A stretch of 46,560 bases of DNA. Source: an uncultured Bacteroidota bacterium (GTDB lineage: Bacteria > Bacteroidota > Bacteroidia > Chitinophagales > LD1). The notes beneath the pieces are model-generated. The model worked only from the letters and a program-made list of their open reading frames with translations, was not told the DNA's origin and did not search any database. A program made the translations under genes and the position numbers. Location: assembly GCA_903861145.1 (NCBI GenBank), contig CAIOTH010000095.1:1-46560 (forward strand), written 5' to 3'. This document shows positions 1 through 46,560 of the stretch, one piece after another (positions within the stretch are counted from its first letter, which is position 1; each line of letters opens with the position of its first letter).

Positions 1-195
1 GAAGGGGTAACCGTAATTGAATTTACAGTATTTGACCGTTGGGGTGAAAAGGTGCATGATGGGCAATACCCTTGGGATGGAAATTATAAAGGCAAGCCGT
101 GCCCCGAAGGGGTTTATGTTTATTTGTTTAAACTTCAACTTGCTGCTAACCAGGTAGGGATAAAACGTACCGGCAGTATAACCTTAATGAGGTAG
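1..195 (+). CDS. C-terminal end of a T9SS type B cargo protein (partial)
   Basis: The window opens inside this reading frame; only the last 64 residues are visible, ending in TAG. They contain VFDRWGEKVHD, a W-D-G-N-Y-K-G segment, PEGVYVYLF and a closing KRTGSITLMR. This is the gliding-motility-associated C-terminal domain (CHU_C, type B sorting signal) that directs a protein out through the type IX secretion system. The passenger part lies upstream of the window, so its function is unknown. The same domain closes the protein at 4308-6740, so two type B cargo genes lie within 7 kb. A strong hairpin follows 22 bases after the stop. Confidence 0.85.
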   Translation, partial: EGVTVIEFTVFDRWGEKVHDGQYPWDGNYKGKPCPEGVYVYLFKLQLAANQVGIKRTGSITLMR

Positions 196-217
196 GATTA
201 ATGACCCAATAGCCCAC

Positions 218-260
218 AAAAAAAGGGATGACAAAACTTAATGTTTTATCATCCCTTTTT
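218..260. terminator. Bidirectional intrinsic terminator
   Basis: An 18-bp stem (AAAAAGGGATGACAAAAC against GTTTTATCATCCCTTTTT, one mismatch) closes a 6-base loop, with A-runs on one side and T-runs on the other. It lies between the stop of the plus-strand cargo gene and the stop of the minus-strand gene at 280-915, so it can end transcription from both directions. Confidence 0.85.
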
Positions 261-279
261 CAATTAACTACTTTATCGT

Positions 280-915
280 TTAAAGCAATGCCTTTTTACT
301 TGCTACAGAATCGCGCATACCGTTTAAACACTTCTCGGCCCATTTGCGGCTTGGCTCGTGGTCGGTCATTTCAGGCCGGAAATAGATATTAGTGAAGTTG
401 TCGTATTTCATTGGGAAGAGCTTGGGGTCCCATGCGCTTTCAGAGTAAATAATGCCATCGGTTACTTTGGCCAGTGCAGCCGCCAGGTGTCCGTAGGCAA
501 TATTTACTAATGCAGATTGACCGGCAGAACGTTTGAAATACCATTTAATATCCCACTCCTTAATCTGTTGAATTTCTTTTGCTGTAACCAAATCGTGGCA
601 TACTTCCTCAATATAGGTTGGCCAATAATCCAGGGTTTCAGATAGCTTATTACAATAGGCCTCTGTACCGCCCTTGGCTTTATCAAGCGTAAACCATGCA
701 TATTCAGTTCCCTTCCAAACAAATTTGTCTTCAGGGTTTATCTGCTTAATGTACTTCTCATCGTTGTCATGAACATTAACTGATAGTTTAACAACAGGGC
801 TTAATTGGTAAGACCTCAAATAGTCATTAATGGTTTGTTCTGCAATGCTCACAACGTTACCGTAGGTAAGCCGCTCGTCTATTTTGGTAGGGATAACCCC
901 GAATGATGTACTCAT
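280..915 (-). CDS. Hypothetical protein, 211 residues
   Basis: I do not recognise this protein. It starts at ATG (MSTSFGVIPTKIDERLTYGN) and has no signal peptide, membrane segment or repeat, so it is probably cytoplasmic. It is rich in aromatic residues (several Trp, for example WKGTEYAWFTLDKAKGG and WDIKWYFKRSAGQS), suggesting a compact mixed alpha/beta fold. A perfect TATCTTTG promoter element lies 52 bases upstream and a shared terminator lies downstream, so it is a single-gene transcription unit. The reading frame is full length and ends SVASKKALL. Nothing in the neighbours suggests a function. Confidence 0.75.
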   Translation of the reverse strand: MSTSFGVIPTKIDERLTYGNVVSIAEQTINDYLRSYQLSPVVKLSVNVHDNDEKYIKQINPEDKFVWKGTEYAWFTLDKAKGGTEAYCNKLSETLDYWPTYIEEVCHDLVTAKEIQQIKEWDIKWYFKRSAGQSALVNIAYGHLAAALAKVTDGIIYSESAWDPKLFPMKYDNFTNIYFRPEMTDHEPSRKWAEKCLNGMRDSVASKKALL

Positions 916-967
916 GATATTGTATTTCCGGAAAGAATGAAAAAGGTGTGCCTATATGAAAAGCCTT

Positions 968-975
968 CAAAGATA
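968..975 (-). promoter_or_regulatory. Bacteroidota -7 element TATCTTTG
   Basis: On the minus strand the sequence reads TATCTTTG, a perfect match to TAnnTTTG. It would start transcription around 964, giving a leader of about 49 nt to the ATG at 915. No clear TTG -33 box is seen. Confidence 0.5.
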
Positions 976-1298
976 GCATAAAAATGCGGAAACGGGCATT
1001 TATTCCACTAAAGGCAGGTTGTATGCCAAAGTGCCACTAATGTTTCTAACTGTATTTTAAGCCAAAAACCCATTACGCCAGAGGCGCGCACGTATTATAC
1101 TGTATACTCTTAAGGTTAGAGTGTTACTAATTATGAAGCCAGTGCTTTGCTATTTAAAGGGTTTATAGCCAATTATGAAGTTAGGAAAAATATTTATGAA
1201 AAAATATTAATTATTTTAAATTCAATAATCACATATTTCATGACCAGTTCTTGCCGAAAACTGTACTATTAACAGGCACAAAATTAAACGTGTTACCC
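976..1298. other. Intergenic region with no gene
   Basis: This AT-rich region lies between divergent genes. I see no gene in it. It holds a small dyad TATAC-T-GTATA at 1096-1106 and two copies of AATTATGAAG about 45 bases apart. No convincing TAnnTTTG element is visible for the plus-strand gene at 1299. Confidence 0.5.
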
Positions 1299-4253
1299 AT
1301 GAAACGTTACTTACTTATAGGTGCTGTTTTGCTAAACCTTATATCTTACAGCCAGGCCCCCCAACAAATGAATTACCAGGCAGTGTGCCGAAATGCTGCG
1401 GGACAACCGTTGCCAAACAACACAACTGTTTCCATCCGGTTTCAAATACATGATGGTTCAGCATCAGGAACAATTGTTTTTCAAGAAAGCACTACGGCTG
1501 TTACCAATCAGTTTGGCTTAATATCCTTGCCGATTGGCCAATTGGGCAATCTTGCAACGGTTGATTGGAGTTCGGGCGCCAAATATTTACAGGTTGAATA
1601 TGACCCCGCAGGTGGCTCAAACTTTACAGATATGGGTACCAGCCAATTGCTAAGTGTGCCTTATGCCTTATTTGCTGCCAATGCCGCTAATGGCTCGGGT
1701 ATAACGGGCCCCACAGGTGCTGCTGGTACGGTGGGACCAACGGGTGGAAATGGAGCGCAAGGACCGCAGGGGCCACAAGGCCCAGCAGGAGCCGGCGTTA
1801 CAGGACCTACGGGACCAGCAGGATCAGCCGGCCCACAGGGGCCCCAGGGTAATCAGGGGTTACGTGGTAGTACTGGTGCGACAGGACCGCAGGGAACAAA
1901 CGGTATAGCCGGCCCAACGGGTGCTAATGGAATTAATGGTGCCACAGGAAGTACGGGTTCAACAGGCCCGAGTGGTGGACCAGTTGGGCCGACAGGGCCA
2001 TCGGGCGTTGACGGAACAAATGGTACCGATGGAGTTACAGGTGCTACCGGAAATACGGGGCCTATTGGATTTACAGGACCCATCGGATTAACAGGCCCCG
2101 TAGGAAGTACCGGTGCTATTGGTACAACCGGTAATACCGGAGCGGATGGTATACAAGGACCAGTTGGACCATCGGGGCCAATTGGAGATACTGGTATTAC
2201 CGGTGCAACCGGCAGTACGGGTGCAGATGGAATACAAGGACCTTTTGGACCTACCGGATTAACGGGAGATATAGGTACTACGGGAGCTACCGGCCCTAGC
2301 GGCGGGCCAATGGGGCCAACCGGAAATGACGGTGTTACCGGCGCGACGGGAATTGATGGAACACAAGGACCAACCGGAATTGACGGGGCTACCGGTTTGC
2401 AGGGGCCAACCGGAGCAGATGGTGCAACCGGGCCTTCAGGAATCGACGGAGCACCAGGAATTACCGGAGCACAGGGGCCAACAGGAAATGCCGGAGTACA
2501 AGGCACAACCGGCTTACAAGGACCTACGGGAAACGATGGAGCACAAGGTGTTGCCGGGCCGCAAGGAACAACCGGTAACCAGGGAGCAACAGGAATAGAT
2601 GGGCAACAGGGAGCAACCGGTGCTGCAGGCATTCAAGGAACAACAGGAGCGCAAGGTTCGCCGGGAGTGGCAGGGCCAACCGGGGCAGTGGGTACTCAAG
2701 GAGCTACAGGGGCACAGGGAATTACAGGAGCTATTGGCACTACAGGTTCGCAAGGAATACAGGGAGTAACAGGAGCACAGGGCGCTACCGGCAATAATGG
2801 CGCTACCGGTGCCACCGGGCCGCAAGGAGCAACAGGTTCACAAGGAATACAGGGAATAACAGGTGCCCAGGGTAGCACAGGTATACAAGGTATTACCGGT
2901 GCAACAGGCACTACCGGTAGCCAGGGATTACAAGGAATAACCGGTACCACCGGAAGCCAGGGTATACAGGGGGTTACGGGGGCATCAGGTACCAATGGGG
3001 TTACAGGTCCAACGGGCCCGTTGGGAGTAGCAGGAGGTGATTTAACCGGAAACTACCCCAACCCAACGGTAGCTCAAATACAAGGTAACCCGGTTAGCAA
3101 TTCTGCTCCAACACTTAATCAAATTTTAAAGTGGAATGGAGCAGCATGGGTTCCGTCTACCGATAGCAGCGATTATGCATGGAATATGACAGGCAATGCA
3201 GGAACCGACCCTACGGTTAATTTTGTTGGAACCAGTGATGCGCAAAACCTTGTATTTAAAGTAAACAGTCAAATAGCCGGCTTGCTTGATTTCAGCAACT
3301 TCAATACTTCCTTCGGTTATCAATCGGCATATGCCAATAACGGTATATCAAATACCGCTATGGGCTATCAAACATTATATACTAATACAACCGGTGGTTA
3401 TAATACAGCTATTGGACAAACCTCATTGTTCCTCAACACAACGGGGGCAGATAATTCGGGTTATGGCGTTAGCTCCTTGTTCCTGAATACAGCAGGTTCA
3501 AATAACGTGGCCAGCGGCTATAAGGCCTTATATGCAAACGATACCGGCTCATCGAGCACTGCAACAGGTTGGGAGGCATTGTATTCAAACACCCATGGTT
3601 CATTTAACGTGGCCGATGGGTATAAAGCCCTATGGAACAACCTTACAGGTACCAATAATACCGGTATAGGTTACAACGCAGAAGTTAGCAGTGGCATTTT
3701 AACTAATGCTACCGCTATAGGCTCGAATGCAACAGTAAATGCTTCGAAAAAAATACGTTTAGGCGATGCGAATATTACTGTAATTGAAGGACAGGTGGGT
3801 TTTACGAATCCATCGGACGGGCGCTTTAAGTATAATATAACCGAAAGCGACGTTAAAGGACTCGACTTTATTAAGAGGCTAAGACCGGTAGTTTACAATT
3901 TCGATACGAAGAAGTTTGAGGAGTTTTTAATAAGGGGTCTGCCGGCTGATGAACAAAAAGCGCGCCTGGAGGGAAGGGACTTCACTGGGTCGTCATCTAT
4001 CCGCCAAAGCGGTTTTATTGCCCAGGAAGTTGAGCAGGCAATGAAAACCAGCGGCTACGATTTTAATGGCTTGCACAAGCCCGAAAACGAAAATGATAAT
4101 TACGGTATTACCTATGGGCAATTTGTTGTGCCGTTAGTAAAGGCCGTACAGGAACAGCAGGAAATGATTGAGGCACAAAAAGGCGCCATTGAGGAATTGA
4201 AAAAGCAGAATGAATTAATGATAAAGGAAATTGAGGCCTTGAAGAAGAAGTAA
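1299..4253 (+). CDS. Collagen-like surface fibre protein with self-cleaving S74 chaperone tail
   Basis: This is a secreted 984-residue fibre. I chose ATG 1299 over a TTG at 1251 because it begins the signal peptide ([20 protein letters not shown]). Residues about 20-130 form a globular head. Residues about 134-577 are Gly-X-Y triplets, mostly GPTG, GATG and GPQG, with two one-residue breaks. A stretch of roughly 24-residue YadA-head-like repeats (GYxALYxNTTGxxNTAxG) follows. The tail carries SDGRFK at about S839 to K844, the Ser/Lys pair of the peptidase S74 intramolecular chaperone known from phage tailspikes, then a C-terminal coiled coil ([20 protein letters not shown]). S74 domains trimerise and cut themselves off, which suits a triple helix. 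No T9SS sorting domain is seen. It is the first of three closely spaced genes. Confidence 0.85.
1698..3035 (+). repeat. Gly-X-Y collagen-like coding repeat
   Basis: About 148 codon triplets beginning with glycine. The 9-base periodicity is strong at protein level, but synonymous codons vary, so the repeat is not a recent identical expansion. It produces long open frames on the opposite strand that are artefacts. Confidence 0.9.
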
Positions 4254-4307
4254 TAACACCGGTAGTTGGTATTAATAAGGATTTAGACTGAGAAAATATG
4301 TACAAGT

Positions 4308-6740
4308 ATGACTAAAGCAATATACGCTGAGGGGGCGAGTAGTGGCATGGTGAACAGAAACGCTAAAACTTATCTCCACAAAGGCACAATGCTGATGTTT
4401 CTTTTAATTACCGCTGCGGCGGGGTATGGACAATATTGCCTTCCAACCTACCAAACGGCAACTTGCATATCGGGCGATTATATTAGTGGGGTTCAGTTTA
4501 ATACTATAAATAATCAAAACACCGGCTGTCCGGGTTCGGGGGCAAATTACAGCGATTTTACAGGGTCGATATGCACCAGCGTTTGCCCGGGCTCAAGCTA
4601 TCAAATAACCATTACCAATAACGCTACTAACGGCGAGTATATGGCTGTTTGCATTGACCTGAATGAAAACGATGATTTCTCGGACCCAGGAGAGTTTTTC
4701 CCCATTGGTTATGCTCAGCCAGGTGCTAACATAAGCGCCAACATTATTATACCACCAACTGCAATGCCGGGCAACTCGAGACTAAGAGTGTTTTGCCAAG
4801 GAGCCAACGTAACGTTGACCCAAAGTGATGTTTGCGGCAACCTATCCACCGGCGAAGTGCAGGACTACTGCCTTAATATTAACTTACCTGTTACCGTTAA
4901 TTTAGGAAGCAATATTACCCAGTGTGGGGGTAGTGTAACGTTAGATGCGGGTAACGCGGGGTCCGGTTATTCCTGGTCGGATGCATCAACCAGCGAAACT
5001 TTATTGGTCAGTACAAGCGGTACGTATAGCACCACCGTTACAAATGCCAACAGTTGCTCGGCATCGGCATCAGTAAACGTGTATATTAAACCGGTGCCCG
5101 TTGTGGCGCTGGGGTCCAATGTAAAACAATGCGGTGGCACCGTTACTTTAGATGCCGGAAATGCAGGCCAAACGTTTTTGTGGAACAATGCCGCAACTAC
5201 CGAATCGATAACCACTAGTAGTAGCGGTAACTATGTAGTAACCGTTACAAATGTTAGCAGTAGTTGCACCGCCAGTAGCCGTGTTAGGGTTACTATTGAC
5301 ACCATTCCGGTGGTTAACCTTAATGCAGTACTACCTAAATGCGGAGGCTTTGACACTTTAAATGCAGGTGACATTGGTTCAAGTTATGCATGGTCTGATG
5401 GCTCAACTGGTCAAACGCTGATAGTAAACAGCAGCGCCATTTATCGGGTTACGGTAACCGATGGCAATACATGTACTGCGTCCGCTTCAGAAAACGCTAC
5501 CATTCATCCGCTGCCGGTGGTTACGCTAAACATCCAGCAAAACGTTTGTAACACGCTGGCCAATTTCAATTTATACGGAGGTAGTCCAATGGGTGGAACA
5601 TACTACGTTGACCACATAGCAGATACTGCATTCAATACCATTGACGCGGGAATACTAGGTCATCATATTACTTACATCTACACCGATACTTTGGGATGTT
5701 CAGATTCTGCCACAACATATATTACCGTGCGCAAGCATCCGTTTATTACCACGCTTAACTTCCCTCCTACTTGCGCCGGTTCTGCAACTATTAACCTCGA
5801 TGATTATTTTACCCCCGCCGGTGGGGTTTACTCAGGATTGGGAGTTAGCACACACTACTTTTACCCACCCTTAAGCGGGCCGGGAAAGGATACGATTATA
5901 GATATTGTTACTGACAGTTATGGCTGCACGGATACTTCCATTTTTCCGGTAACGGTTAATTCTTCAGTCAAGGTTTCGCTGGCTCCGAGTGTTTTGACCA
6001 ACGCAATATGCGCAGGACAAACAGTTTCATTTACAGCTTTGGGTGCTTCGAACTACCAGTTTTTCATCAATGGCATTGCACAGGATAGTATGTCGGTAGC
6101 CAATACATTTAGCACTTTTGCATTGCAAAACAACGATGCTGTAACGGTTGTAGGCACCAATACCTGCTCGGCAGATACAGCTATAGCGATAGGTTTCAAT
6201 GTTTATCCGCTTCCGGTCGTATCTGCTGGAAATGATACATCCATCTCTTTAGGCCAATCGCTGCAACTAAATACGGTAGCAAGCGGCTCGGGCTTATTGG
6301 TTTACCAATGGAACCCTGCCGGGTTATTGAATGTTGGAAACATACCCGACCCTCTTTACTCGGGCACTGCTGATTCTGTAGTTTTTACGGTAGTAGTATC
6401 TGATACTTATGGCTGCATAGACTCTGACCAGGTAACGGTACACGTTGTTGTACCGGACGCGGTACAATTACCTAACATTATTACCCCCGATGGTAACGGC
6501 AAAAACGATACCTGGAAAGTAAACAGCAGGGTTGACCTTACCGGTTCAAAGCTTGTAATTTTTAACCGTTGGGGAGAAACCGTTTACCATGCCGAAAATT
6601 ACAATAACGACTGGGGAGGCACTTACAACACCGGTGAGAAACTGCCGGATGGAACCTACTACTATGAATTCCAGGTGCCATCGCAAAACAATCATTTATA
6701 TAAAGGCGCTATTAATATTTTAAACGGAGGAGCGAAATAG
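4308..6740 (+). CDS. T9SS type B cargo protein with GEVEDY-like and Ig-like domains
   Basis: This 810-residue secreted protein is a likely adhesin. The hydrophobic signal MLMFLLITAAAGYGQ starts at residue 28, so ATG 4389 may be the true start; the longer start is kept as uncertain. A Cys-rich N-terminal domain ends in GEVQDYCLNI (GEVEDY-type, near residue 181). Three tandem Ig-like repeats of about 66 residues follow (pattern LGSN..QCGG.VTLDAGNAG...W), then further Ig/PKD-like modules. The end (LPNIITPDGNGKNDTW, VIFNRWGETVYH, LPDGTYYYEF) is the type B sorting domain. It lies 54 bases after the collagen-like gene and 5 bases before a PorP/SprF gene. Type B cargo is known to need a dedicated SprF-like partner, so the pair is probably cognate. 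Confidence 0.85.
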   Translation: MTKAIYAEGASSGMVNRNAKTYLHKGTMLMFLLITAAAGYGQYCLPTYQTATCISGDYISGVQFNTINNQNTGCPGSGANYSDFTGSICTSVCPGSSYQITITNNATNGEYMAVCIDLNENDDFSDPGEFFPIGYAQPGANISANIIIPPTAMPGNSRLRVFCQGANVTLTQSDVCGNLSTGEVQDYCLNINLPVTVNLGSNITQCGGSVTLDAGNAGSGYSWSDASTSETLLVSTSGTYSTTVTNANSCSASASVNVYIKPVPVVALGSNVKQCGGTVTLDAGNAGQTFLWNNAATTESITTSSSGNYVVTVTNVSSSCTASSRVRVTIDTIPVVNLNAVLPKCGGFDTLNAGDIGSSYAWSDGSTGQTLIVNSSAIYRVTVTDGNTCTASASENATIHPLPVVTLNIQQNVCNTLANFNLYGGSPMGGTYYVDHIADTAFNTIDAGILGHHITYIYTDTLGCSDSATTYITVRKHPFITTLNFPPTCAGSATINLDDYFTPAGGVYSGLGVSTHYFYPPLSGPGKDTIIDIVTDSYGCTDTSIFPVTVNSSVKVSLAPSVLTNAICAGQTVSFTALGASNYQFFINGIAQDSMSVANTFSTFALQNNDAVTVVGTNTCSADTAIAIGFNVYPLPVVSAGNDTSISLGQSLQLNTVASGSGLLVYQWNPAGLLNVGNIPDPLYSGTADSVVFTVVVSDTYGCIDSDQVTVHVVVPDAVQLPNIITPDGNGKNDTWKVNSRVDLTGSKLVIFNRWGETVYHAENYNNDWGGTYNTGEKLPDGTYYYEFQVPSQNNHLYKGAINILNGGAK

Positions 6741-6745
6741 TCATT

Positions 6746-8341
6746 ATGAAAAAACTCTTTTTAATAAGCTTATTGGCCATAGGAGTAACTGCGCAAATGC
6801 GGGCACAGCAATTGCCTTTATATAGCCAGTTATACTTTATGCGCATGCTTTATAACCCGGCGCTTACCGCTTATAATGGCAGTAGTAATCTATATGGCTT
6901 TTACCGCGACCAGTGGACAGATATACCCGGCCACCCGGTTACTGCAGGCGCCGTAGGGGAAGTTAGTTTATGGAAAGACCAGATAGGAACAGGGTTTCAT
7001 TTATACGAAGACAATACAGACATTATACACCGTATTAACGCACAGGTTTATTACGCCCAAAAAATAAAGCTAGCCAAAGATCATACACTATCGCTGGGAG
7101 TTTCTCTAGGTATTACCGAAACGCATATTGACTTTAATAACGTAACCGCTGCGGATGGTGATGATGAAGGTATTGCCCAGGGAACCAAGACCGGTGCCGC
7201 TTTTGCCATGAATATTGGCCTTGCATACCAATGGAAAAAGCTAACCGTCAGCTTCGCTATACCACAGGTAATAAATACTCAGGCGAGATTAATAAGCCAG
7301 TTACACGAGAGTGATTACCTTAACTCACGTAGCTTTTTAGGGGGCGCCAGCTATGAATTCAGCTTTGCAAAAGAGAAGTTTAATATTGAGCCAGGTGTAT
7401 TGGTAAAGGGAATGCCCGGCTTGCCGGTACAGATTGATGGCGATGTAACAGCCAACTATAAACGCTTCGTGTTTTTAGGCGTAGGGTACCGGTCGGCTTA
7501 TGGGGTTGGAGTAAATGCAGCCGTTCGCATCAGTAAAATATTTACAATAGGTTACGCTTATGAATATCCCATTATCCCCCATCTGAACTATGCTATCACA
7601 CATGGCACACATGAACTGATGGTAGGAATTAGCTTCGATACCTGGATGAAGAAGAAACCTGCAAGCAAGACTGACGACAGACAGGAGAAAATGGAAGGTG
7701 GCTTGGGTAAAAAAATTGATTCGCTGATTCAAAAGATAAACCACCTTGATAGTGTGTTGGACGCTAATAAGCTTACACAGCAACAGCTTGATAGCGCGCG
7801 CCAAAGCCTTGATGCGATATTGGCCAAGAACATGCAACAGGATGAACAGATAAAGGAGCTATCGGACAGAATGGATAAAATGCGGACCCAGTTTAAGGAC
7901 AGCCTTGATAATATGGCTAAGTCGTACCGCCAACGGGTTAAAGATAACCCACCGGTTAATTTCCCCTCATCCGTCAATCGAGATACGAGAGCAGTGGAGG
8001 GCGAGATATACCGGTTGAACAACGTAGAGTTTAATTTGAACAGTAGCTATCTCAAAAAGGAATCGTACCCCCAGCTGGATAACGTAATTACCTTCCTTCA
8101 GTTAAACCCCGGCATACATATCCGTATTGTAGGCCATACCGATTCAATTGCCTCGCCTAAGTACAACCAATGGCTAAGCGAGCGCAGAGCGATGGCTGTT
8201 TATGACTACTTACTTGGCAAAGGCATTTATGGCGACCGGTTGGTTTACATCGGCTTTGGCGAAAAAGTGCCCATTGCCGATAACGCTACCGAAGCCGGTA
8301 GGGCAACTAACCGCAGGGTCGAGTTCGAAATCGTCAAGTAA
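6746..8341 (+). CDS. PorP/SprF-family outer membrane protein fused to an OmpA domain
   Basis: This 531-residue protein begins with a signal peptide and QQLPLYSQLYFMRMLYNPA, the opening typical of the PorP/SprF family. The barrel runs to about residue 300 (GTHELMVGISFDTW). A charged heptad-rich linker follows (about 318-400). Residues about 420-531 are an OmpA C-terminal domain with GHTDSIASPKYNQWLSERRA; the Asp of HTD and the second Arg of LSERRA correspond to the known diaminopimelate-binding pair. PorP/SprF proteins act in type IX secretion, and SprF is needed for type B cargo. Usual family members are about 300-370 residues, without the OmpA part. The start lies 5 bases after the cargo gene stop, so the two are surely co-transcribed. 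Fusion suggests a secretion or anchoring unit fixed to peptidoglycan. Confidence 0.88.
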   Translation: MKKLFLISLLAIGVTAQMRAQQLPLYSQLYFMRMLYNPALTAYNGSSNLYGFYRDQWTDIPGHPVTAGAVGEVSLWKDQIGTGFHLYEDNTDIIHRINAQVYYAQKIKLAKDHTLSLGVSLGITETHIDFNNVTAADGDDEGIAQGTKTGAAFAMNIGLAYQWKKLTVSFAIPQVINTQARLISQLHESDYLNSRSFLGGASYEFSFAKEKFNIEPGVLVKGMPGLPVQIDGDVTANYKRFVFLGVGYRSAYGVGVNAAVRISKIFTIGYAYEYPIIPHLNYAITHGTHELMVGISFDTWMKKKPASKTDDRQEKMEGGLGKKIDSLIQKINHLDSVLDANKLTQQQLDSARQSLDAILAKNMQQDEQIKELSDRMDKMRTQFKDSLDNMAKSYRQRVKDNPPVNFPSSVNRDTRAVEGEIYRLNNVEFNLNSSYLKKESYPQLDNVITFLQLNPGIHIRIVGHTDSIASPKYNQWLSERRAMAVYDYLLGKGIYGDRLVYIGFGEKVPIADNATEAGRATNRRVEFEIVK

Positions 8342-8381
8342 ACTCAGGTACCATTTGCCTACTAACCAACCACAGACTTGC

Positions 8382-8401
8382 ATTTTTCATGCATGAAAAA
8401 T
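8382..8401. repeat. Perfect 20-bp palindrome
   Basis: ATTTTTCATGCATGAAAAAT is its own reverse complement. It lies 41 bases after the stop of the PorP-OmpA gene. A second perfect palindrome CATTTACGTAAATG is at 8516-8529. The rest of 8342-8580 holds no gene. The first palindrome could be an operator or a weak terminator; neither has a GC-rich stem. Confidence 0.6.
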
Positions 8402-8580
8402 ACCGTCATAATTTTGCCTGCATGGTTACCATTTTTCATTTTGTAAACCATCTTTTTTAAAAATAACGTGTAATAAACTTATTATCATATAGTTACAAAA
8501 ATGGTGGGTGTAAACCATTTACGTAAATGCTATGCAAGTTTGTTGCAAGTCTTTTCGGGGTGTTTAATATAATTGCTGGC

Positions 8581-10137
8581 CTAATACCTTTGGTCAGTAT
8601 CAACCGGTGGCGGCGTGTAGCGGCGTTGTTGCGTTTTTTGTTGTGTAGTATTTTTACCTCCGGCTTCAAATTTCCAGCCAACAGTAAGCAAAATGGTAGA
8701 TGAGTTATAAATACTGTTTACCGGGTAATTATAATTGCTCATTTGCACCGTGGCATCTTTCGACCAGCCGTAAACATAAGCTACATCAGCATAAAAATGC
8801 TTTAACCGCACTCCAATACCGGCACTAATGGCGTTTCTTACATCATTATAACCTGCGGTAACTTGTTGTCCGCTTTTGTATGGTGAAGAAGAGAAAGAAT
8901 AACCAGCCCGCAACCTTACAATCTTAATAGCCGCTTCAACACCGGCGTGTATGGTATGGGTATAGGTATAAGTACTCTTCATCCCATCGTTATAATACGT
9001 TTGGTAATTCAGCGAATCGTTTGGAACATGTATACGTTGCGCACCCAGGTTCTGCAATTCATAATCAACCGAAATAAATCCAAATTGTTTGTAGTAAAAA
9101 CTAGCACTAAAAACGCCTTTCATAGGGGTGCGAAATCCATATTGAAAGGTAGGCAAATTAGCAGGGCCACTTACATTGTAAACCGCGGTATCTTCACTAA
9201 AATTAAGTGTGTAATCTTCGTGTATAGCATACCAGGTAGGCAGGTGATAAGCTGCACCAACCCGCATCCACGGAAAAGGCCTGTAGATAAGGCCGATTAT
9301 TCCGTTAAAGCCATAACCCGACTCGGAAATTACAGTGTTCATAGAGTAATCCTGTATCTGGTTGGTTTGCGGTGAGGTAGGAGTTTCGGAAATAGTGCTT
9401 GATACACTATACCCCAAAATCGGAACAGCTAAATCAACACCCAAATAAAGTTTATCGAGCAGGTTAAAACCAAACGCAGCATCAATACGATTAATGCCAC
9501 CTCTTGTTTCAATATCTCCATGTTGTAAAACAGGGGCCTTCACGTTACTGAAATAGGATCCTCCATTGATATTTTGCCCAATTAAATTGGTAAGGCTGGC
9601 AATCTGCACTTCGGGCGCGAAAGAGGTTGCTGGTTGGTGGTAATAATTCATCAGGTCAACGTACCCGTCAATTAATGATTTATTGGTATTGGTAGCGCCG
9701 TATGTTTGGCTACGCGTAAAAATGCCCTGTTGCTGAAAATTAAGTGCAAACGAAAAAGCCCTTAATACAGGCTCAGCGTTATCATCCCCTTTCTTTTTAT
9801 AAAGCTTGCTAAACTCAAATCCACCCTGGGCCAAAAAGAATGCAGGCTTGTGAACAAAAGTATGGCTGCCATCATAAATGCCTTCGTTATTACCTATTTG
9901 AACCAGTGGGGTGATCGAAAAATCGGTTGAGCGATATAAACCCAGCCCGGCAGGATTAATGCTGATACCACCCATATCTGCACCTACTGAGCCGTATGCT
10001 CCACCGGAGCCGGCTGTGCGGGCAGTACCGCTAAGGCCTGTACGGCACCATGATGCAGTAGCATCAGCAGGGATATTTTGTGCAAACGAAAAACGGCTTA
10101 ATAGTAAAAGTGCTACAACAAATTTTGTCCTCATCAT
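8581..10137 (-). CDS. FadL/OMPP1-type outer membrane transport protein
   Basis: A 518-residue outer membrane barrel. It has a signal peptide (MMRTKFVVALLLLSRFSFAQ), then a Gly/Ala-rich stretch and INPAGLGLYRSTDFSI, the NPAGL-type motif of the FadL/TodX/OMPP1 family, followed by many alternating beta-strands ending in ILLTVGWKFEAGG. FadL proteins carry long-chain fatty acids or other hydrophobic compounds across the outer membrane; the substrate here is unknown. The C-terminal extension after the last strand (about 25 residues, Gln/Thr/Pro/Arg-rich) is unusual because most barrels end at the last strand. It lies downstream of the Gly-rich gene but is separated by a terminator, so it probably has its own promoter. 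Confidence 0.75.
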   Translation of the reverse strand: MMRTKFVVALLLLSRFSFAQNIPADATASWCRTGLSGTARTAGSGGAYGSVGADMGGISINPAGLGLYRSTDFSITPLVQIGNNEGIYDGSHTFVHKPAFFLAQGGFEFSKLYKKKGDDNAEPVLRAFSFALNFQQQGIFTRSQTYGATNTNKSLIDGYVDLMNYYHQPATSFAPEVQIASLTNLIGQNINGGSYFSNVKAPVLQHGDIETRGGINRIDAAFGFNLLDKLYLGVDLAVPILGYSVSSTISETPTSPQTNQIQDYSMNTVISESGYGFNGIIGLIYRPFPWMRVGAAYHLPTWYAIHEDYTLNFSEDTAVYNVSGPANLPTFQYGFRTPMKGVFSASFYYKQFGFISVDYELQNLGAQRIHVPNDSLNYQTYYNDGMKSTYTYTHTIHAGVEAAIKIVRLRAGYSFSSSPYKSGQQVTAGYNDVRNAISAGIGVRLKHFYADVAYVYGWSKDATVQMSNYNYPVNSIYNSSTILLTVGWKFEAGGKNTTQQKTQQRRYTPPPVDTDQRY

Positions 10138-10155
10138 TACGTAAGTTCTATTGCG

Positions 10156-10190
10156 AAAAAAACGGAACCCTTTTTAGAGATTCCGTTTTC
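10156..10190 (-). terminator. Intrinsic terminator after the Gly/Tyr-rich gene
   Basis: On the minus strand AAAACGGAA pairs with TTCCGTTTT around a 13-base loop and runs into a T-tract. It lies about 20 bases after the stop of the gene at 10211-11365 and upstream of the FadL-like gene. Confidence 0.8.
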
Positions 10191-10210
10191 TAATTATTTT
10201 ATGCTATCGT

Positions 10211-11365
10211 TTAACGATGTCCTCCACCGCCCCCACCTGAATGGCCCCCACCGCCGCCGCCGCTTGAATGGCTTCCGCCACCGCCGCTATTTCCTCCATG
10301 GCTTCCGCCGCTGTTTCCACCGCTATAACCGCCGTGGTATCCACCACTGTTACCGCCAGAATTGTGAGCCGGCGCCTGCGAACTTCTTGATTGCGAATAG
10401 TTACCACCATTGCTATGGCTTTGATAGTTGCCACCTTGTTGTGCAGGCTGGCTATGTTGCTGTGCAGATTGCCCACCTCTTGGTTGGCTTGAATATGCCT
10501 GGCTTTGCGATACCCCGTTATTGTTATGCGCACCGGCGCCCGACTTATTATTGTTCCAACCACTTGGTGCAACCGCTTTCCAACCACTATTAGAATTTAC
10601 TGCCTGGGCTTTTCCCGATTGAGACGCACGATTATTTACCTGGTTACTTTCGGCATGAGCGTAACCTCCGGAGTTAAAGCCCGAATGGCCTGTAATTCCG
10701 GTTCCATGTGCCGTAAGGCCACTGCGGTTGCCAAAGTAATAACCGTTATTGGCAAGTCCATAACCGGTACCAAAGGTGTGCCCATAGCCAAAGCCATGTC
10801 CGTAACCCCAACCTCTGCCATATCCGCCGTAACCCCATCCTCTACCATAGCCATATCCATAATAACCGCACATGCCATAAGGGCTATACCATGGGCTGTA
10901 CCAGCCACCTATGCCCCAACCCAAATTCCATCCCCAATATTCGCCGTAGTAAGGATAACCATAACCTAAACCGCCAAATCCATAACCGCCCCAGCCCCAA
11001 TAATACGCCGGTGTGTAAGCATAATCATAATAACCAAGACCCATTCCGCAACCTCCGCCATAAAAGCGCTCTAGTTGCGATGAGTAATTATTATCGCTGT
11101 AGTAGTTGTTATTTATAGTATTACCGTTGCTATCAACGTATGTTTTGCTTGATTGCAATTTGTAATCGCCCGATTGGTAGCCATCAGGGGTTTGCTGGTT
11201 GCTATAATTCTGACTTCCCCGATTTTCCTGGTTCGAACTATTGGCATTGCCCTTATCGTTGCCCGGAGAATAATATGCATCATCGCTATTTTGAGCACCG
11301 GCATTCAGCACCAAAAATATATTGAAGCAAAAGGTTGCTATAAAAACTACGATTAGGCGTTTCAT
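10211..11365 (-). CDS. Secreted Gly/Tyr/Trp-rich low-complexity protein
   Basis: A 384-residue secreted protein with signal peptide (MKRLIVVFIATFCFNIFLVL, then NAGAQ). The N-terminal part is Asn/Ser/Gln-rich with DDAYYSPGNDKGN, NGNTINNNYYSDNNYSSQLE and RFYGGG. Residues about 103-210 are dominated by Gly, Tyr and Trp (YYWGWGGYGFGGLGYGYPYY), and the end is Gly/Ser/His-rich (GGGHSGGGGGGHR). I recall secreted proteins of this general make-up in other Bacteroidota, often misnamed vitellogenin-like; I cannot name a function. The composition resembles adhesive or self-assembling proteins. A perfect TAAATTTG promoter element lies 25 bases upstream, and it is transcribed divergently from proS. Confidence 0.75.
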   Translation of the reverse strand: MKRLIVVFIATFCFNIFLVLNAGAQNSDDAYYSPGNDKGNANSSNQENRGSQNYSNQQTPDGYQSGDYKLQSSKTYVDSNGNTINNNYYSDNNYSSQLERFYGGGCGMGLGYYDYAYTPAYYWGWGGYGFGGLGYGYPYYGEYWGWNLGWGIGGWYSPWYSPYGMCGYYGYGYGRGWGYGGYGRGWGYGHGFGYGHTFGTGYGLANNGYYFGNRSGLTAHGTGITGHSGFNSGGYAHAESNQVNNRASQSGKAQAVNSNSGWKAVAPSGWNNNKSGAGAHNNNGVSQSQAYSSQPRGGQSAQQHSQPAQQGGNYQSHSNGGNYSQSRSSQAPAHNSGGNSGGYHGGYSGGNSGGSHGGNSGGGGSHSSGGGGGGHSGGGGGGHR

Positions 11366-11390
11366 AAGTCTCCGGTTTTGGTTGGTTTGA

Positions 11391-11398
11391 CAAATTTA
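11391..11398 (-). promoter_or_regulatory. -7 element TAAATTTG for the Gly/Tyr-rich gene
   Basis: On the minus strand TAAATTTG matches TAnnTTTG, with a TTG box 23 bases further upstream (complement of 11422-11424). The predicted leader is about 22 nt. Confidence 0.6.
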
Positions 11399-11433
11399 GT
11401 TTAAAAGAGTTTAAGCCCCCTCAACGATTTTGA

Positions 11434-11441
11434 TATTTTTG
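11434..11441 (+). promoter_or_regulatory. -7 element TATTTTTG for proS
   Basis: TATTTTTG matches TAnnTTTG. It would start transcription near 11445 and give a leader of about 73 nt before the proS ATG. It lies in the same divergent region as the opposing promoter at 11391-11398. Confidence 0.5.
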
Positions 11442-11517
11442 ACGAATTATTAACAGTAAACATCATTATTAACAATATTACCTGATAACAATCAATTAAA
11501 CCTCTACTAATATAACA

Positions 11518-12990
11518 ATGGCCAAAGAAATTACATCAAAACTTAACGATTATTCACAGTGGTATAACGACCTGGTAATTAAAGGCGGATTAGCAGATCA
11601 TAGCAGTGTGCGCGGGTGCATGGTTATTAAACCATACGGTTATGCTATTTGGGAAAAAATGCAAGCCGCGCTCGATAAAATGTTTAAAGACACCGGACAC
11701 GTTAACGCTTACTTTCCGCTGTTTATACCTAAAAGTTTTTTGAGCAAAGAAGCCTCGCATATTGAAGGCTTTGCCAAGGAGTGCGCCGTGGTAACACATT
11801 ACCGGTTAATTAACGACCCAAATGGCAAAGGCGTTATTGTAGACCCTGATGCTAAGTTGGAGGAAGAATTAATTGTTCGCCCTACCTCTGAGACTATAAT
11901 CTGGAATACCTATAAAAACTGGATACAATCATATCGTGATTTGCCATTATTAATTAACCAGTGGGCTAACGTGGTACGTTGGGAAATGCGCACCCGTTTG
12001 TTTTTGCGCACGGCAGAGTTTTTATGGCAAGAAGGGCACACCGCACACTCAACTGCAAAAGAAGCAGTTGAAGAAACGGAAAGAATGCTTGATGTGTATG
12101 CAACTTTTGTTGAAGAATTTATGGCCTTGCCTGTATTGAAAGGAAAGAAAACACCTAACGAAAGATTTGCCGGTGCCATTGATACTTATTGCATTGAAGC
12201 CATGATGGGCGATGGACAAGCTTTGCAGGCTGGTACTTCGCACTTTTTGGGGCAAAACTTCGCTAAAGCTTTTGATGTTCAGTTTTTGAATAAGGAAGGT
12301 AAATTGGAATATGTATATGCTACCAGCTGGGGCGTTTCAACGCGTTTGATTGGTGCGCTAATTATGGCGCACAGCGATGATGATGGGTTGGTATTGCCTC
12401 CTAAAATGGCGCCTTTGCAAGTGGTGATAGTGCCTATTTTTAAAGGTGAAGAAGATTTGAATAAGTTGCAGGAAAAATGCGAGCCTTTGATGAAGGAATT
12501 AAAGGCCAAAGATATTTCGGTAAAGCTTGATACCGATGATACCAAGCGCCCCGGCTTTAAATTTGCTGAGTATGAACTAAAAGGCGTACCGGTTAGATTA
12601 GCTATGGGTATGCGCGATTACGAAGCAGGCACTGTTGAAGTAGCACGCCGCGATACGAAAGAAAAATCATCGCAAAAGTTTGATGGTATTGGTACTTACA
12701 TAGAAAACCTGCTAACAGAAATACAGCAGAACATTTACAACAAAGCCAAAGCCTTCCGCGATGCAAACATTCGCGAAGTAAATAGCTGGGATGACTTTTT
12801 GAAGACCATTGAACAGCCCGGCTTTATATCAGCCCATTGGGATGGAACATCAGAAACTGAAGAAAAAATTAAAGAATTAACGAAGGCAACTATCCGCTGC
12901 ATACCACTCAACAATCCTCAGCAAGATGGTGTTTGTGTATTTAGTGGCAAGCCTAGTAAAGAAAGGGTTATTTTTGCAAGAGCCTATTAA
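11518..12990 (+). CDS. proS: Prolyl-tRNA synthetase, short (archaeal/eukaryotic-like) type
   Basis: This class II synthetase charges tRNA-Pro with proline in the cytoplasm. It has 490 residues, the length of the ProS type without the YbaK-like editing insertion. Visible signatures are [13 protein letters not shown] near the start, then [20 protein letters not shown] (motif 2), [28 protein letters not shown], and [20 protein letters not shown] (motif 3). The anticodon-binding domain contains [13 protein letters not shown], and the C-terminal zinc-like region ends VIFARAY, the usual family end. It starts at ATG after an AT-rich leader. Its TAA stop is the first three bases of a repeat element (TAATACAATGGAACGCTG), the same junction seen at folA and at the PorU2 gene. 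Confidence 0.95.
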
Positions 12991-13125
12991 TACAATGGAA
13001 CGCTGATTTTTTATGATGCTTATGGTGCATTATGATTTATGAAAGGGTTTTAAATTCATTTTTTATTTATGTAGTTATTCTTCTAATCATTCCTCAATCA
13101 TAAAAATCATAACAAATCAGCGTTC
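12987..13125. repeat. GAACGCTG inverted-repeat element, copy A
   Basis: The left end runs from the proS stop codon as TAATACAATGGAACGCTG and continues to a TTTTTTATGATG stretch; the right end is the inverted form ATCATAACAAATCAGCGTTC. The core from GAACG to CGTTC spans 12998-13125 (128 bp). The centre is AT-rich, has no open frame, and shows no obvious similarity to the centres of copies B and C. Confidence 0.85.
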
Positions 13126-13140
13126 TATAAATAATAACCT

Positions 13141-13536
13141 ATGAAAGAAAGATTTTTGAATGCATTCCGCAATTGGGTGCCTGAGACCGAGATGACAGTA
13201 AAAGTAAGGTTTGTAAAAAAAGGAACTGATACACCTTTAACCGGCGATAACTATACCGTTAGGTTATACGACCGTGAAATTTTTCAGGATGATGAATACC
13301 TGGGCCATGCACAGCTAAACGAACGTGGTGAGGCGCACATTCACTTCTCTCCTACCGATATTAGAAACTATCATTTGGGTTTTGAAGAACTACCTGACCT
13401 TTACATTTTACTTTTTGATGGTGACGTGGTTCATTACCAAAGTAAGGTTTGGGAAAATGTAGATTTTGAAAAGCTGGGACTGCTTGATATTAATGAAGGC
13501 GAAGTGCTAAACTTTGGCACTTTTTATGTGGACTAA
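13141..13536 (+). CDS. Hypothetical protein, 131 residues, beta-rich
   Basis: I do not recognise this protein with certainty. It begins MKERFLNAFRNWVPETEMTV, has no signal peptide or membrane segment, and alternates strand-like segments (MTVKVRFVKKG, YTVRLYDREIF, YILLFDGDVVHYQSKVW) with an acidic end (INEGEVLNFGTFYVD). The pattern suggests a small beta-sandwich, perhaps transthyretin- or C2-like, and probably cytoplasmic; this is inference only. It is enclosed by repeat copies A and B, whose outer 32 bases are perfect inverted repeats, so the whole gene lies on a segment that could in principle invert. It has no visible promoter of its own apart from the repeat. Confidence 0.7.
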   Translation: MKERFLNAFRNWVPETEMTVKVRFVKKGTDTPLTGDNYTVRLYDREIFQDDEYLGHAQLNERGEAHIHFSPTDIRNYHLGFEELPDLYILLFDGDVVHYQSKVWENVDFEKLGLLDINEGEVLNFGTFYVD

Positions 13537-13548
13537 TCAAAGGAAATA

Positions 13549-13705
13549 GAACGCTGATTAGTTATGATTTTTATGATAAAATTCAGTGATTATTTTTCTA
13601 AATTTCCTTAATTGAGTTGTTGTGAAATAATTTTCAGCTTCCGGAATTTGGTACGTTGTATTGGGATCATAAACATCATAAAAAATCAGCGTTCCATTGT
13701 ATTAA
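13549..13705. repeat. GAACGCTG inverted-repeat element, copy B
   Basis: The core runs from GAACGCTGATTAGTTATGAT on the left to ATCATAAAAAATCAGCGTTC on the right (13549-13694). On the minus strand the right end continues to TAATACAATGGAACGCTG, where TAA is the folA stop codon. It lies between the convergent genes at 13141 and folA and could form a long hairpin that ends both transcripts. Confidence 0.85.
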
Positions 13706-14205
13706 CCCCTCTCTAACACCACAAAATCAAAATGGTATTTGTGTTTTTCATCGGCCCAGTGGGTTTCGGTGCTAACCACTTTCCAATACTCATTTAATAT
13801 ATCGGGCGAAAAAGTATCTGCTTCAATAAAAGTGGCGTGTACTTTGGTAAGATATACTTTATCGGTTTTAGGAAATACCTGCTTGTAAATTTCACCTCCG
13901 CCGATAACCATTAGCTCAGTTTCTCCGGCTTTTTTCGCTACCGTAATACCTTCATCCAAATCCTTCACAACAACGGCCCCGTCTGCTTTAAAATCCTTTT
14001 GGCGGGTAACTATAATATTAACCCGGTCGGTAAGTGGCCTGAACTTTGGGGGAATGCTCTCCCACGTTTTTCTGCCCATTAATACATGATGGCCGGTAGT
14101 TACCTCTTTAAAATACTTCATGTCTTTGGGCAAATGCCATAGCAGAGCACCGCCTGCGCCTATGGCATTGTTATCTGATACTGCAACAACAATTGAAATT
14201 TTCAT
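13702..14205 (-). CDS. folA: Dihydrofolate reductase
   Basis: This enzyme reduces dihydrofolate to tetrahydrofolate with NADPH, supplying one-carbon carriers for thymidylate and purine synthesis. It has 167 residues, normal for the family. The sequence shows ISIVVAVSDNNAIGAGGAL, then LLWHLPKDMKYFKEVT with the substrate-binding acidic residue D28, HHVLMGRKTWESIPPKFRPL, ELMVIGGGEIYKQVFP, and EADTFSP. The start at ATG 14205 gives the standard N-terminus. No thyA is adjacent, although that pairing is common. Its stop codon TAA forms the outer end of repeat copy B. Upstream lies a hairpin overlapping a possible -7 element. Confidence 0.95.
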   Translation of the reverse strand: MKISIVVAVSDNNAIGAGGALLWHLPKDMKYFKEVTTGHHVLMGRKTWESIPPKFRPLTDRVNIIVTRQKDFKADGAVVVKDLDEGITVAKKAGETELMVIGGGEIYKQVFPKTDKVYLTKVHATFIEADTFSPDILNEYWKVVSTETHWADEKHKYHFDFVVLERG

Positions 14206-14215
14206 AAAAGCTCTT

Positions 14216-14241
14216 TTACTTTAACCTATGCGCTAAAGTAA
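14216..14241 (-). promoter_or_regulatory. Dyad overlapping the possible folA promoter
   Basis: TTACTTTA and TAAAGTAA form perfect 8-base inverted arms around a 10-base centre, 11 bases upstream of the folA ATG. On the minus strand one arm contains TACTTTAG, a one-mismatch version of TAnnTTTG. This could be an operator over the promoter, or only a hairpin in the leader. Confidence 0.35.
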
Positions 14242-14325
14242 GCTTTAATGTTAATTCAATTAAACGTGCAATAAAGGGCTAATCTGAAAAAACTGTTTAG
14301 TTTTAAATCACAAAACCAAAACAAT

Positions 14326-14829
14326 ATGGACCAAAAAATGATGGTAAACCTGGCCGCAGCTGCTGTGCCGGTGCTTGTTGGTGCAATATGGTATAATCCC
14401 TATTTGCTGGGCGCGTTATGGAGCAATACTGCAGGCATTGCTAAAGAAAAAATGACCGGTAGCAAACTGGCTATTACCGTTGTGCTAAGCTACATTGCCG
14501 GTTATTACATTGCACGTTCATTAGGCTCCATCGTTATACATCAGCACGGCATTTATTCAATGCTGGCAGGTGAGCCCGAGATGCAGGACAAGGGATCGGC
14601 ATTGGCAATTACGGTGCAGGGGTTAATGGATAAATATGGGCATAACTTCCGCACCTTTAAGCATGGCGCATACCATGGTATGTTTATGGGGCTATGGGTT
14701 ATTTTGCCTGTGCTGGTTATTATTGGTTTTATGGAATGCAAAAAGATAAGCTGGATATTAATACATGCTGCCTTTTGGGTTATTTGCCTGGCATTAATGG
14801 GTGGTATTGTTTGCGAGTATATGCCGTAA
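14326..14829 (+). CDS. DUF1761 family membrane protein
   Basis: A 167-residue integral membrane protein with about four hydrophobic helices. The opening MVNLAAAAVPVLVGAIWYNP followed by LLGALWSNTAGI matches the DUF1761 family, whose function is unknown. Further helices are LAITVVLSYIAGYYIARSLG, MFMGLWVILPVLVIIGF and SWILIHAAFWVICLALMGGI. A loop between helices 2 and 3 is unusually long for a small protein of this kind, with HGAYHGMFMG. It is transcribed divergently from folA and is followed after about 90 bases by the M48 protease gene, perhaps on the same transcript. No catalytic motif is visible. Confidence 0.75.
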   Translation: MDQKMMVNLAAAAVPVLVGAIWYNPYLLGALWSNTAGIAKEKMTGSKLAITVVLSYIAGYYIARSLGSIVIHQHGIYSMLAGEPEMQDKGSALAITVQGLMDKYGHNFRTFKHGAYHGMFMGLWVILPVLVIIGFMECKKISWILIHAAFWVICLALMGGIVCEYMP

Positions 14830-14840
14830 AAAGCGCCATA

Positions 14841-14880
14841 GAATATCGAATAATGAATATCCAATTTTGAATATTGAAAT
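14841..14880. repeat. AT-rich GAATAT-type intergenic repeat
   Basis: The sequence is a run of variants of one short unit (GAATATCGAATAATGAATAT, then CCAATTTTGAATATTGAAAT). Similar GAATATTGAA runs are familiar to me from other Bacteroidota intergenic DNA; this is recall, not a search result. Only one copy occurs in this window. Confidence 0.5.
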
Positions 14881-14917
14881 GAATTCGTTTTTTGCATTAA
14901 AATCAATTTACCCGTTC

Positions 14918-16225
14918 ATGAAAAAAGCAATTTTTCTTCTCTTCGTTTTATGTGGAATGATTTCGTTAAATACTCAAGCACAGGCTTCGGATACCGCGCA
15001 AGCTGCGGCGGTAGATTCTGCCAAACTAACGTCCGCGGTACAGGCTGCGCCCTTTAACGTTGATTCGGCCACGGAGCATTGGTTGAATACGCTTACGCCT
15101 GCCCAGCGTGCAAAATCTGACGCTTATTTTGAAGGGGGTTATTGGTTACTACTTTGGAACACATTGTACGCCGTTTTAATTGGTGCCATCTTTTTGTTAA
15201 CCGGTTTATCGGGCCGAATTAAAAAACCGGTTAGCAGGTTTGGAAATGTGAATGTTCAAAACCTGTTTTACGGGGTTATTTATATCCTGCTTTCATGGGT
15301 GCTTTTATTTCCCATGAATGTTTACCAGGGCTATTGCAGGGAACATAAATATGCTTTATCGAATTTAAGTTTTGGTGCGTGGTTACAGGAAGACTTAATA
15401 GGCCTGGCTATAATGACGGTATTTGGCAGTATTATATTGGTGCTGGTTTATATAGCCATGCGCCGTGCCGAAAAAAGATGGTGGCTTTGGGGTGCAGGTA
15501 TTTGTATAGCATTTGGTGCCTTTGCCGCTTTTATTGCACCGGTGTGGTTGAGCCCTTTATTTAATAAATATCAACCACTGGCCGAGGGGCGGTTAAAAAC
15601 AGAAATCCTTTCACTGGCCCGTGCAAACAGCATACCTGCTGAGAATGTTTATCAATTTGATGCCTCAAAACAAAGCGACCGTGTAAGTGCCAATGTTAGC
15701 GGATTTGGAAGCACAACCCGTATTTCGTTAAACGATAATTTACTGCGCCGTTGCACACCGGCCGAAATTAAAGGCGTAATGGGGCATGAAATGGGGCATT
15801 ACGTAATGAACCACGTTTACAAAGGTTTGCTGGAAACGGCAGTATTTTTAGTAATACTTTTTGCACTGGTTAATTTTCTATTTCAACTGATGCTGAGCAA
15901 ATATGGCCACCGGTTCGGTATCAAATCCATAGCGGATATTGCCGGCCTGCCGTTGTTGGTGGTTTTGTTTACTATAGTATCGTTTGTGTTTACCCCTGTA
16001 AGCAACACAATGGTACGCACACAGGAAACCGAGGCAGATATGTTTGGATTAAATGCTGCACGTGAACCGGATGGTGAAGCACATGTTGACATGATGCTAT
16101 CGGAATACCGTAAAATTGACCCGGCTTATTGGGAAGAAGTTATTTTTTACGACCACCCCAGCGGACGTAACCGGGTACACATGGCCATGCAATGGAAGGC
16201 AGAACATTTAAAGGATTGTAAATAG
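14918..16225 (+). CDS. M48-family membrane zinc metalloprotease (Ste24-like)
   Basis: A 435-residue membrane protease. I chose ATG 14918 because it starts a signal-like segment (MKKAIFLLFVLCGMISLNTQ); upstream in-frame starts would add a stretch read from intergenic repeat. Several transmembrane helices precede the catalytic core. The core has GVMGHEMGHYVMNHV with the HExxH zinc site at residues 290-294, and TQETEADMFGL with the likely third ligand E370. An M48_N-type region with NVYQFDASKQSDRVSANVSG precedes it, as in CAAX/Ste24-type enzymes. In bacteria such proteases take part in membrane or envelope protein quality control; the substrate here is not known. The next gene follows after 9 bases. 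Confidence 0.9.
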   Translation: MKKAIFLLFVLCGMISLNTQAQASDTAQAAAVDSAKLTSAVQAAPFNVDSATEHWLNTLTPAQRAKSDAYFEGGYWLLLWNTLYAVLIGAIFLLTGLSGRIKKPVSRFGNVNVQNLFYGVIYILLSWVLLFPMNVYQGYCREHKYALSNLSFGAWLQEDLIGLAIMTVFGSIILVLVYIAMRRAEKRWWLWGAGICIAFGAFAAFIAPVWLSPLFNKYQPLAEGRLKTEILSLARANSIPAENVYQFDASKQSDRVSANVSGFGSTTRISLNDNLLRRCTPAEIKGVMGHEMGHYVMNHVYKGLLETAVFLVILFALVNFLFQLMLSKYGHRFGIKSIADIAGLPLLVVLFTIVSFVFTPVSNTMVRTQETEADMFGLNAAREPDGEAHVDMMLSEYRKIDPAYWEEVIFYDHPSGRNRVHMAMQWKAEHLKDCK

Positions 16226-16234
16226 TATTTTGCT

Positions 16235-16852
16235 ATGCACAGGTTGAAATATGTTATTGCATCTACGGTTGTTTTGTTTCTTACATCCTTTGCCCCACAG
16301 GATTTACCAAAAACTTTTACCGACCTGCTCAGTCGCGCGGATATGATGTTTGAAGCGCCTAAAGACCTGGTACCGACGCCGGTAGTTTTTAACCATGCAA
16401 TGTCGTACGAATACGCTTTAAAATACCCGGATAAAAATTTTGAGATACGGTATGCAGTAAGGCCTGCCGATAATTTATGGAAGGAATATTATGCTGCGGA
16501 AAAGAACAAGAAGAAGGGAGATATAAATATTAGCCCCGATAGTATGTACACGGCAGCATTTCAAAGCATTATTGCCAATGCGTCTAACGGAGAGTATCCA
16601 AAAATTACGGAGTTTCAAAAGGCAGCGGTAAAGGCTGAATTTAACGCCGACTGGGGAGGGACTGCTTTCCTACATCCCAGAAAAGAGTTTGGGCAGGATT
16701 ATAAGTATTGCATGGTTGTGGCTATTCATAAAAATAAAGCCGGTGATGCTTACATATTTTATCTTTCCGATTCGGAAAATGAGTTTAGCGATACAGGATT
16801 TAAAGAACATGTGCTACCTGCATTTTACTCATTACTATTTAACAAGCTATAA
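16235..16852 (+). CDS. Secreted hypothetical protein, 205 residues
   Basis: I do not recognise this protein. It has a signal peptide (MHRLKYVIASTVVLFLTSFA), so it is probably periplasmic or outer-surface. The mature part contains FEIRYAVRPADNLWKEYY, a Lys-rich AEKNKKKGDIN loop, AEFNADWGGTAFLHP and DYKYCMVVAIHKNKAGDAYI followed by FYLSDSENEF. The last two segments look like paired beta-strands ending in an acidic turn. It lies 9 bases after the M48 protease gene and 14 bases before the patatin gene, which suggests one transcript. No catalytic motif is visible. Confidence 0.75.
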   Translation: MHRLKYVIASTVVLFLTSFAPQDLPKTFTDLLSRADMMFEAPKDLVPTPVVFNHAMSYEYALKYPDKNFEIRYAVRPADNLWKEYYAAEKNKKKGDINISPDSMYTAAFQSIIANASNGEYPKITEFQKAAVKAEFNADWGGTAFLHPRKEFGQDYKYCMVVAIHKNKAGDAYIFYLSDSENEFSDTGFKEHVLPAFYSLLFNKL

Positions 16853-16866
16853 TTAATACGAGGAAG

Positions 16867-17631
16867 TTGAAAACAATTGGTATAGCATTATCGGGCGGTG
16901 GGGCAAGAGGTATTGCCCATTTGGGTGTATTAAAAGCGTTAAAGGAGTTTGGAGTAAAACCGGATGTTTTATCGGGTAGTAGTGCCGGTGCTATGGTGGC
17001 CGCGTTTTACGCTGCGGGCTACGATGATGAACAGATTATGAAAGTTACCACGGGCAGCAGGTTTTTTAGCCTGGCGCATTTTCATATTGGCAAAACTGGT
17101 TTGTTTGATATGAAGTCGTTTGAAGAGATTTATCATAATTATTTTCGCGAAAACTCTTTTGAGGCCTTATCCATTCCCATTCACATTGCGGCAACTGATA
17201 TAGTGCACGGAGTAAGCAAATATTTTTCGACAGGAGATTTAGCAAAATGCATTATGGCATCATCGTGCGTCCCCACTGTATTTGAACCGGTTGAATACGA
17301 TGGCACCTTGTTGCTTGACGGCGGCATTTTAAATAACTTACCTATTGAGCCTTTGATTGGTAAATGCGATAAACTGATTGGCATCCATGTAAATAGTATG
17401 CGCACCGACCAGGATAATATCTCGATGAAAAACCTGCCCGACCGCACCTTTCATTTAGCCATCAGCCAACGCGAAAGGGCCAAAGCAAGTAAGTGCGACC
17501 TTTTTATAGAACCGGTAAACATGAGTCAATTCGGCATGTTTGAAATTAACCATGCTGAAGAGATTTATAAGTATGCGTACGAGTATACTAAGGGCATGAA
17601 AGCGGAGATTGAGAATTTCATGGCCGGTTAA
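16867..17631 (+). CDS. Patatin-like phospholipase (RssA/YlbK type), TTG start
   Basis: A 254-residue serine hydrolase likely acting on acyl esters of phospholipids in the cytoplasm. It shows the three patatin motifs: the oxyanion hole SGGGARGIAHLGVL (residues about 9-22), the nucleophile elbow SGSSAGAMV (G-x-S-x-G), and the catalytic Asp in LLLDGGILNNLP. The start is TTG at 16867; the first in-frame ATG would remove the oxyanion hole and nucleophile, so the TTG is needed. AGGAAG sits directly before it. It follows the secreted hypothetical gene by 14 bases and is followed by the DUF4304 gene after 16 bases. Length is normal for the short bacterial form. Confidence 0.9.
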   Translation: MKTIGIALSGGGARGIAHLGVLKALKEFGVKPDVLSGSSAGAMVAAFYAAGYDDEQIMKVTTGSRFFSLAHFHIGKTGLFDMKSFEEIYHNYFRENSFEALSIPIHIAATDIVHGVSKYFSTGDLAKCIMASSCVPTVFEPVEYDGTLLLDGGILNNLPIEPLIGKCDKLIGIHVNSMRTDQDNISMKNLPDRTFHLAISQRERAKASKCDLFIEPVNMSQFGMFEINHAEEIYKYAYEYTKGMKAEIENFMAG

Positions 17632-17647
17632 CAACTTACGCTAGATA

Positions 17648-18295
17648 ATGATAAGTGCAGTAGAATTTAAAAAACAAATTTCAAAACCACTAGCAGAAGC
17701 CCTTAGAAGTTTTGGCTTTAAAGGCTCAGGTTTCAATTATTTGATGGACACCGAGCATTTTGTTTTTACCATTGGCATTCAAGCGAGCCGGGATGGTGGA
17801 AAATGTTCCGCTGAGTTTGGATTTCAGCCCAAAAGTATTGATACCGATGGTTCCAGGACTCTGGATTTCAAGAAATTAAAATATTATGACTGCGAATTTC
17901 GAACACGTCTTGCCCCCATCGGAGAGAGCAACCACTGGTGGCAATATGCCAGCAATGAACACGATAATCTGGAATTAGCTAATCAAATTATTGGCGTTGT
18001 GAAAAATCAAGCAATTCCTTTTATCCAACGATTTCAAGAAAACCCCAATCTTCTTGAAAGTATTGAAGTTCCAGGACCACATGACAAGGGTATACGCATT
18101 CCTGACATATTACTTGAAATGAGATTCGGCTTAACTGCAATAAGATGGCCATGGGTTTTGGCGAAAGCATTATCAATCACAAATCCTGTAAAGGCAAGAG
18201 CTTTTGCAAAATATGGCTTATCCAAAGCTCCCAATTCGGGTCTTAGGTGGGATTTTGAAGAAATTTTAGCATTAGTAGAAGAAAAAGGCGCCTGA
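17648..18295 (+). CDS. DUF4304 domain protein
   Basis: A 215-residue cytoplasmic protein without signal peptide or membrane segments. The N-terminal part, EFKKQISKPLAEALRSFGFK followed by GSGFNYLMDTEHFVFTIGIQ, matches the layout of the DUF4304 family, whose members are often found near toxin-immunity or defence loci but have no proven activity. Here the neighbours are a patatin and an amine oxidase, so no such role is supported. Its C-terminal part is helical (ALSITNPVKARAFAKYGLSK). The ATG start lies 16 bases after the patatin stop. Confidence 0.7.
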   Translation: MISAVEFKKQISKPLAEALRSFGFKGSGFNYLMDTEHFVFTIGIQASRDGGKCSAEFGFQPKSIDTDGSRTLDFKKLKYYDCEFRTRLAPIGESNHWWQYASNEHDNLELANQIIGVVKNQAIPFIQRFQENPNLLESIEVPGPHDKGIRIPDILLEMRFGLTAIRWPWVLAKALSITNPVKARAFAKYGLSKAPNSGLRWDFEEILALVEEKGA

Positions 18296-18411
18296 TTTCG
18301 CTAAACAATTCGGTTGGCATCAAAACGGTCGCATCGGTTTATTTCAAAGTTTCAGGAGCTTTGCTATTAAGCTTTATTTATCCACCTTAGCGAAGTATCA
18401 TCCATTGTTAT

Positions 18412-19764
18412 ATGCAACATTACGATTACATAGTTATTGGTGCCGGTTACGCCGGATTAACCGCTACCCGAAAATTGATTCAAGCCAATAAGAAAGTGCT
18501 TTTGCTCGAAGCCCGTGACCGGGTTGGTGGCCGTGTTTATACCAAGACGCTCGACAACGGAAGCTATGTTGATTTAGGAGGTGCATGGGTTGGCCCTTCA
18601 CAGGATAAAATTTATGAACTGGCCCACGAGTTTGGTGTTGAAACTTTTAAAACTTACGACACCGGCAAAAGTACCATAGTTATTAGCGGCAAGGTTAAAA
18701 GATACAAAGGCATTATCCCTCCGCTACCGGTGGGTGCTTTACTAAGTCTTGATTTTGCCATGAAAAAAATGAACCGGTTATCTAAAACTATCAACTTAGA
18801 AAAACCGTGGTTATCACCCGATGCGGAGCATTATGATTCCATGACTTTGGAAACCTGGATGCGTAAGGAAATGAATTTTGCCACAGCGCGTGCATTATTC
18901 AAAATAGCGGCTGAATCAATATGGGCTTGTCACCCGAATGAAATTTCGATGCTACATGCGCTGTTCTACACCAAAAGTGGAAGAGATTTAGATACGCTGA
19001 TAAATATTAAAGATGGTGCGCAGGAAGAAAGGTTAATGGGGGGTGCTCAACAACCCGCACTGCGGTTGGCCGAAACGTTTAAAGAACATATTCGCCTCAA
19101 CTCAGTAGTAAAAACAATTTTGCAGGAAGGTGATAAGGTTATAGTGAAGGGAGTGGATTTTGAATTTTCGGCTAATAGAATTGTGGTGGCCTTACCTCCG
19201 GCCCTTGCCGGACGCATAAATTATTACCCTCTAATGCCTGCCAACCGCGACCAATTAACGCAACGCATACCCATGGGCACTGTTACCAAGGCCTTTGCTA
19301 TTTACGATAAACCTTTTTGGCGCGAGGCAGGTTTAAACGGACTTTCGGCAACGGATGACGGGCATACCACAGTAACATTTGATAACTCGCCAAAAGACGG
19401 TAGCAAGGGGATTATGATGGGTTTTGTGTTAGCTAATCAAGCCAGAGATTTTTCTACACTTAGCGCCGAAGCCCGTCGCGATAGCATACTTAAAAGTTTT
19501 GCCACCTTTTATGGCGAAAAAGCGCTTAACCCCATTCAATACCTCGACCATAGTTGGGCGGAGGAGGAATTTACCAGGGGATGTTACGCAGGTGTAATGC
19601 CAACGGGCGCGTGGACATCGTTGGGAAAATCTTTGCGTGAACCAGTTGGCCGGATACACTGGGCCGGCACTGAAACTTCGGATATATGGAATGGGTATAT
19701 TGACGGGGCGATACGTTCAGGAGAGAGGGTGGCGAAGGAAATTCTGGAAGCGCAGGGAAATTAA
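18412..19764 (+). CDS. Flavin-containing monoamine oxidase family protein
   Basis: A 450-residue cytoplasmic flavoenzyme that probably oxidises an amine with release of aldehyde, ammonia and hydrogen peroxide. The N-terminus has the FAD dinucleotide fold YIVIGAGYAGLTATRKL, VLLLEARDRVGGRVYT, and VDLGGAWVGPSQDKIYELA. The C-terminus closes the FAD site with IHWAGTETSDIWNGYIDGAI. The segment EEEFTRGCYAGVMPTG places C391 where mammalian MAO-A/B carry the Cys that binds FAD covalently (GGCY), so covalent flavin is possible. The start at ATG 18412 is right before the conserved N-terminus. The convergent T9SS cargo gene ends 3 bases after its stop. Confidence 0.88.
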   Translation: MQHYDYIVIGAGYAGLTATRKLIQANKKVLLLEARDRVGGRVYTKTLDNGSYVDLGGAWVGPSQDKIYELAHEFGVETFKTYDTGKSTIVISGKVKRYKGIIPPLPVGALLSLDFAMKKMNRLSKTINLEKPWLSPDAEHYDSMTLETWMRKEMNFATARALFKIAAESIWACHPNEISMLHALFYTKSGRDLDTLINIKDGAQEERLMGGAQQPALRLAETFKEHIRLNSVVKTILQEGDKVIVKGVDFEFSANRIVVALPPALAGRINYYPLMPANRDQLTQRIPMGTVTKAFAIYDKPFWREAGLNGLSATDDGHTTVTFDNSPKDGSKGIMMGFVLANQARDFSTLSAEARRDSILKSFATFYGEKALNPIQYLDHSWAEEEFTRGCYAGVMPTGAWTSLGKSLREPVGRIHWAGTETSDIWNGYIDGAIRSGERVAKEILEAQGN

Positions 19765-19767
19765 AAA

Positions 19768-21393
19768 CTATTGCTTAACGAATTTGCAAGATTGCACCTG
19801 GTTATTTAGTTCATACCTTAACAAATAAACGCCGGCAGCAAATTGCGAGATAGAAATTTCATTTTGCGCGGTTAAACTACTATAAACACTTTGGCCAAGG
19901 CAATTAAATATTTCAATTTTCACAGCTTCACTTGTAAGGTCGGTATTCAATATCCTTATAGAATTGTTTGCTGGATTTGGATAAACCGACAACGTGCGAT
20001 TATCTGTTATATCGACTACAGATGAAGGGTTTTCAGAAAGAGACGGGCCGGCAATTCGCCATAAATCAACACGATGATTATCACCATAAAGCGCCAATGC
20101 ACCAAAATACAGATCGCCGTTAAATGCCTGAAAAGTAGCCGCTGGCACCAGTATTGCCGAATCATTGCCGAATGCCACTTTAATTTGAAAGGTCCCTGAA
20201 TCTGTTCCATCACTCATCCACAAAGGCGAATCTTGTAGTGCAGTATCCCACGTATTAAAATACAGGTGATGGTTAAATGCCGTAAAATTTTCATAACCAC
20301 CGGCGTAAGGATAGTTTTCAATCGTTTTTACCAGCCTGACATTAGTATCAGTACCATCAGTTTGATATAGCGACGCACCGTAAATGTCGTTCGCCATAAA
20401 ATAGAGCTTATTATCCATCACTGAATAACCGTAAGCAATTGGGCCAAATGCCGCATTTTCAGTATAGGTTTTAAAAATTTTGGTACCCAAAGGTGTGCCA
20501 TCTGTAACCCAAATGTTCCATACAGTACTCATTCTTTCGCGGCCGCTAAAATAATAGCGTCCTTTATAGTAAGTCATTTCGGGAGTGTAAACACCCGGTG
20601 ACGAATCAACATGCTGAAGCATTTGAGTGCCCGCCACTGTGCCATCAGTCACCCATAAATCAGTTTCCATTTCTCCATTTCCCGTAGCAAAAAACAAGGT
20701 CAGATTGTTCAATGTATCCATCGGGTCAATTTGCGGGCTAAAGCTGTTCAAGGCACTAAGCATCACCGGGTTGCTATCTACACCGTTACTTACCCATAAA
20801 GCTGACGTACCCTGGGCATTATCGGATACAATAAAGATTTTATTATTACTTATACAGTAGTAATTAACAATTCCATACCCACCGGCGTTAACCAATTCCG
20901 ATCTCCCGGTGTTCTCAGTAGTACCATCAGTATACCATAACTCAGTACCTAAGTACGATTGGTTAGTTTGAAAAAACAAAAAATTACCAAAAACACTGAG
21001 ATTATCAATTGCCTTATCGGGGCTGAAACCATTGGACCAAACTAATTGCGTACCAGCCTCACTTCCATCTGTTACCCAAAGAGAGTTCCCATTTACACTA
21101 TCATATGCTGCAAAATAAAGTCGATTGTTAAACCGTACAATTTGATTAACGCCGCCGTCAGTGCCCGGGAACGTTTGGAAAAGACGGGTGGATGAAGTAT
21201 CGCCATTAGTAATCCAAAGGTCTGTATTGTAGGTATTGCTCCAAGTCCTGATAAAGAGGTTATTATTGATTGAAGCACCAGGCTCAGGCGCATTCCATCC
21301 CGACTGTGGACAAGCTTTGAACAATTCTGGGTGTTGCGCCTGGGAGTGAATCAACATGAAAAATGTGATTACGAAGAGAATTACCTTTTTCAT
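19768..21393 (-). CDS. T9SS type A cargo protein with ELWxTDGT repeats
   Basis: A 541-residue secreted protein. It begins with a signal peptide (MKKVILFVITFFMLIHSQAQ) and contains about nine ELWVTDGT-type repeats (for example SLWVTDGSEAGT, ELWYTDGTTENT, DLWVTDGTVAGT, NIWVTDGTPLGT, PLWMSDGTDSGT), each about 45-60 residues apart, which suggests a beta-propeller. It ends in a type A sorting domain: LSVYPNPANNSIRI, VKIEIFNCLGQSVY, FAAGVYLLRY, VQSCKFVKQ. Such proteins leave through T9SS and are attached to the cell surface or released. The repeat function is unknown; it could be a binding platform. A TAACTTCG element lies 24 bases upstream of the start codon. Confidence 0.85.
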   Translation of the reverse strand: MKKVILFVITFFMLIHSQAQHPELFKACPQSGWNAPEPGASINNNLFIRTWSNTYNTDLWITNGDTSSTRLFQTFPGTDGGVNQIVRFNNRLYFAAYDSVNGNSLWVTDGSEAGTQLVWSNGFSPDKAIDNLSVFGNFLFFQTNQSYLGTELWYTDGTTENTGRSELVNAGGYGIVNYYCISNNKIFIVSDNAQGTSALWVSNGVDSNPVMLSALNSFSPQIDPMDTLNNLTLFFATGNGEMETDLWVTDGTVAGTQMLQHVDSSPGVYTPEMTYYKGRYYFSGRERMSTVWNIWVTDGTPLGTKIFKTYTENAAFGPIAYGYSVMDNKLYFMANDIYGASLYQTDGTDTNVRLVKTIENYPYAGGYENFTAFNHHLYFNTWDTALQDSPLWMSDGTDSGTFQIKVAFGNDSAILVPAATFQAFNGDLYFGALALYGDNHRVDLWRIAGPSLSENPSSVVDITDNRTLSVYPNPANNSIRILNTDLTSEAVKIEIFNCLGQSVYSSLTAQNEISISQFAAGVYLLRYELNNQVQSCKFVKQ

Positions 21394-21417
21394 GCTTTCC
21401 TGATTATCCGTGCTAAA

Positions 21418-21425
21418 CGAAGTTA
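21418..21425 (-). promoter_or_regulatory. -7 element TAACTTCG for the type A cargo gene
   Basis: On the minus strand TAACTTCG is a TAnnTTCG variant at 24 bases from the ATG, the same spacing as several other candidate promoters here. The remaining bases to 21636 hold no gene or other signal that I can see. Confidence 0.45.
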
Positions 21426-21636
21426 CAACGCTTTTATTTTATACTATTTAAAAATACTGAATTGTCCGGCAAACTCAATCTTTTGCACAATCAACTACCT
21501 TCCTAATGCTTCTTAGCCTCATTAAGGCCTTAGTGGTTAACTTCCTACACAACCTAAAAAACAAAAACTGCGTATAAATGTTACTGTTTAGCAAGTTAGG
21601 CTTTAAATTGAGCCGATTTTAAATTAGATTAGAAGC

Positions 21637-23868
21637 ATGGAAGGCACGCAGGTTATTGATATTGATGGTGAAAAAAAGTTGATTTTAAAGGAGTACCGTG
21701 GATTATTGCGTTCATTAAAAAAGAACGTTTCGCTACAGGAAAAAAGGATGGTTCGTAAGGCATTTGAGCTTGCCATGGAGAGCCACAAGGATATGCGCCG
21801 TAAGTCGGGCGAGCCTTATGTACTTCACCCCCTTGCAGTTGCCAAAATAGTAAGTGAAGAAATTGGATTGGATGCTACTTCGGTGGCCTGTGCTTTGCTG
21901 CACGATGTTGTTGAAGATACTGAAGTTACCCTTGAGGAAATTGAGCGCACATTCAATAAAGAGGTTGCCAAGATAGTTGATGGCCTCACCAAAATATCGG
22001 GCGTATTCGACCTTAACTCGTCTATACAGGCCGAAAACTTCAGAAAGCTACTGCTTACCCTTAACGATGATATACGGGTAATCCTTATCAAGCTGGCTGA
22101 CCGTTTACACAACATGCGAACGCTGGATTCGCTGAAACGAGAGAAGCAGTTGAAGATTGCCAGCGAAACACTTTACCTGTATGCCCCACTAGCGCATCGC
22201 ATGGGTTTGTATGCCATTAAGACGGAGATGGAAGATTTGTCCTTGAAGTTTACCGAGCCCGATCTTTACAAAGACATTGCCCGTAAACTGAATGAAACCA
22301 AGCGTGAGCGTACCAAATTTATTGCCGATTTCATTTTGCCATTAAAGCAGGAATTGGAGAAGCGCGATTTTGTTTTTGATATATATGGCCGCCCTAAAAG
22401 TATCTTTTCAATTTACAACAAGGTTAAAAACAAGGGCGTTCCGTTTGAAGAGATTTACGATTTGTTTGCCATTCGTATCATTTTAAAATCGCCACCGGAT
22501 AAGGAGAAGAGCGATTGTTGGGGCGTATACTCGGCCATTACAGATATTTACCATCCTAACCCCGACAGGTTGCGCGATTGGTTAAGCAATCCCAAGGCCA
22601 ACGGTTATGAGGCCCTGCACACTACTGTTATGAGCAACCAGGGTAAGTGGGTTGAAATACAAATACGTACCGAGCGAATGAATGAGATTGCCGAAAAAGG
22701 TTTTGCGGCGCATTGGAAATACAAAGAAGGTAGTGCGGATGGTGTGCTTGACGAATGGTTGAATAAAATACGTAACGTACTAAGCAATACCGACACCTCA
22801 GCCCTTGAGGTGGTGCACGATTTTAAATATGAACTTTTAAGCGAGGAAATTTTTGTTTTTACACCTAAAGGTGATCTTAAACGTTTACGCAAAGGGGCAA
22901 CGGCTCTCGATTTTGCTTTTGATATACATAGTGGTGTAGGCAAAAAATGTATTGGTGCCAAAGTGAACAACAAGTTGGTGCCGTTAAGTCATGTATTGCG
23001 CAACGGTGACCAGGTTGAAATATTAACCAGTAACAAACAACAACCCAATGAAGATTGGCTGGGTTATGCCGTAACGGCCAAAGCGCGTTCGGTAATTAAG
23101 CAGGCCTTAAAAGAGGAGAAAAAGAAACTTGCTGTAGAGGGTAAGGAAACGTTAGAGCGTAAAATGAAGCAGCTTAAAATAGACGACACTGAAGCCAACC
23201 TGGTTTTGTTGCTCAACTATTTTAAAATGGCCACCACGCTCGACCTTTACTATAGCATCATCAATAAAAAAACCGATGTCTCGGAAATGAACCAGTTGGA
23301 TGTGCTTGCAGGTAAAATAAAGCTTCCTAAGCCAGCTCATTTAACCACCGAGGAAATAAAGGATAACATTGATGACGCCGTTAAAAAAACGCTGCAGAAA
23401 AATGCCGAGTTACTTATTATGGGCGAAAACGCCGATAAGATTGACTACAAATTTGCGCCCTGCTGCAACCCCATACCCGGCGATGATGTGTTTGGCTTTT
23501 TAACCATTAACGATGGCATAAAAATACACCGCACCAATTGCCCTAATGCGGTGCAGTTAATGAGCAAATATGCATACCGCATTGTAAAAACCCGCTGGAC
23601 CAAGCAGCATGAAATTGCATTCCTAACCGGTATTAAGCTAACCGGCATTGATGATGTGGGTTTGGTAAATAAAATAACCAATATTATAACAGGCCAAATG
23701 AACCTTAATATGCGCTCTATAAGCTTTGACAGTAGCGATGGGGTTTTTGAAGGACGCATTATGGTTTACGTGCATGATACTGTCGAATTAGAAGACCTCA
23801 CCTCGCGCCTTACAGCGCTGGATGGTATTTTGGAGGTGGGTAGGTTTGATTCGGAGGATGAGGGATAG
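21637..23868 (+). CDS. rel: Bifunctional (p)ppGpp synthetase/hydrolase (long RSH)
   Basis: This stringent-response enzyme makes (p)ppGpp from GTP/GDP and ATP and can hydrolyse it. It has 743 residues, typical of full-length RSH. The hydrolase HD domain includes HPLAVAKIVSEEIGLD and HDVVEDTEV (residues 89-97). The synthetase domain has YGRPKSIFSIYNKVK (K254) and GYEALHTTV. A TGS domain (IFVFTPKGDLKRLRKGATAL), a Cys-rich zinc-finger region (KFAPCCNPIPGDDVFGF) and a C-terminal ACT domain follow. All catalytic motifs appear intact, so both activities are likely. The start is ATG 21637, which leaves a short family-typical N-terminus. It is followed 81 bases later by a Fur-family gene in the same direction. 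Confidence 0.95.
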   Translation: MEGTQVIDIDGEKKLILKEYRGLLRSLKKNVSLQEKRMVRKAFELAMESHKDMRRKSGEPYVLHPLAVAKIVSEEIGLDATSVACALLHDVVEDTEVTLEEIERTFNKEVAKIVDGLTKISGVFDLNSSIQAENFRKLLLTLNDDIRVILIKLADRLHNMRTLDSLKREKQLKIASETLYLYAPLAHRMGLYAIKTEMEDLSLKFTEPDLYKDIARKLNETKRERTKFIADFILPLKQELEKRDFVFDIYGRPKSIFSIYNKVKNKGVPFEEIYDLFAIRIILKSPPDKEKSDCWGVYSAITDIYHPNPDRLRDWLSNPKANGYEALHTTVMSNQGKWVEIQIRTERMNEIAEKGFAAHWKYKEGSADGVLDEWLNKIRNVLSNTDTSALEVVHDFKYELLSEEIFVFTPKGDLKRLRKGATALDFAFDIHSGVGKKCIGAKVNNKLVPLSHVLRNGDQVEILTSNKQQPNEDWLGYAVTAKARSVIKQALKEEKKKLAVEGKETLERKMKQLKIDDTEANLVLLLNYFKMATTLDLYYSIINKKTDVSEMNQLDVLAGKIKLPKPAHLTTEEIKDNIDDAVKKTLQKNAELLIMGENADKIDYKFAPCCNPIPGDDVFGFLTINDGIKIHRTNCPNAVQLMSKYAYRIVKTRWTKQHEIAFLTGIKLTGIDDVGLVNKITNIITGQMNLNMRSISFDSSDGVFEGRIMVYVHDTVELEDLTSRLTALDGILEVGRFDSEDEG

Positions 23869-23938
23869 GGTTGTGAGCGAGCTTAACAAGTTGACAATCA
23901 TGTATCTAAATCTGCTTCTCAATTCCCCTAAAACTTCG

Positions 23939-23946
23939 TATTTTCG
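23939..23946 (+). promoter_or_regulatory. -7 element TATTTTCG directly before the Fur-family start
   Basis: TATTTTCG is a TAnnTTCG variant ending 3 bases before the GTG start. If used, transcription would begin about at the start codon, giving a leaderless mRNA. Confidence 0.35.
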
Positions 23947-23949
23947 CAT

Positions 23950-24447
23950 GTGACTTTAACTGCCAGACCTGACCAAATTGAAGAAGTGAAGAATATCTTC
24001 TCGGCGTACCTAGAGAAGAAAGACCTTCGCAAAACCAACGAACGCTTCCATATACTGGAAGAGATATACAGCCGCCACGACCATTTTGAGGCTGAATCGC
24101 TTTATACGGACATTAGGAAAAAAAATTTCAACATTAGCCGGGCCACCGTTTATAATACCCTGGAACTGTTAATTAGCTGCGATTTGATTAAGAAACACCA
24201 GTTTGGCAAAAACCTCGCTCAGTACGAAAAAAGCTACGGTTATAAACAACATGACCATATCATTTGTGTAGATTGTAAAAAAGTAGTTGAATTTTGCGAT
24301 CCGAGGATACAACAGATTAAAAGCATGATGGGGGAACTACTGAATTTTAAAATAACCCACCATTCGCTAAATATGTATGGCATTTGTGGTAGCTGCCAAA
24401 AGAAAAGGGAATTGGAAGCGGCGACGAAAAAGGAAGTAGAGGTTTGA
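23950..24447 (+). CDS. Fur-family transcriptional regulator, GTG start
   Basis: A 165-residue DNA-binding repressor of the Fur/PerR/Zur group. The winged helix spans about residues 25-90 (RKTNERFHILEEIYSRHDHF, ISRATVYNTLELLISCDLIK). The dimerisation part has HDHIICVDCKKVVEFCD and GICGSCQKKRE; the CxxC pairs correspond to the structural zinc site. Whether it senses iron, peroxide or zinc cannot be decided from the sequence alone. The only start that keeps the N-terminal helix in frame is GTG at 23950; the ATG at 23948 is in another frame. An array of 8-bp repeats begins immediately after the TGA stop. The rel gene upstream and STAS gene downstream run in the same direction. Confidence 0.9.
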   Translation: MTLTARPDQIEEVKNIFSAYLEKKDLRKTNERFHILEEIYSRHDHFEAESLYTDIRKKNFNISRATVYNTLELLISCDLIKKHQFGKNLAQYEKSYGYKQHDHIICVDCKKVVEFCDPRIQQIKSMMGELLNFKITHHSLNMYGICGSCQKKRELEAATKKEVEV

Positions 24448-24449
24448 AT

Positions 24450-24543
24450 GTGTTAAGGTGCGAAGGTGTTAACGTGTTAACGTAAATACAAGCACATGGT
24501 TTTATTTTCACATTCGCACATTAATACGTTAACACATTAACAC
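24450..24543. repeat. 8-bp unit repeat element (GTGTTAAN), copy 1
   Basis: The left arm reads GTGTTAAG, GTGCGAAG, GTGTTAAC, GTGTTAAC in exact 8-bp steps from 24450. The right arm (24509-24543) has the same unit inverted: on the minus strand GTGTTAAT, GTGTTAAC, GTATTAAT, GTGCGAAT. It occupies nearly the whole gap between the Fur-family and STAS genes. Confidence 0.85.
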
Positions 24544-24567
24544 GATAAAAAACAACAAATACAACAC

Positions 24568-24909
24568 ATGAAAAGCGAAACAAAAGAAGGCGTACTGGTT
24601 ATTTCTCTTGAAGGGAATTTATTAGGCGAGCACACTAATGCCCCGGTAATGGAGTTGATTAAGCAAAGCATTGAAGCGGGTAACAAGAATGTGCTTTTTA
24701 ACCTGAGCGACATGAAGTTTATTAACAGCACCGGTTTAGGTATGCTTTTAACTGCAGTTAGTAAGGTAAGAAATGCCGGTGGCGAATTGGCCCTTTGCAA
24801 TTTACCTGAGCAAATGAAAAAGCTTTTACAAATGACCAAGTTGGAAAGTATTTTCAACACGCGCCCTGATGAGGCGAGTGCATTGACGTTTTTGAAGACA
24901 GCGCATTAG
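24568..24909 (+). CDS. STAS-domain protein (anti-sigma factor antagonist type)
   Basis: A 113-residue single STAS domain. The sequence shows GVLVISLEGNLLGEHT, NVLFNLSDMKFINSTGLGML and GGELALCNLPEQMKKLLQMT, which is the family layout. The Ser in INSTGLG is where SpoIIAA-type proteins are phosphorylated by a partner kinase; here the usual D-S-S-G is N-S-T-G. No kinase or sigma factor gene is adjacent, so its partner is unknown. The upstream gap is filled by a repeat element. A terminator hairpin follows the stop. Confidence 0.85.
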   Translation: MKSETKEGVLVISLEGNLLGEHTNAPVMELIKQSIEAGNKNVLFNLSDMKFINSTGLGMLLTAVSKVRNAGGELALCNLPEQMKKLLQMTKLESIFNTRPDEASALTFLKTAH

Positions 24910-24932
24910 TATTAAAGCGATATATAAGTTTG

Positions 24933-24970
24933 AAATAGCAGCCAGGGCAAAACACCATTGCTGCTATTTT
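24933..24970 (+). terminator. Intrinsic terminator after the STAS gene
   Basis: AAATAGCAGC pairs with GCTGCTATTT around a 17-base loop, followed by a short T-run. It separates the STAS gene from purA. Confidence 0.65.
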
Positions 24971-25032
24971 GAATTTATAGAAATTGGAAGAATAGAATTG
25001 ATATTAACTAAGAACTTTTAAATAGCATTACA

Positions 25033-26322
25033 ATGAGCGTTGATATATTGCTCGGCCTGCAATGGGGCGATGAAGGAAAAGGAAAAATTGTTGATTACCT
25101 GGCAGGCAACTATGATATAATTGCCCGTTTTCAGGGTGGGCCCAATGCAGGGCACACTTTGGTAATAGATGGGGTAAAAACTGTGTTACATACAGTGCCA
25201 AGCGGTATTTTGCACGAACGCCCGATGAACGTAATTGGCAATGGTGTGGTAATTGACCCCGTAACCTTGCGCAAAGAGGTTGAGAACCTTTTAGCAAAAG
25301 GAGTTGAGATAAATAAGCGCATGTTCATCTCTAAAAAAGCGCACCTTATTTTGCCTACGCACAAAATATTAGATGCCGCTTCGGAGGCATCGAAAGGGAT
25401 TAATAAAATAGGCTCAACTTTAAGGGGCATCTCTCCTACCTACATGGATAAAACAGGAAGAAATGGTTTTAGAGTTGGCGATATATTGGATGCCAATTTT
25501 AAAGGCATTTATGAAAAGATAAAAGAGAAGCATTTAAAGCTGCTTACTATTTACGATTACCAGGATTTTAATTTGGCTGAATTGGAAGCTACCTGGTTTG
25601 AGGCTATTGAATATTTAAGAGGGCTTAACCTGATTGATTCGGAATATTATTTAAACAATGCTTTAAGTAAAGGCCAGAGAATATTAGCCGAAGGTGCACA
25701 AGGCACTATGCTCGATATTGATTTTGGTACTTATCCGTTTGTAACATCATCAAACACCATCACCTCGGGTGCTTGTAATGGTTTGGGTATTGCCCCAACC
25801 AAAATAAAAGAGGTCATTGGTATTTCGAAAGCTTATTGCACAAGGGTGGGCACGGGCCCTTTCCCAACGGAGTTAAATAATGAGACCGGTGAACTGATAC
25901 GCAAAGTGGGTAGTGAGTTTGGAGCAACCACGGGACGTCCGCGCAGGACAGGGTGGATTGATTTGCCGGCATTGAAGTACGCCATTATGATTAACGGTGT
26001 TACTCAAATTGCACTTACCAAAGCCGATGTATTAAACGACTTTGAAGTGATTGAAGCCTGCACCGATTATGAGGTTGATGGCAAGCGCTCGCAAGAAATA
26101 CCTTACGATTTATGTAATACCGAAATAACGCCGGTTTACCATAAGCTTTGCGGATGGAAAAGCGACTTGCGCGCCTTTAACTCATACGATGATTTGCCTG
26201 AAACTTTCCTGGGTTACCTTAACTTTTTAGAGGAATATCTGAAGACCGATATTAGTATGATTTCGACCGGGCCGGAGAGAGAGAAATTGCTCTTTAAGAA
26301 GGCAATGGAAGTAAGTTTATAA
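25033..26322 (+). CDS. purA: Adenylosuccinate synthetase
   Basis: This cytoplasmic enzyme joins IMP and aspartate using GTP, the first committed step to AMP. The sequence is full length at 429 residues. It begins MSVDILLGLQWGDEGKGKIV, with catalytic D13 and the GDEGKG loop, and has FQGGPNAGHTLV with catalytic H41. Further family marks are SSNTITSGACNGLGI and GRPRRTGWIDLPALKYA, and the GTP specificity segment is TKADVLNDFEVIEACTDY. The ATG start is at the standard N-terminus. A terminator lies upstream and a repeat fragment lies between it and pabB, so purA is probably transcribed on its own or with pabB. Confidence 0.97.
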   Translation: MSVDILLGLQWGDEGKGKIVDYLAGNYDIIARFQGGPNAGHTLVIDGVKTVLHTVPSGILHERPMNVIGNGVVIDPVTLRKEVENLLAKGVEINKRMFISKKAHLILPTHKILDAASEASKGINKIGSTLRGISPTYMDKTGRNGFRVGDILDANFKGIYEKIKEKHLKLLTIYDYQDFNLAELEATWFEAIEYLRGLNLIDSEYYLNNALSKGQRILAEGAQGTMLDIDFGTYPFVTSSNTITSGACNGLGIAPTKIKEVIGISKAYCTRVGTGPFPTELNNETGELIRKVGSEFGATTGRPRRTGWIDLPALKYAIMINGVTQIALTKADVLNDFEVIEACTDYEVDGKRSQEIPYDLCNTEITPVYHKLCGWKSDLRAFNSYDDLPETFLGYLNFLEEYLKTDISMISTGPEREKLLFKKAMEVSL

Positions 26323-26337
26323 TAATTTAGACAAATA

Positions 26338-26374
26338 CGGGATTGCTTCGTTGCAAAGCCTCCTCGCAATGACG
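26338..26374. repeat. ATTGCTTCGT...CTCGCAATGACG-type repeat fragment
   Basis: The sequence GGATTGCTTCGTTGCAAAGC followed by CTCCTCGCAATGACG matches a short repeat I recall from intergenic DNA of many bacteria. It lies between purA and pabB. Only one copy is present in the window. Confidence 0.5.
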
Positions 26375-26385
26375 ATGGTTATAGT

Positions 26386-27678
26386 ATGGCCGAATCAACT
26401 ACTGTTACCCTTGATGATATTTCTTCGTTTAAAAAAAGGGCGTTGCTGTGGGCTAACCATTTCAATACCTTTTGCCTGCTGGATAGTAACCAATATCCAC
26501 ACATCTACTATAAAAGTGAAGATTGGGTATTAGCTATTGATACCGTTGATGAGTTGATTTGTGGAGAGAATGCCTTTGAAAAACTGAAAGTATTTCAGGC
26601 AAAGGCCGGTGCCACAATTTTTGGTTTTTTGACGTACGATTTAAAAAATCAAATTGAGCGCCTTGAAAGCAGGCACACCGACCATGTTGGGTTTCCCGAA
26701 CTTTATTTCTTCAAGCCAAGGTATGTTATTACAATAAAGGATAGTAAAGTAACCATTAACCGCAATTATCCTGAAACGTTTGAGTTGATTGAGATGATTC
26801 GGAAGATTAAGATTAATGGTGGGGCACCGTCAACCGAAAAACTGAAAATTGAAGTACGAAGTAAGAAACAAAAATACCTGGATAACATTGACAAAATAAA
26901 GGCGCAAATAGAAGATGGCGATTTTTATGAGTTGAATTACTGCACTGAGTTTTTTGCAGAAAATACAGTTATTAATCCGGTTGAAACTTTTAACCGGTTA
27001 AACGAAAATGCAAAAGCCCCATTTAGTGTATTCTTTAAGCAGAGTGGCAGGTATTTAATGTGCGCCAGCCCCGAAAGGTTTTTAAGAAAAGAGGGCAACA
27101 AACTCATATCTCAACCCATAAAAGGCACCATTAAAAAAGGCGTTACCAAAGATGAAGACGAAGCCTTAAAAGCGCAGCTACAATATGATTTAAAAGAACG
27201 TGCGGAAAATGTGATGATAGTTGACCTGGTTAGAAACGATTTAGCCAAAAGCTCGGTTGCCGGTAGCGTTAAGGTTGAAGAGTTATTTGGGGTATATGGC
27301 TTTAACAACGTTAACCAAATGATTTCGACAGTAGTGTCGGAATTAGATTCGGAAACTCATTTTGTGGATGCTATTAAAAATGCATTCCCGATGGGAAGCA
27401 TGACCGGTGCGCCGAAAATAGAAGTGATGAAGAACATAGAGCAATACGAGGATGTGAAGCGTGGGCTTTACTCGGGTGCTGTGGGTTATATAACTGCCAA
27501 TGGCGGTTTTGACTTTAATGTAGTGATACGAAGTATTTTTTACAACGCATCAACCAACTATCTTTCTATACAAGCAGGTGGGGCGATTACGTACGACTCG
27601 GTACCTGAAAAAGAATATGAAGAAGTTTTACTAAAGGCGCATGGAATGATGCAGGCATTAAATGCAGAATTGGCCTAA
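26386..27678 (+). CDS. pabB: Aminodeoxychorismate synthase component I (PabB-type)
   Basis: This chorismate-utilising enzyme makes 4-amino-4-deoxychorismate, leading to p-aminobenzoate for folate. It has 430 residues. The signature SQPIKGTIKKG (K246) has the PabB-type PIKGT; TrpE has PIAGT, so PabB is preferred over anthranilate synthase. Other family marks are DFYELNYCTEFF, MCASPERFLRKEG, IVDLVRNDLAKSS, GSMTGAPKIEVMKNIEQYE and GLYSGAVGYI. No glutaminase subunit is adjacent. Together with folA it covers part of the folate route. The start ATG follows a repeat fragment by 11 bases. The convergent lipoprotein gene ends 1 base after its stop. Confidence 0.9.
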   Translation: MAESTTVTLDDISSFKKRALLWANHFNTFCLLDSNQYPHIYYKSEDWVLAIDTVDELICGENAFEKLKVFQAKAGATIFGFLTYDLKNQIERLESRHTDHVGFPELYFFKPRYVITIKDSKVTINRNYPETFELIEMIRKIKINGGAPSTEKLKIEVRSKKQKYLDNIDKIKAQIEDGDFYELNYCTEFFAENTVINPVETFNRLNENAKAPFSVFFKQSGRYLMCASPERFLRKEGNKLISQPIKGTIKKGVTKDEDEALKAQLQYDLKERAENVMIVDLVRNDLAKSSVAGSVKVEELFGVYGFNNVNQMISTVVSELDSETHFVDAIKNAFPMGSMTGAPKIEVMKNIEQYEDVKRGLYSGAVGYITANGGFDFNVVIRSIFYNASTNYLSIQAGGAITYDSVPEKEYEEVLLKAHGMMQALNAELA

Positions 27679-27679
27679 T

Positions 27680-28009
27680 TCATCGCTGCACGACAATATT
27701 ATACGTTACCCCTGCAAAATTGCCCCCGTTTGTAACCAGCAAATACACATTAACAGTAGTGGTATCTTTAAAATACTTTGTAACCAAAGGAGTAAATGCG
27801 GTGCAGTCAGTATTATTATAAAATTGCCAGTAGTAGGCATCGGCTAATGTGCTACAATTAGCATCAAATATAATGGGTTGATTAATATGTATACTATCTA
27901 AAGGTGGTGTGGTATTAAAACAGGCGACAGGCGTTTTGCTACATGATTGTACCGCCAGCATTATAACGCCGGCAACCAAGGCCACAACAAGCATTTTCGC
28001 AGTTATCAT
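27680..28009 (-). CDS. Small lipoprotein with PKD-like domain
   Basis: A 109-residue lipoprotein. I chose ATG 28009 over a TTG at 28015. The signal MITAKMLVVALVAGVIMLAV is followed by the lipobox VQSC, so the mature protein would be lipid-anchored. The rest, FNTTPPLDSIHINQPIIFDA, ADAYYWQFYNND-like strands and TTTVNVYLLVTNGGNFAGVT, resembles one PKD/Ig-like module. The start lies 2 bases after the tyrS TGA stop, so the two are co-transcribed. The opposing pabB gene stops 1 base from its own stop. Partner and function are unknown. Confidence 0.75.
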   Translation of the reverse strand: MITAKMLVVALVAGVIMLAVQSCSKTPVACFNTTPPLDSIHINQPIIFDANCSTLADAYYWQFYNNTDCTAFTPLVTKYFKDTTTVNVYLLVTNGGNFAGVTYNIVVQR

Positions 28010-28011
28010 TA

Positions 28012-29283
28012 TCAATTCACTATAATGAGAAAATGTTCTCTTTTCCCTTTGGTAACCAAGAGGTATTTACCATAAAGCAGGTCAGTGGATGACAGCTTCC
28101 GTTCTAAATTTATTTTCGTTTTGTTAACGCTTACGCCATTACCCTGTATGCTCTTTCTTGCTTCGCCTTTCGAAGAAAAAATCTGAGTTTCGGCGCCAAG
28201 CAAACCAACGGGTTCAGCGCCATCTAAAAACATTTCTTTATTAACCCGATAGGTAACATCTCCGTCAAATGCTCCTTCAATTTCTTCGTCATTCAGCTTT
28301 TTAAATTCTTCAAACGATGAGCCGAAAAGCACTTCAGTAGTTTCCTGTGCACGCTTTAAGGCTTCAACCGAATGTACACGGGCGGTAACTTCCTCCGCCA
28401 ATGCGCGTTGCAATTTACGCAAGTGCTCGGCTCCTTTATGTTCTTGCTCAATCGCTTCTATTTCCTCCCGGTTTTTTAAAGAAAATATGCGGATGAAATT
28501 AGGAGCATCAGCATCGCTGGCGTTTAGCCAGAACTGGTAAAACTTGTATGGCGAAGTAAGTTTAGGATCGAGCCAAACATTGCCACTTTCGCTTTTACCA
28601 AATTTACTTCCATCTGCTTTTTTAATAAGCGGAGTGGTGAGGGCGTAAGCAGTGCCACCTTCCATTCTTCTAATCAATTCGGTACCGGTTACAATGTTAC
28701 CCCATTGGTCGCTACCGCCCATTTGCAGTTTTATGCCTTTGTTTTTCCAAAGCCAGTAAAAATCGTAGCCTTGTACCAATTGGTACGAAAACTCGGTAAA
28801 GCTCATACCGGTTTCCATCCGGTTCTGAACCGAGTCTTTAGCTAGCATGTAATTGATAGAGATGTGCTTACCAACATCGCGTATAAAATCAAGAAAGCTG
28901 AAGTTTTTAAACCAATCGTAGTTGTTTACTATTTCGGCTGAATTGGGGCCGCAGTTAAAGTCTAGAAATTTTTCAAGCTGTTTTTGCTGTGCCTGCAGGT
29001 TGTGTTGTAGTATTTCGGGCGTTAAAAGATTGCGTTCGGATGACTTACCTGAGGGATCGCCCACCATACCGGTGGCACCGCCCACCAAAGCAATAGGTTT
29101 ATGCCCGGCGCGCTGAAAATGCAATAAAGTCATTATTTGCACCATATTACCCACACCCAACGAATCGGCCGTAGGGTCAAATCCTATGTATCCTGTAACA
29201 ACTTCCTTATTCAGTAGCTCTTCAGTTTCGGGCATGATATCATGCAGCATATTTCTCCACTTCAATTCATCTACAAAACCCAT
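28012..29283 (-). CDS. tyrS: Tyrosyl-tRNA synthetase with altered HIGH motif
   Basis: A class I synthetase that charges tRNA-Tyr. I chose ATG 29283 (MGFVDELKWRNMLHDIMPET, the family N-terminus, 423 residues); the longer TTG start would lie inside the promoter. Marks are TGYIGFDPTADSL, ALVGGATGMVGDPSGKSSER, KLQMGGSDQWGNIVTG, the KMSKS-like KFGKSESGNVWLD, and a C-terminal S4-like domain ending KREHFLIIVN. The HIGH motif, usually HIGH or HIGN, reads GVGN at 29146-29157, losing the first His. The rest of the active site appears intact, so the gene is probably functional. It leads a two-gene unit with the small lipoprotein and is divergent from the gene at 29500. Confidence 0.93.
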   Translation of the reverse strand: MGFVDELKWRNMLHDIMPETEELLNKEVVTGYIGFDPTADSLGVGNMVQIMTLLHFQRAGHKPIALVGGATGMVGDPSGKSSERNLLTPEILQHNLQAQQKQLEKFLDFNCGPNSAEIVNNYDWFKNFSFLDFIRDVGKHISINYMLAKDSVQNRMETGMSFTEFSYQLVQGYDFYWLWKNKGIKLQMGGSDQWGNIVTGTELIRRMEGGTAYALTTPLIKKADGSKFGKSESGNVWLDPKLTSPYKFYQFWLNASDADAPNFIRIFSLKNREEIEAIEQEHKGAEHLRKLQRALAEEVTARVHSVEALKRAQETTEVLFGSSFEEFKKLNDEEIEGAFDGDVTYRVNKEMFLDGAEPVGLLGAETQIFSSKGEARKSIQGNGVSVNKTKINLERKLSSTDLLYGKYLLVTKGKREHFLIIVN

Positions 29284-29307
29284 CCTTATTGTCGTTTTTA
29301 TTTCGGG

Positions 29308-29315
29308 CAAATATA
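29308..29315 (-). promoter_or_regulatory. -7 element TATATTTG for tyrS
   Basis: On the minus strand TATATTTG is a perfect TAnnTTTG match, 24 bases from the ATG at 29283. It overlaps the TTG that would otherwise be an alternative start codon, so the shorter start is favoured. Confidence 0.65.
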
Positions 29316-29449
29316 CTGGAAACCCCGAAAGGGTGAAGAACCGCTTTCGGGTCGAAATGGGCTGATTTTAACGCCGTGCCAAAATTAACGGACTTTGTAA
29401 CTCTAACTTTCGCACAAGTTATTTGTTAATCCTAACAACCTGCGGCTTG

Positions 29450-29457
29450 TAAATTTG
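29450..29457 (+). promoter_or_regulatory. -7 element TAAATTTG for the PorV/PorU2 cluster
   Basis: TAAATTTG is a perfect TAnnTTTG match. A TTG box lies 24 bases upstream (29423-29425). Transcription would begin near 29461, giving a leader of about 39 nt before the ATG at 29500. It overlaps an upstream TTG codon, which is therefore not the start. Confidence 0.6.
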
Positions 29458-29499
29458 TCTTTATTTGGCACGGTTATCGTAAATTCCGTTCAGTATTTT

Positions 29500-30168
29500 A
29501 TGCACTTTTTGTCCCATTATTACTACGAATTACCGGCTAAAAGCCCACTTTTTGTTGCCGCGCTGGGCATTCCCGACCTTACTCCCGGCTTTTCAAAGGC
29601 TTATAACTCTATCATTAAAAATTCCGTAATACCCAGCAGTGAAGATTTAAAGCAAATACATAGAGGAATTTTGAGCCATTACGCAGCCGATAAAGCCTTT
29701 CATAATTCGCCGGTGTTTATTGACCTGATGTCAAAAACCACGGATGCGTTTTTAACAGAAGGGTTGAGCCGCGAACGGCTAAGGCTATCGGTTATTTCTC
29801 ACGTGGCCGTGGAGTTAATGATTGACAGACAGATTATGATGGAAAATGAACAAATAGGTTATGATTATTACACGTTAATAAATGCAGCTAATGAGGGTTT
29901 GATATTATCTTATTTTGATGCATTTTCGCAGGAGGAGCTGAAGAGAAAATTTTTAATTAAATTTAAGGGGTTTAAAGAGGGCAGATTTTTGTTTTTGTTT
30001 AGCGATATTGAGAAAATAGTAATGGGTTTAGGCCGTATTTACCAGGGTGTTACCAAAACTGTGCTTACCGACGATGAAAAGCACAGGTTTTTTAATGCCC
30101 TAAACAATATTGATTCTACAATTCGTTATAGCTGGAAGGAAATTTTGAACGAAAAAGTTTATGAATAG
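29500..30168 (+). CDS. AcpH-like uncharacterised protein in the PorV/PorU2 cluster
   Basis: A 222-residue protein, started at ATG 29500 because the earlier TTG lies in the promoter. The order of His and Asp residues (MHFLSHYYYE, GIPDLTPGF, HYAADKAFHNSP, ISHVAVELMIDRQI) resembles the ACP phosphodiesterase (AcpH) fold, a metal-dependent all-helical domain. Similarity is judged by eye only, so the activity is uncertain. It has no signal peptide. Its end overlaps the start of the PorV/PorQ-family gene by 8 bases, so the two are translated from one message, followed closely by the sortase gene. This suggests a role linked to surface secretion, perhaps in lipid or acyl metabolism. Confidence 0.7.
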   Translation: MHFLSHYYYELPAKSPLFVAALGIPDLTPGFSKAYNSIIKNSVIPSSEDLKQIHRGILSHYAADKAFHNSPVFIDLMSKTTDAFLTEGLSRERLRLSVISHVAVELMIDRQIMMENEQIGYDYYTLINAANEGLILSYFDAFSQEELKRKFLIKFKGFKEGRFLFLFSDIEKIVMGLGRIYQGVTKTVLTDDEKHRFFNALNNIDSTIRYSWKEILNEKVYE

Positions 30169-31285
30169 AACAACGCGACTATTGCTTCTTTTTTTGGTGT
30201 TAGGTAATGTATCGTTTGGGCAGGTAGTGCGCAAGTACAGCAACGACTTTTTAGAGATTGGTGTAGGGGCACGTGGTTTGGGTATGAGTAACGCCCAGGC
30301 AGCAACTGCAGGCGATGCTTATGCCAGCTATTATAACCCGGCCGGGTTGGTTAATATTCCAAATACTTTTCAAATCGGGTTTATGCATAACGAGTATTTT
30401 GCCGGCATAGCAAAATACGATTACCTGACCGTTGCTATACCAGTAACGCCTAAAAAGCGGGTTATAGCTTTTTCGTTTTACCGTTTTGGTATTGACGATA
30501 TACCCAATACTTTATTCCTGATACAGCCTGATGGTAGTATCAATTACAATAACATTACCTCTTTTTCATCGGCAGATTATGCGTTTATGATGCACTATGC
30601 GCAGGTTTTGCCAATACCGGGGTTAAGCATTGGTGGTAGTGTAAAAATTATTTACCGCCAAATAGGAAGCTTTGCCAAGGCTTACGGTTTTGGTATTGAT
30701 GCTGCTTTACAATACCAGGTTAAAAACTGGCACATAGGCTTAATGGCACAGGATATTTCGAGCACGTTTGATGCATGGCACATGAGCTTTACCGATGCCG
30801 AAAAACAAATATTGCTTCAAACCAATAATGCATTGCCCAGCAATAGCCTTGAAATAACTACCCCGCTTATTACACTGGGCGCCGCTTATGAAGCATTTGT
30901 TGTAAAAACGGCCAAACAAAAATTCTCGATACTTCCGGAAATCGATTTAGGTTTTACTACTGATGGAAAAAGAAACGTGTTGCTTTCAGCCAACCCGATA
31001 AGTATGGATTTTAGGGCAGGTTTGGAGTTAAAATATTCGCCTGCTAAAGATATCGACCTTATATTGCGTACAGGTGCAGGTAACCTGCAAAGAGCAACCA
31101 ACGAATTAGGCAAGCAAAGATTTATTGTATCCCCCAGCATAGGTGCAGGCATCCATATTAAGATAGTTAGTATTGATTACGCGCTTACAAACCTTACCAC
31201 CATTAGCAGCAGCAGCGGTGGTGCAGGTTTATATTCAAATGTAATTTCGGTTAGGGTGGATATTAATAAAAAGCAAAAGGAGTAG
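30161..31285 (+). CDS. PorV/PorQ-family T9SS outer membrane protein
   Basis: A 374-residue outer membrane barrel. It has a signal peptide (MNRTTRLLLLFLVLGNVSFG) and the family opening EIGVGARGLGMSNAQAATAG with DAYASYYNPAGLVNI. The remainder alternates beta-strands to VISVRVDINKKQ. In known T9SS, PorV collects cargo from the translocon and hands it to the PorU sortase in the attachment complex with PorQ and PorZ. Whether this is PorV or PorQ cannot be decided by eye. The gene overlaps the preceding one by 8 bases and lies 3 bases before the PorU2-type gene, so it very probably works with that sortase. Confidence 0.85.
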   Translation: MNRTTRLLLLFLVLGNVSFGQVVRKYSNDFLEIGVGARGLGMSNAQAATAGDAYASYYNPAGLVNIPNTFQIGFMHNEYFAGIAKYDYLTVAIPVTPKKRVIAFSFYRFGIDDIPNTLFLIQPDGSINYNNITSFSSADYAFMMHYAQVLPIPGLSIGGSVKIIYRQIGSFAKAYGFGIDAALQYQVKNWHIGLMAQDISSTFDAWHMSFTDAEKQILLQTNNALPSNSLEITTPLITLGAAYEAFVVKTAKQKFSILPEIDLGFTTDGKRNVLLSANPISMDFRAGLELKYSPAKDIDLILRTGAGNLQRATNELGKQRFIVSPSIGAGIHIKIVSIDYALTNLTTISSSSGGAGLYSNVISVRVDINKKQKE

Positions 31286-31288
31286 CGC

Positions 31289-34200
31289 ATGAGAAGACAT
31301 CTACTCATAATAACTTACCTTCTTATTGGATTTGTATCGCAGCTACAGGCTCAAACCTATGGCAACGAATGGATTGACTATACCCAGGAGCATTATAAAA
31401 TAAGTGTTGGGGCCGATGGCATTTACCGCATCCCCTTAAGCACATTAACTGCAAACAGCCTTGGTTCAATAAGCCCGACCGATTTTATTATGTGGCACAA
31501 CGGGCAGATAGTGCCGATTTTTGTTTCGACAACGAATGGAGCTATTGACTTTATAGAGTTTTTTGGCAAGAAGAACATTGGTGATGTTGATTCGACTTTA
31601 TATGCCAACGACTCGTTACAGCCGCATATTTATTACAGTTTATTTACTGACACAAGTATTTATTACCTTACCGTTAATACCACCGGCGCTGGTGGGCCGC
31701 TTCGTTTTTTTACCCCTAAAACCAACGATTTACTCAACGCGCCGAACCCGGAGCCTTACTTTATGTGTGTGAACCGCCAACTAAATACAGGGTTGAACAT
31801 ACAGGGCCAACAATATTATGCGGGTACTGACCAGGCTTTTAAATCTACTTTTGACTGGGGCGAGGGATATGGCAATTCGCAGTGGTTTGGAAGTTTTGCT
31901 GCTACAGGGCAGGTTACCAGCCAAACTTTTACTTTTCAAACTCCGTTTCTTTATCAACAAGGAGCTCCGGCTACTTTTAAAGCTGTTTACGAAAATTACT
32001 CGCCCGGTTATCACCTGGTGGATGTGCAGTTAAACAATAATGCCCCATATACCCAGGGCTCGAATGGATTTTTCCTAAACAAGTTGAACGTATCGGTTCC
32101 TATCGGCCAATTGCAACCGGGAAGTTCCAGTGTTACATTTTCCACGCAGGATGGCTCTACACAGAGTGTGCAGCAGAACAATGTTTTTTTAACTGAACTT
32201 GATTATCCAAGCCTGTTTAATTTTAATAACCAAAACACTTTCTTCTTCACTATCAATGGCAATCAATCAAGTACGCAACATTTGCAAATAAGTAACTTTA
32301 ACAGTAACGGCTCTCAGCCTATACTTTTCGATTTAAGTAATGGGTTGCGCATACAATCCAACCAGCCTGCAACTAATAGTGTATTTGATTTTGTATTACC
32401 GGCATCGGGTACCGCAAGCCGTGATTTATACCTGATAAGCGGCTTCCCCACCAGTGTAAATATTGTGCAACAAATGGCACCGGTGTTTTTTAAAAACTAT
32501 ACCAATTTAAATGCTGATTACTTTTTGATTTATAATACCCAGCTTGATTCAAACAATGATGTAACCAACTACCAACACTACCGCGATAATAACGGTACCC
32601 CTTACATTGGTAAATTTTACACTGCGCTTATTGATATAGACCAACTGTACGACCAGTTTGGATACGGGGTGAAGAAATCGCCTTTATCCATCCGTAACTT
32701 TATACAATATGCCTTGCACAAGTACGCAACCGGCGCATGGACGCACAAACCGCAATATGCCTTTATTATTGGTAAAGGATACCAGTACCCCGATATGCGC
32801 AACGGGGGCAACTCATATAACAATTGCCTGGTACCAACGTTTGGCCAACCCGGCTCGGATAACCTACTTGCAGCTGCACGGTTTAGCGATACCAGTACCA
32901 TTAGCATTGGCAGGCTTGCTGCGCGAACAGGGCAACAGGTACATGATTACCTGGCAAAAATGCAGGCTTACGAATCTTTTCATGATACCACTTCAACCGG
33001 TGATGGTGCTTTGAATGGCTACCCGGCAGATGAAGCCATTGCACCAAAATTATGGCAGAAACAGGTGCTTGAGTTTAGCGGCGGTACCGGTGCACAGGAA
33101 CAATCGCAATTTGCATCCTTTGTTCAATCTTTTGGTAGTGTGGCGGTTGATAGCTCGTGGGGAGCCAATATTACGTATTATGCCAAAACAGGTAGTGACC
33201 CAATTGCAACTTCGCAGGCTAATGTTATTAAGAACCAGATTGACAGCGGTGCTTCGTTGCTTACTTTCTTCGGCCACTCGGCAACCGGCGCATTTGATTT
33301 TAGTATTGACGAGCCGGAAAACTATACTAACCATAACCGGTACCCGGTGATTCTATCGAACGGATGTTTTGCCGGTGATATATTTGAAACTACCGCCGGT
33401 TACAGCGAGCGCTTTGTGTTGGAGGCCAATATAGGAGCCATTGCTTTTATGGCCACATCAGACCTTTCGGTAAATTATAGCCTTTATAATTTTAGCTATG
33501 CGCTGTATCAAAATTTTTGCAAACAGTATTACATGAACAGTTACGGTTTTGCGGTACGGCAGGCTGTAAAAAATATTATAACCAATTATGCTAACGATCC
33601 TTTTAGCCTGATGGCTTGCTATGAGTTTACGCTACATGGAGACCCTGCTTTAAGGCTCAATATTTATCAAAGGCCTGATTATGCCATTGATAACTCATCG
33701 GTTTATTTTACACCCAGCACGGTTACGCAAAGCAATAATACATTCCAGGTAAACGTAATAGTTACAAACCTTGGCAAGGCCATTAAGGACTCGATTAACG
33801 TAAGCCTTAAGCGTGTGGTTTACGATGCTAATAATAACCAGGTAGTGTTTAATTCGGTTAAGCGGATTTTAGCGCCTTATTACAAGGATACGGTATCGTT
33901 TACTGTAACCACGTTGTCCGCTAATATCGGTACAGGCCAAAACCTTTTCTATCCTTATGTTGATGCCGGCTTTGAGGTAAAGGAAATGGCAGAGGATAAC
34001 AACGGTTTAGCACTTAACCCCAAATCGCTTTTTATACAGCAGGATGATGTGTTGCCTATTTACCCGTACGAATATGCCATTGACTCAAGTGCAGCAGTAA
34101 TTTTAAAAGCATCAACTACTAATCCGTTTGCTGCATTGCGTACTTACGATTTTGAAATTGATACCAGTCAGTTATTTAACCCGGCAACTATGGGCAATGG

Positions 34201-36481
34201 CTTCCATCAAAAAGGAACAGTTACGCAGGTGGGCGGAGTATTGCACTGGGCGCCACCGGGCGAGGTTTATAAAGACAGTATGGTTTATTACTGGAGGGTT
34301 AAAATGGATACCAGCGCTAATAACTGGCATTATACTTCGTTCGAGCATATTAAGGGGCAGTTTGGTTGGAACCAATCTCATTTCTTCCAGTACCGCCAGG
34401 ATAATTATTTGAACATGTATTTGGATAGCCCCACCAGGACATTCAAGTTTAATTCGAACACCAACAATATTAGTGTGGTTACAGGTTTTGCTGACGCAGA
34501 GGGTGGTAACTTACCTTATGCAACGCTGGGATGGTATTATAACAATTACAATGAATATCGCTTTAGAATGGGTGGTTGTGAACCTGCTGGAGGAGCTACT
34601 ATTACAATAGCTGTAATTTCTGGAACCACGGGCTTACCTTTGATGAGTTATAATGCCGGAGATGGCAGTAGCAGTTGGGGTACCGTTTATGGTAATTACC
34701 ATTGTTTTGACCATGCCGACCCTCAAGCCGGATTTGATTTTTCGACCTCGGGACAAACAAATTACACCTCAGGGCCATTTCAAGGTAAATACTGGGATAC
34801 TTTGATTTACAATTTTATCAATTCAATTCCGTACGGAGATTATGTTTTAATGTATTCGGATAATAGGGTAAATTATAGTACCTGGCCGGGCGACCCTGAA
34901 CTTATGGCGGCATTTGCAGAGATAGGATTTAACCCTTCTCCCTTAGTTAGCGTTCCGGGGCCGTTTATTTATTTTACCCAAAAAACACCGGGCAACAATT
35001 ACCCCAATACGGTTTTTAAGCAGTCAAATAGCTTTTATACTCCGGTTCGGGACTCGTTTAATTTTACCGGGGCCTGGCATCAGGGGCAAATGCTATCACC
35101 CCTTATTGGCCCTGCTAAGGGATGGAATGATATGCAATGGCGAAGACATGCTTTGGAGAGCCAGAGCCGTGATGTTGACTCGGTGGACATTATTGGTTAC
35201 AACAATAATGGTGCCTCAACAGTATTGCGAACAACGGTTACAAACGATAACCCAATTACTTTTATTAACCCGGCTCAATATCCATACCTGCAGTTGCGAT
35301 TAAGAACGAGTGATGATAGTACGCATACGCCAACACAGCTAAATTACTGGCGCATATTATACCAGGAAGTACCTGAGGCAGCTATTAACCCCGCAGCGCA
35401 TTATTTGCTTACCAGTGATACAGTTAGCCAGGGCGGTAATTTAAATGTAGAAGTGGGTATTGAAAACGTGACTAATATTAAAATGGATAGCATGCTGGTG
35501 TATTACACCATACGCGATGCACAAAGCCATAGTACGCTCGACTCGGTTACGTTTAGCCCTTTGCCGGGTTTATCAGTACTGAACCTGAAGTATAACAAAC
35601 CACTTACCAGCAGCAGCATTGTAGGGCTTGACCACCTGACGATTGAGGCTAACCCGCATAACAAACAGCCGGAGCAGTACCACTTTAATAACTTTGCGCA
35701 GCTTGATTTTCATGGTACCTCTAACACTACCAATCCGTTACTTGATGTTACGTTTGATGGTAGCCATATTTTTAACGGCGATATAATTTCGGCGAAGCCT
35801 AATATTGTAATTAGCCTTAGGAGTGACAGCAAATATCAACCGTTGAAGGATACTACATCTATGAATGTTTATCTATTATCTCCGGGCCAAACCACACCGG
35901 TTAGGATTAATTACGACGGCCAAATACTTAAATTTTATGCGGCGGATACATCCAACCTTATTAAGTTAAACCGTGCACAGGATGTTTACACACCTAACTT
36001 TACGCAAGATGGCACGTACCAGATAATGGTGCAGGATATTGACCCCAATGGCAACCACAGCAGCAACGTAAACCGTTACGAGGGCAATACTTTTTACGAT
36101 TATAAGATGAGTTTCCAGGTTATTAATAAGCCGATGATAACTAACGTGCTTAACTATCCTAATCCATTTAGTACCTCTACTAAGTTTATTTTCACCCTTA
36201 CCGGTAGCGAAATACCGCAGTATATGAAAATACAGATTATGACCATTAAGGGTATTGTGGTTAGAGAAATTACTGAGCAGGAATTAGGCCCTATACATAT
36301 TGGCACTAACATAAGTGATTACGCCTGGGATGGCCGAGACCAGTATGGCAGCAAATTAGCTAACGGCGTTTATTTTTACCATGTTGTTACCCGCCTTGAT
36401 AATAAGAATATGGACGGCATGGGTATGAGCTACGATAACTTCTTTAAGAAGGGATTTGGTAAGATGGTTATACTTAGGTAA
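31289..36481 (+). CDS. porU2: Giant PorU2-type T9SS sortase (C25 peptidase family)
   Basis: A 1730-residue secreted Cys peptidase. It has a signal peptide (MRRHLLIITYLLIGFVSQLQ) and an N-terminal beta-rich part (YGNEWIDYTQEHYKISVGAD). The gingipain-like C25 domain follows, with catalytic His in LLTFFGHSATGAFDFS (H663) and Cys in VILSNGCFAGDIFE (C693). The large C-terminal half has Ig-like modules and closes with a FlgD/T9SS-like domain (VLNYPNPFSTSTKFIF, WDGRDQYGSKLANGVYFYHV). PorU cleaves the sorting domain of type A cargo and joins the protein to surface lipopolysaccharide. Classic PorU is about 1100-1300 residues; this matches the long form called PorU2. It lies 3 bases after the PorV/PorQ-family gene. 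Its TAA stop is the first codon of repeat copy C. Confidence 0.88.
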   Translation: MRRHLLIITYLLIGFVSQLQAQTYGNEWIDYTQEHYKISVGADGIYRIPLSTLTANSLGSISPTDFIMWHNGQIVPIFVSTTNGAIDFIEFFGKKNIGDVDSTLYANDSLQPHIYYSLFTDTSIYYLTVNTTGAGGPLRFFTPKTNDLLNAPNPEPYFMCVNRQLNTGLNIQGQQYYAGTDQAFKSTFDWGEGYGNSQWFGSFAATGQVTSQTFTFQTPFLYQQGAPATFKAVYENYSPGYHLVDVQLNNNAPYTQGSNGFFLNKLNVSVPIGQLQPGSSSVTFSTQDGSTQSVQQNNVFLTELDYPSLFNFNNQNTFFFTINGNQSSTQHLQISNFNSNGSQPILFDLSNGLRIQSNQPATNSVFDFVLPASGTASRDLYLISGFPTSVNIVQQMAPVFFKNYTNLNADYFLIYNTQLDSNNDVTNYQHYRDNNGTPYIGKFYTALIDIDQLYDQFGYGVKKSPLSIRNFIQYALHKYATGAWTHKPQYAFIIGKGYQYPDMRNGGNSYNNCLVPTFGQPGSDNLLAAARFSDTSTISIGRLAARTGQQVHDYLAKMQAYESFHDTTSTGDGALNGYPADEAIAPKLWQKQVLEFSGGTGAQEQSQFASFVQSFGSVAVDSSWGANITYYAKTGSDPIATSQANVIKNQIDSGASLLTFFGHSATGAFDFSIDEPENYTNHNRYPVILSNGCFAGDIFETTAGYSERFVLEANIGAIAFMATSDLSVNYSLYNFSYALYQNFCKQYYMNSYGFAVRQAVKNIITNYANDPFSLMACYEFTLHGDPALRLNIYQRPDYAIDNSSVYFTPSTVTQSNNTFQVNVIVTNLGKAIKDSINVSLKRVVYDANNNQVVFNSVKRILAPYYKDTVSFTVTTLSANIGTGQNLFYPYVDAGFEVKEMAEDNNGLALNPKSLFIQQDDVLPIYPYEYAIDSSAAVILKASTTNPFAALRTYDFEIDTSQLFNPATMGNGFHQKGTVTQVGGVLHWAPPGEVYKDSMVYYWRVKMDTSANNWHYTSFEHIKGQFGWNQSHFFQYRQDNYLNMYLDSPTRTFKFNSNTNNISVVTGFADAEGGNLPYATLGWYYNNYNEYRFRMGGCEPAGGATITIAVISGTTGLPLMSYNAGDGSSSWGTVYGNYHCFDHADPQAGFDFSTSGQTNYTSGPFQGKYWDTLIYNFINSIPYGDYVLMYSDNRVNYSTWPGDPELMAAFAEIGFNPSPLVSVPGPFIYFTQKTPGNNYPNTVFKQSNSFYTPVRDSFNFTGAWHQGQMLSPLIGPAKGWNDMQWRRHALESQSRDVDSVDIIGYNNNGASTVLRTTVTNDNPITFINPAQYPYLQLRLRTSDDSTHTPTQLNYWRILYQEVPEAAINPAAHYLLTSDTVSQGGNLNVEVGIENVTNIKMDSMLVYYTIRDAQSHSTLDSVTFSPLPGLSVLNLKYNKPLTSSSIVGLDHLTIEANPHNKQPEQYHFNNFAQLDFHGTSNTTNPLLDVTFDGSHIFNGDIISAKPNIVISLRSDSKYQPLKDTTSMNVYLLSPGQTTPVRINYDGQILKFYAADTSNLIKLNRAQDVYTPNFTQDGTYQIMVQDIDPNGNHSSNVNRYEGNTFYDYKMSFQVINKPMITNVLNYPNPFSTSTKFIFTLTGSEIPQYMKIQIMTIKGIVVREITEQELGPIHIGTNISDYAWDGRDQYGSKLANGVYFYHVVTRLDNKNMDGMGMSYDNFFKKGFGKMVILR

Positions 36482-36638
36482 TACAATAGAACGCTGATTT
36501 ATTATGATCATTATGATTAAATACATTGATCCTAAAAATCAATTTGATTATAACAAATAGAAAGGTATTGAAATAAAGGTAGTTGGTTCGTTATATAAAA
36601 TCATAACTCACCATAAGTATCATAATAAATCAGCGTTC
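36479..36638. repeat. GAACGCTG inverted-repeat element, copy C
   Basis: The left end begins at the PorU2 stop as TAATACAATAGAACGCTG and continues to TTATTATGAT. The right end is the inverted form ATCATAATAAATCAGCGTTC. From GAACG to CGTTC spans 36489-36638, with 20 perfectly matched bases per arm. It sits between two convergent genes and can form a long hairpin. Confidence 0.85.
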
Positions 36639-36651
36639 TATTTCTGAATTA

Positions 36652-37608
36652 CTATTTCAACTCTTTTAAAGTAATAGGCGTTACACCTACTTTTTTACAA
36701 ACTGCTGCAGCACCTTTATTGGCAAATTGAGCTATCTCCTTCATAGTATATTTTTGAAGGAAGGCCAGGGATGCAATACTTATAACAGTATCGCCGGCGC
36801 CCGATACATCGGCGGCTTTAATTTGTTTGCCGGGTACGATGAATGAGTTGCCGTCTTTTGTAAAGCAGAAAATACCGTTACCTCCAAGAGTTACCATCAG
36901 GTTTTTAAAGCGGTTTTTACGGCGTAATTCTTCAGCGCCACTCTTTAGGCTTTCGTAGCTTTTAGGATTGATGCGATAACCGATGGCCTCAGAGAATTCG
37001 CGCAAATTGGGTTTGAATAAATCTACATTCTGGTAATCGAAGAAGTTTCTTTCTTTAGGATCTACAGTTACAGGGATGCCATTTTTGGTGGCAAGAAGGA
37101 GAACCTGTTTGATGAAGTATTTGGTGAGGACGCCTTTGTTGTAATCCTGCATGATGATCATGTCAATCTTCTCATTGGCCAGAATTTTTCTGAACTCTTT
37201 AATCATCAGGTTTTCCTGGCTGTCTTCTAAATCTTCAACATCTTCTTCATCAAAACGAACTACTTGCTTGTCTTCGTCGAACACGCGGGTTTTTAGGGTT
37301 GTTACCCGGCCCTTATGCTGTAGCACATGGGTACTGCGGACGCCTGATTCTTTTAGCATGCCCATAAACATAGCACCGGTGGCATCGCGGCCAATCATGG
37401 ACAGTAATATTGGATTAGCACCCAGTTCCTGAATATTGAGGGCAACATTGGCAGCACCACCCAAGCGCGATTCTTTGGTAAGAATTTCAACGACCGGGAC
37501 CGGTGCCTCGGGTGAGATACGGTTAACTTCACCAAACAGGTAAAAGTCGACCATTACGTCGCCAATAATTAAAACATTGAGGCCGGAAAAATCAAGTTTT
37601 GAATGCAT
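36652..37608 (-). CDS. rfaE1: D-glycero-beta-D-manno-heptose-7-phosphate kinase
   Basis: A PfkB-family kinase that phosphorylates heptose 7-phosphate at C1, a step to the ADP-heptose used in lipopolysaccharide. It has 318 residues and holds only the kinase half of HldE; the cytidylyltransferase half is absent, so a separate enzyme is required. Marks are LNVLIIGDVMVDFYLFGEVN, ISPEAPVPVVEI, SRLGGAANVALNIQELGANP, FDEEDVEDLE and the catalytic AADVSGAGDTVISIASLAFL. The ATG at 37608 gives MHSKLDFSGLNVL. Convergent with the PorU2 gene and separated from it by repeat copy C. The aminotransferase gene upstream runs in the same direction 58 bases away. Confidence 0.9.
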   Translation of the reverse strand: MHSKLDFSGLNVLIIGDVMVDFYLFGEVNRISPEAPVPVVEILTKESRLGGAANVALNIQELGANPILLSMIGRDATGAMFMGMLKESGVRSTHVLQHKGRVTTLKTRVFDEDKQVVRFDEEDVEDLEDSQENLMIKEFRKILANEKIDMIIMQDYNKGVLTKYFIKQVLLLATKNGIPVTVDPKERNFFDYQNVDLFKPNLREFSEAIGYRINPKSYESLKSGAEELRRKNRFKNLMVTLGGNGIFCFTKDGNSFIVPGKQIKAADVSGAGDTVISIASLAFLQKYTMKEIAQFANKGAAAVCKKVGVTPITLKELK

Positions 37609-37666
37609 TCCTTTTAATCAGTTGAGCCCGCAAACAAACGGGAGGAGTTAGAAAAATATAATTTGG

Positions 37667-38863
37667 TTAAGCCAGCTTTGCCAAGGCCTCGTTTATGCGC
37701 TTGCAAGCTTCGCGAAGTTTTTCTTCGGAGGTAGCATAAGATAAACGGATACAATTTTTATCGCCAAAAGATTCGCCACTAACCATAGCCACCTTTGCCT
37801 CGCGCAATAAATACAGCGAGATGTCCTCGGGCGTATTCATTGTAGTGCCATTAAAGCTTTTGCCAAAGTATGCACTTACATCGGGGAAGAAATAGAAAGC
37901 CCCATCGGGCAGATTTACCTTAAGGCCCGGCACTTCGCTTAACAAGCCATAAACAATATCGCGGCGTTTTTTGAACTGCTCAACCATTTTGTAGCTAGGG
38001 GCAAGATCGCCAAGCAGGGCTGCTTCGCCGGCTTTTTGGGCAATAGAACAAGTGCCTGAGGTAATTTGTCCCTGCATCTTGTCACAGGCTTTGGCTATCC
38101 AACCCGGAGCACCTATGTAACCTAAACGCCAACCAGTCATAGCAAAGCCTTTGCTGAAGCCATTTACGGTAATTACCTGGTCCTTGATATCAGAAAACTC
38201 AGCAAGGCTGGTGTGGCGGTTGCCGGTAAAGTTGATGTATTCATAAATTTCATCGCAAAGCACAAATACATGTGGGTGGCGTTTTAAAACACCAGCAATT
38301 GCCTCAAGCTCATCTCTACTATAAACCGAACCGGTAGGGTTACATGGCGAAGAGAAAATAATGAGTTTGGTTTTAGGGGTTATATGCGCTTCCAATTGTG
38401 CGGCGGTAACTTTAAAGTTAGTATCAATGGTAGAAGGAATTTCGGTATATTTTCCTTCAGCAAGTTCAACTACTGCTGCGTAGCTTACCCAGTAAGGGGC
38501 AGGTAATAAAACCTCATCGCCGGGATTGATTAAGCTAAGGACGACGTTGAATATAGACTGCTTGGCACCGGTGGAAACCACAATTTCATCGGGTGTGTAA
38601 TCGAGGTTATTATCGCGCTTAAACTTAAGCGAAATTGCCTTGCGCAGCTCGGCGTAGCCCGGAACCGGGGTGTATTTTGTAAACCCTTTATCAATAGCAT
38701 CTTTAGCAGCATCCTTAATATGTTGGGGGGTATCGAAATCGGGTTCGCCCAAACTAAGGTCGATAATATCGAAGCCCTGAGCCTTTAGCTCGCGGCTCAT
38801 TTTCGACATTTTAATGGTTGCCGATTCCTGCATTTGGTTAATACGGTCAGAAAGTTGGTTCAT
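37667..38863 (-). CDS. Pyridoxal-phosphate aminotransferase (aspartate aminotransferase-like)
   Basis: A 398-residue cytoplasmic class I aminotransferase. I chose ATG 38863 (MNQLSDRINQMQESATIKMS, the family N-terminus); ATG 38884 would lie at the predicted transcription start. Family marks are LSLGEPDFDTPQHIKDAA, VVSTGAKQSIFNVVLSLINP, APYWVSYAAVVELAEG, IIFSSPCNPTGSVYSRDELE, CDEIYEYINF and NGFSKGFAMTGWRLGYIGAP, where K238 is the PLP lysine. This layout suits the aspartate aminotransferase I-beta/gamma type; the exact amino-acid substrate is not fixed by sequence. The rfaE1 gene follows in the same direction. Confidence 0.85.
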   Translation of the reverse strand: MNQLSDRINQMQESATIKMSKMSRELKAQGFDIIDLSLGEPDFDTPQHIKDAAKDAIDKGFTKYTPVPGYAELRKAISLKFKRDNNLDYTPDEIVVSTGAKQSIFNVVLSLINPGDEVLLPAPYWVSYAAVVELAEGKYTEIPSTIDTNFKVTAAQLEAHITPKTKLIIFSSPCNPTGSVYSRDELEAIAGVLKRHPHVFVLCDEIYEYINFTGNRHTSLAEFSDIKDQVITVNGFSKGFAMTGWRLGYIGAPGWIAKACDKMQGQITSGTCSIAQKAGEAALLGDLAPSYKMVEQFKKRRDIVYGLLSEVPGLKVNLPDGAFYFFPDVSAYFGKSFNGTTMNTPEDISLYLLREAKVAMVSGESFGDKNCIRLSYATSEEKLREACKRINEALAKLA

Positions 38864-38888
38864 GATGGCTTGTGCTTGTGTCATTTTA

Positions 38889-38896
38889 CGAAATTA
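38889..38896 (-). promoter_or_regulatory. -7 element TAATTTCG for the aminotransferase gene
   Basis: On the minus strand TAATTTCG is a TAnnTTCG variant. It lies 25 bases from ATG 38863, the spacing seen for other candidate promoters here, but only 4 bases from ATG 38884, which would leave no leader. This favours the shorter start. Confidence 0.45.
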
Positions 38897-39009
38897 TAGT
38901 ATTACAGGCTGTTATTTGCACGCGAAAATACGGTTGTGCTGAAATTTGGGGGGAAATATTTTAGGGAAGTAATTAACAAAAAAAGAGGTGGTTTTCAACG
39001 AAACCGGGA

Positions 39010-39651
39010 TTAGGCGCGCATGATTAGGTTTTCGCCATCGAACAAATGCGGATAGTGAAACTTTAGCTCGTATACAAAGAGATCGTAAGGCAGGTCGTCG
39101 AACTGGCCGTATTCGTGCAGGTACTCCATGTATTTTTTGCCATCTGCATATTCGTGAAATATCGAATCGTGCTCGCCATCAAAATCGAGCGGAGCAACAC
39201 CGAATTTCTCGCATAAAGACTTGTTAAACGCGGGCGTGCATTTTACCCATTTATTATCGAGCCAAAACTCGTTATAACCGTGAAACACAAACTTATCGGA
39301 ACCCAGCATATCAATAAACTTCTGCGTAGAGAGATGGTTCTTTACAATACTGAAACCCAGGCGCGAAGGAATTTTATGCACCCTGCCTAATGCGCAAAGC
39401 AAAAGCGATTTTTCCACGCAATAACCTCTACCTCTTTCAAGTGTAAGGCTGGCAGAAATGGCTTCGGGCTGAAGGATAATATTGTGTGGGTCGTAAAGAA
39501 TATTATCGCGAACAGCATAAAACAAGTCAATGCATTTCTGCTTATCGGTTTTATCAGGGCTGGTAACCTTATTAGCGTAAGCAATTACCTCGGCATTATC
39601 AGAATCAATAAAGCGGGTAGGCCGCAGGTAAATGTCGTCAATTGTGTTCAT
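39010..39651 (-). CDS. Transglutaminase-like protein
   Basis: A 213-residue cytoplasmic protein with the transglutaminase/papain-like core. Cys is in GRGYCVEKSLLLCALGR, and His in FHGYNEFWLDNKWVK. The third position, usually Asp in a DPTF-like segment, reads CTPAF here (Thr instead of Asp), followed by NKSLCEKFGVAPLDFDGEHD. I recall similar ATPAF segments in related proteins, so this may be family-typical, but the catalytic state is uncertain. The substrate is unknown. The ATG at 39651 lies inside an 8-bp repeat array, which may influence initiation. No partner gene is evident. Confidence 0.75.
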   Translation of the reverse strand: MNTIDDIYLRPTRFIDSDNAEVIAYANKVTSPDKTDKQKCIDLFYAVRDNILYDPHNIILQPEAISASLTLERGRGYCVEKSLLLCALGRVHKIPSRLGFSIVKNHLSTQKFIDMLGSDKFVFHGYNEFWLDNKWVKCTPAFNKSLCEKFGVAPLDFDGEHDSIFHEYADGKKYMEYLHEYGQFDDLPYDLFVYELKFHYPHLFDGENLIMRA

Positions 39652-39678
39652 GTGCGCAGGTGTTCATGTGTTCACGTT
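39644..39678. repeat. Single-arm 8-bp unit array, variant GTGTTCAN
   Basis: Four exact 8-bp units read GTGTTCAT, GTGCGCAG, GTGTTCAT, GTGTTCAC. They follow the same order as copies 1 and 2 (GTGTTAAN, GTGCGAAG), but the sixth base has changed to C in all four units. The array overlaps the start codon of the transglutaminase-like gene (39649-39651). Confidence 0.8.
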
Positions 39679-39699
39679 AAAAATATCTTAGCGCAGATT

Positions 39700-40272
39700 C
39701 TACTTTTTCTTGCAGCACGATTTCATTTCTTTCTCCTCTCCTGCTTTGCAGCAGGCTTTATCTCCACTTTTGCAGCAGGCTTTGTCTCCGCTTTTGCAGC
39801 AGGCTGGTTGTTCGCCGGTGCACTTGGACATGTCACCGCATTTCATCGTTCCTCCGCACATTTTGGCACATTCGTCTTTGGTCATAATGCACTGGCCTCT
39901 ATCCTTGCAAAGTTTTTCGCAGGCTTCTTTGCCCATCATTTTTTCGCAAACGGCGCGGTCAAGAATAACGCTGTCACCCACCATTTTGCAGCCGGCCATT
40001 GGGCAGGTGCTGTCGTTGCCCATATCGCAATGCTTAAACTCCTTAATCATTACGCGCTCCTCCATTTGGCAATGGCCTTGCTCGTGGCACATACCATGCC
40101 CAAAGCGATGGTGAACCGCATGGCGTACAACTGAACCAACGGCTACCAGTGAAAGCAGGATGATTAGCCAGGCAAAAAATTTAAAAATACCACCCAGGTA
40201 TTCTCTGTTTACCTTTATAAGTAAATAAACACCGGCGGCCAGGGCCAATATAGATAACGGAAGTGCAATCAT
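39700..40272 (-). CDS. Cysteine-rich membrane protein
   Basis: A 190-residue protein with two N-terminal transmembrane helices (MIALPLSILALAAGVYLLIK, IFKFFAWLIILLSLVAVGSV) and a Cys/His-rich part. It carries about 21 cysteines in CHEQGHC, HCDMGNDSTCPMAGC, CEKMMGKEACEKLCKDRGQC and a tail of repeated ACCKSGDK units (24-bp DNA repeat at 39748-39810) ending CCKKK. This composition suggests metal binding or a redox role, but no known family is recognised. It could bind zinc, copper or iron at the membrane. A perfect TATCTTTG element with a TTG box 20 bases upstream lies 23 bases before the start. Confidence 0.75.
   Translation of the reverse strand: MIALPLSILALAAGVYLLIKVNREYLGGIFKFFAWLIILLSLVAVGSVVRHAVHHRFGHGMCHEQGHCQMEERVMIKEFKHCDMGNDSTCPMAGCKMVGDSVILDRAVCEKMMGKEACEKLCKDRGQCIMTKDECAKMCGGTMKCGDMSKCTGEQPACCKSGDKACCKSGDKACCKAGEEKEMKSCCKKK
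39748..39810. repeat. 24-bp tandem repeat in the Cys-rich gene
   Basis: The unit GCAGCAGGCTTTRTCTCCRC with a TTTT spacer repeats at 39748, 39772 and 39796 (24-bp period). It encodes ACCKSGDK on the minus strand. Copy number may vary between strains. Confidence 0.8.
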
Positions 40273-40295
40273 GGTTTGTTGGGTTTTAAGTTTGG

Positions 40296-40303
40296 CAAAG
40301 ATA
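40296..40303 (-). promoter_or_regulatory. -7 element TATCTTTG for the Cys-rich gene
   Basis: On the minus strand TATCTTTG is a perfect match, with TTG 20 bases upstream (complement of 40324-40326). The predicted leader is about 20 nt. This is one of the clearest candidate promoters in the window. Confidence 0.68.
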
Positions 40304-40329
40304 AAAGGGTTTTGTTAATGTGGCAATGT

Positions 40330-40500
40330 GTGTTAAAGTGCGAAGGTGTTAATGTGTTAACGTATGGCCCTGTCGACCAGCTTAATTTGGCATGTAAAGC
40401 TTTGAAAGCTATAAGCACTTGACCACACGAACACTTTTAATACATTCGCACCTGAAAACGAGACAACATTCGCACTTTAACACGTTAATACATTAACACA
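40330..40500. repeat. 8-bp unit repeat element (GTGTTAAN), copy 2
   Basis: The left arm reads GTGTTAAA, GTGCGAAG, GTGTTAAT, GTGTTAAC in exact 8-bp steps from 40330. The right arm (40466-40500) carries the inverted units, with GTGCGAAT innermost. A separate ACATTCGCAC copy is at 40442-40451. The element fills the gap between divergent genes. Confidence 0.85.
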
Positions 40501-40507
40501 CCCAGTA

Positions 40508-40945
40508 ATGAATTTAGAAGAGGAGAAATTGAAGTTTAAGTTTAAAATGAAACTTGATATACGTTGGAGCGATATGGACGAGATGCGCCACGTGAATAAC
40601 GCAGTTTATTTAACCTACTTTGAGCAGGCCCGGGTTTATTATTTTCATGAAAGCTGCAAATGGGACTGGAAGGCGATAGGTGCTATATTGGCCAATGCGC
40701 ATGTAGATTACCGCAAGCCGGTGGTTTTTCCTAATCCTACTTATGTTTATGTACGAACTGCGAAGCTGGGAACCAAAAGTTTTGAAGTGCAGTATATGAT
40801 AACGAGTGTGGTAAACGGGGTAGAAGAACTAACTACCACGGGGCATACAACCATGGTAATGTTCGATTACAAAACAAATGCCTCGGTAGTAATGCCGGAA
40901 GACCTGAAGGAGCGCCTTAGAAATTATGAAATTTTAAAACCTTAA
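40508..40945 (+). CDS. Acyl-CoA thioesterase (4HBT/hot-dog family)
   Basis: A 145-residue hot-dog enzyme that probably hydrolyses acyl-CoA esters in the cytoplasm. The catalytic loop is IRWSDMDEMRHVNNAVYLTY with the conserved Asp and HVNN, followed by FEQARVYYFHE. Later strands contain HVDYRKPVVFPNPTYVYVRT and LTTTGHTTMVMFD. It belongs to the YbgC/FadM-like group; the acyl chain is unknown. It is followed by the YciO-type gene with only 3 bases between, so the two form an operon. The upstream gap is filled by repeat copy 2, which ends 7 bases before the ATG. Confidence 0.88.
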   Translation: MNLEEEKLKFKFKMKLDIRWSDMDEMRHVNNAVYLTYFEQARVYYFHESCKWDWKAIGAILANAHVDYRKPVVFPNPTYVYVRTAKLGTKSFEVQYMITSVVNGVEELTTTGHTTMVMFDYKTNASVVMPEDLKERLRNYEILKP

Positions 40946-40948
40946 GCC

Positions 40949-41563
40949 GTGCTGTTACGAATTAACCCTGATAATATTGACGACCGCCTTATTTGGCAAG
41001 TAGTTAATTGCTTAAAAAGAGGCGGGGTAATTATTTACCCTACAGATACCGTGTATACTTTGGGTTGCGACCTGATGCACCGCGATGCTTACGAGAAGGT
41101 TTGCAAACTAAAAGACATTAAGAGCAACAAGGCTAATTTTTCGATTGTGTGTTACGACCTTAGCCACATTACCGATTTTACCATTAATGTGCCAACAGCA
41201 GTTTACAAAATGATGCGTAGGTCGTTACCCGGGCCTTATACCTTTATTTTAAATGGTAATAATAACCTATCTAAAATATACGGTTACAATAAAAAAACCA
41301 TCGGCATACGGGTACCCAATAATACTATTGCCCGCGCTATTGTTGATGCGTTGGGCGCTCCTATCCTGTCGGCTTCGATAAAGAATGAGGATACAGTGCT
41401 TGAATACATTACTGACCCTAACGACATATACGAGGTTTATGAAAACCTGGTGGATATAGTTATTGATGGCGGCCCCGGTGGTAATGTGCCTTCTACTATT
41501 ATTGATTATACCGGTAAAGAGCCTGTGCTGGTGCGTGAAGGGGCGGGGGTGGTTACTTTGTAA
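40949..41563 (+). CDS. YciO-type member of the Sua5/YciO/YrdC family, GTG start
   Basis: A 204-residue protein of the family that includes the threonylcarbamoyl-AMP synthase TsaC. The sequence GGVIIYPTDTVYTLGCDLMH, PGPYTFILNGNNNLSKIYGY, KKTIGIRVPNNTIARAIVDA and DYTGKEPVLVREGAGVV fits. The segment SASIKNED replaces the STSAN typical of TsaC and matches the YciO branch, so t6A synthesis is not guaranteed. The start is GTG at 40949, only 3 bases after the thioesterase stop. No C-terminal Sua5 domain is present. The next 330 bases contain a repeat module and no gene. Confidence 0.85.
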   Translation: MLLRINPDNIDDRLIWQVVNCLKRGGVIIYPTDTVYTLGCDLMHRDAYEKVCKLKDIKSNKANFSIVCYDLSHITDFTINVPTAVYKMMRRSLPGPYTFILNGNNNLSKIYGYNKKTIGIRVPNNTIARAIVDALGAPILSASIKNEDTVLEYITDPNDIYEVYENLVDIVIDGGPGGNVPSTIIDYTGKEPVLVREGAGVVTL

Positions 41564-41572
41564 TTGGGGTTT

Positions 41573-41890
41573 ATAGGTTAGATGAATGCCTTTTCATCTG
41601 TTTATTTTATCGCTGCACCATGCTTTTACTTTCTTTTGGCTTGAACCAATAGAAAGTAACAAAGAAAAGTTCAAGGCTGCCCGGCAAACTCCTAAAAAAA
41701 ATTCTCCACGCAGGAAATAAACGAACTCGACACTACTGCTGCGCCTATAGGTTATGGTAGGTCCTTTGGACGTTTTAGTTTACAACCGGTTAGTCTCATA
41801 CAGCGTTTCTTTCTTTTTGGCTAAGCATGAATTTTTTTCTTAACGGAATTGCCGGGAGGCCGTTTGGAAATACAAAATGCAAACCAGGGC
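41573..41890. repeat. Intergenic repeat module with CTTTTGGCTTGAACCAA hairpin
   Basis: The region has no gene. It holds a stem-loop at 41627-41658 (TACTTTCTTTTGG against CCAATAGAAAGTA, one mismatch), then an AAAGTTCAAGGCTGCCCGGC stretch and a partly inverted partner AATTGCCGGGAGGCC near 41848-41862. I recall this hairpin with the CAAGGCTGCC tail from intergenic DNA of other Bacteroidota, but I could not check it. The end of the module abuts the end of the LRR gene. Confidence 0.6.
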
Positions 41891-41897
41891 GGTGATA

Positions 41898-43316
41898 CTA
41901 ATGTTCAACTATCAGTTTTTTTACACCTACTCCTCCTCTATTATCGCTTAGCTGGACAAAGTACAAACCGGCGGGTAATTGATTTACAGATAAGGTGCAA
42001 GCGCCTATGTGATTCTTTTCGGTAATTACTTTTCTACCGGTAATATCAAATACTGTTATTGAAAATTCCGTAACGGATTCATCTAAAGTAAGCAGTGCTT
42101 CATTACTTGTAGGATTGGGTGAGATTGAAAAAGCAAGGTTTTTAATATCGGGTATGGAGGTGTAGTATGGACAGCCGCTATTATTGGTGCTATCGCATAA
42201 GGGAAGGCTGTTTAAAGGTGGTGTGCTGGTAGTAACGTTCCCGTAATTGGGTAGGCAGATTATGGCGGTGCTATCGAAGTTCAGAAAATTTATCGTAGTT
42301 AATTTTGGCAGGCATCGCAAATAAGGATTATTATAACAATCCAAGGAATACATAGAATCAGGTAATTCAGGCAACTCTGCCAGTAAATTACCTTGAACCA
42401 CCAGTGAAGTAACCTTTTTGGGTAAAGGGGGCAATATGGTTAATAGATTATTATAGCATGCAATACTTTGCAACGAGTCGGGTAGCCTGCTACTTAATGA
42501 CTTTAATTGATTGAATCCACATATGATATCGATAAGGCCATTGGGTAATGAAATAATGCTATCTATATTATTGTAGGAACAATCTAGGTAAATTAACGAG
42601 TTTGAAAAAAGAGGTAACCTGCTTATTTGATTATGTGAACAACGGATATAATTCAGGCTATCATAGTAGCCTGGCAAAACAGATATTTGGTTACTCGTGC
42701 AATCCAAATATTTCAGTGAAGTAGCATTTGGCAATATATTAAGAGAGTTTTGATAGCAAATTAGAGCCCGAAGGGTATTTGGAAAGGCAGGAAGGCTTAT
42801 CAAAAAATTAAGGGGACAGTCCAAGGTATCGAGGACACCAGGAAGGCTAGGAAGGCTATCCAATAAATTATCTGCGCAGTGCAGACCCACCAATCGAGGA
42901 GGTAGACTATTAATAGTAACTAATTTATTGTCTTCACAATATAAAAACTCCAACTGATCAGGTAAAGAAACAAATGTTCGAATTGAATTTTGATTACATA
43001 TCAGTATCTGAAGATTACCTGGCAATTGTGTAAGGCTATCTAAAAGATTAAACGAACAATCAAGGTATTTGAGGTTTTTAAAATATTGTATCCCTATAAG
43101 ATTACCAATTTGATTTCCGCTGCATATTAACACGGTATCTTGTAATAAACCCTGACACGTTGTATCAAGCTGTCCAAGTCCGTTTAGGCATTGGTGAACA
43201 TTGCTACCCGCAATCCAATTTACAAAATTAGGATCGGGAATAGTAACATACTGCGCCTTTGTACATTGAAAGCACAATGAACAAGCAATAAAAAGAGGCA
43301 GCAGCTTTTTGTTCAT
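41898..43316 (-). CDS. T9SS type A cargo protein with leucine-rich repeats
   Basis: A 472-residue secreted protein. It has a signal peptide (MNKKLLPLFIACSLCFQCTK), an N-terminal part (VTIPDPNFVNWIAGSN), and many leucine-rich repeats of about 21 residues (LPGNLQILICNQNSI, LPDQLEFLYCEDNKL, LPPRLVGLHCADNLL). The end is a type A sorting domain (AFSISPNPTSNEALLTLDES, ITVFDITGRKVITEKN, LPAGLYFVQLSD, VGVKKLIVEH). LRRs usually bind proteins, so a surface role in attachment is plausible. A hairpin of 9 bp lies upstream at 43356-43381. No neighbour suggests a specific ligand. Confidence 0.88.
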   Translation of the reverse strand: MNKKLLPLFIACSLCFQCTKAQYVTIPDPNFVNWIAGSNVHQCLNGLGQLDTTCQGLLQDTVLICSGNQIGNLIGIQYFKNLKYLDCSFNLLDSLTQLPGNLQILICNQNSIRTFVSLPDQLEFLYCEDNKLVTINSLPPRLVGLHCADNLLDSLPSLPGVLDTLDCPLNFLISLPAFPNTLRALICYQNSLNILPNATSLKYLDCTSNQISVLPGYYDSLNYIRCSHNQISRLPLFSNSLIYLDCSYNNIDSIISLPNGLIDIICGFNQLKSLSSRLPDSLQSIACYNNLLTILPPLPKKVTSLVVQGNLLAELPELPDSMYSLDCYNNPYLRCLPKLTTINFLNFDSTAIICLPNYGNVTTSTPPLNSLPLCDSTNNSGCPYYTSIPDIKNLAFSISPNPTSNEALLTLDESVTEFSITVFDITGRKVITEKNHIGACTLSVNQLPAGLYFVQLSDNRGGVGVKKLIVEH

Positions 43317-43355
43317 TATTACAAATAGTTGTAGATGAATATACGTATTTATTGG

Positions 43356-43381
43356 AAGGGACGGAGCCCCTTCCGTCCCTT
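43356..43381. repeat. 9-bp hairpin upstream of the LRR gene
   Basis: AAGGGACGG pairs with CCGTCCCTT around an 8-base loop, about 40-65 bases before the LRR gene start. It may belong to the repeat-rich region that follows, or act in the leader. Confidence 0.55.
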
Positions 43382-43672
43382 AAAGGGGAAACCGGGGCCA
43401 AATGCAAGCAGCCAACTCACCCATCTGCCTGTCGGCATCTTCCCTCTCTTTCAAAAAACCAAGCTGCGCATGGTAATTTGACATAGAGGGAAGAGCGTGT
43501 ATGCAGGATTGGGACGATACAATACAAACAGCCAACCACCCCGTCCTTCGGACACCCCTTCTTAAAAAAAGGAGGGGATAAGTGCAATTGCAAACAGCCA
43601 AAATTGTCTGAATCAGGATTTACAGGATTTTAGGATAAACAGCCGATTAGGTAATGGTGTACGGCTGATTTA
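43382..43672. repeat. Repeat-rich intergenic island
   Basis: This part of the 840-bp gap has no gene. It carries two related copies of a CAGCCAAC(T/C)(C/A)ACCC module (near 43410 and 43530) and hairpins CTTCCCTCT/AGAGGGAAG (about 43439 and 43486). A third part at 43605-43640 reads TCTGAATCAGGATTTACAGG then ATTTTAGGAT, a type of repeat I recall from other Bacteroidota. A last hairpin pairs ATAAACAGCCG with CGGCTGATTTAT. Confidence 0.55.
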
Positions 43673-43840
43673 TCCGCACCCTGCCTATAAGTTTTTACAT
43701 GGGTTATTGGGTGTATGCCTACTTTTGTAATTATGTTTTTAGGGAACGGTTGGGCCTGTGGGACTGTTATTTGAAATGGTATTGAATTAATTTTAGGTTG
43801 AAGGGCGGAAGCTTTAGAAGTAGAAGCGCCAATTCAAAAA

Positions 43841-44080
43841 GGTTACAAAGGGTTACAAAAGGTTATATTTTTTTGAGAGTTTCAAATTGGAGGGCAGTTG
43901 GGAATGTGAACAAAGGGCTTAGAAGTTGTAATTAAATTAAATATAGATTTAGCCATGATATACATTTCATTATCAGGTAGTTACAAAAACAAATTTGGTA
44001 AAAAGTACACAAAAGTACACCGAATTTATTTGGGTTTTCCAGGGCGAAAAACCTGACAAAAATTGACAAAACCCGACAAA
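43841..44080. repeat. Three exact 10-bp tandem arrays before the TonB receptor
   Basis: Array 1 (43841-43866) reads GGTTACAAAG, GGTTACAAAA, GGTTAT. Array 2 (44001-44020) is AAAAGTACAC twice. Array 3 (44051-44080) reads ACCTGACAAA, AATTGACAAA, ACCCGACAAA. Each has exact 10-bp spacing, one DNA helical turn. They lie 81-320 bases upstream of the TonB-dependent receptor start and could be binding-site clusters. Confidence 0.7.
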
Positions 44081-44136
44081 TTCTATTCACAAGTGAAGCG
44101 TGCGAAACCGATTTTAGGCTCAATCGCAGCTATTGT

Positions 44137-44144
44137 TATCTTCG
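44137..44144 (+). promoter_or_regulatory. -7 element TATCTTCG for the TonB receptor
   Basis: TATCTTCG is a TAnnTTCG variant 16 bases before the TTG start codon at 44161. The predicted leader is about 13 nt. Confidence 0.5.
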
Positions 44145-44160
44145 GGCAACCCTATAGCCA

Positions 44161-46449
44161 TTGAATAAAGCTATTATCATATTTTGTATTGGGCTTTTTG
44201 CCCTGTGCGCAAGTGTTTCGGCCCAAAATACTTTTCGTGCTGTTATAAAAAGCAACAGTGAGGACAGCAGTATACTGGCAGGAGCAGTTGGCGTGGTAGC
44301 CGGAACTGAGTTATCTGCCATTGGCGACAGTACAGGAACACTTACTATTTTGAATGTACCTGATGGAGAACAGACCATTGAATTTTCGTACCTGGGTTAT
44401 TTCAGAAAAAAAATAAAAATCACATTTCCTCAAAAATCCGCTGTTGCCCCGATTGTAATAAGGCTGGTTTCGCAGGCACTGGAAATTGAAGATGTGGTAG
44501 TAGCTACTACGCGTAATTACCAGAGGGCAGAATATGTGCCCACCCAGATTGATGTTATAAATGCCGAGCAGGTGGAAGAAGCATCGCACGATAAACCATC
44601 GGATGTTTCGCATATACTGAGAGAGCAAACCGGTGTACAGATACAAAGGACTTCGGCTACTTCGGGCACCATGAGTATTAGATTGCAGGGGTTGAGCAGT
44701 GATTACGTTCAAATTTTGAAAGACGGGTTTCCGCTGTTTGGCGGTTTTTCGAATGTGGTGGGGATAACGCAAATTCCGCCATTGGACCTTCAGCAGATAG
44801 AAATTTTAAAGGGGCCGGAATCGACTTTATATGGTGGCGATGCCATTGCAGGCGTAATAAACCTGGTTAGCAAACAACCCAGCGAAAAGCCTGTTTACGA
44901 TTTGATGTTTAACGGCGAAAGCGCTAATGCGTACGACGGAGGATTGTACGCCAGCCAGAAAATAAAATGGTTCGGTTTTACATTAATGGGTACCTATCGA
45001 TACCAAAAGGAAAAAGACTGGAGCGGATACGGTTATACCGAAACACCGCAACTGCAGCGCTATACTATTTCGCCGCAGTTGTATTTTGATGTATCAAGCC
45101 GCGCCAGGCTTAATATTGGCGGCAATTACACACACGAAAACAGGGTTGGCGGCACAACGGCGTACTTTAACGGCACCAGCGATAGTACCGATAATTACTA
45201 CGAACGTAATATATCAGATCACGCCTCGGCCAATTTTAAGTTTGATTATGATTTCGGAGTTAGAGGAACGCTTACTATTAAAAGTGCCTTCAATTATTTT
45301 ACCCGTAACCTGCAGATGCCGTTTTATCTTTTTACGGGAACGCAATTAGCCTCGGCAACAGAGATACATTATCACGTTGCTATTAAAAAAAGCGAGCTGG
45401 TGATAGGGTTGGATGCAAGGACCGATAAATTTAATGAGGGAGTCGATTCATCAATCGTTAAGCGTGATTACTCGTTTCTTACCTTTGGTTTGTTTGCCCA
45501 ATACATGTACCACTTTGATGCAAAAACTACTATTGAAGGCGGGTTTAGGATTGATTATAATAACGTGTATAAAGCCTATCCACTACCCCATGTTGCGATA
45601 CTAAGAAAATGGAACGATGTTTTTTTAACCAGGTTCAATTTTGGAATGGGGTACAAGTTGCCCAGCATTTTTCAAGCTGAATCGGAGGAGGCGCGTTTTA
45701 TTAATGTATTACCAATTGCGGCGAGCGTAAAACCGGAACTATCGTTTGGGGGCACGTTTAACTGGAAAGCCCAATTACCAAACTTTAACGGCGTGCACGT
45801 TACTTTGACTCAGCTTTACTTTTTTACGGAGATTGTTCATCCGCTAATTGCTGATACAAGTAATTTATCGAACTGCCCATACGGCGATTGCGTGCAAACC
45901 AGATATAGCAACACTAACGGTTATACCCAAAGCGCAGGTGTAGAAACAGGGTTTGACCTTAAATACCGTGGATTAGAAGCGGGGCTTACTTACACGCTTA
46001 CCGATAGCCATAATAAATTTACTGATGTGCTGGGTAACCCGGTTTTAAGCACCAACCCGCTAACTGCAAAGCACATTGTATCGATACTTGCCGGTTATGA
46101 GATAAAGAACTTTTTTATTGGAATAGACTGTTACTATTACAGCCCTGTAAAACTTGATGATGGCACTATGGGTAGAAGAATTTGGGAGGTGGGCCTTAGT
46201 ACGCAGTACGCTTACAAGTTTTTATTGCTGTTTGCCAACCTTGAAAATATTGCGGACATAAGGCAAACATCGTATGGGCCGATTGCTTTACCCAACCCAA
46301 CTTTTGCACATCCCCAATTTGCGCAAATTTACGGGCCTTTAGAGGGAAGGCTTTTTAATGCAGGTATTAAAATACATCTGGGTTATTTTTCGAAGTTGAA
46401 AAAGGGCTCAGCGAACAATATAGAGCGCTTAAAAGGAAAAGAAGATTAG
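44161..46449 (+). CDS. TonB-dependent outer membrane receptor, TTG start
   Basis: A 762-residue outer membrane receptor that imports a ligand using energy from TonB-ExbBD. It has a signal peptide (MNKAIIIFCIGLFALCASVS) read from TTG 44161; an in-frame TAG 6 bases upstream makes this start certain. Residues about 25-105 form a carboxypeptidase-regulatory-like domain (LTILNVPDGEQTIEFSYLGY). The plug is clear: DVVVATTRN, PTQIDVINAEQVEEA, SIRLQGLSSDYVQILKDGFP, IEILKGPESTLYGGDAIAGV followed by INLVSKQ. The barrel runs to GRLFNAGIKIHLGYFS. No SusD-type partner follows in the window, so it may take up siderophore, vitamin or metal complexes rather than glycan; the substrate is not decided. Confidence 0.9.
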   Translation: MNKAIIIFCIGLFALCASVSAQNTFRAVIKSNSEDSSILAGAVGVVAGTELSAIGDSTGTLTILNVPDGEQTIEFSYLGYFRKKIKITFPQKSAVAPIVIRLVSQALEIEDVVVATTRNYQRAEYVPTQIDVINAEQVEEASHDKPSDVSHILREQTGVQIQRTSATSGTMSIRLQGLSSDYVQILKDGFPLFGGFSNVVGITQIPPLDLQQIEILKGPESTLYGGDAIAGVINLVSKQPSEKPVYDLMFNGESANAYDGGLYASQKIKWFGFTLMGTYRYQKEKDWSGYGYTETPQLQRYTISPQLYFDVSSRARLNIGGNYTHENRVGGTTAYFNGTSDSTDNYYERNISDHASANFKFDYDFGVRGTLTIKSAFNYFTRNLQMPFYLFTGTQLASATEIHYHVAIKKSELVIGLDARTDKFNEGVDSSIVKRDYSFLTFGLFAQYMYHFDAKTTIEGGFRIDYNNVYKAYPLPHVAILRKWNDVFLTRFNFGMGYKLPSIFQAESEEARFINVLPIAASVKPELSFGGTFNWKAQLPNFNGVHVTLTQLYFFTEIVHPLIADTSNLSNCPYGDCVQTRYSNTNGYTQSAGVETGFDLKYRGLEAGLTYTLTDSHNKFTDVLGNPVLSTNPLTAKHIVSILAGYEIKNFFIGIDCYYYSPVKLDDGTMGRRIWEVGLSTQYAYKFLLLFANLENIADIRQTSYGPIALPNPTFAHPQFAQIYGPLEGRLFNAGIKIHLGYFSKLKKGSANNIERLKGKED

Positions 46450-46560
46450 GAAAACGCAACTTTTTAAATTTCTATGTGTTGCTATATAAGAAATATTAAC
46501 ACCCGTGGAAAACTCACCTCAAATCGGGATTTCGTTGTCCATAAAATTAAAATAATCTAA
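46450..46560. other. End of window after the TonB receptor
   Basis: This stretch of 111 bases shows no gene. A weak 5-bp hairpin GCAAC/GTTGC is present near 46457-46482 and is not convincing as a terminator. Confidence 0.4.

Follow-up and report, generated by a model that had tools for sequence, protein, structure and literature searches.

Recurrent fusions of PorP/SprF-type carriers to predicted peptidoglycan-binding domains lie beside type B cargo genes in an uncultured Bacteroidota bacterium and its relatives

An open question in the Bacteroidota is what holds type B surface proteins on the cell, and why some of them glide while others stay in place. Each PorP/SprF-type barrel brings a single partner protein to the cell surface, and in the stretch of DNA analysed here (the window; 46,560 nucleotides, contig CAIOTH010000095.1 of assembly GCA_903861145.1) such a barrel is encoded in one polypeptide with an OmpA domain, directly behind a type B cargo gene. 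What this protein does for its neighbour is the question raised by the locus, which has the following features.

1299 to 4253, plus strand: collagen-like protein with a Peptidase_S74 chaperone domain (PF01391, E 5.1e-63; PF13884, E 1.7e-9)
4308 to 6740, plus strand: type B T9SS cargo gene, 810 aa (PF13585, PF20009 and TIGR04131 profile matches)
6465 to 6716, plus strand: CHU_C (type B sorting) domain at the C-terminus of the cargo, residues 720-803 (PF13585)
6741 to 6745, plus strand: spacer of 5 bases between cargo stop and carrier start, read from the sequence
6746 to 8341, plus strand: PorP/SprF-OmpA fusion, 531 aa, cysteine absent (Pfam and TIGR profiles)
6800 to 7627, plus strand: PorP/SprF outer-membrane barrel, residues 19-294 (PF11751, E 2.4e-47)
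7628 to 8011, plus strand: linker of about 127 aa, presumably periplasmic, helical in the AlphaFold2 model (H321-340, H342-400)
8030 to 8314, plus strand: OmpA domain, predicted to bind peptidoglycan, residues 429-523 (PF00691, E 7.6e-19)
8141 to 8188, plus strand: predicted ligand residues D466 (8141-8143), N474 (8165-8167) and R481 (8186-8188), by match to PorE

The product of the upstream gene scores 57.3 bits with TIGR04131 (cut-off 35), placing it among proteins with a type B sorting domain, and Pfam searches identify both CHU_C (E 3.5e-24, residues 720-803) and GEVED (PF20009, E 1.5e-13, residues 112-190). The start at 4308 is uncertain, and translation may instead begin at a methionine (residue 28) immediately before a hydrophobic, signal-like stretch ending in AAAGYGQ. 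The collagen-like gene ends 54 bp 5' of the cargo gene and is a possible operon partner outside our core claim. Its membership in the system is unsupported: a collagen-like neighbour is seen in 2 of 42 fused loci with upstream cargo (this one and L046), a count in which the next gene upstream is cut off or was not found at several loci, and collagen-like frames are abundant in the genome (130 matches).

An initial annotation had described the downstream gene as a PorP/SprF barrel and an OmpA domain in one polypeptide, starting 5 bases beyond the cargo gene, and both points are borne out by the cargo reading frame ending at 6740 and the single 531-aa frame that opens at 6746 and contains both domains. 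The fusion belongs to the carrier family by TIGR03519 (193.9 bits, cut-off 90.55) and PF11751 (162.2 bits, cut-off 22.3), and to the OmpA family by PF00691 (68.3 bits, cut-off 27.2). AlphaFold2 predicts 14 barrel strands of at least 7 residues plus three short ones, in a model with a whole-chain mean pLDDT of only 62, and Foldseek searches with this model match the barrel to FadL, TodX and, from the T9SS RemA-CTD complex 8gl6, chain F. The even number of predicted strands suggests that the C-terminus of the barrel lies in the periplasm. The linker helix should be treated with caution, because pLDDT is below 50 across most of residues 299-380. The top PDB sequence match of the OmpA part is 5u1h (OprF C domain; E 1.6e-23), and its fold matches include the PorE C domain, 6top; against the full-length PorE profile NF052230, however, the fusion reaches just 69.9 bits (cut-off 600), all from the OmpA part. 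As in the OmpA and OprF porins, an outer-membrane barrel is followed by a periplasmic OmpA domain, but the porin barrel (8 strands in OmpA) is of another family than PorP/SprF, and we know of no cargo gene for these porins.

A frameshift or assembly artefact can be excluded, because two further intact fusions (L019 and L022) are present in the same genome and two relatives encode colinear fusions with 75% identity to this one, among dozens of fused loci in relatives. The gene is thus genuinely fused, as first annotated, but it is not the singular case that it had seemed, since three of the 17 PorP genes in the source genome are fused.

The OmpA part is predicted to be a peptidoglycan-binding domain from its profile match and ligand residues. 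The Asp and Arg that had been reported as retained are D466 and R481, and the third ligand, N474, is also present; the spacings of 8 and 7 are those of Asp576, Asn584 and Arg591, given as the peptidoglycan ligands of PorE in PMC7192894. In an alignment of the 29 OmpA fusions (29 rows) N474 and R481 are invariant, the latter in 29/29, and D466 is kept in 23. It speaks against a general anchoring role that the other six, in two lineages, have Ser at the DAP-binding Asp position, and the Pfam OmpA profile does not detect two of these (L125 and L128).

Three previously described systems resemble this arrangement. The PorE-PorP-PG1035 complex reported in Porphyromonas gingivalis (PMC9143113) likewise has type B cargo on a PorP barrel and an OmpA-type domain reaching peptidoglycan through three identical ligand residues, but consists of three separate proteins. 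The lipoprotein PorE, moreover, has TPR, beta-propeller and carboxypeptidase-regulatory-like parts, and a Pfam scan of the fusion at E 0.01 found no such domain. In Flavobacterium johnsoniae, the adjacent genes Fjoh_3952-3951-3950 also encode a cargo, a carrier and a PorE-like protein, with a cargo signal reported to be static and the PorE-like protein proposed as the anchor, but its carrier and PorE-like protein occupy separate genes (PMC12618676). In the same species the type B cargo SprB likewise has a PorP/SprF carrier of its own, SprF, but SprF has a terminal Cys-X-Cys tail that forms a bond with GldK in the moving track (PMC12635249), whereas the 531 residues of the fusion contain no cysteine and hence no such tail. 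Joint action of PorP-like and OmpA-like proteins is therefore not new, given the P. gingivalis complex; the new form is the fusion of carrier and anchor, and no fused or SPOR-tailed T9SS carrier was found in the open-access literature searched.

Altogether we identified 47 fused PorP loci, 29 with OmpA and 18 with SPOR, a second peptidoglycan-binding domain that was unexpectedly found at the position of OmpA in the same barrel clade. A type B (CHU_C) cargo gene lies directly upstream on the same strand in 44 of the 47, and of the remaining three one has its cargo downstream and two start at a contig edge. Cargo and carrier are separated by -50 to 126 bp across 42 fused loci with upstream cargo. 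The possibility raised at the outset, that such fusions are common but unlinked to type B cargo, thus does not apply: they are recurrent, yet linked.

Fused and unfused carriers were compared in a census of 89 of the 92 PorP matches in six genomes (three of the 19 in G040, on contigs C8, C16 and C7, were left out). Because these genomes were picked for containing fusions and the fused loci are kin, some near-identical, neither the p values nor the permutations below are independent draws; with that limit, cargo lies upstream of 13/13 fused and 36/76 unfused carriers (p 2e-4), and 0/13 and 26/76, respectively, are followed within 200 bp by a separate OmpA gene (p 0.009), as expected if the fusion replaces that gene. 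Removing the weak OmpA calls L125 and L128 leaves 11/11 with upstream cargo (p 7e-4) and 0/11 with a separate OmpA gene (p 0.03). On the side of the barrel tree that includes the window's fusion the contrasts persist (upstream cargo 10/10 fused versus 13/26 unfused, p 0.006; separate OmpA gene 0/10 versus 9/26, p 0.04); on the other side, with only three fusions, they are not significant (3/3 versus 23/50, p 0.11; 0/3 versus 17/50, p 0.54). Since 36 of the 76 unfused carriers are also linked to cargo, linkage is a trait of the carrier family and not of fusion alone. The proposal that PorP/SprF and OmpA proteins of such cassettes act as one complex gains support from the 44/47 linkage and from the missing separate OmpA gene.

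Cargo signals and barrels also vary together. Distances between C-terminal domains correlate with those between carrier barrels at rho 0.75 for the nine cargo-carrier pairs of the source genome, at 0.74 for 78 pairs and at 0.66 for 58 less similar pairs, values reached by none of 2000 permutations in each case; within four single genomes rho is 0.75, 0.65, 0.52 and 0.80, reached by 0, 1, 2 and 4 of 2000 permutations. Adjacency and co-variation together suggest that the fused protein is the carrier that exports its upstream neighbour. It could alternatively be mainly an OmpA/Pal-like tether between outer membrane and cell wall, built on a PorP barrel, with cargo export secondary or lost; envelope integrity is the usual role of OmpA-type domains and the fold matches of the barrel are to general FadL-type barrels. 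We regard this as very unlikely, however, in view of the co-variation, of the replacement of OmpA by SPOR at the same place, and of the cargo gene that precedes nearly every fused gene, whereas 0/923 other non-nested reading frames of at least 200 aa at these PorP-centred loci follow a cargo gene.

Unfused clusters often consist of cargo, porP and OmpA genes in this order (for example L026, L033 and L093-L095), and the fusions could be neutral mergers of adjacent carrier and PorE-like genes that function just as the two-gene form does. The 26 separate OmpA genes of the census encode 626-855 aa, though, while a fused tail has just a linker and one domain, and the SPOR fusions cannot derive from an OmpA-gene neighbour. 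A single common group of all fusions is also rejected by an AU test (p 3.8e-5) on 64 rows, a reduced set with barrels less than 42% identical and without three long-branch unfused rows. The 121-row tree shows 8 changes, its starred branches forcing at least 3 for OmpA and at least 2 for SPOR, and an independent-pairs test had only 3 supported pairs, too few to be decisive. Neutral merger is accordingly an improbable account, although the fused and two-gene forms may still be functionally equivalent. For these counts L034, L035 and L037-L041 had been dropped (contigs identical to those of L046-L052, judging from their length and the position on them); L042-L045 (distant, unfused) were left out of pairs and trees, L036 (carrier cut by a contig end) out of pair counts and later trees, and L057 (truncated barrel) out of trees. 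The near-identical L055, L060, L062 and L064 are included in the 47 and excluded from the second tree only, and the unfused L151 and L152 are in later trees only.

A cysteine within the last 15 residues is found in 0/13 fused and 45/76 unfused carriers of the census, a contrast consistent with the peptidoglycan domain working during secretion, by parking the carrier near SprA or keeping it off the moving GldK track, with no permanent hold on the cargo. On the tree side of the window's fusion, however, just 1 of 26 unfused carriers has the cysteine, and its absence is therefore a trait of that side and not our main evidence. Replacement of the cysteine is backed only by the three fusions on the other side (0/3 versus 44/50 unfused), one of which has linker cysteines, and a secretion-stage role seems decidedly improbable. 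A strict rule by which a terminal cysteine (mobile, through a possible link to the track) excludes an OmpA neighbour (static) fails in this bacterial order, because 13 of the 76 unfused carriers have both (p 0.33).

We therefore favour as likely the reading that the fusion gene encodes a type B carrier dedicated to the 4308 protein, static and with its cell-wall anchor built in. By analogy with F. johnsoniae and P. gingivalis, as described in PMC12618676 and PMC9143113, the cargo would cross the inner membrane to the SprA translocon, and the PorP/SprF barrel would grip its C-terminal domain and remain attached to it in the outer membrane. From the periplasmic C-terminus of the barrel the linker would then lead to the OmpA domain, which, bound to meso-DAP peptidoglycan, would presumably immobilise carrier and cargo. 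SprA and GldK are both encoded in the source genome.

A separate PorE-like protein has been proposed to fasten static cargo to the wall (PMC9143113 and PMC12618676), and the PorP-OmpA and PorP-SPOR fusions would be a natural single-chain version of that tie, in which cutting a single gene would therefore suffice to remove or exchange the anchor. With the SPOR tails comes a new prediction, that the tail of the carrier sets where on the cell its cargo is located. SPOR domains are specific for denuded glycan at division sites. We tentatively suggest, as a possibility still open to considerable doubt, that the periplasmic tail is an exchangeable destination module, with Cys leading to the track, OmpA to peptidoglycan of the whole cell and SPOR to the denuded glycan of the division site. 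If so, a SPOR tail would give T9SS carriers a septal address, for which no earlier proposal was found in the literature searched, and the choice of tail could allow a cell that has many paired carriers to pattern its surface.

Two adjacent genes of the window encode the proteins considered here, and their domain assignments score over curated cut-offs:

4308-6740 (+), type B T9SS cargo: GEVED domain and C-terminal CHU_C / type B sorting domain
6746-8341 (+), PorP/SprF-OmpA fusion of 531 aa: PorP/SprF barrel at aa 19-294 and OmpA domain at aa 429-523

The spacer between the genes is 5 bases, as the initial annotation had it in describing a cargo gene followed directly by a PorP/SprF-OmpA fusion. 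The Asp and Arg that it took to bind peptidoglycan are also present in the OmpA part: D466 and R481, together with N474, are spaced like Asp576, Asn584, and Arg591 of P. gingivalis PorE, which hold diaminopimelate (DAP; PMC7192894, in part). An AlphaFold2 model of the fusion, built from eight related fusions (mean pLDDT 62), has 14 strands of at least 7 residues, a low-confidence long helical stretch, and a compact OmpA domain. Foldseek matches the barrel to FadL, TodX, and chain F of the T9SS complex 8gl6, and the C-terminal end to the domains of OprF, OmpA, and PorE (6top). The 6746 protein is quite probably a carrier and a wall anchor in one chain.

The gene at 1299-4253, 54 bp upstream of the cargo gene, encodes a collagen-like protein in which nine collagen stretches accompany a Peptidase_S74 chaperone domain, and its best PHROGs matches are phage tail-fibre families. 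Collagen-like frames are many in this genome (130 matches), and others adjoin type B cargo/PorP clusters, lying upstream of the cargo at loci L046 and L026 and two genes past the carrier at L019. The gene adjoining the fusion, 8581-10137 (-), matches the PorV/PorQ family only weakly (23.1 bits, cut-off 90) and belongs to no Pfam family, and 31289-36481 encodes a putative T9SS sortase PorU2 (NF052324, 656 bits, cut-off 450).

This genome has 17 PorP genes, a SprA, and a GldK. Three of the 17 PorP proteins are OmpA fusions, each encoded directly behind a CHU_C gene with gaps of 5, 5, and 37 bp, and a separate OmpA-domain gene lies directly downstream of 6 of the 14 unfused PorP genes. Two unfused genes (L024 9776-10813 and L021 9465-10436) adjoin genes matched by the GldK profile, and no cargo gene was found next to either at these loci; of these two profile matches, that on contig G000:C27 is weak and, at a guess, GldJ-like, and that on G000:C10 is over the cut-off.

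A fusion-profile search covered 148 genomes in the window's order, up to 9 candidates being scored in each; with the loci of long PorP frames fetched, it places a fused carrier in at least 28 of them, counting G025 from a separate search. A phylum sample of 247 genomes (13 from the window's order, 48 from elsewhere in its class, and 186 more distant; 5-6 candidates in each were scored) gave fused carriers outside the order, among the matches listed, only in genomes G202 and G331, where both are PorP-SPOR and start 6 bp after a CHU_C gene. Within these samples the fusions are recurrent yet concentrated in the window's order.

Many long PorP proteins end in SPOR instead of OmpA, and the 47 fused loci comprise 29 OmpA and 18 SPOR fusions. 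Pfam recognises OmpA in 27 of the 29 and SPOR in 17 of the 18 (E of 0.01 or less), with part of the SPOR matches under the gathering score; the class of the three missed (L125 and L128, OmpA; L075, SPOR) rests on our own profiles, iteratively built from these same sequences. Linkers span 79-390 aa (OmpA) and 84-317 aa (SPOR) at 45 loci, without L149 and L150, and in four OmpA fusions (L077, L082, L132, and L142) consist of cysteine-rich thrombospondin type 3 repeats. Ser replaces the DAP-binding Asp in six OmpA fusions of two lineages (L069, L070, L073, L074, L125, and L128), and in 29 separate OmpA genes this position is Ser in four and Asn in one. At L083, the PorP gene 6813-8843 (-) has a tail of ~380 aa that ends in a SPOR match and, judging by the linker sequence, may comprise two or more SPOR-like units. 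That the tail is a destination module of the carrier, with SPOR as a septal address, is a tentative and rather unlikely reading.

A cargo gene lies directly upstream on the same strand in 44 of the 47 fused loci, supporting the initial interpretation of the fusion as a joined carrier and peptidoglycan link. The gaps are -50 to 126 bp in 42 of these and 6 bp in each of the other two; of the remaining loci, L082 has cargo 98 bp downstream, and L057 and L072 begin at a contig edge. In a control census of PorP genes from six genomes (89 of 92 matches), cargo lies within 200 bp upstream of 13/13 fused and 36/76 unfused genes (p 2e-4), and a separate OmpA gene within 200 bp downstream of 0/13 and 26/76 (p 0.009), p values that describe rather than prove because the genomes were picked for holding fusions and the rows are kin. 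Among census carriers with cargo upstream, the downstream OmpA gene accompanies 0/13 fused and 15/36 unfused. Without L125 and L128, 11/11 fused genes have cargo upstream (p 7e-4) and 0/11 a downstream OmpA gene (p 0.03). On the window's side of the barrel tree the corresponding counts, fused versus unfused, are 10/10 and 13/26 for cargo (p 0.006) and 0/10 and 9/26 for OmpA (p 0.04); the other side, with three fusions, gives no significant contrast for either (3/3 and 23/50, p 0.11; 0/3 and 17/50, p 0.54). As background, none of 923 other non-nested ORFs of at least 200 aa in these PorP-centred loci follows a CHU_C gene within 200 bp.

The first barrel tree places 36 of the 44 fused rows in a single supported clade of 37 rows (SH-aLRT 96), where they are joined only by L036, a row cut off by a contig end. 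OmpA and SPOR tails fall in different subclades of this clade, and the remaining fusions lie elsewhere. A test on 64 rows rejects a single group of all fusions (p 3.8e-5). Gain or exchange of tails has occurred on more than one occasion.

Distances between cargo signals correlate with those between barrels (rho 0.74, 78 pairs, 0/2000 permutations), also for pairs with less than 60% barrel identity (rho 0.66, 58 pairs, 0/2000), although rho and permutations ignore kinship. Within single genomes rho is 0.75 in this genome (9 pairs, 0/2000), 0.65 in G094 (13 pairs, 1/2000), 0.52 in G075 (11 pairs, 2/2000), and 0.80 in G040 (8 pairs, 4/2000), with too few pairs in G013 and G074. This fits the cognate cargo-carrier pairing of F. 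johnsoniae, which was demonstrated by experiment (PMC12618676, in part).

A Cys-X-Cys tail bonds F. johnsoniae SprF to the moving track (PMC12635249, in part). On the other side of the tree from the window, 44/50 unfused carriers have a Cys within the last 15 residues, often in a CPxF-like end, compared with just 1/26 on the window's side and 0/13 fused carriers in the census. That fusion replaced the Cys tail is suggested by no more than the three fusions found on the Cys-tailed side. Cys tail and neighbouring OmpA gene are not exclusive, occurring together in 13/76 unfused carriers (p 0.33), and the published proposal that mobile cargo goes without a wall-binding partner (PMC9143113; PMC12618676, both in part) therefore does not hold strictly for this order, provided that single-Cys tails are a mark of mobile carriers.

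We found no description of PorP fused to OmpA or SPOR in the titles, abstract openings, and passages of the open-access papers searched, and no paper combining PorP, 'SPOR domain', and type IX secretion in the open-access literature searched. Term searches within the accessible portions of PMC9143113, PMC12635249, PMC12618676, PMC10202324, and PMC5053529 found no PorP fusions, though InterPro may well have an entry for the architecture. Anchoring of cargo to the wall has itself been proposed in print (PMC9143113; PMC12618676, both in part), and the probable carrier and anchor in one chain is a variant of that idea, published for separate proteins.
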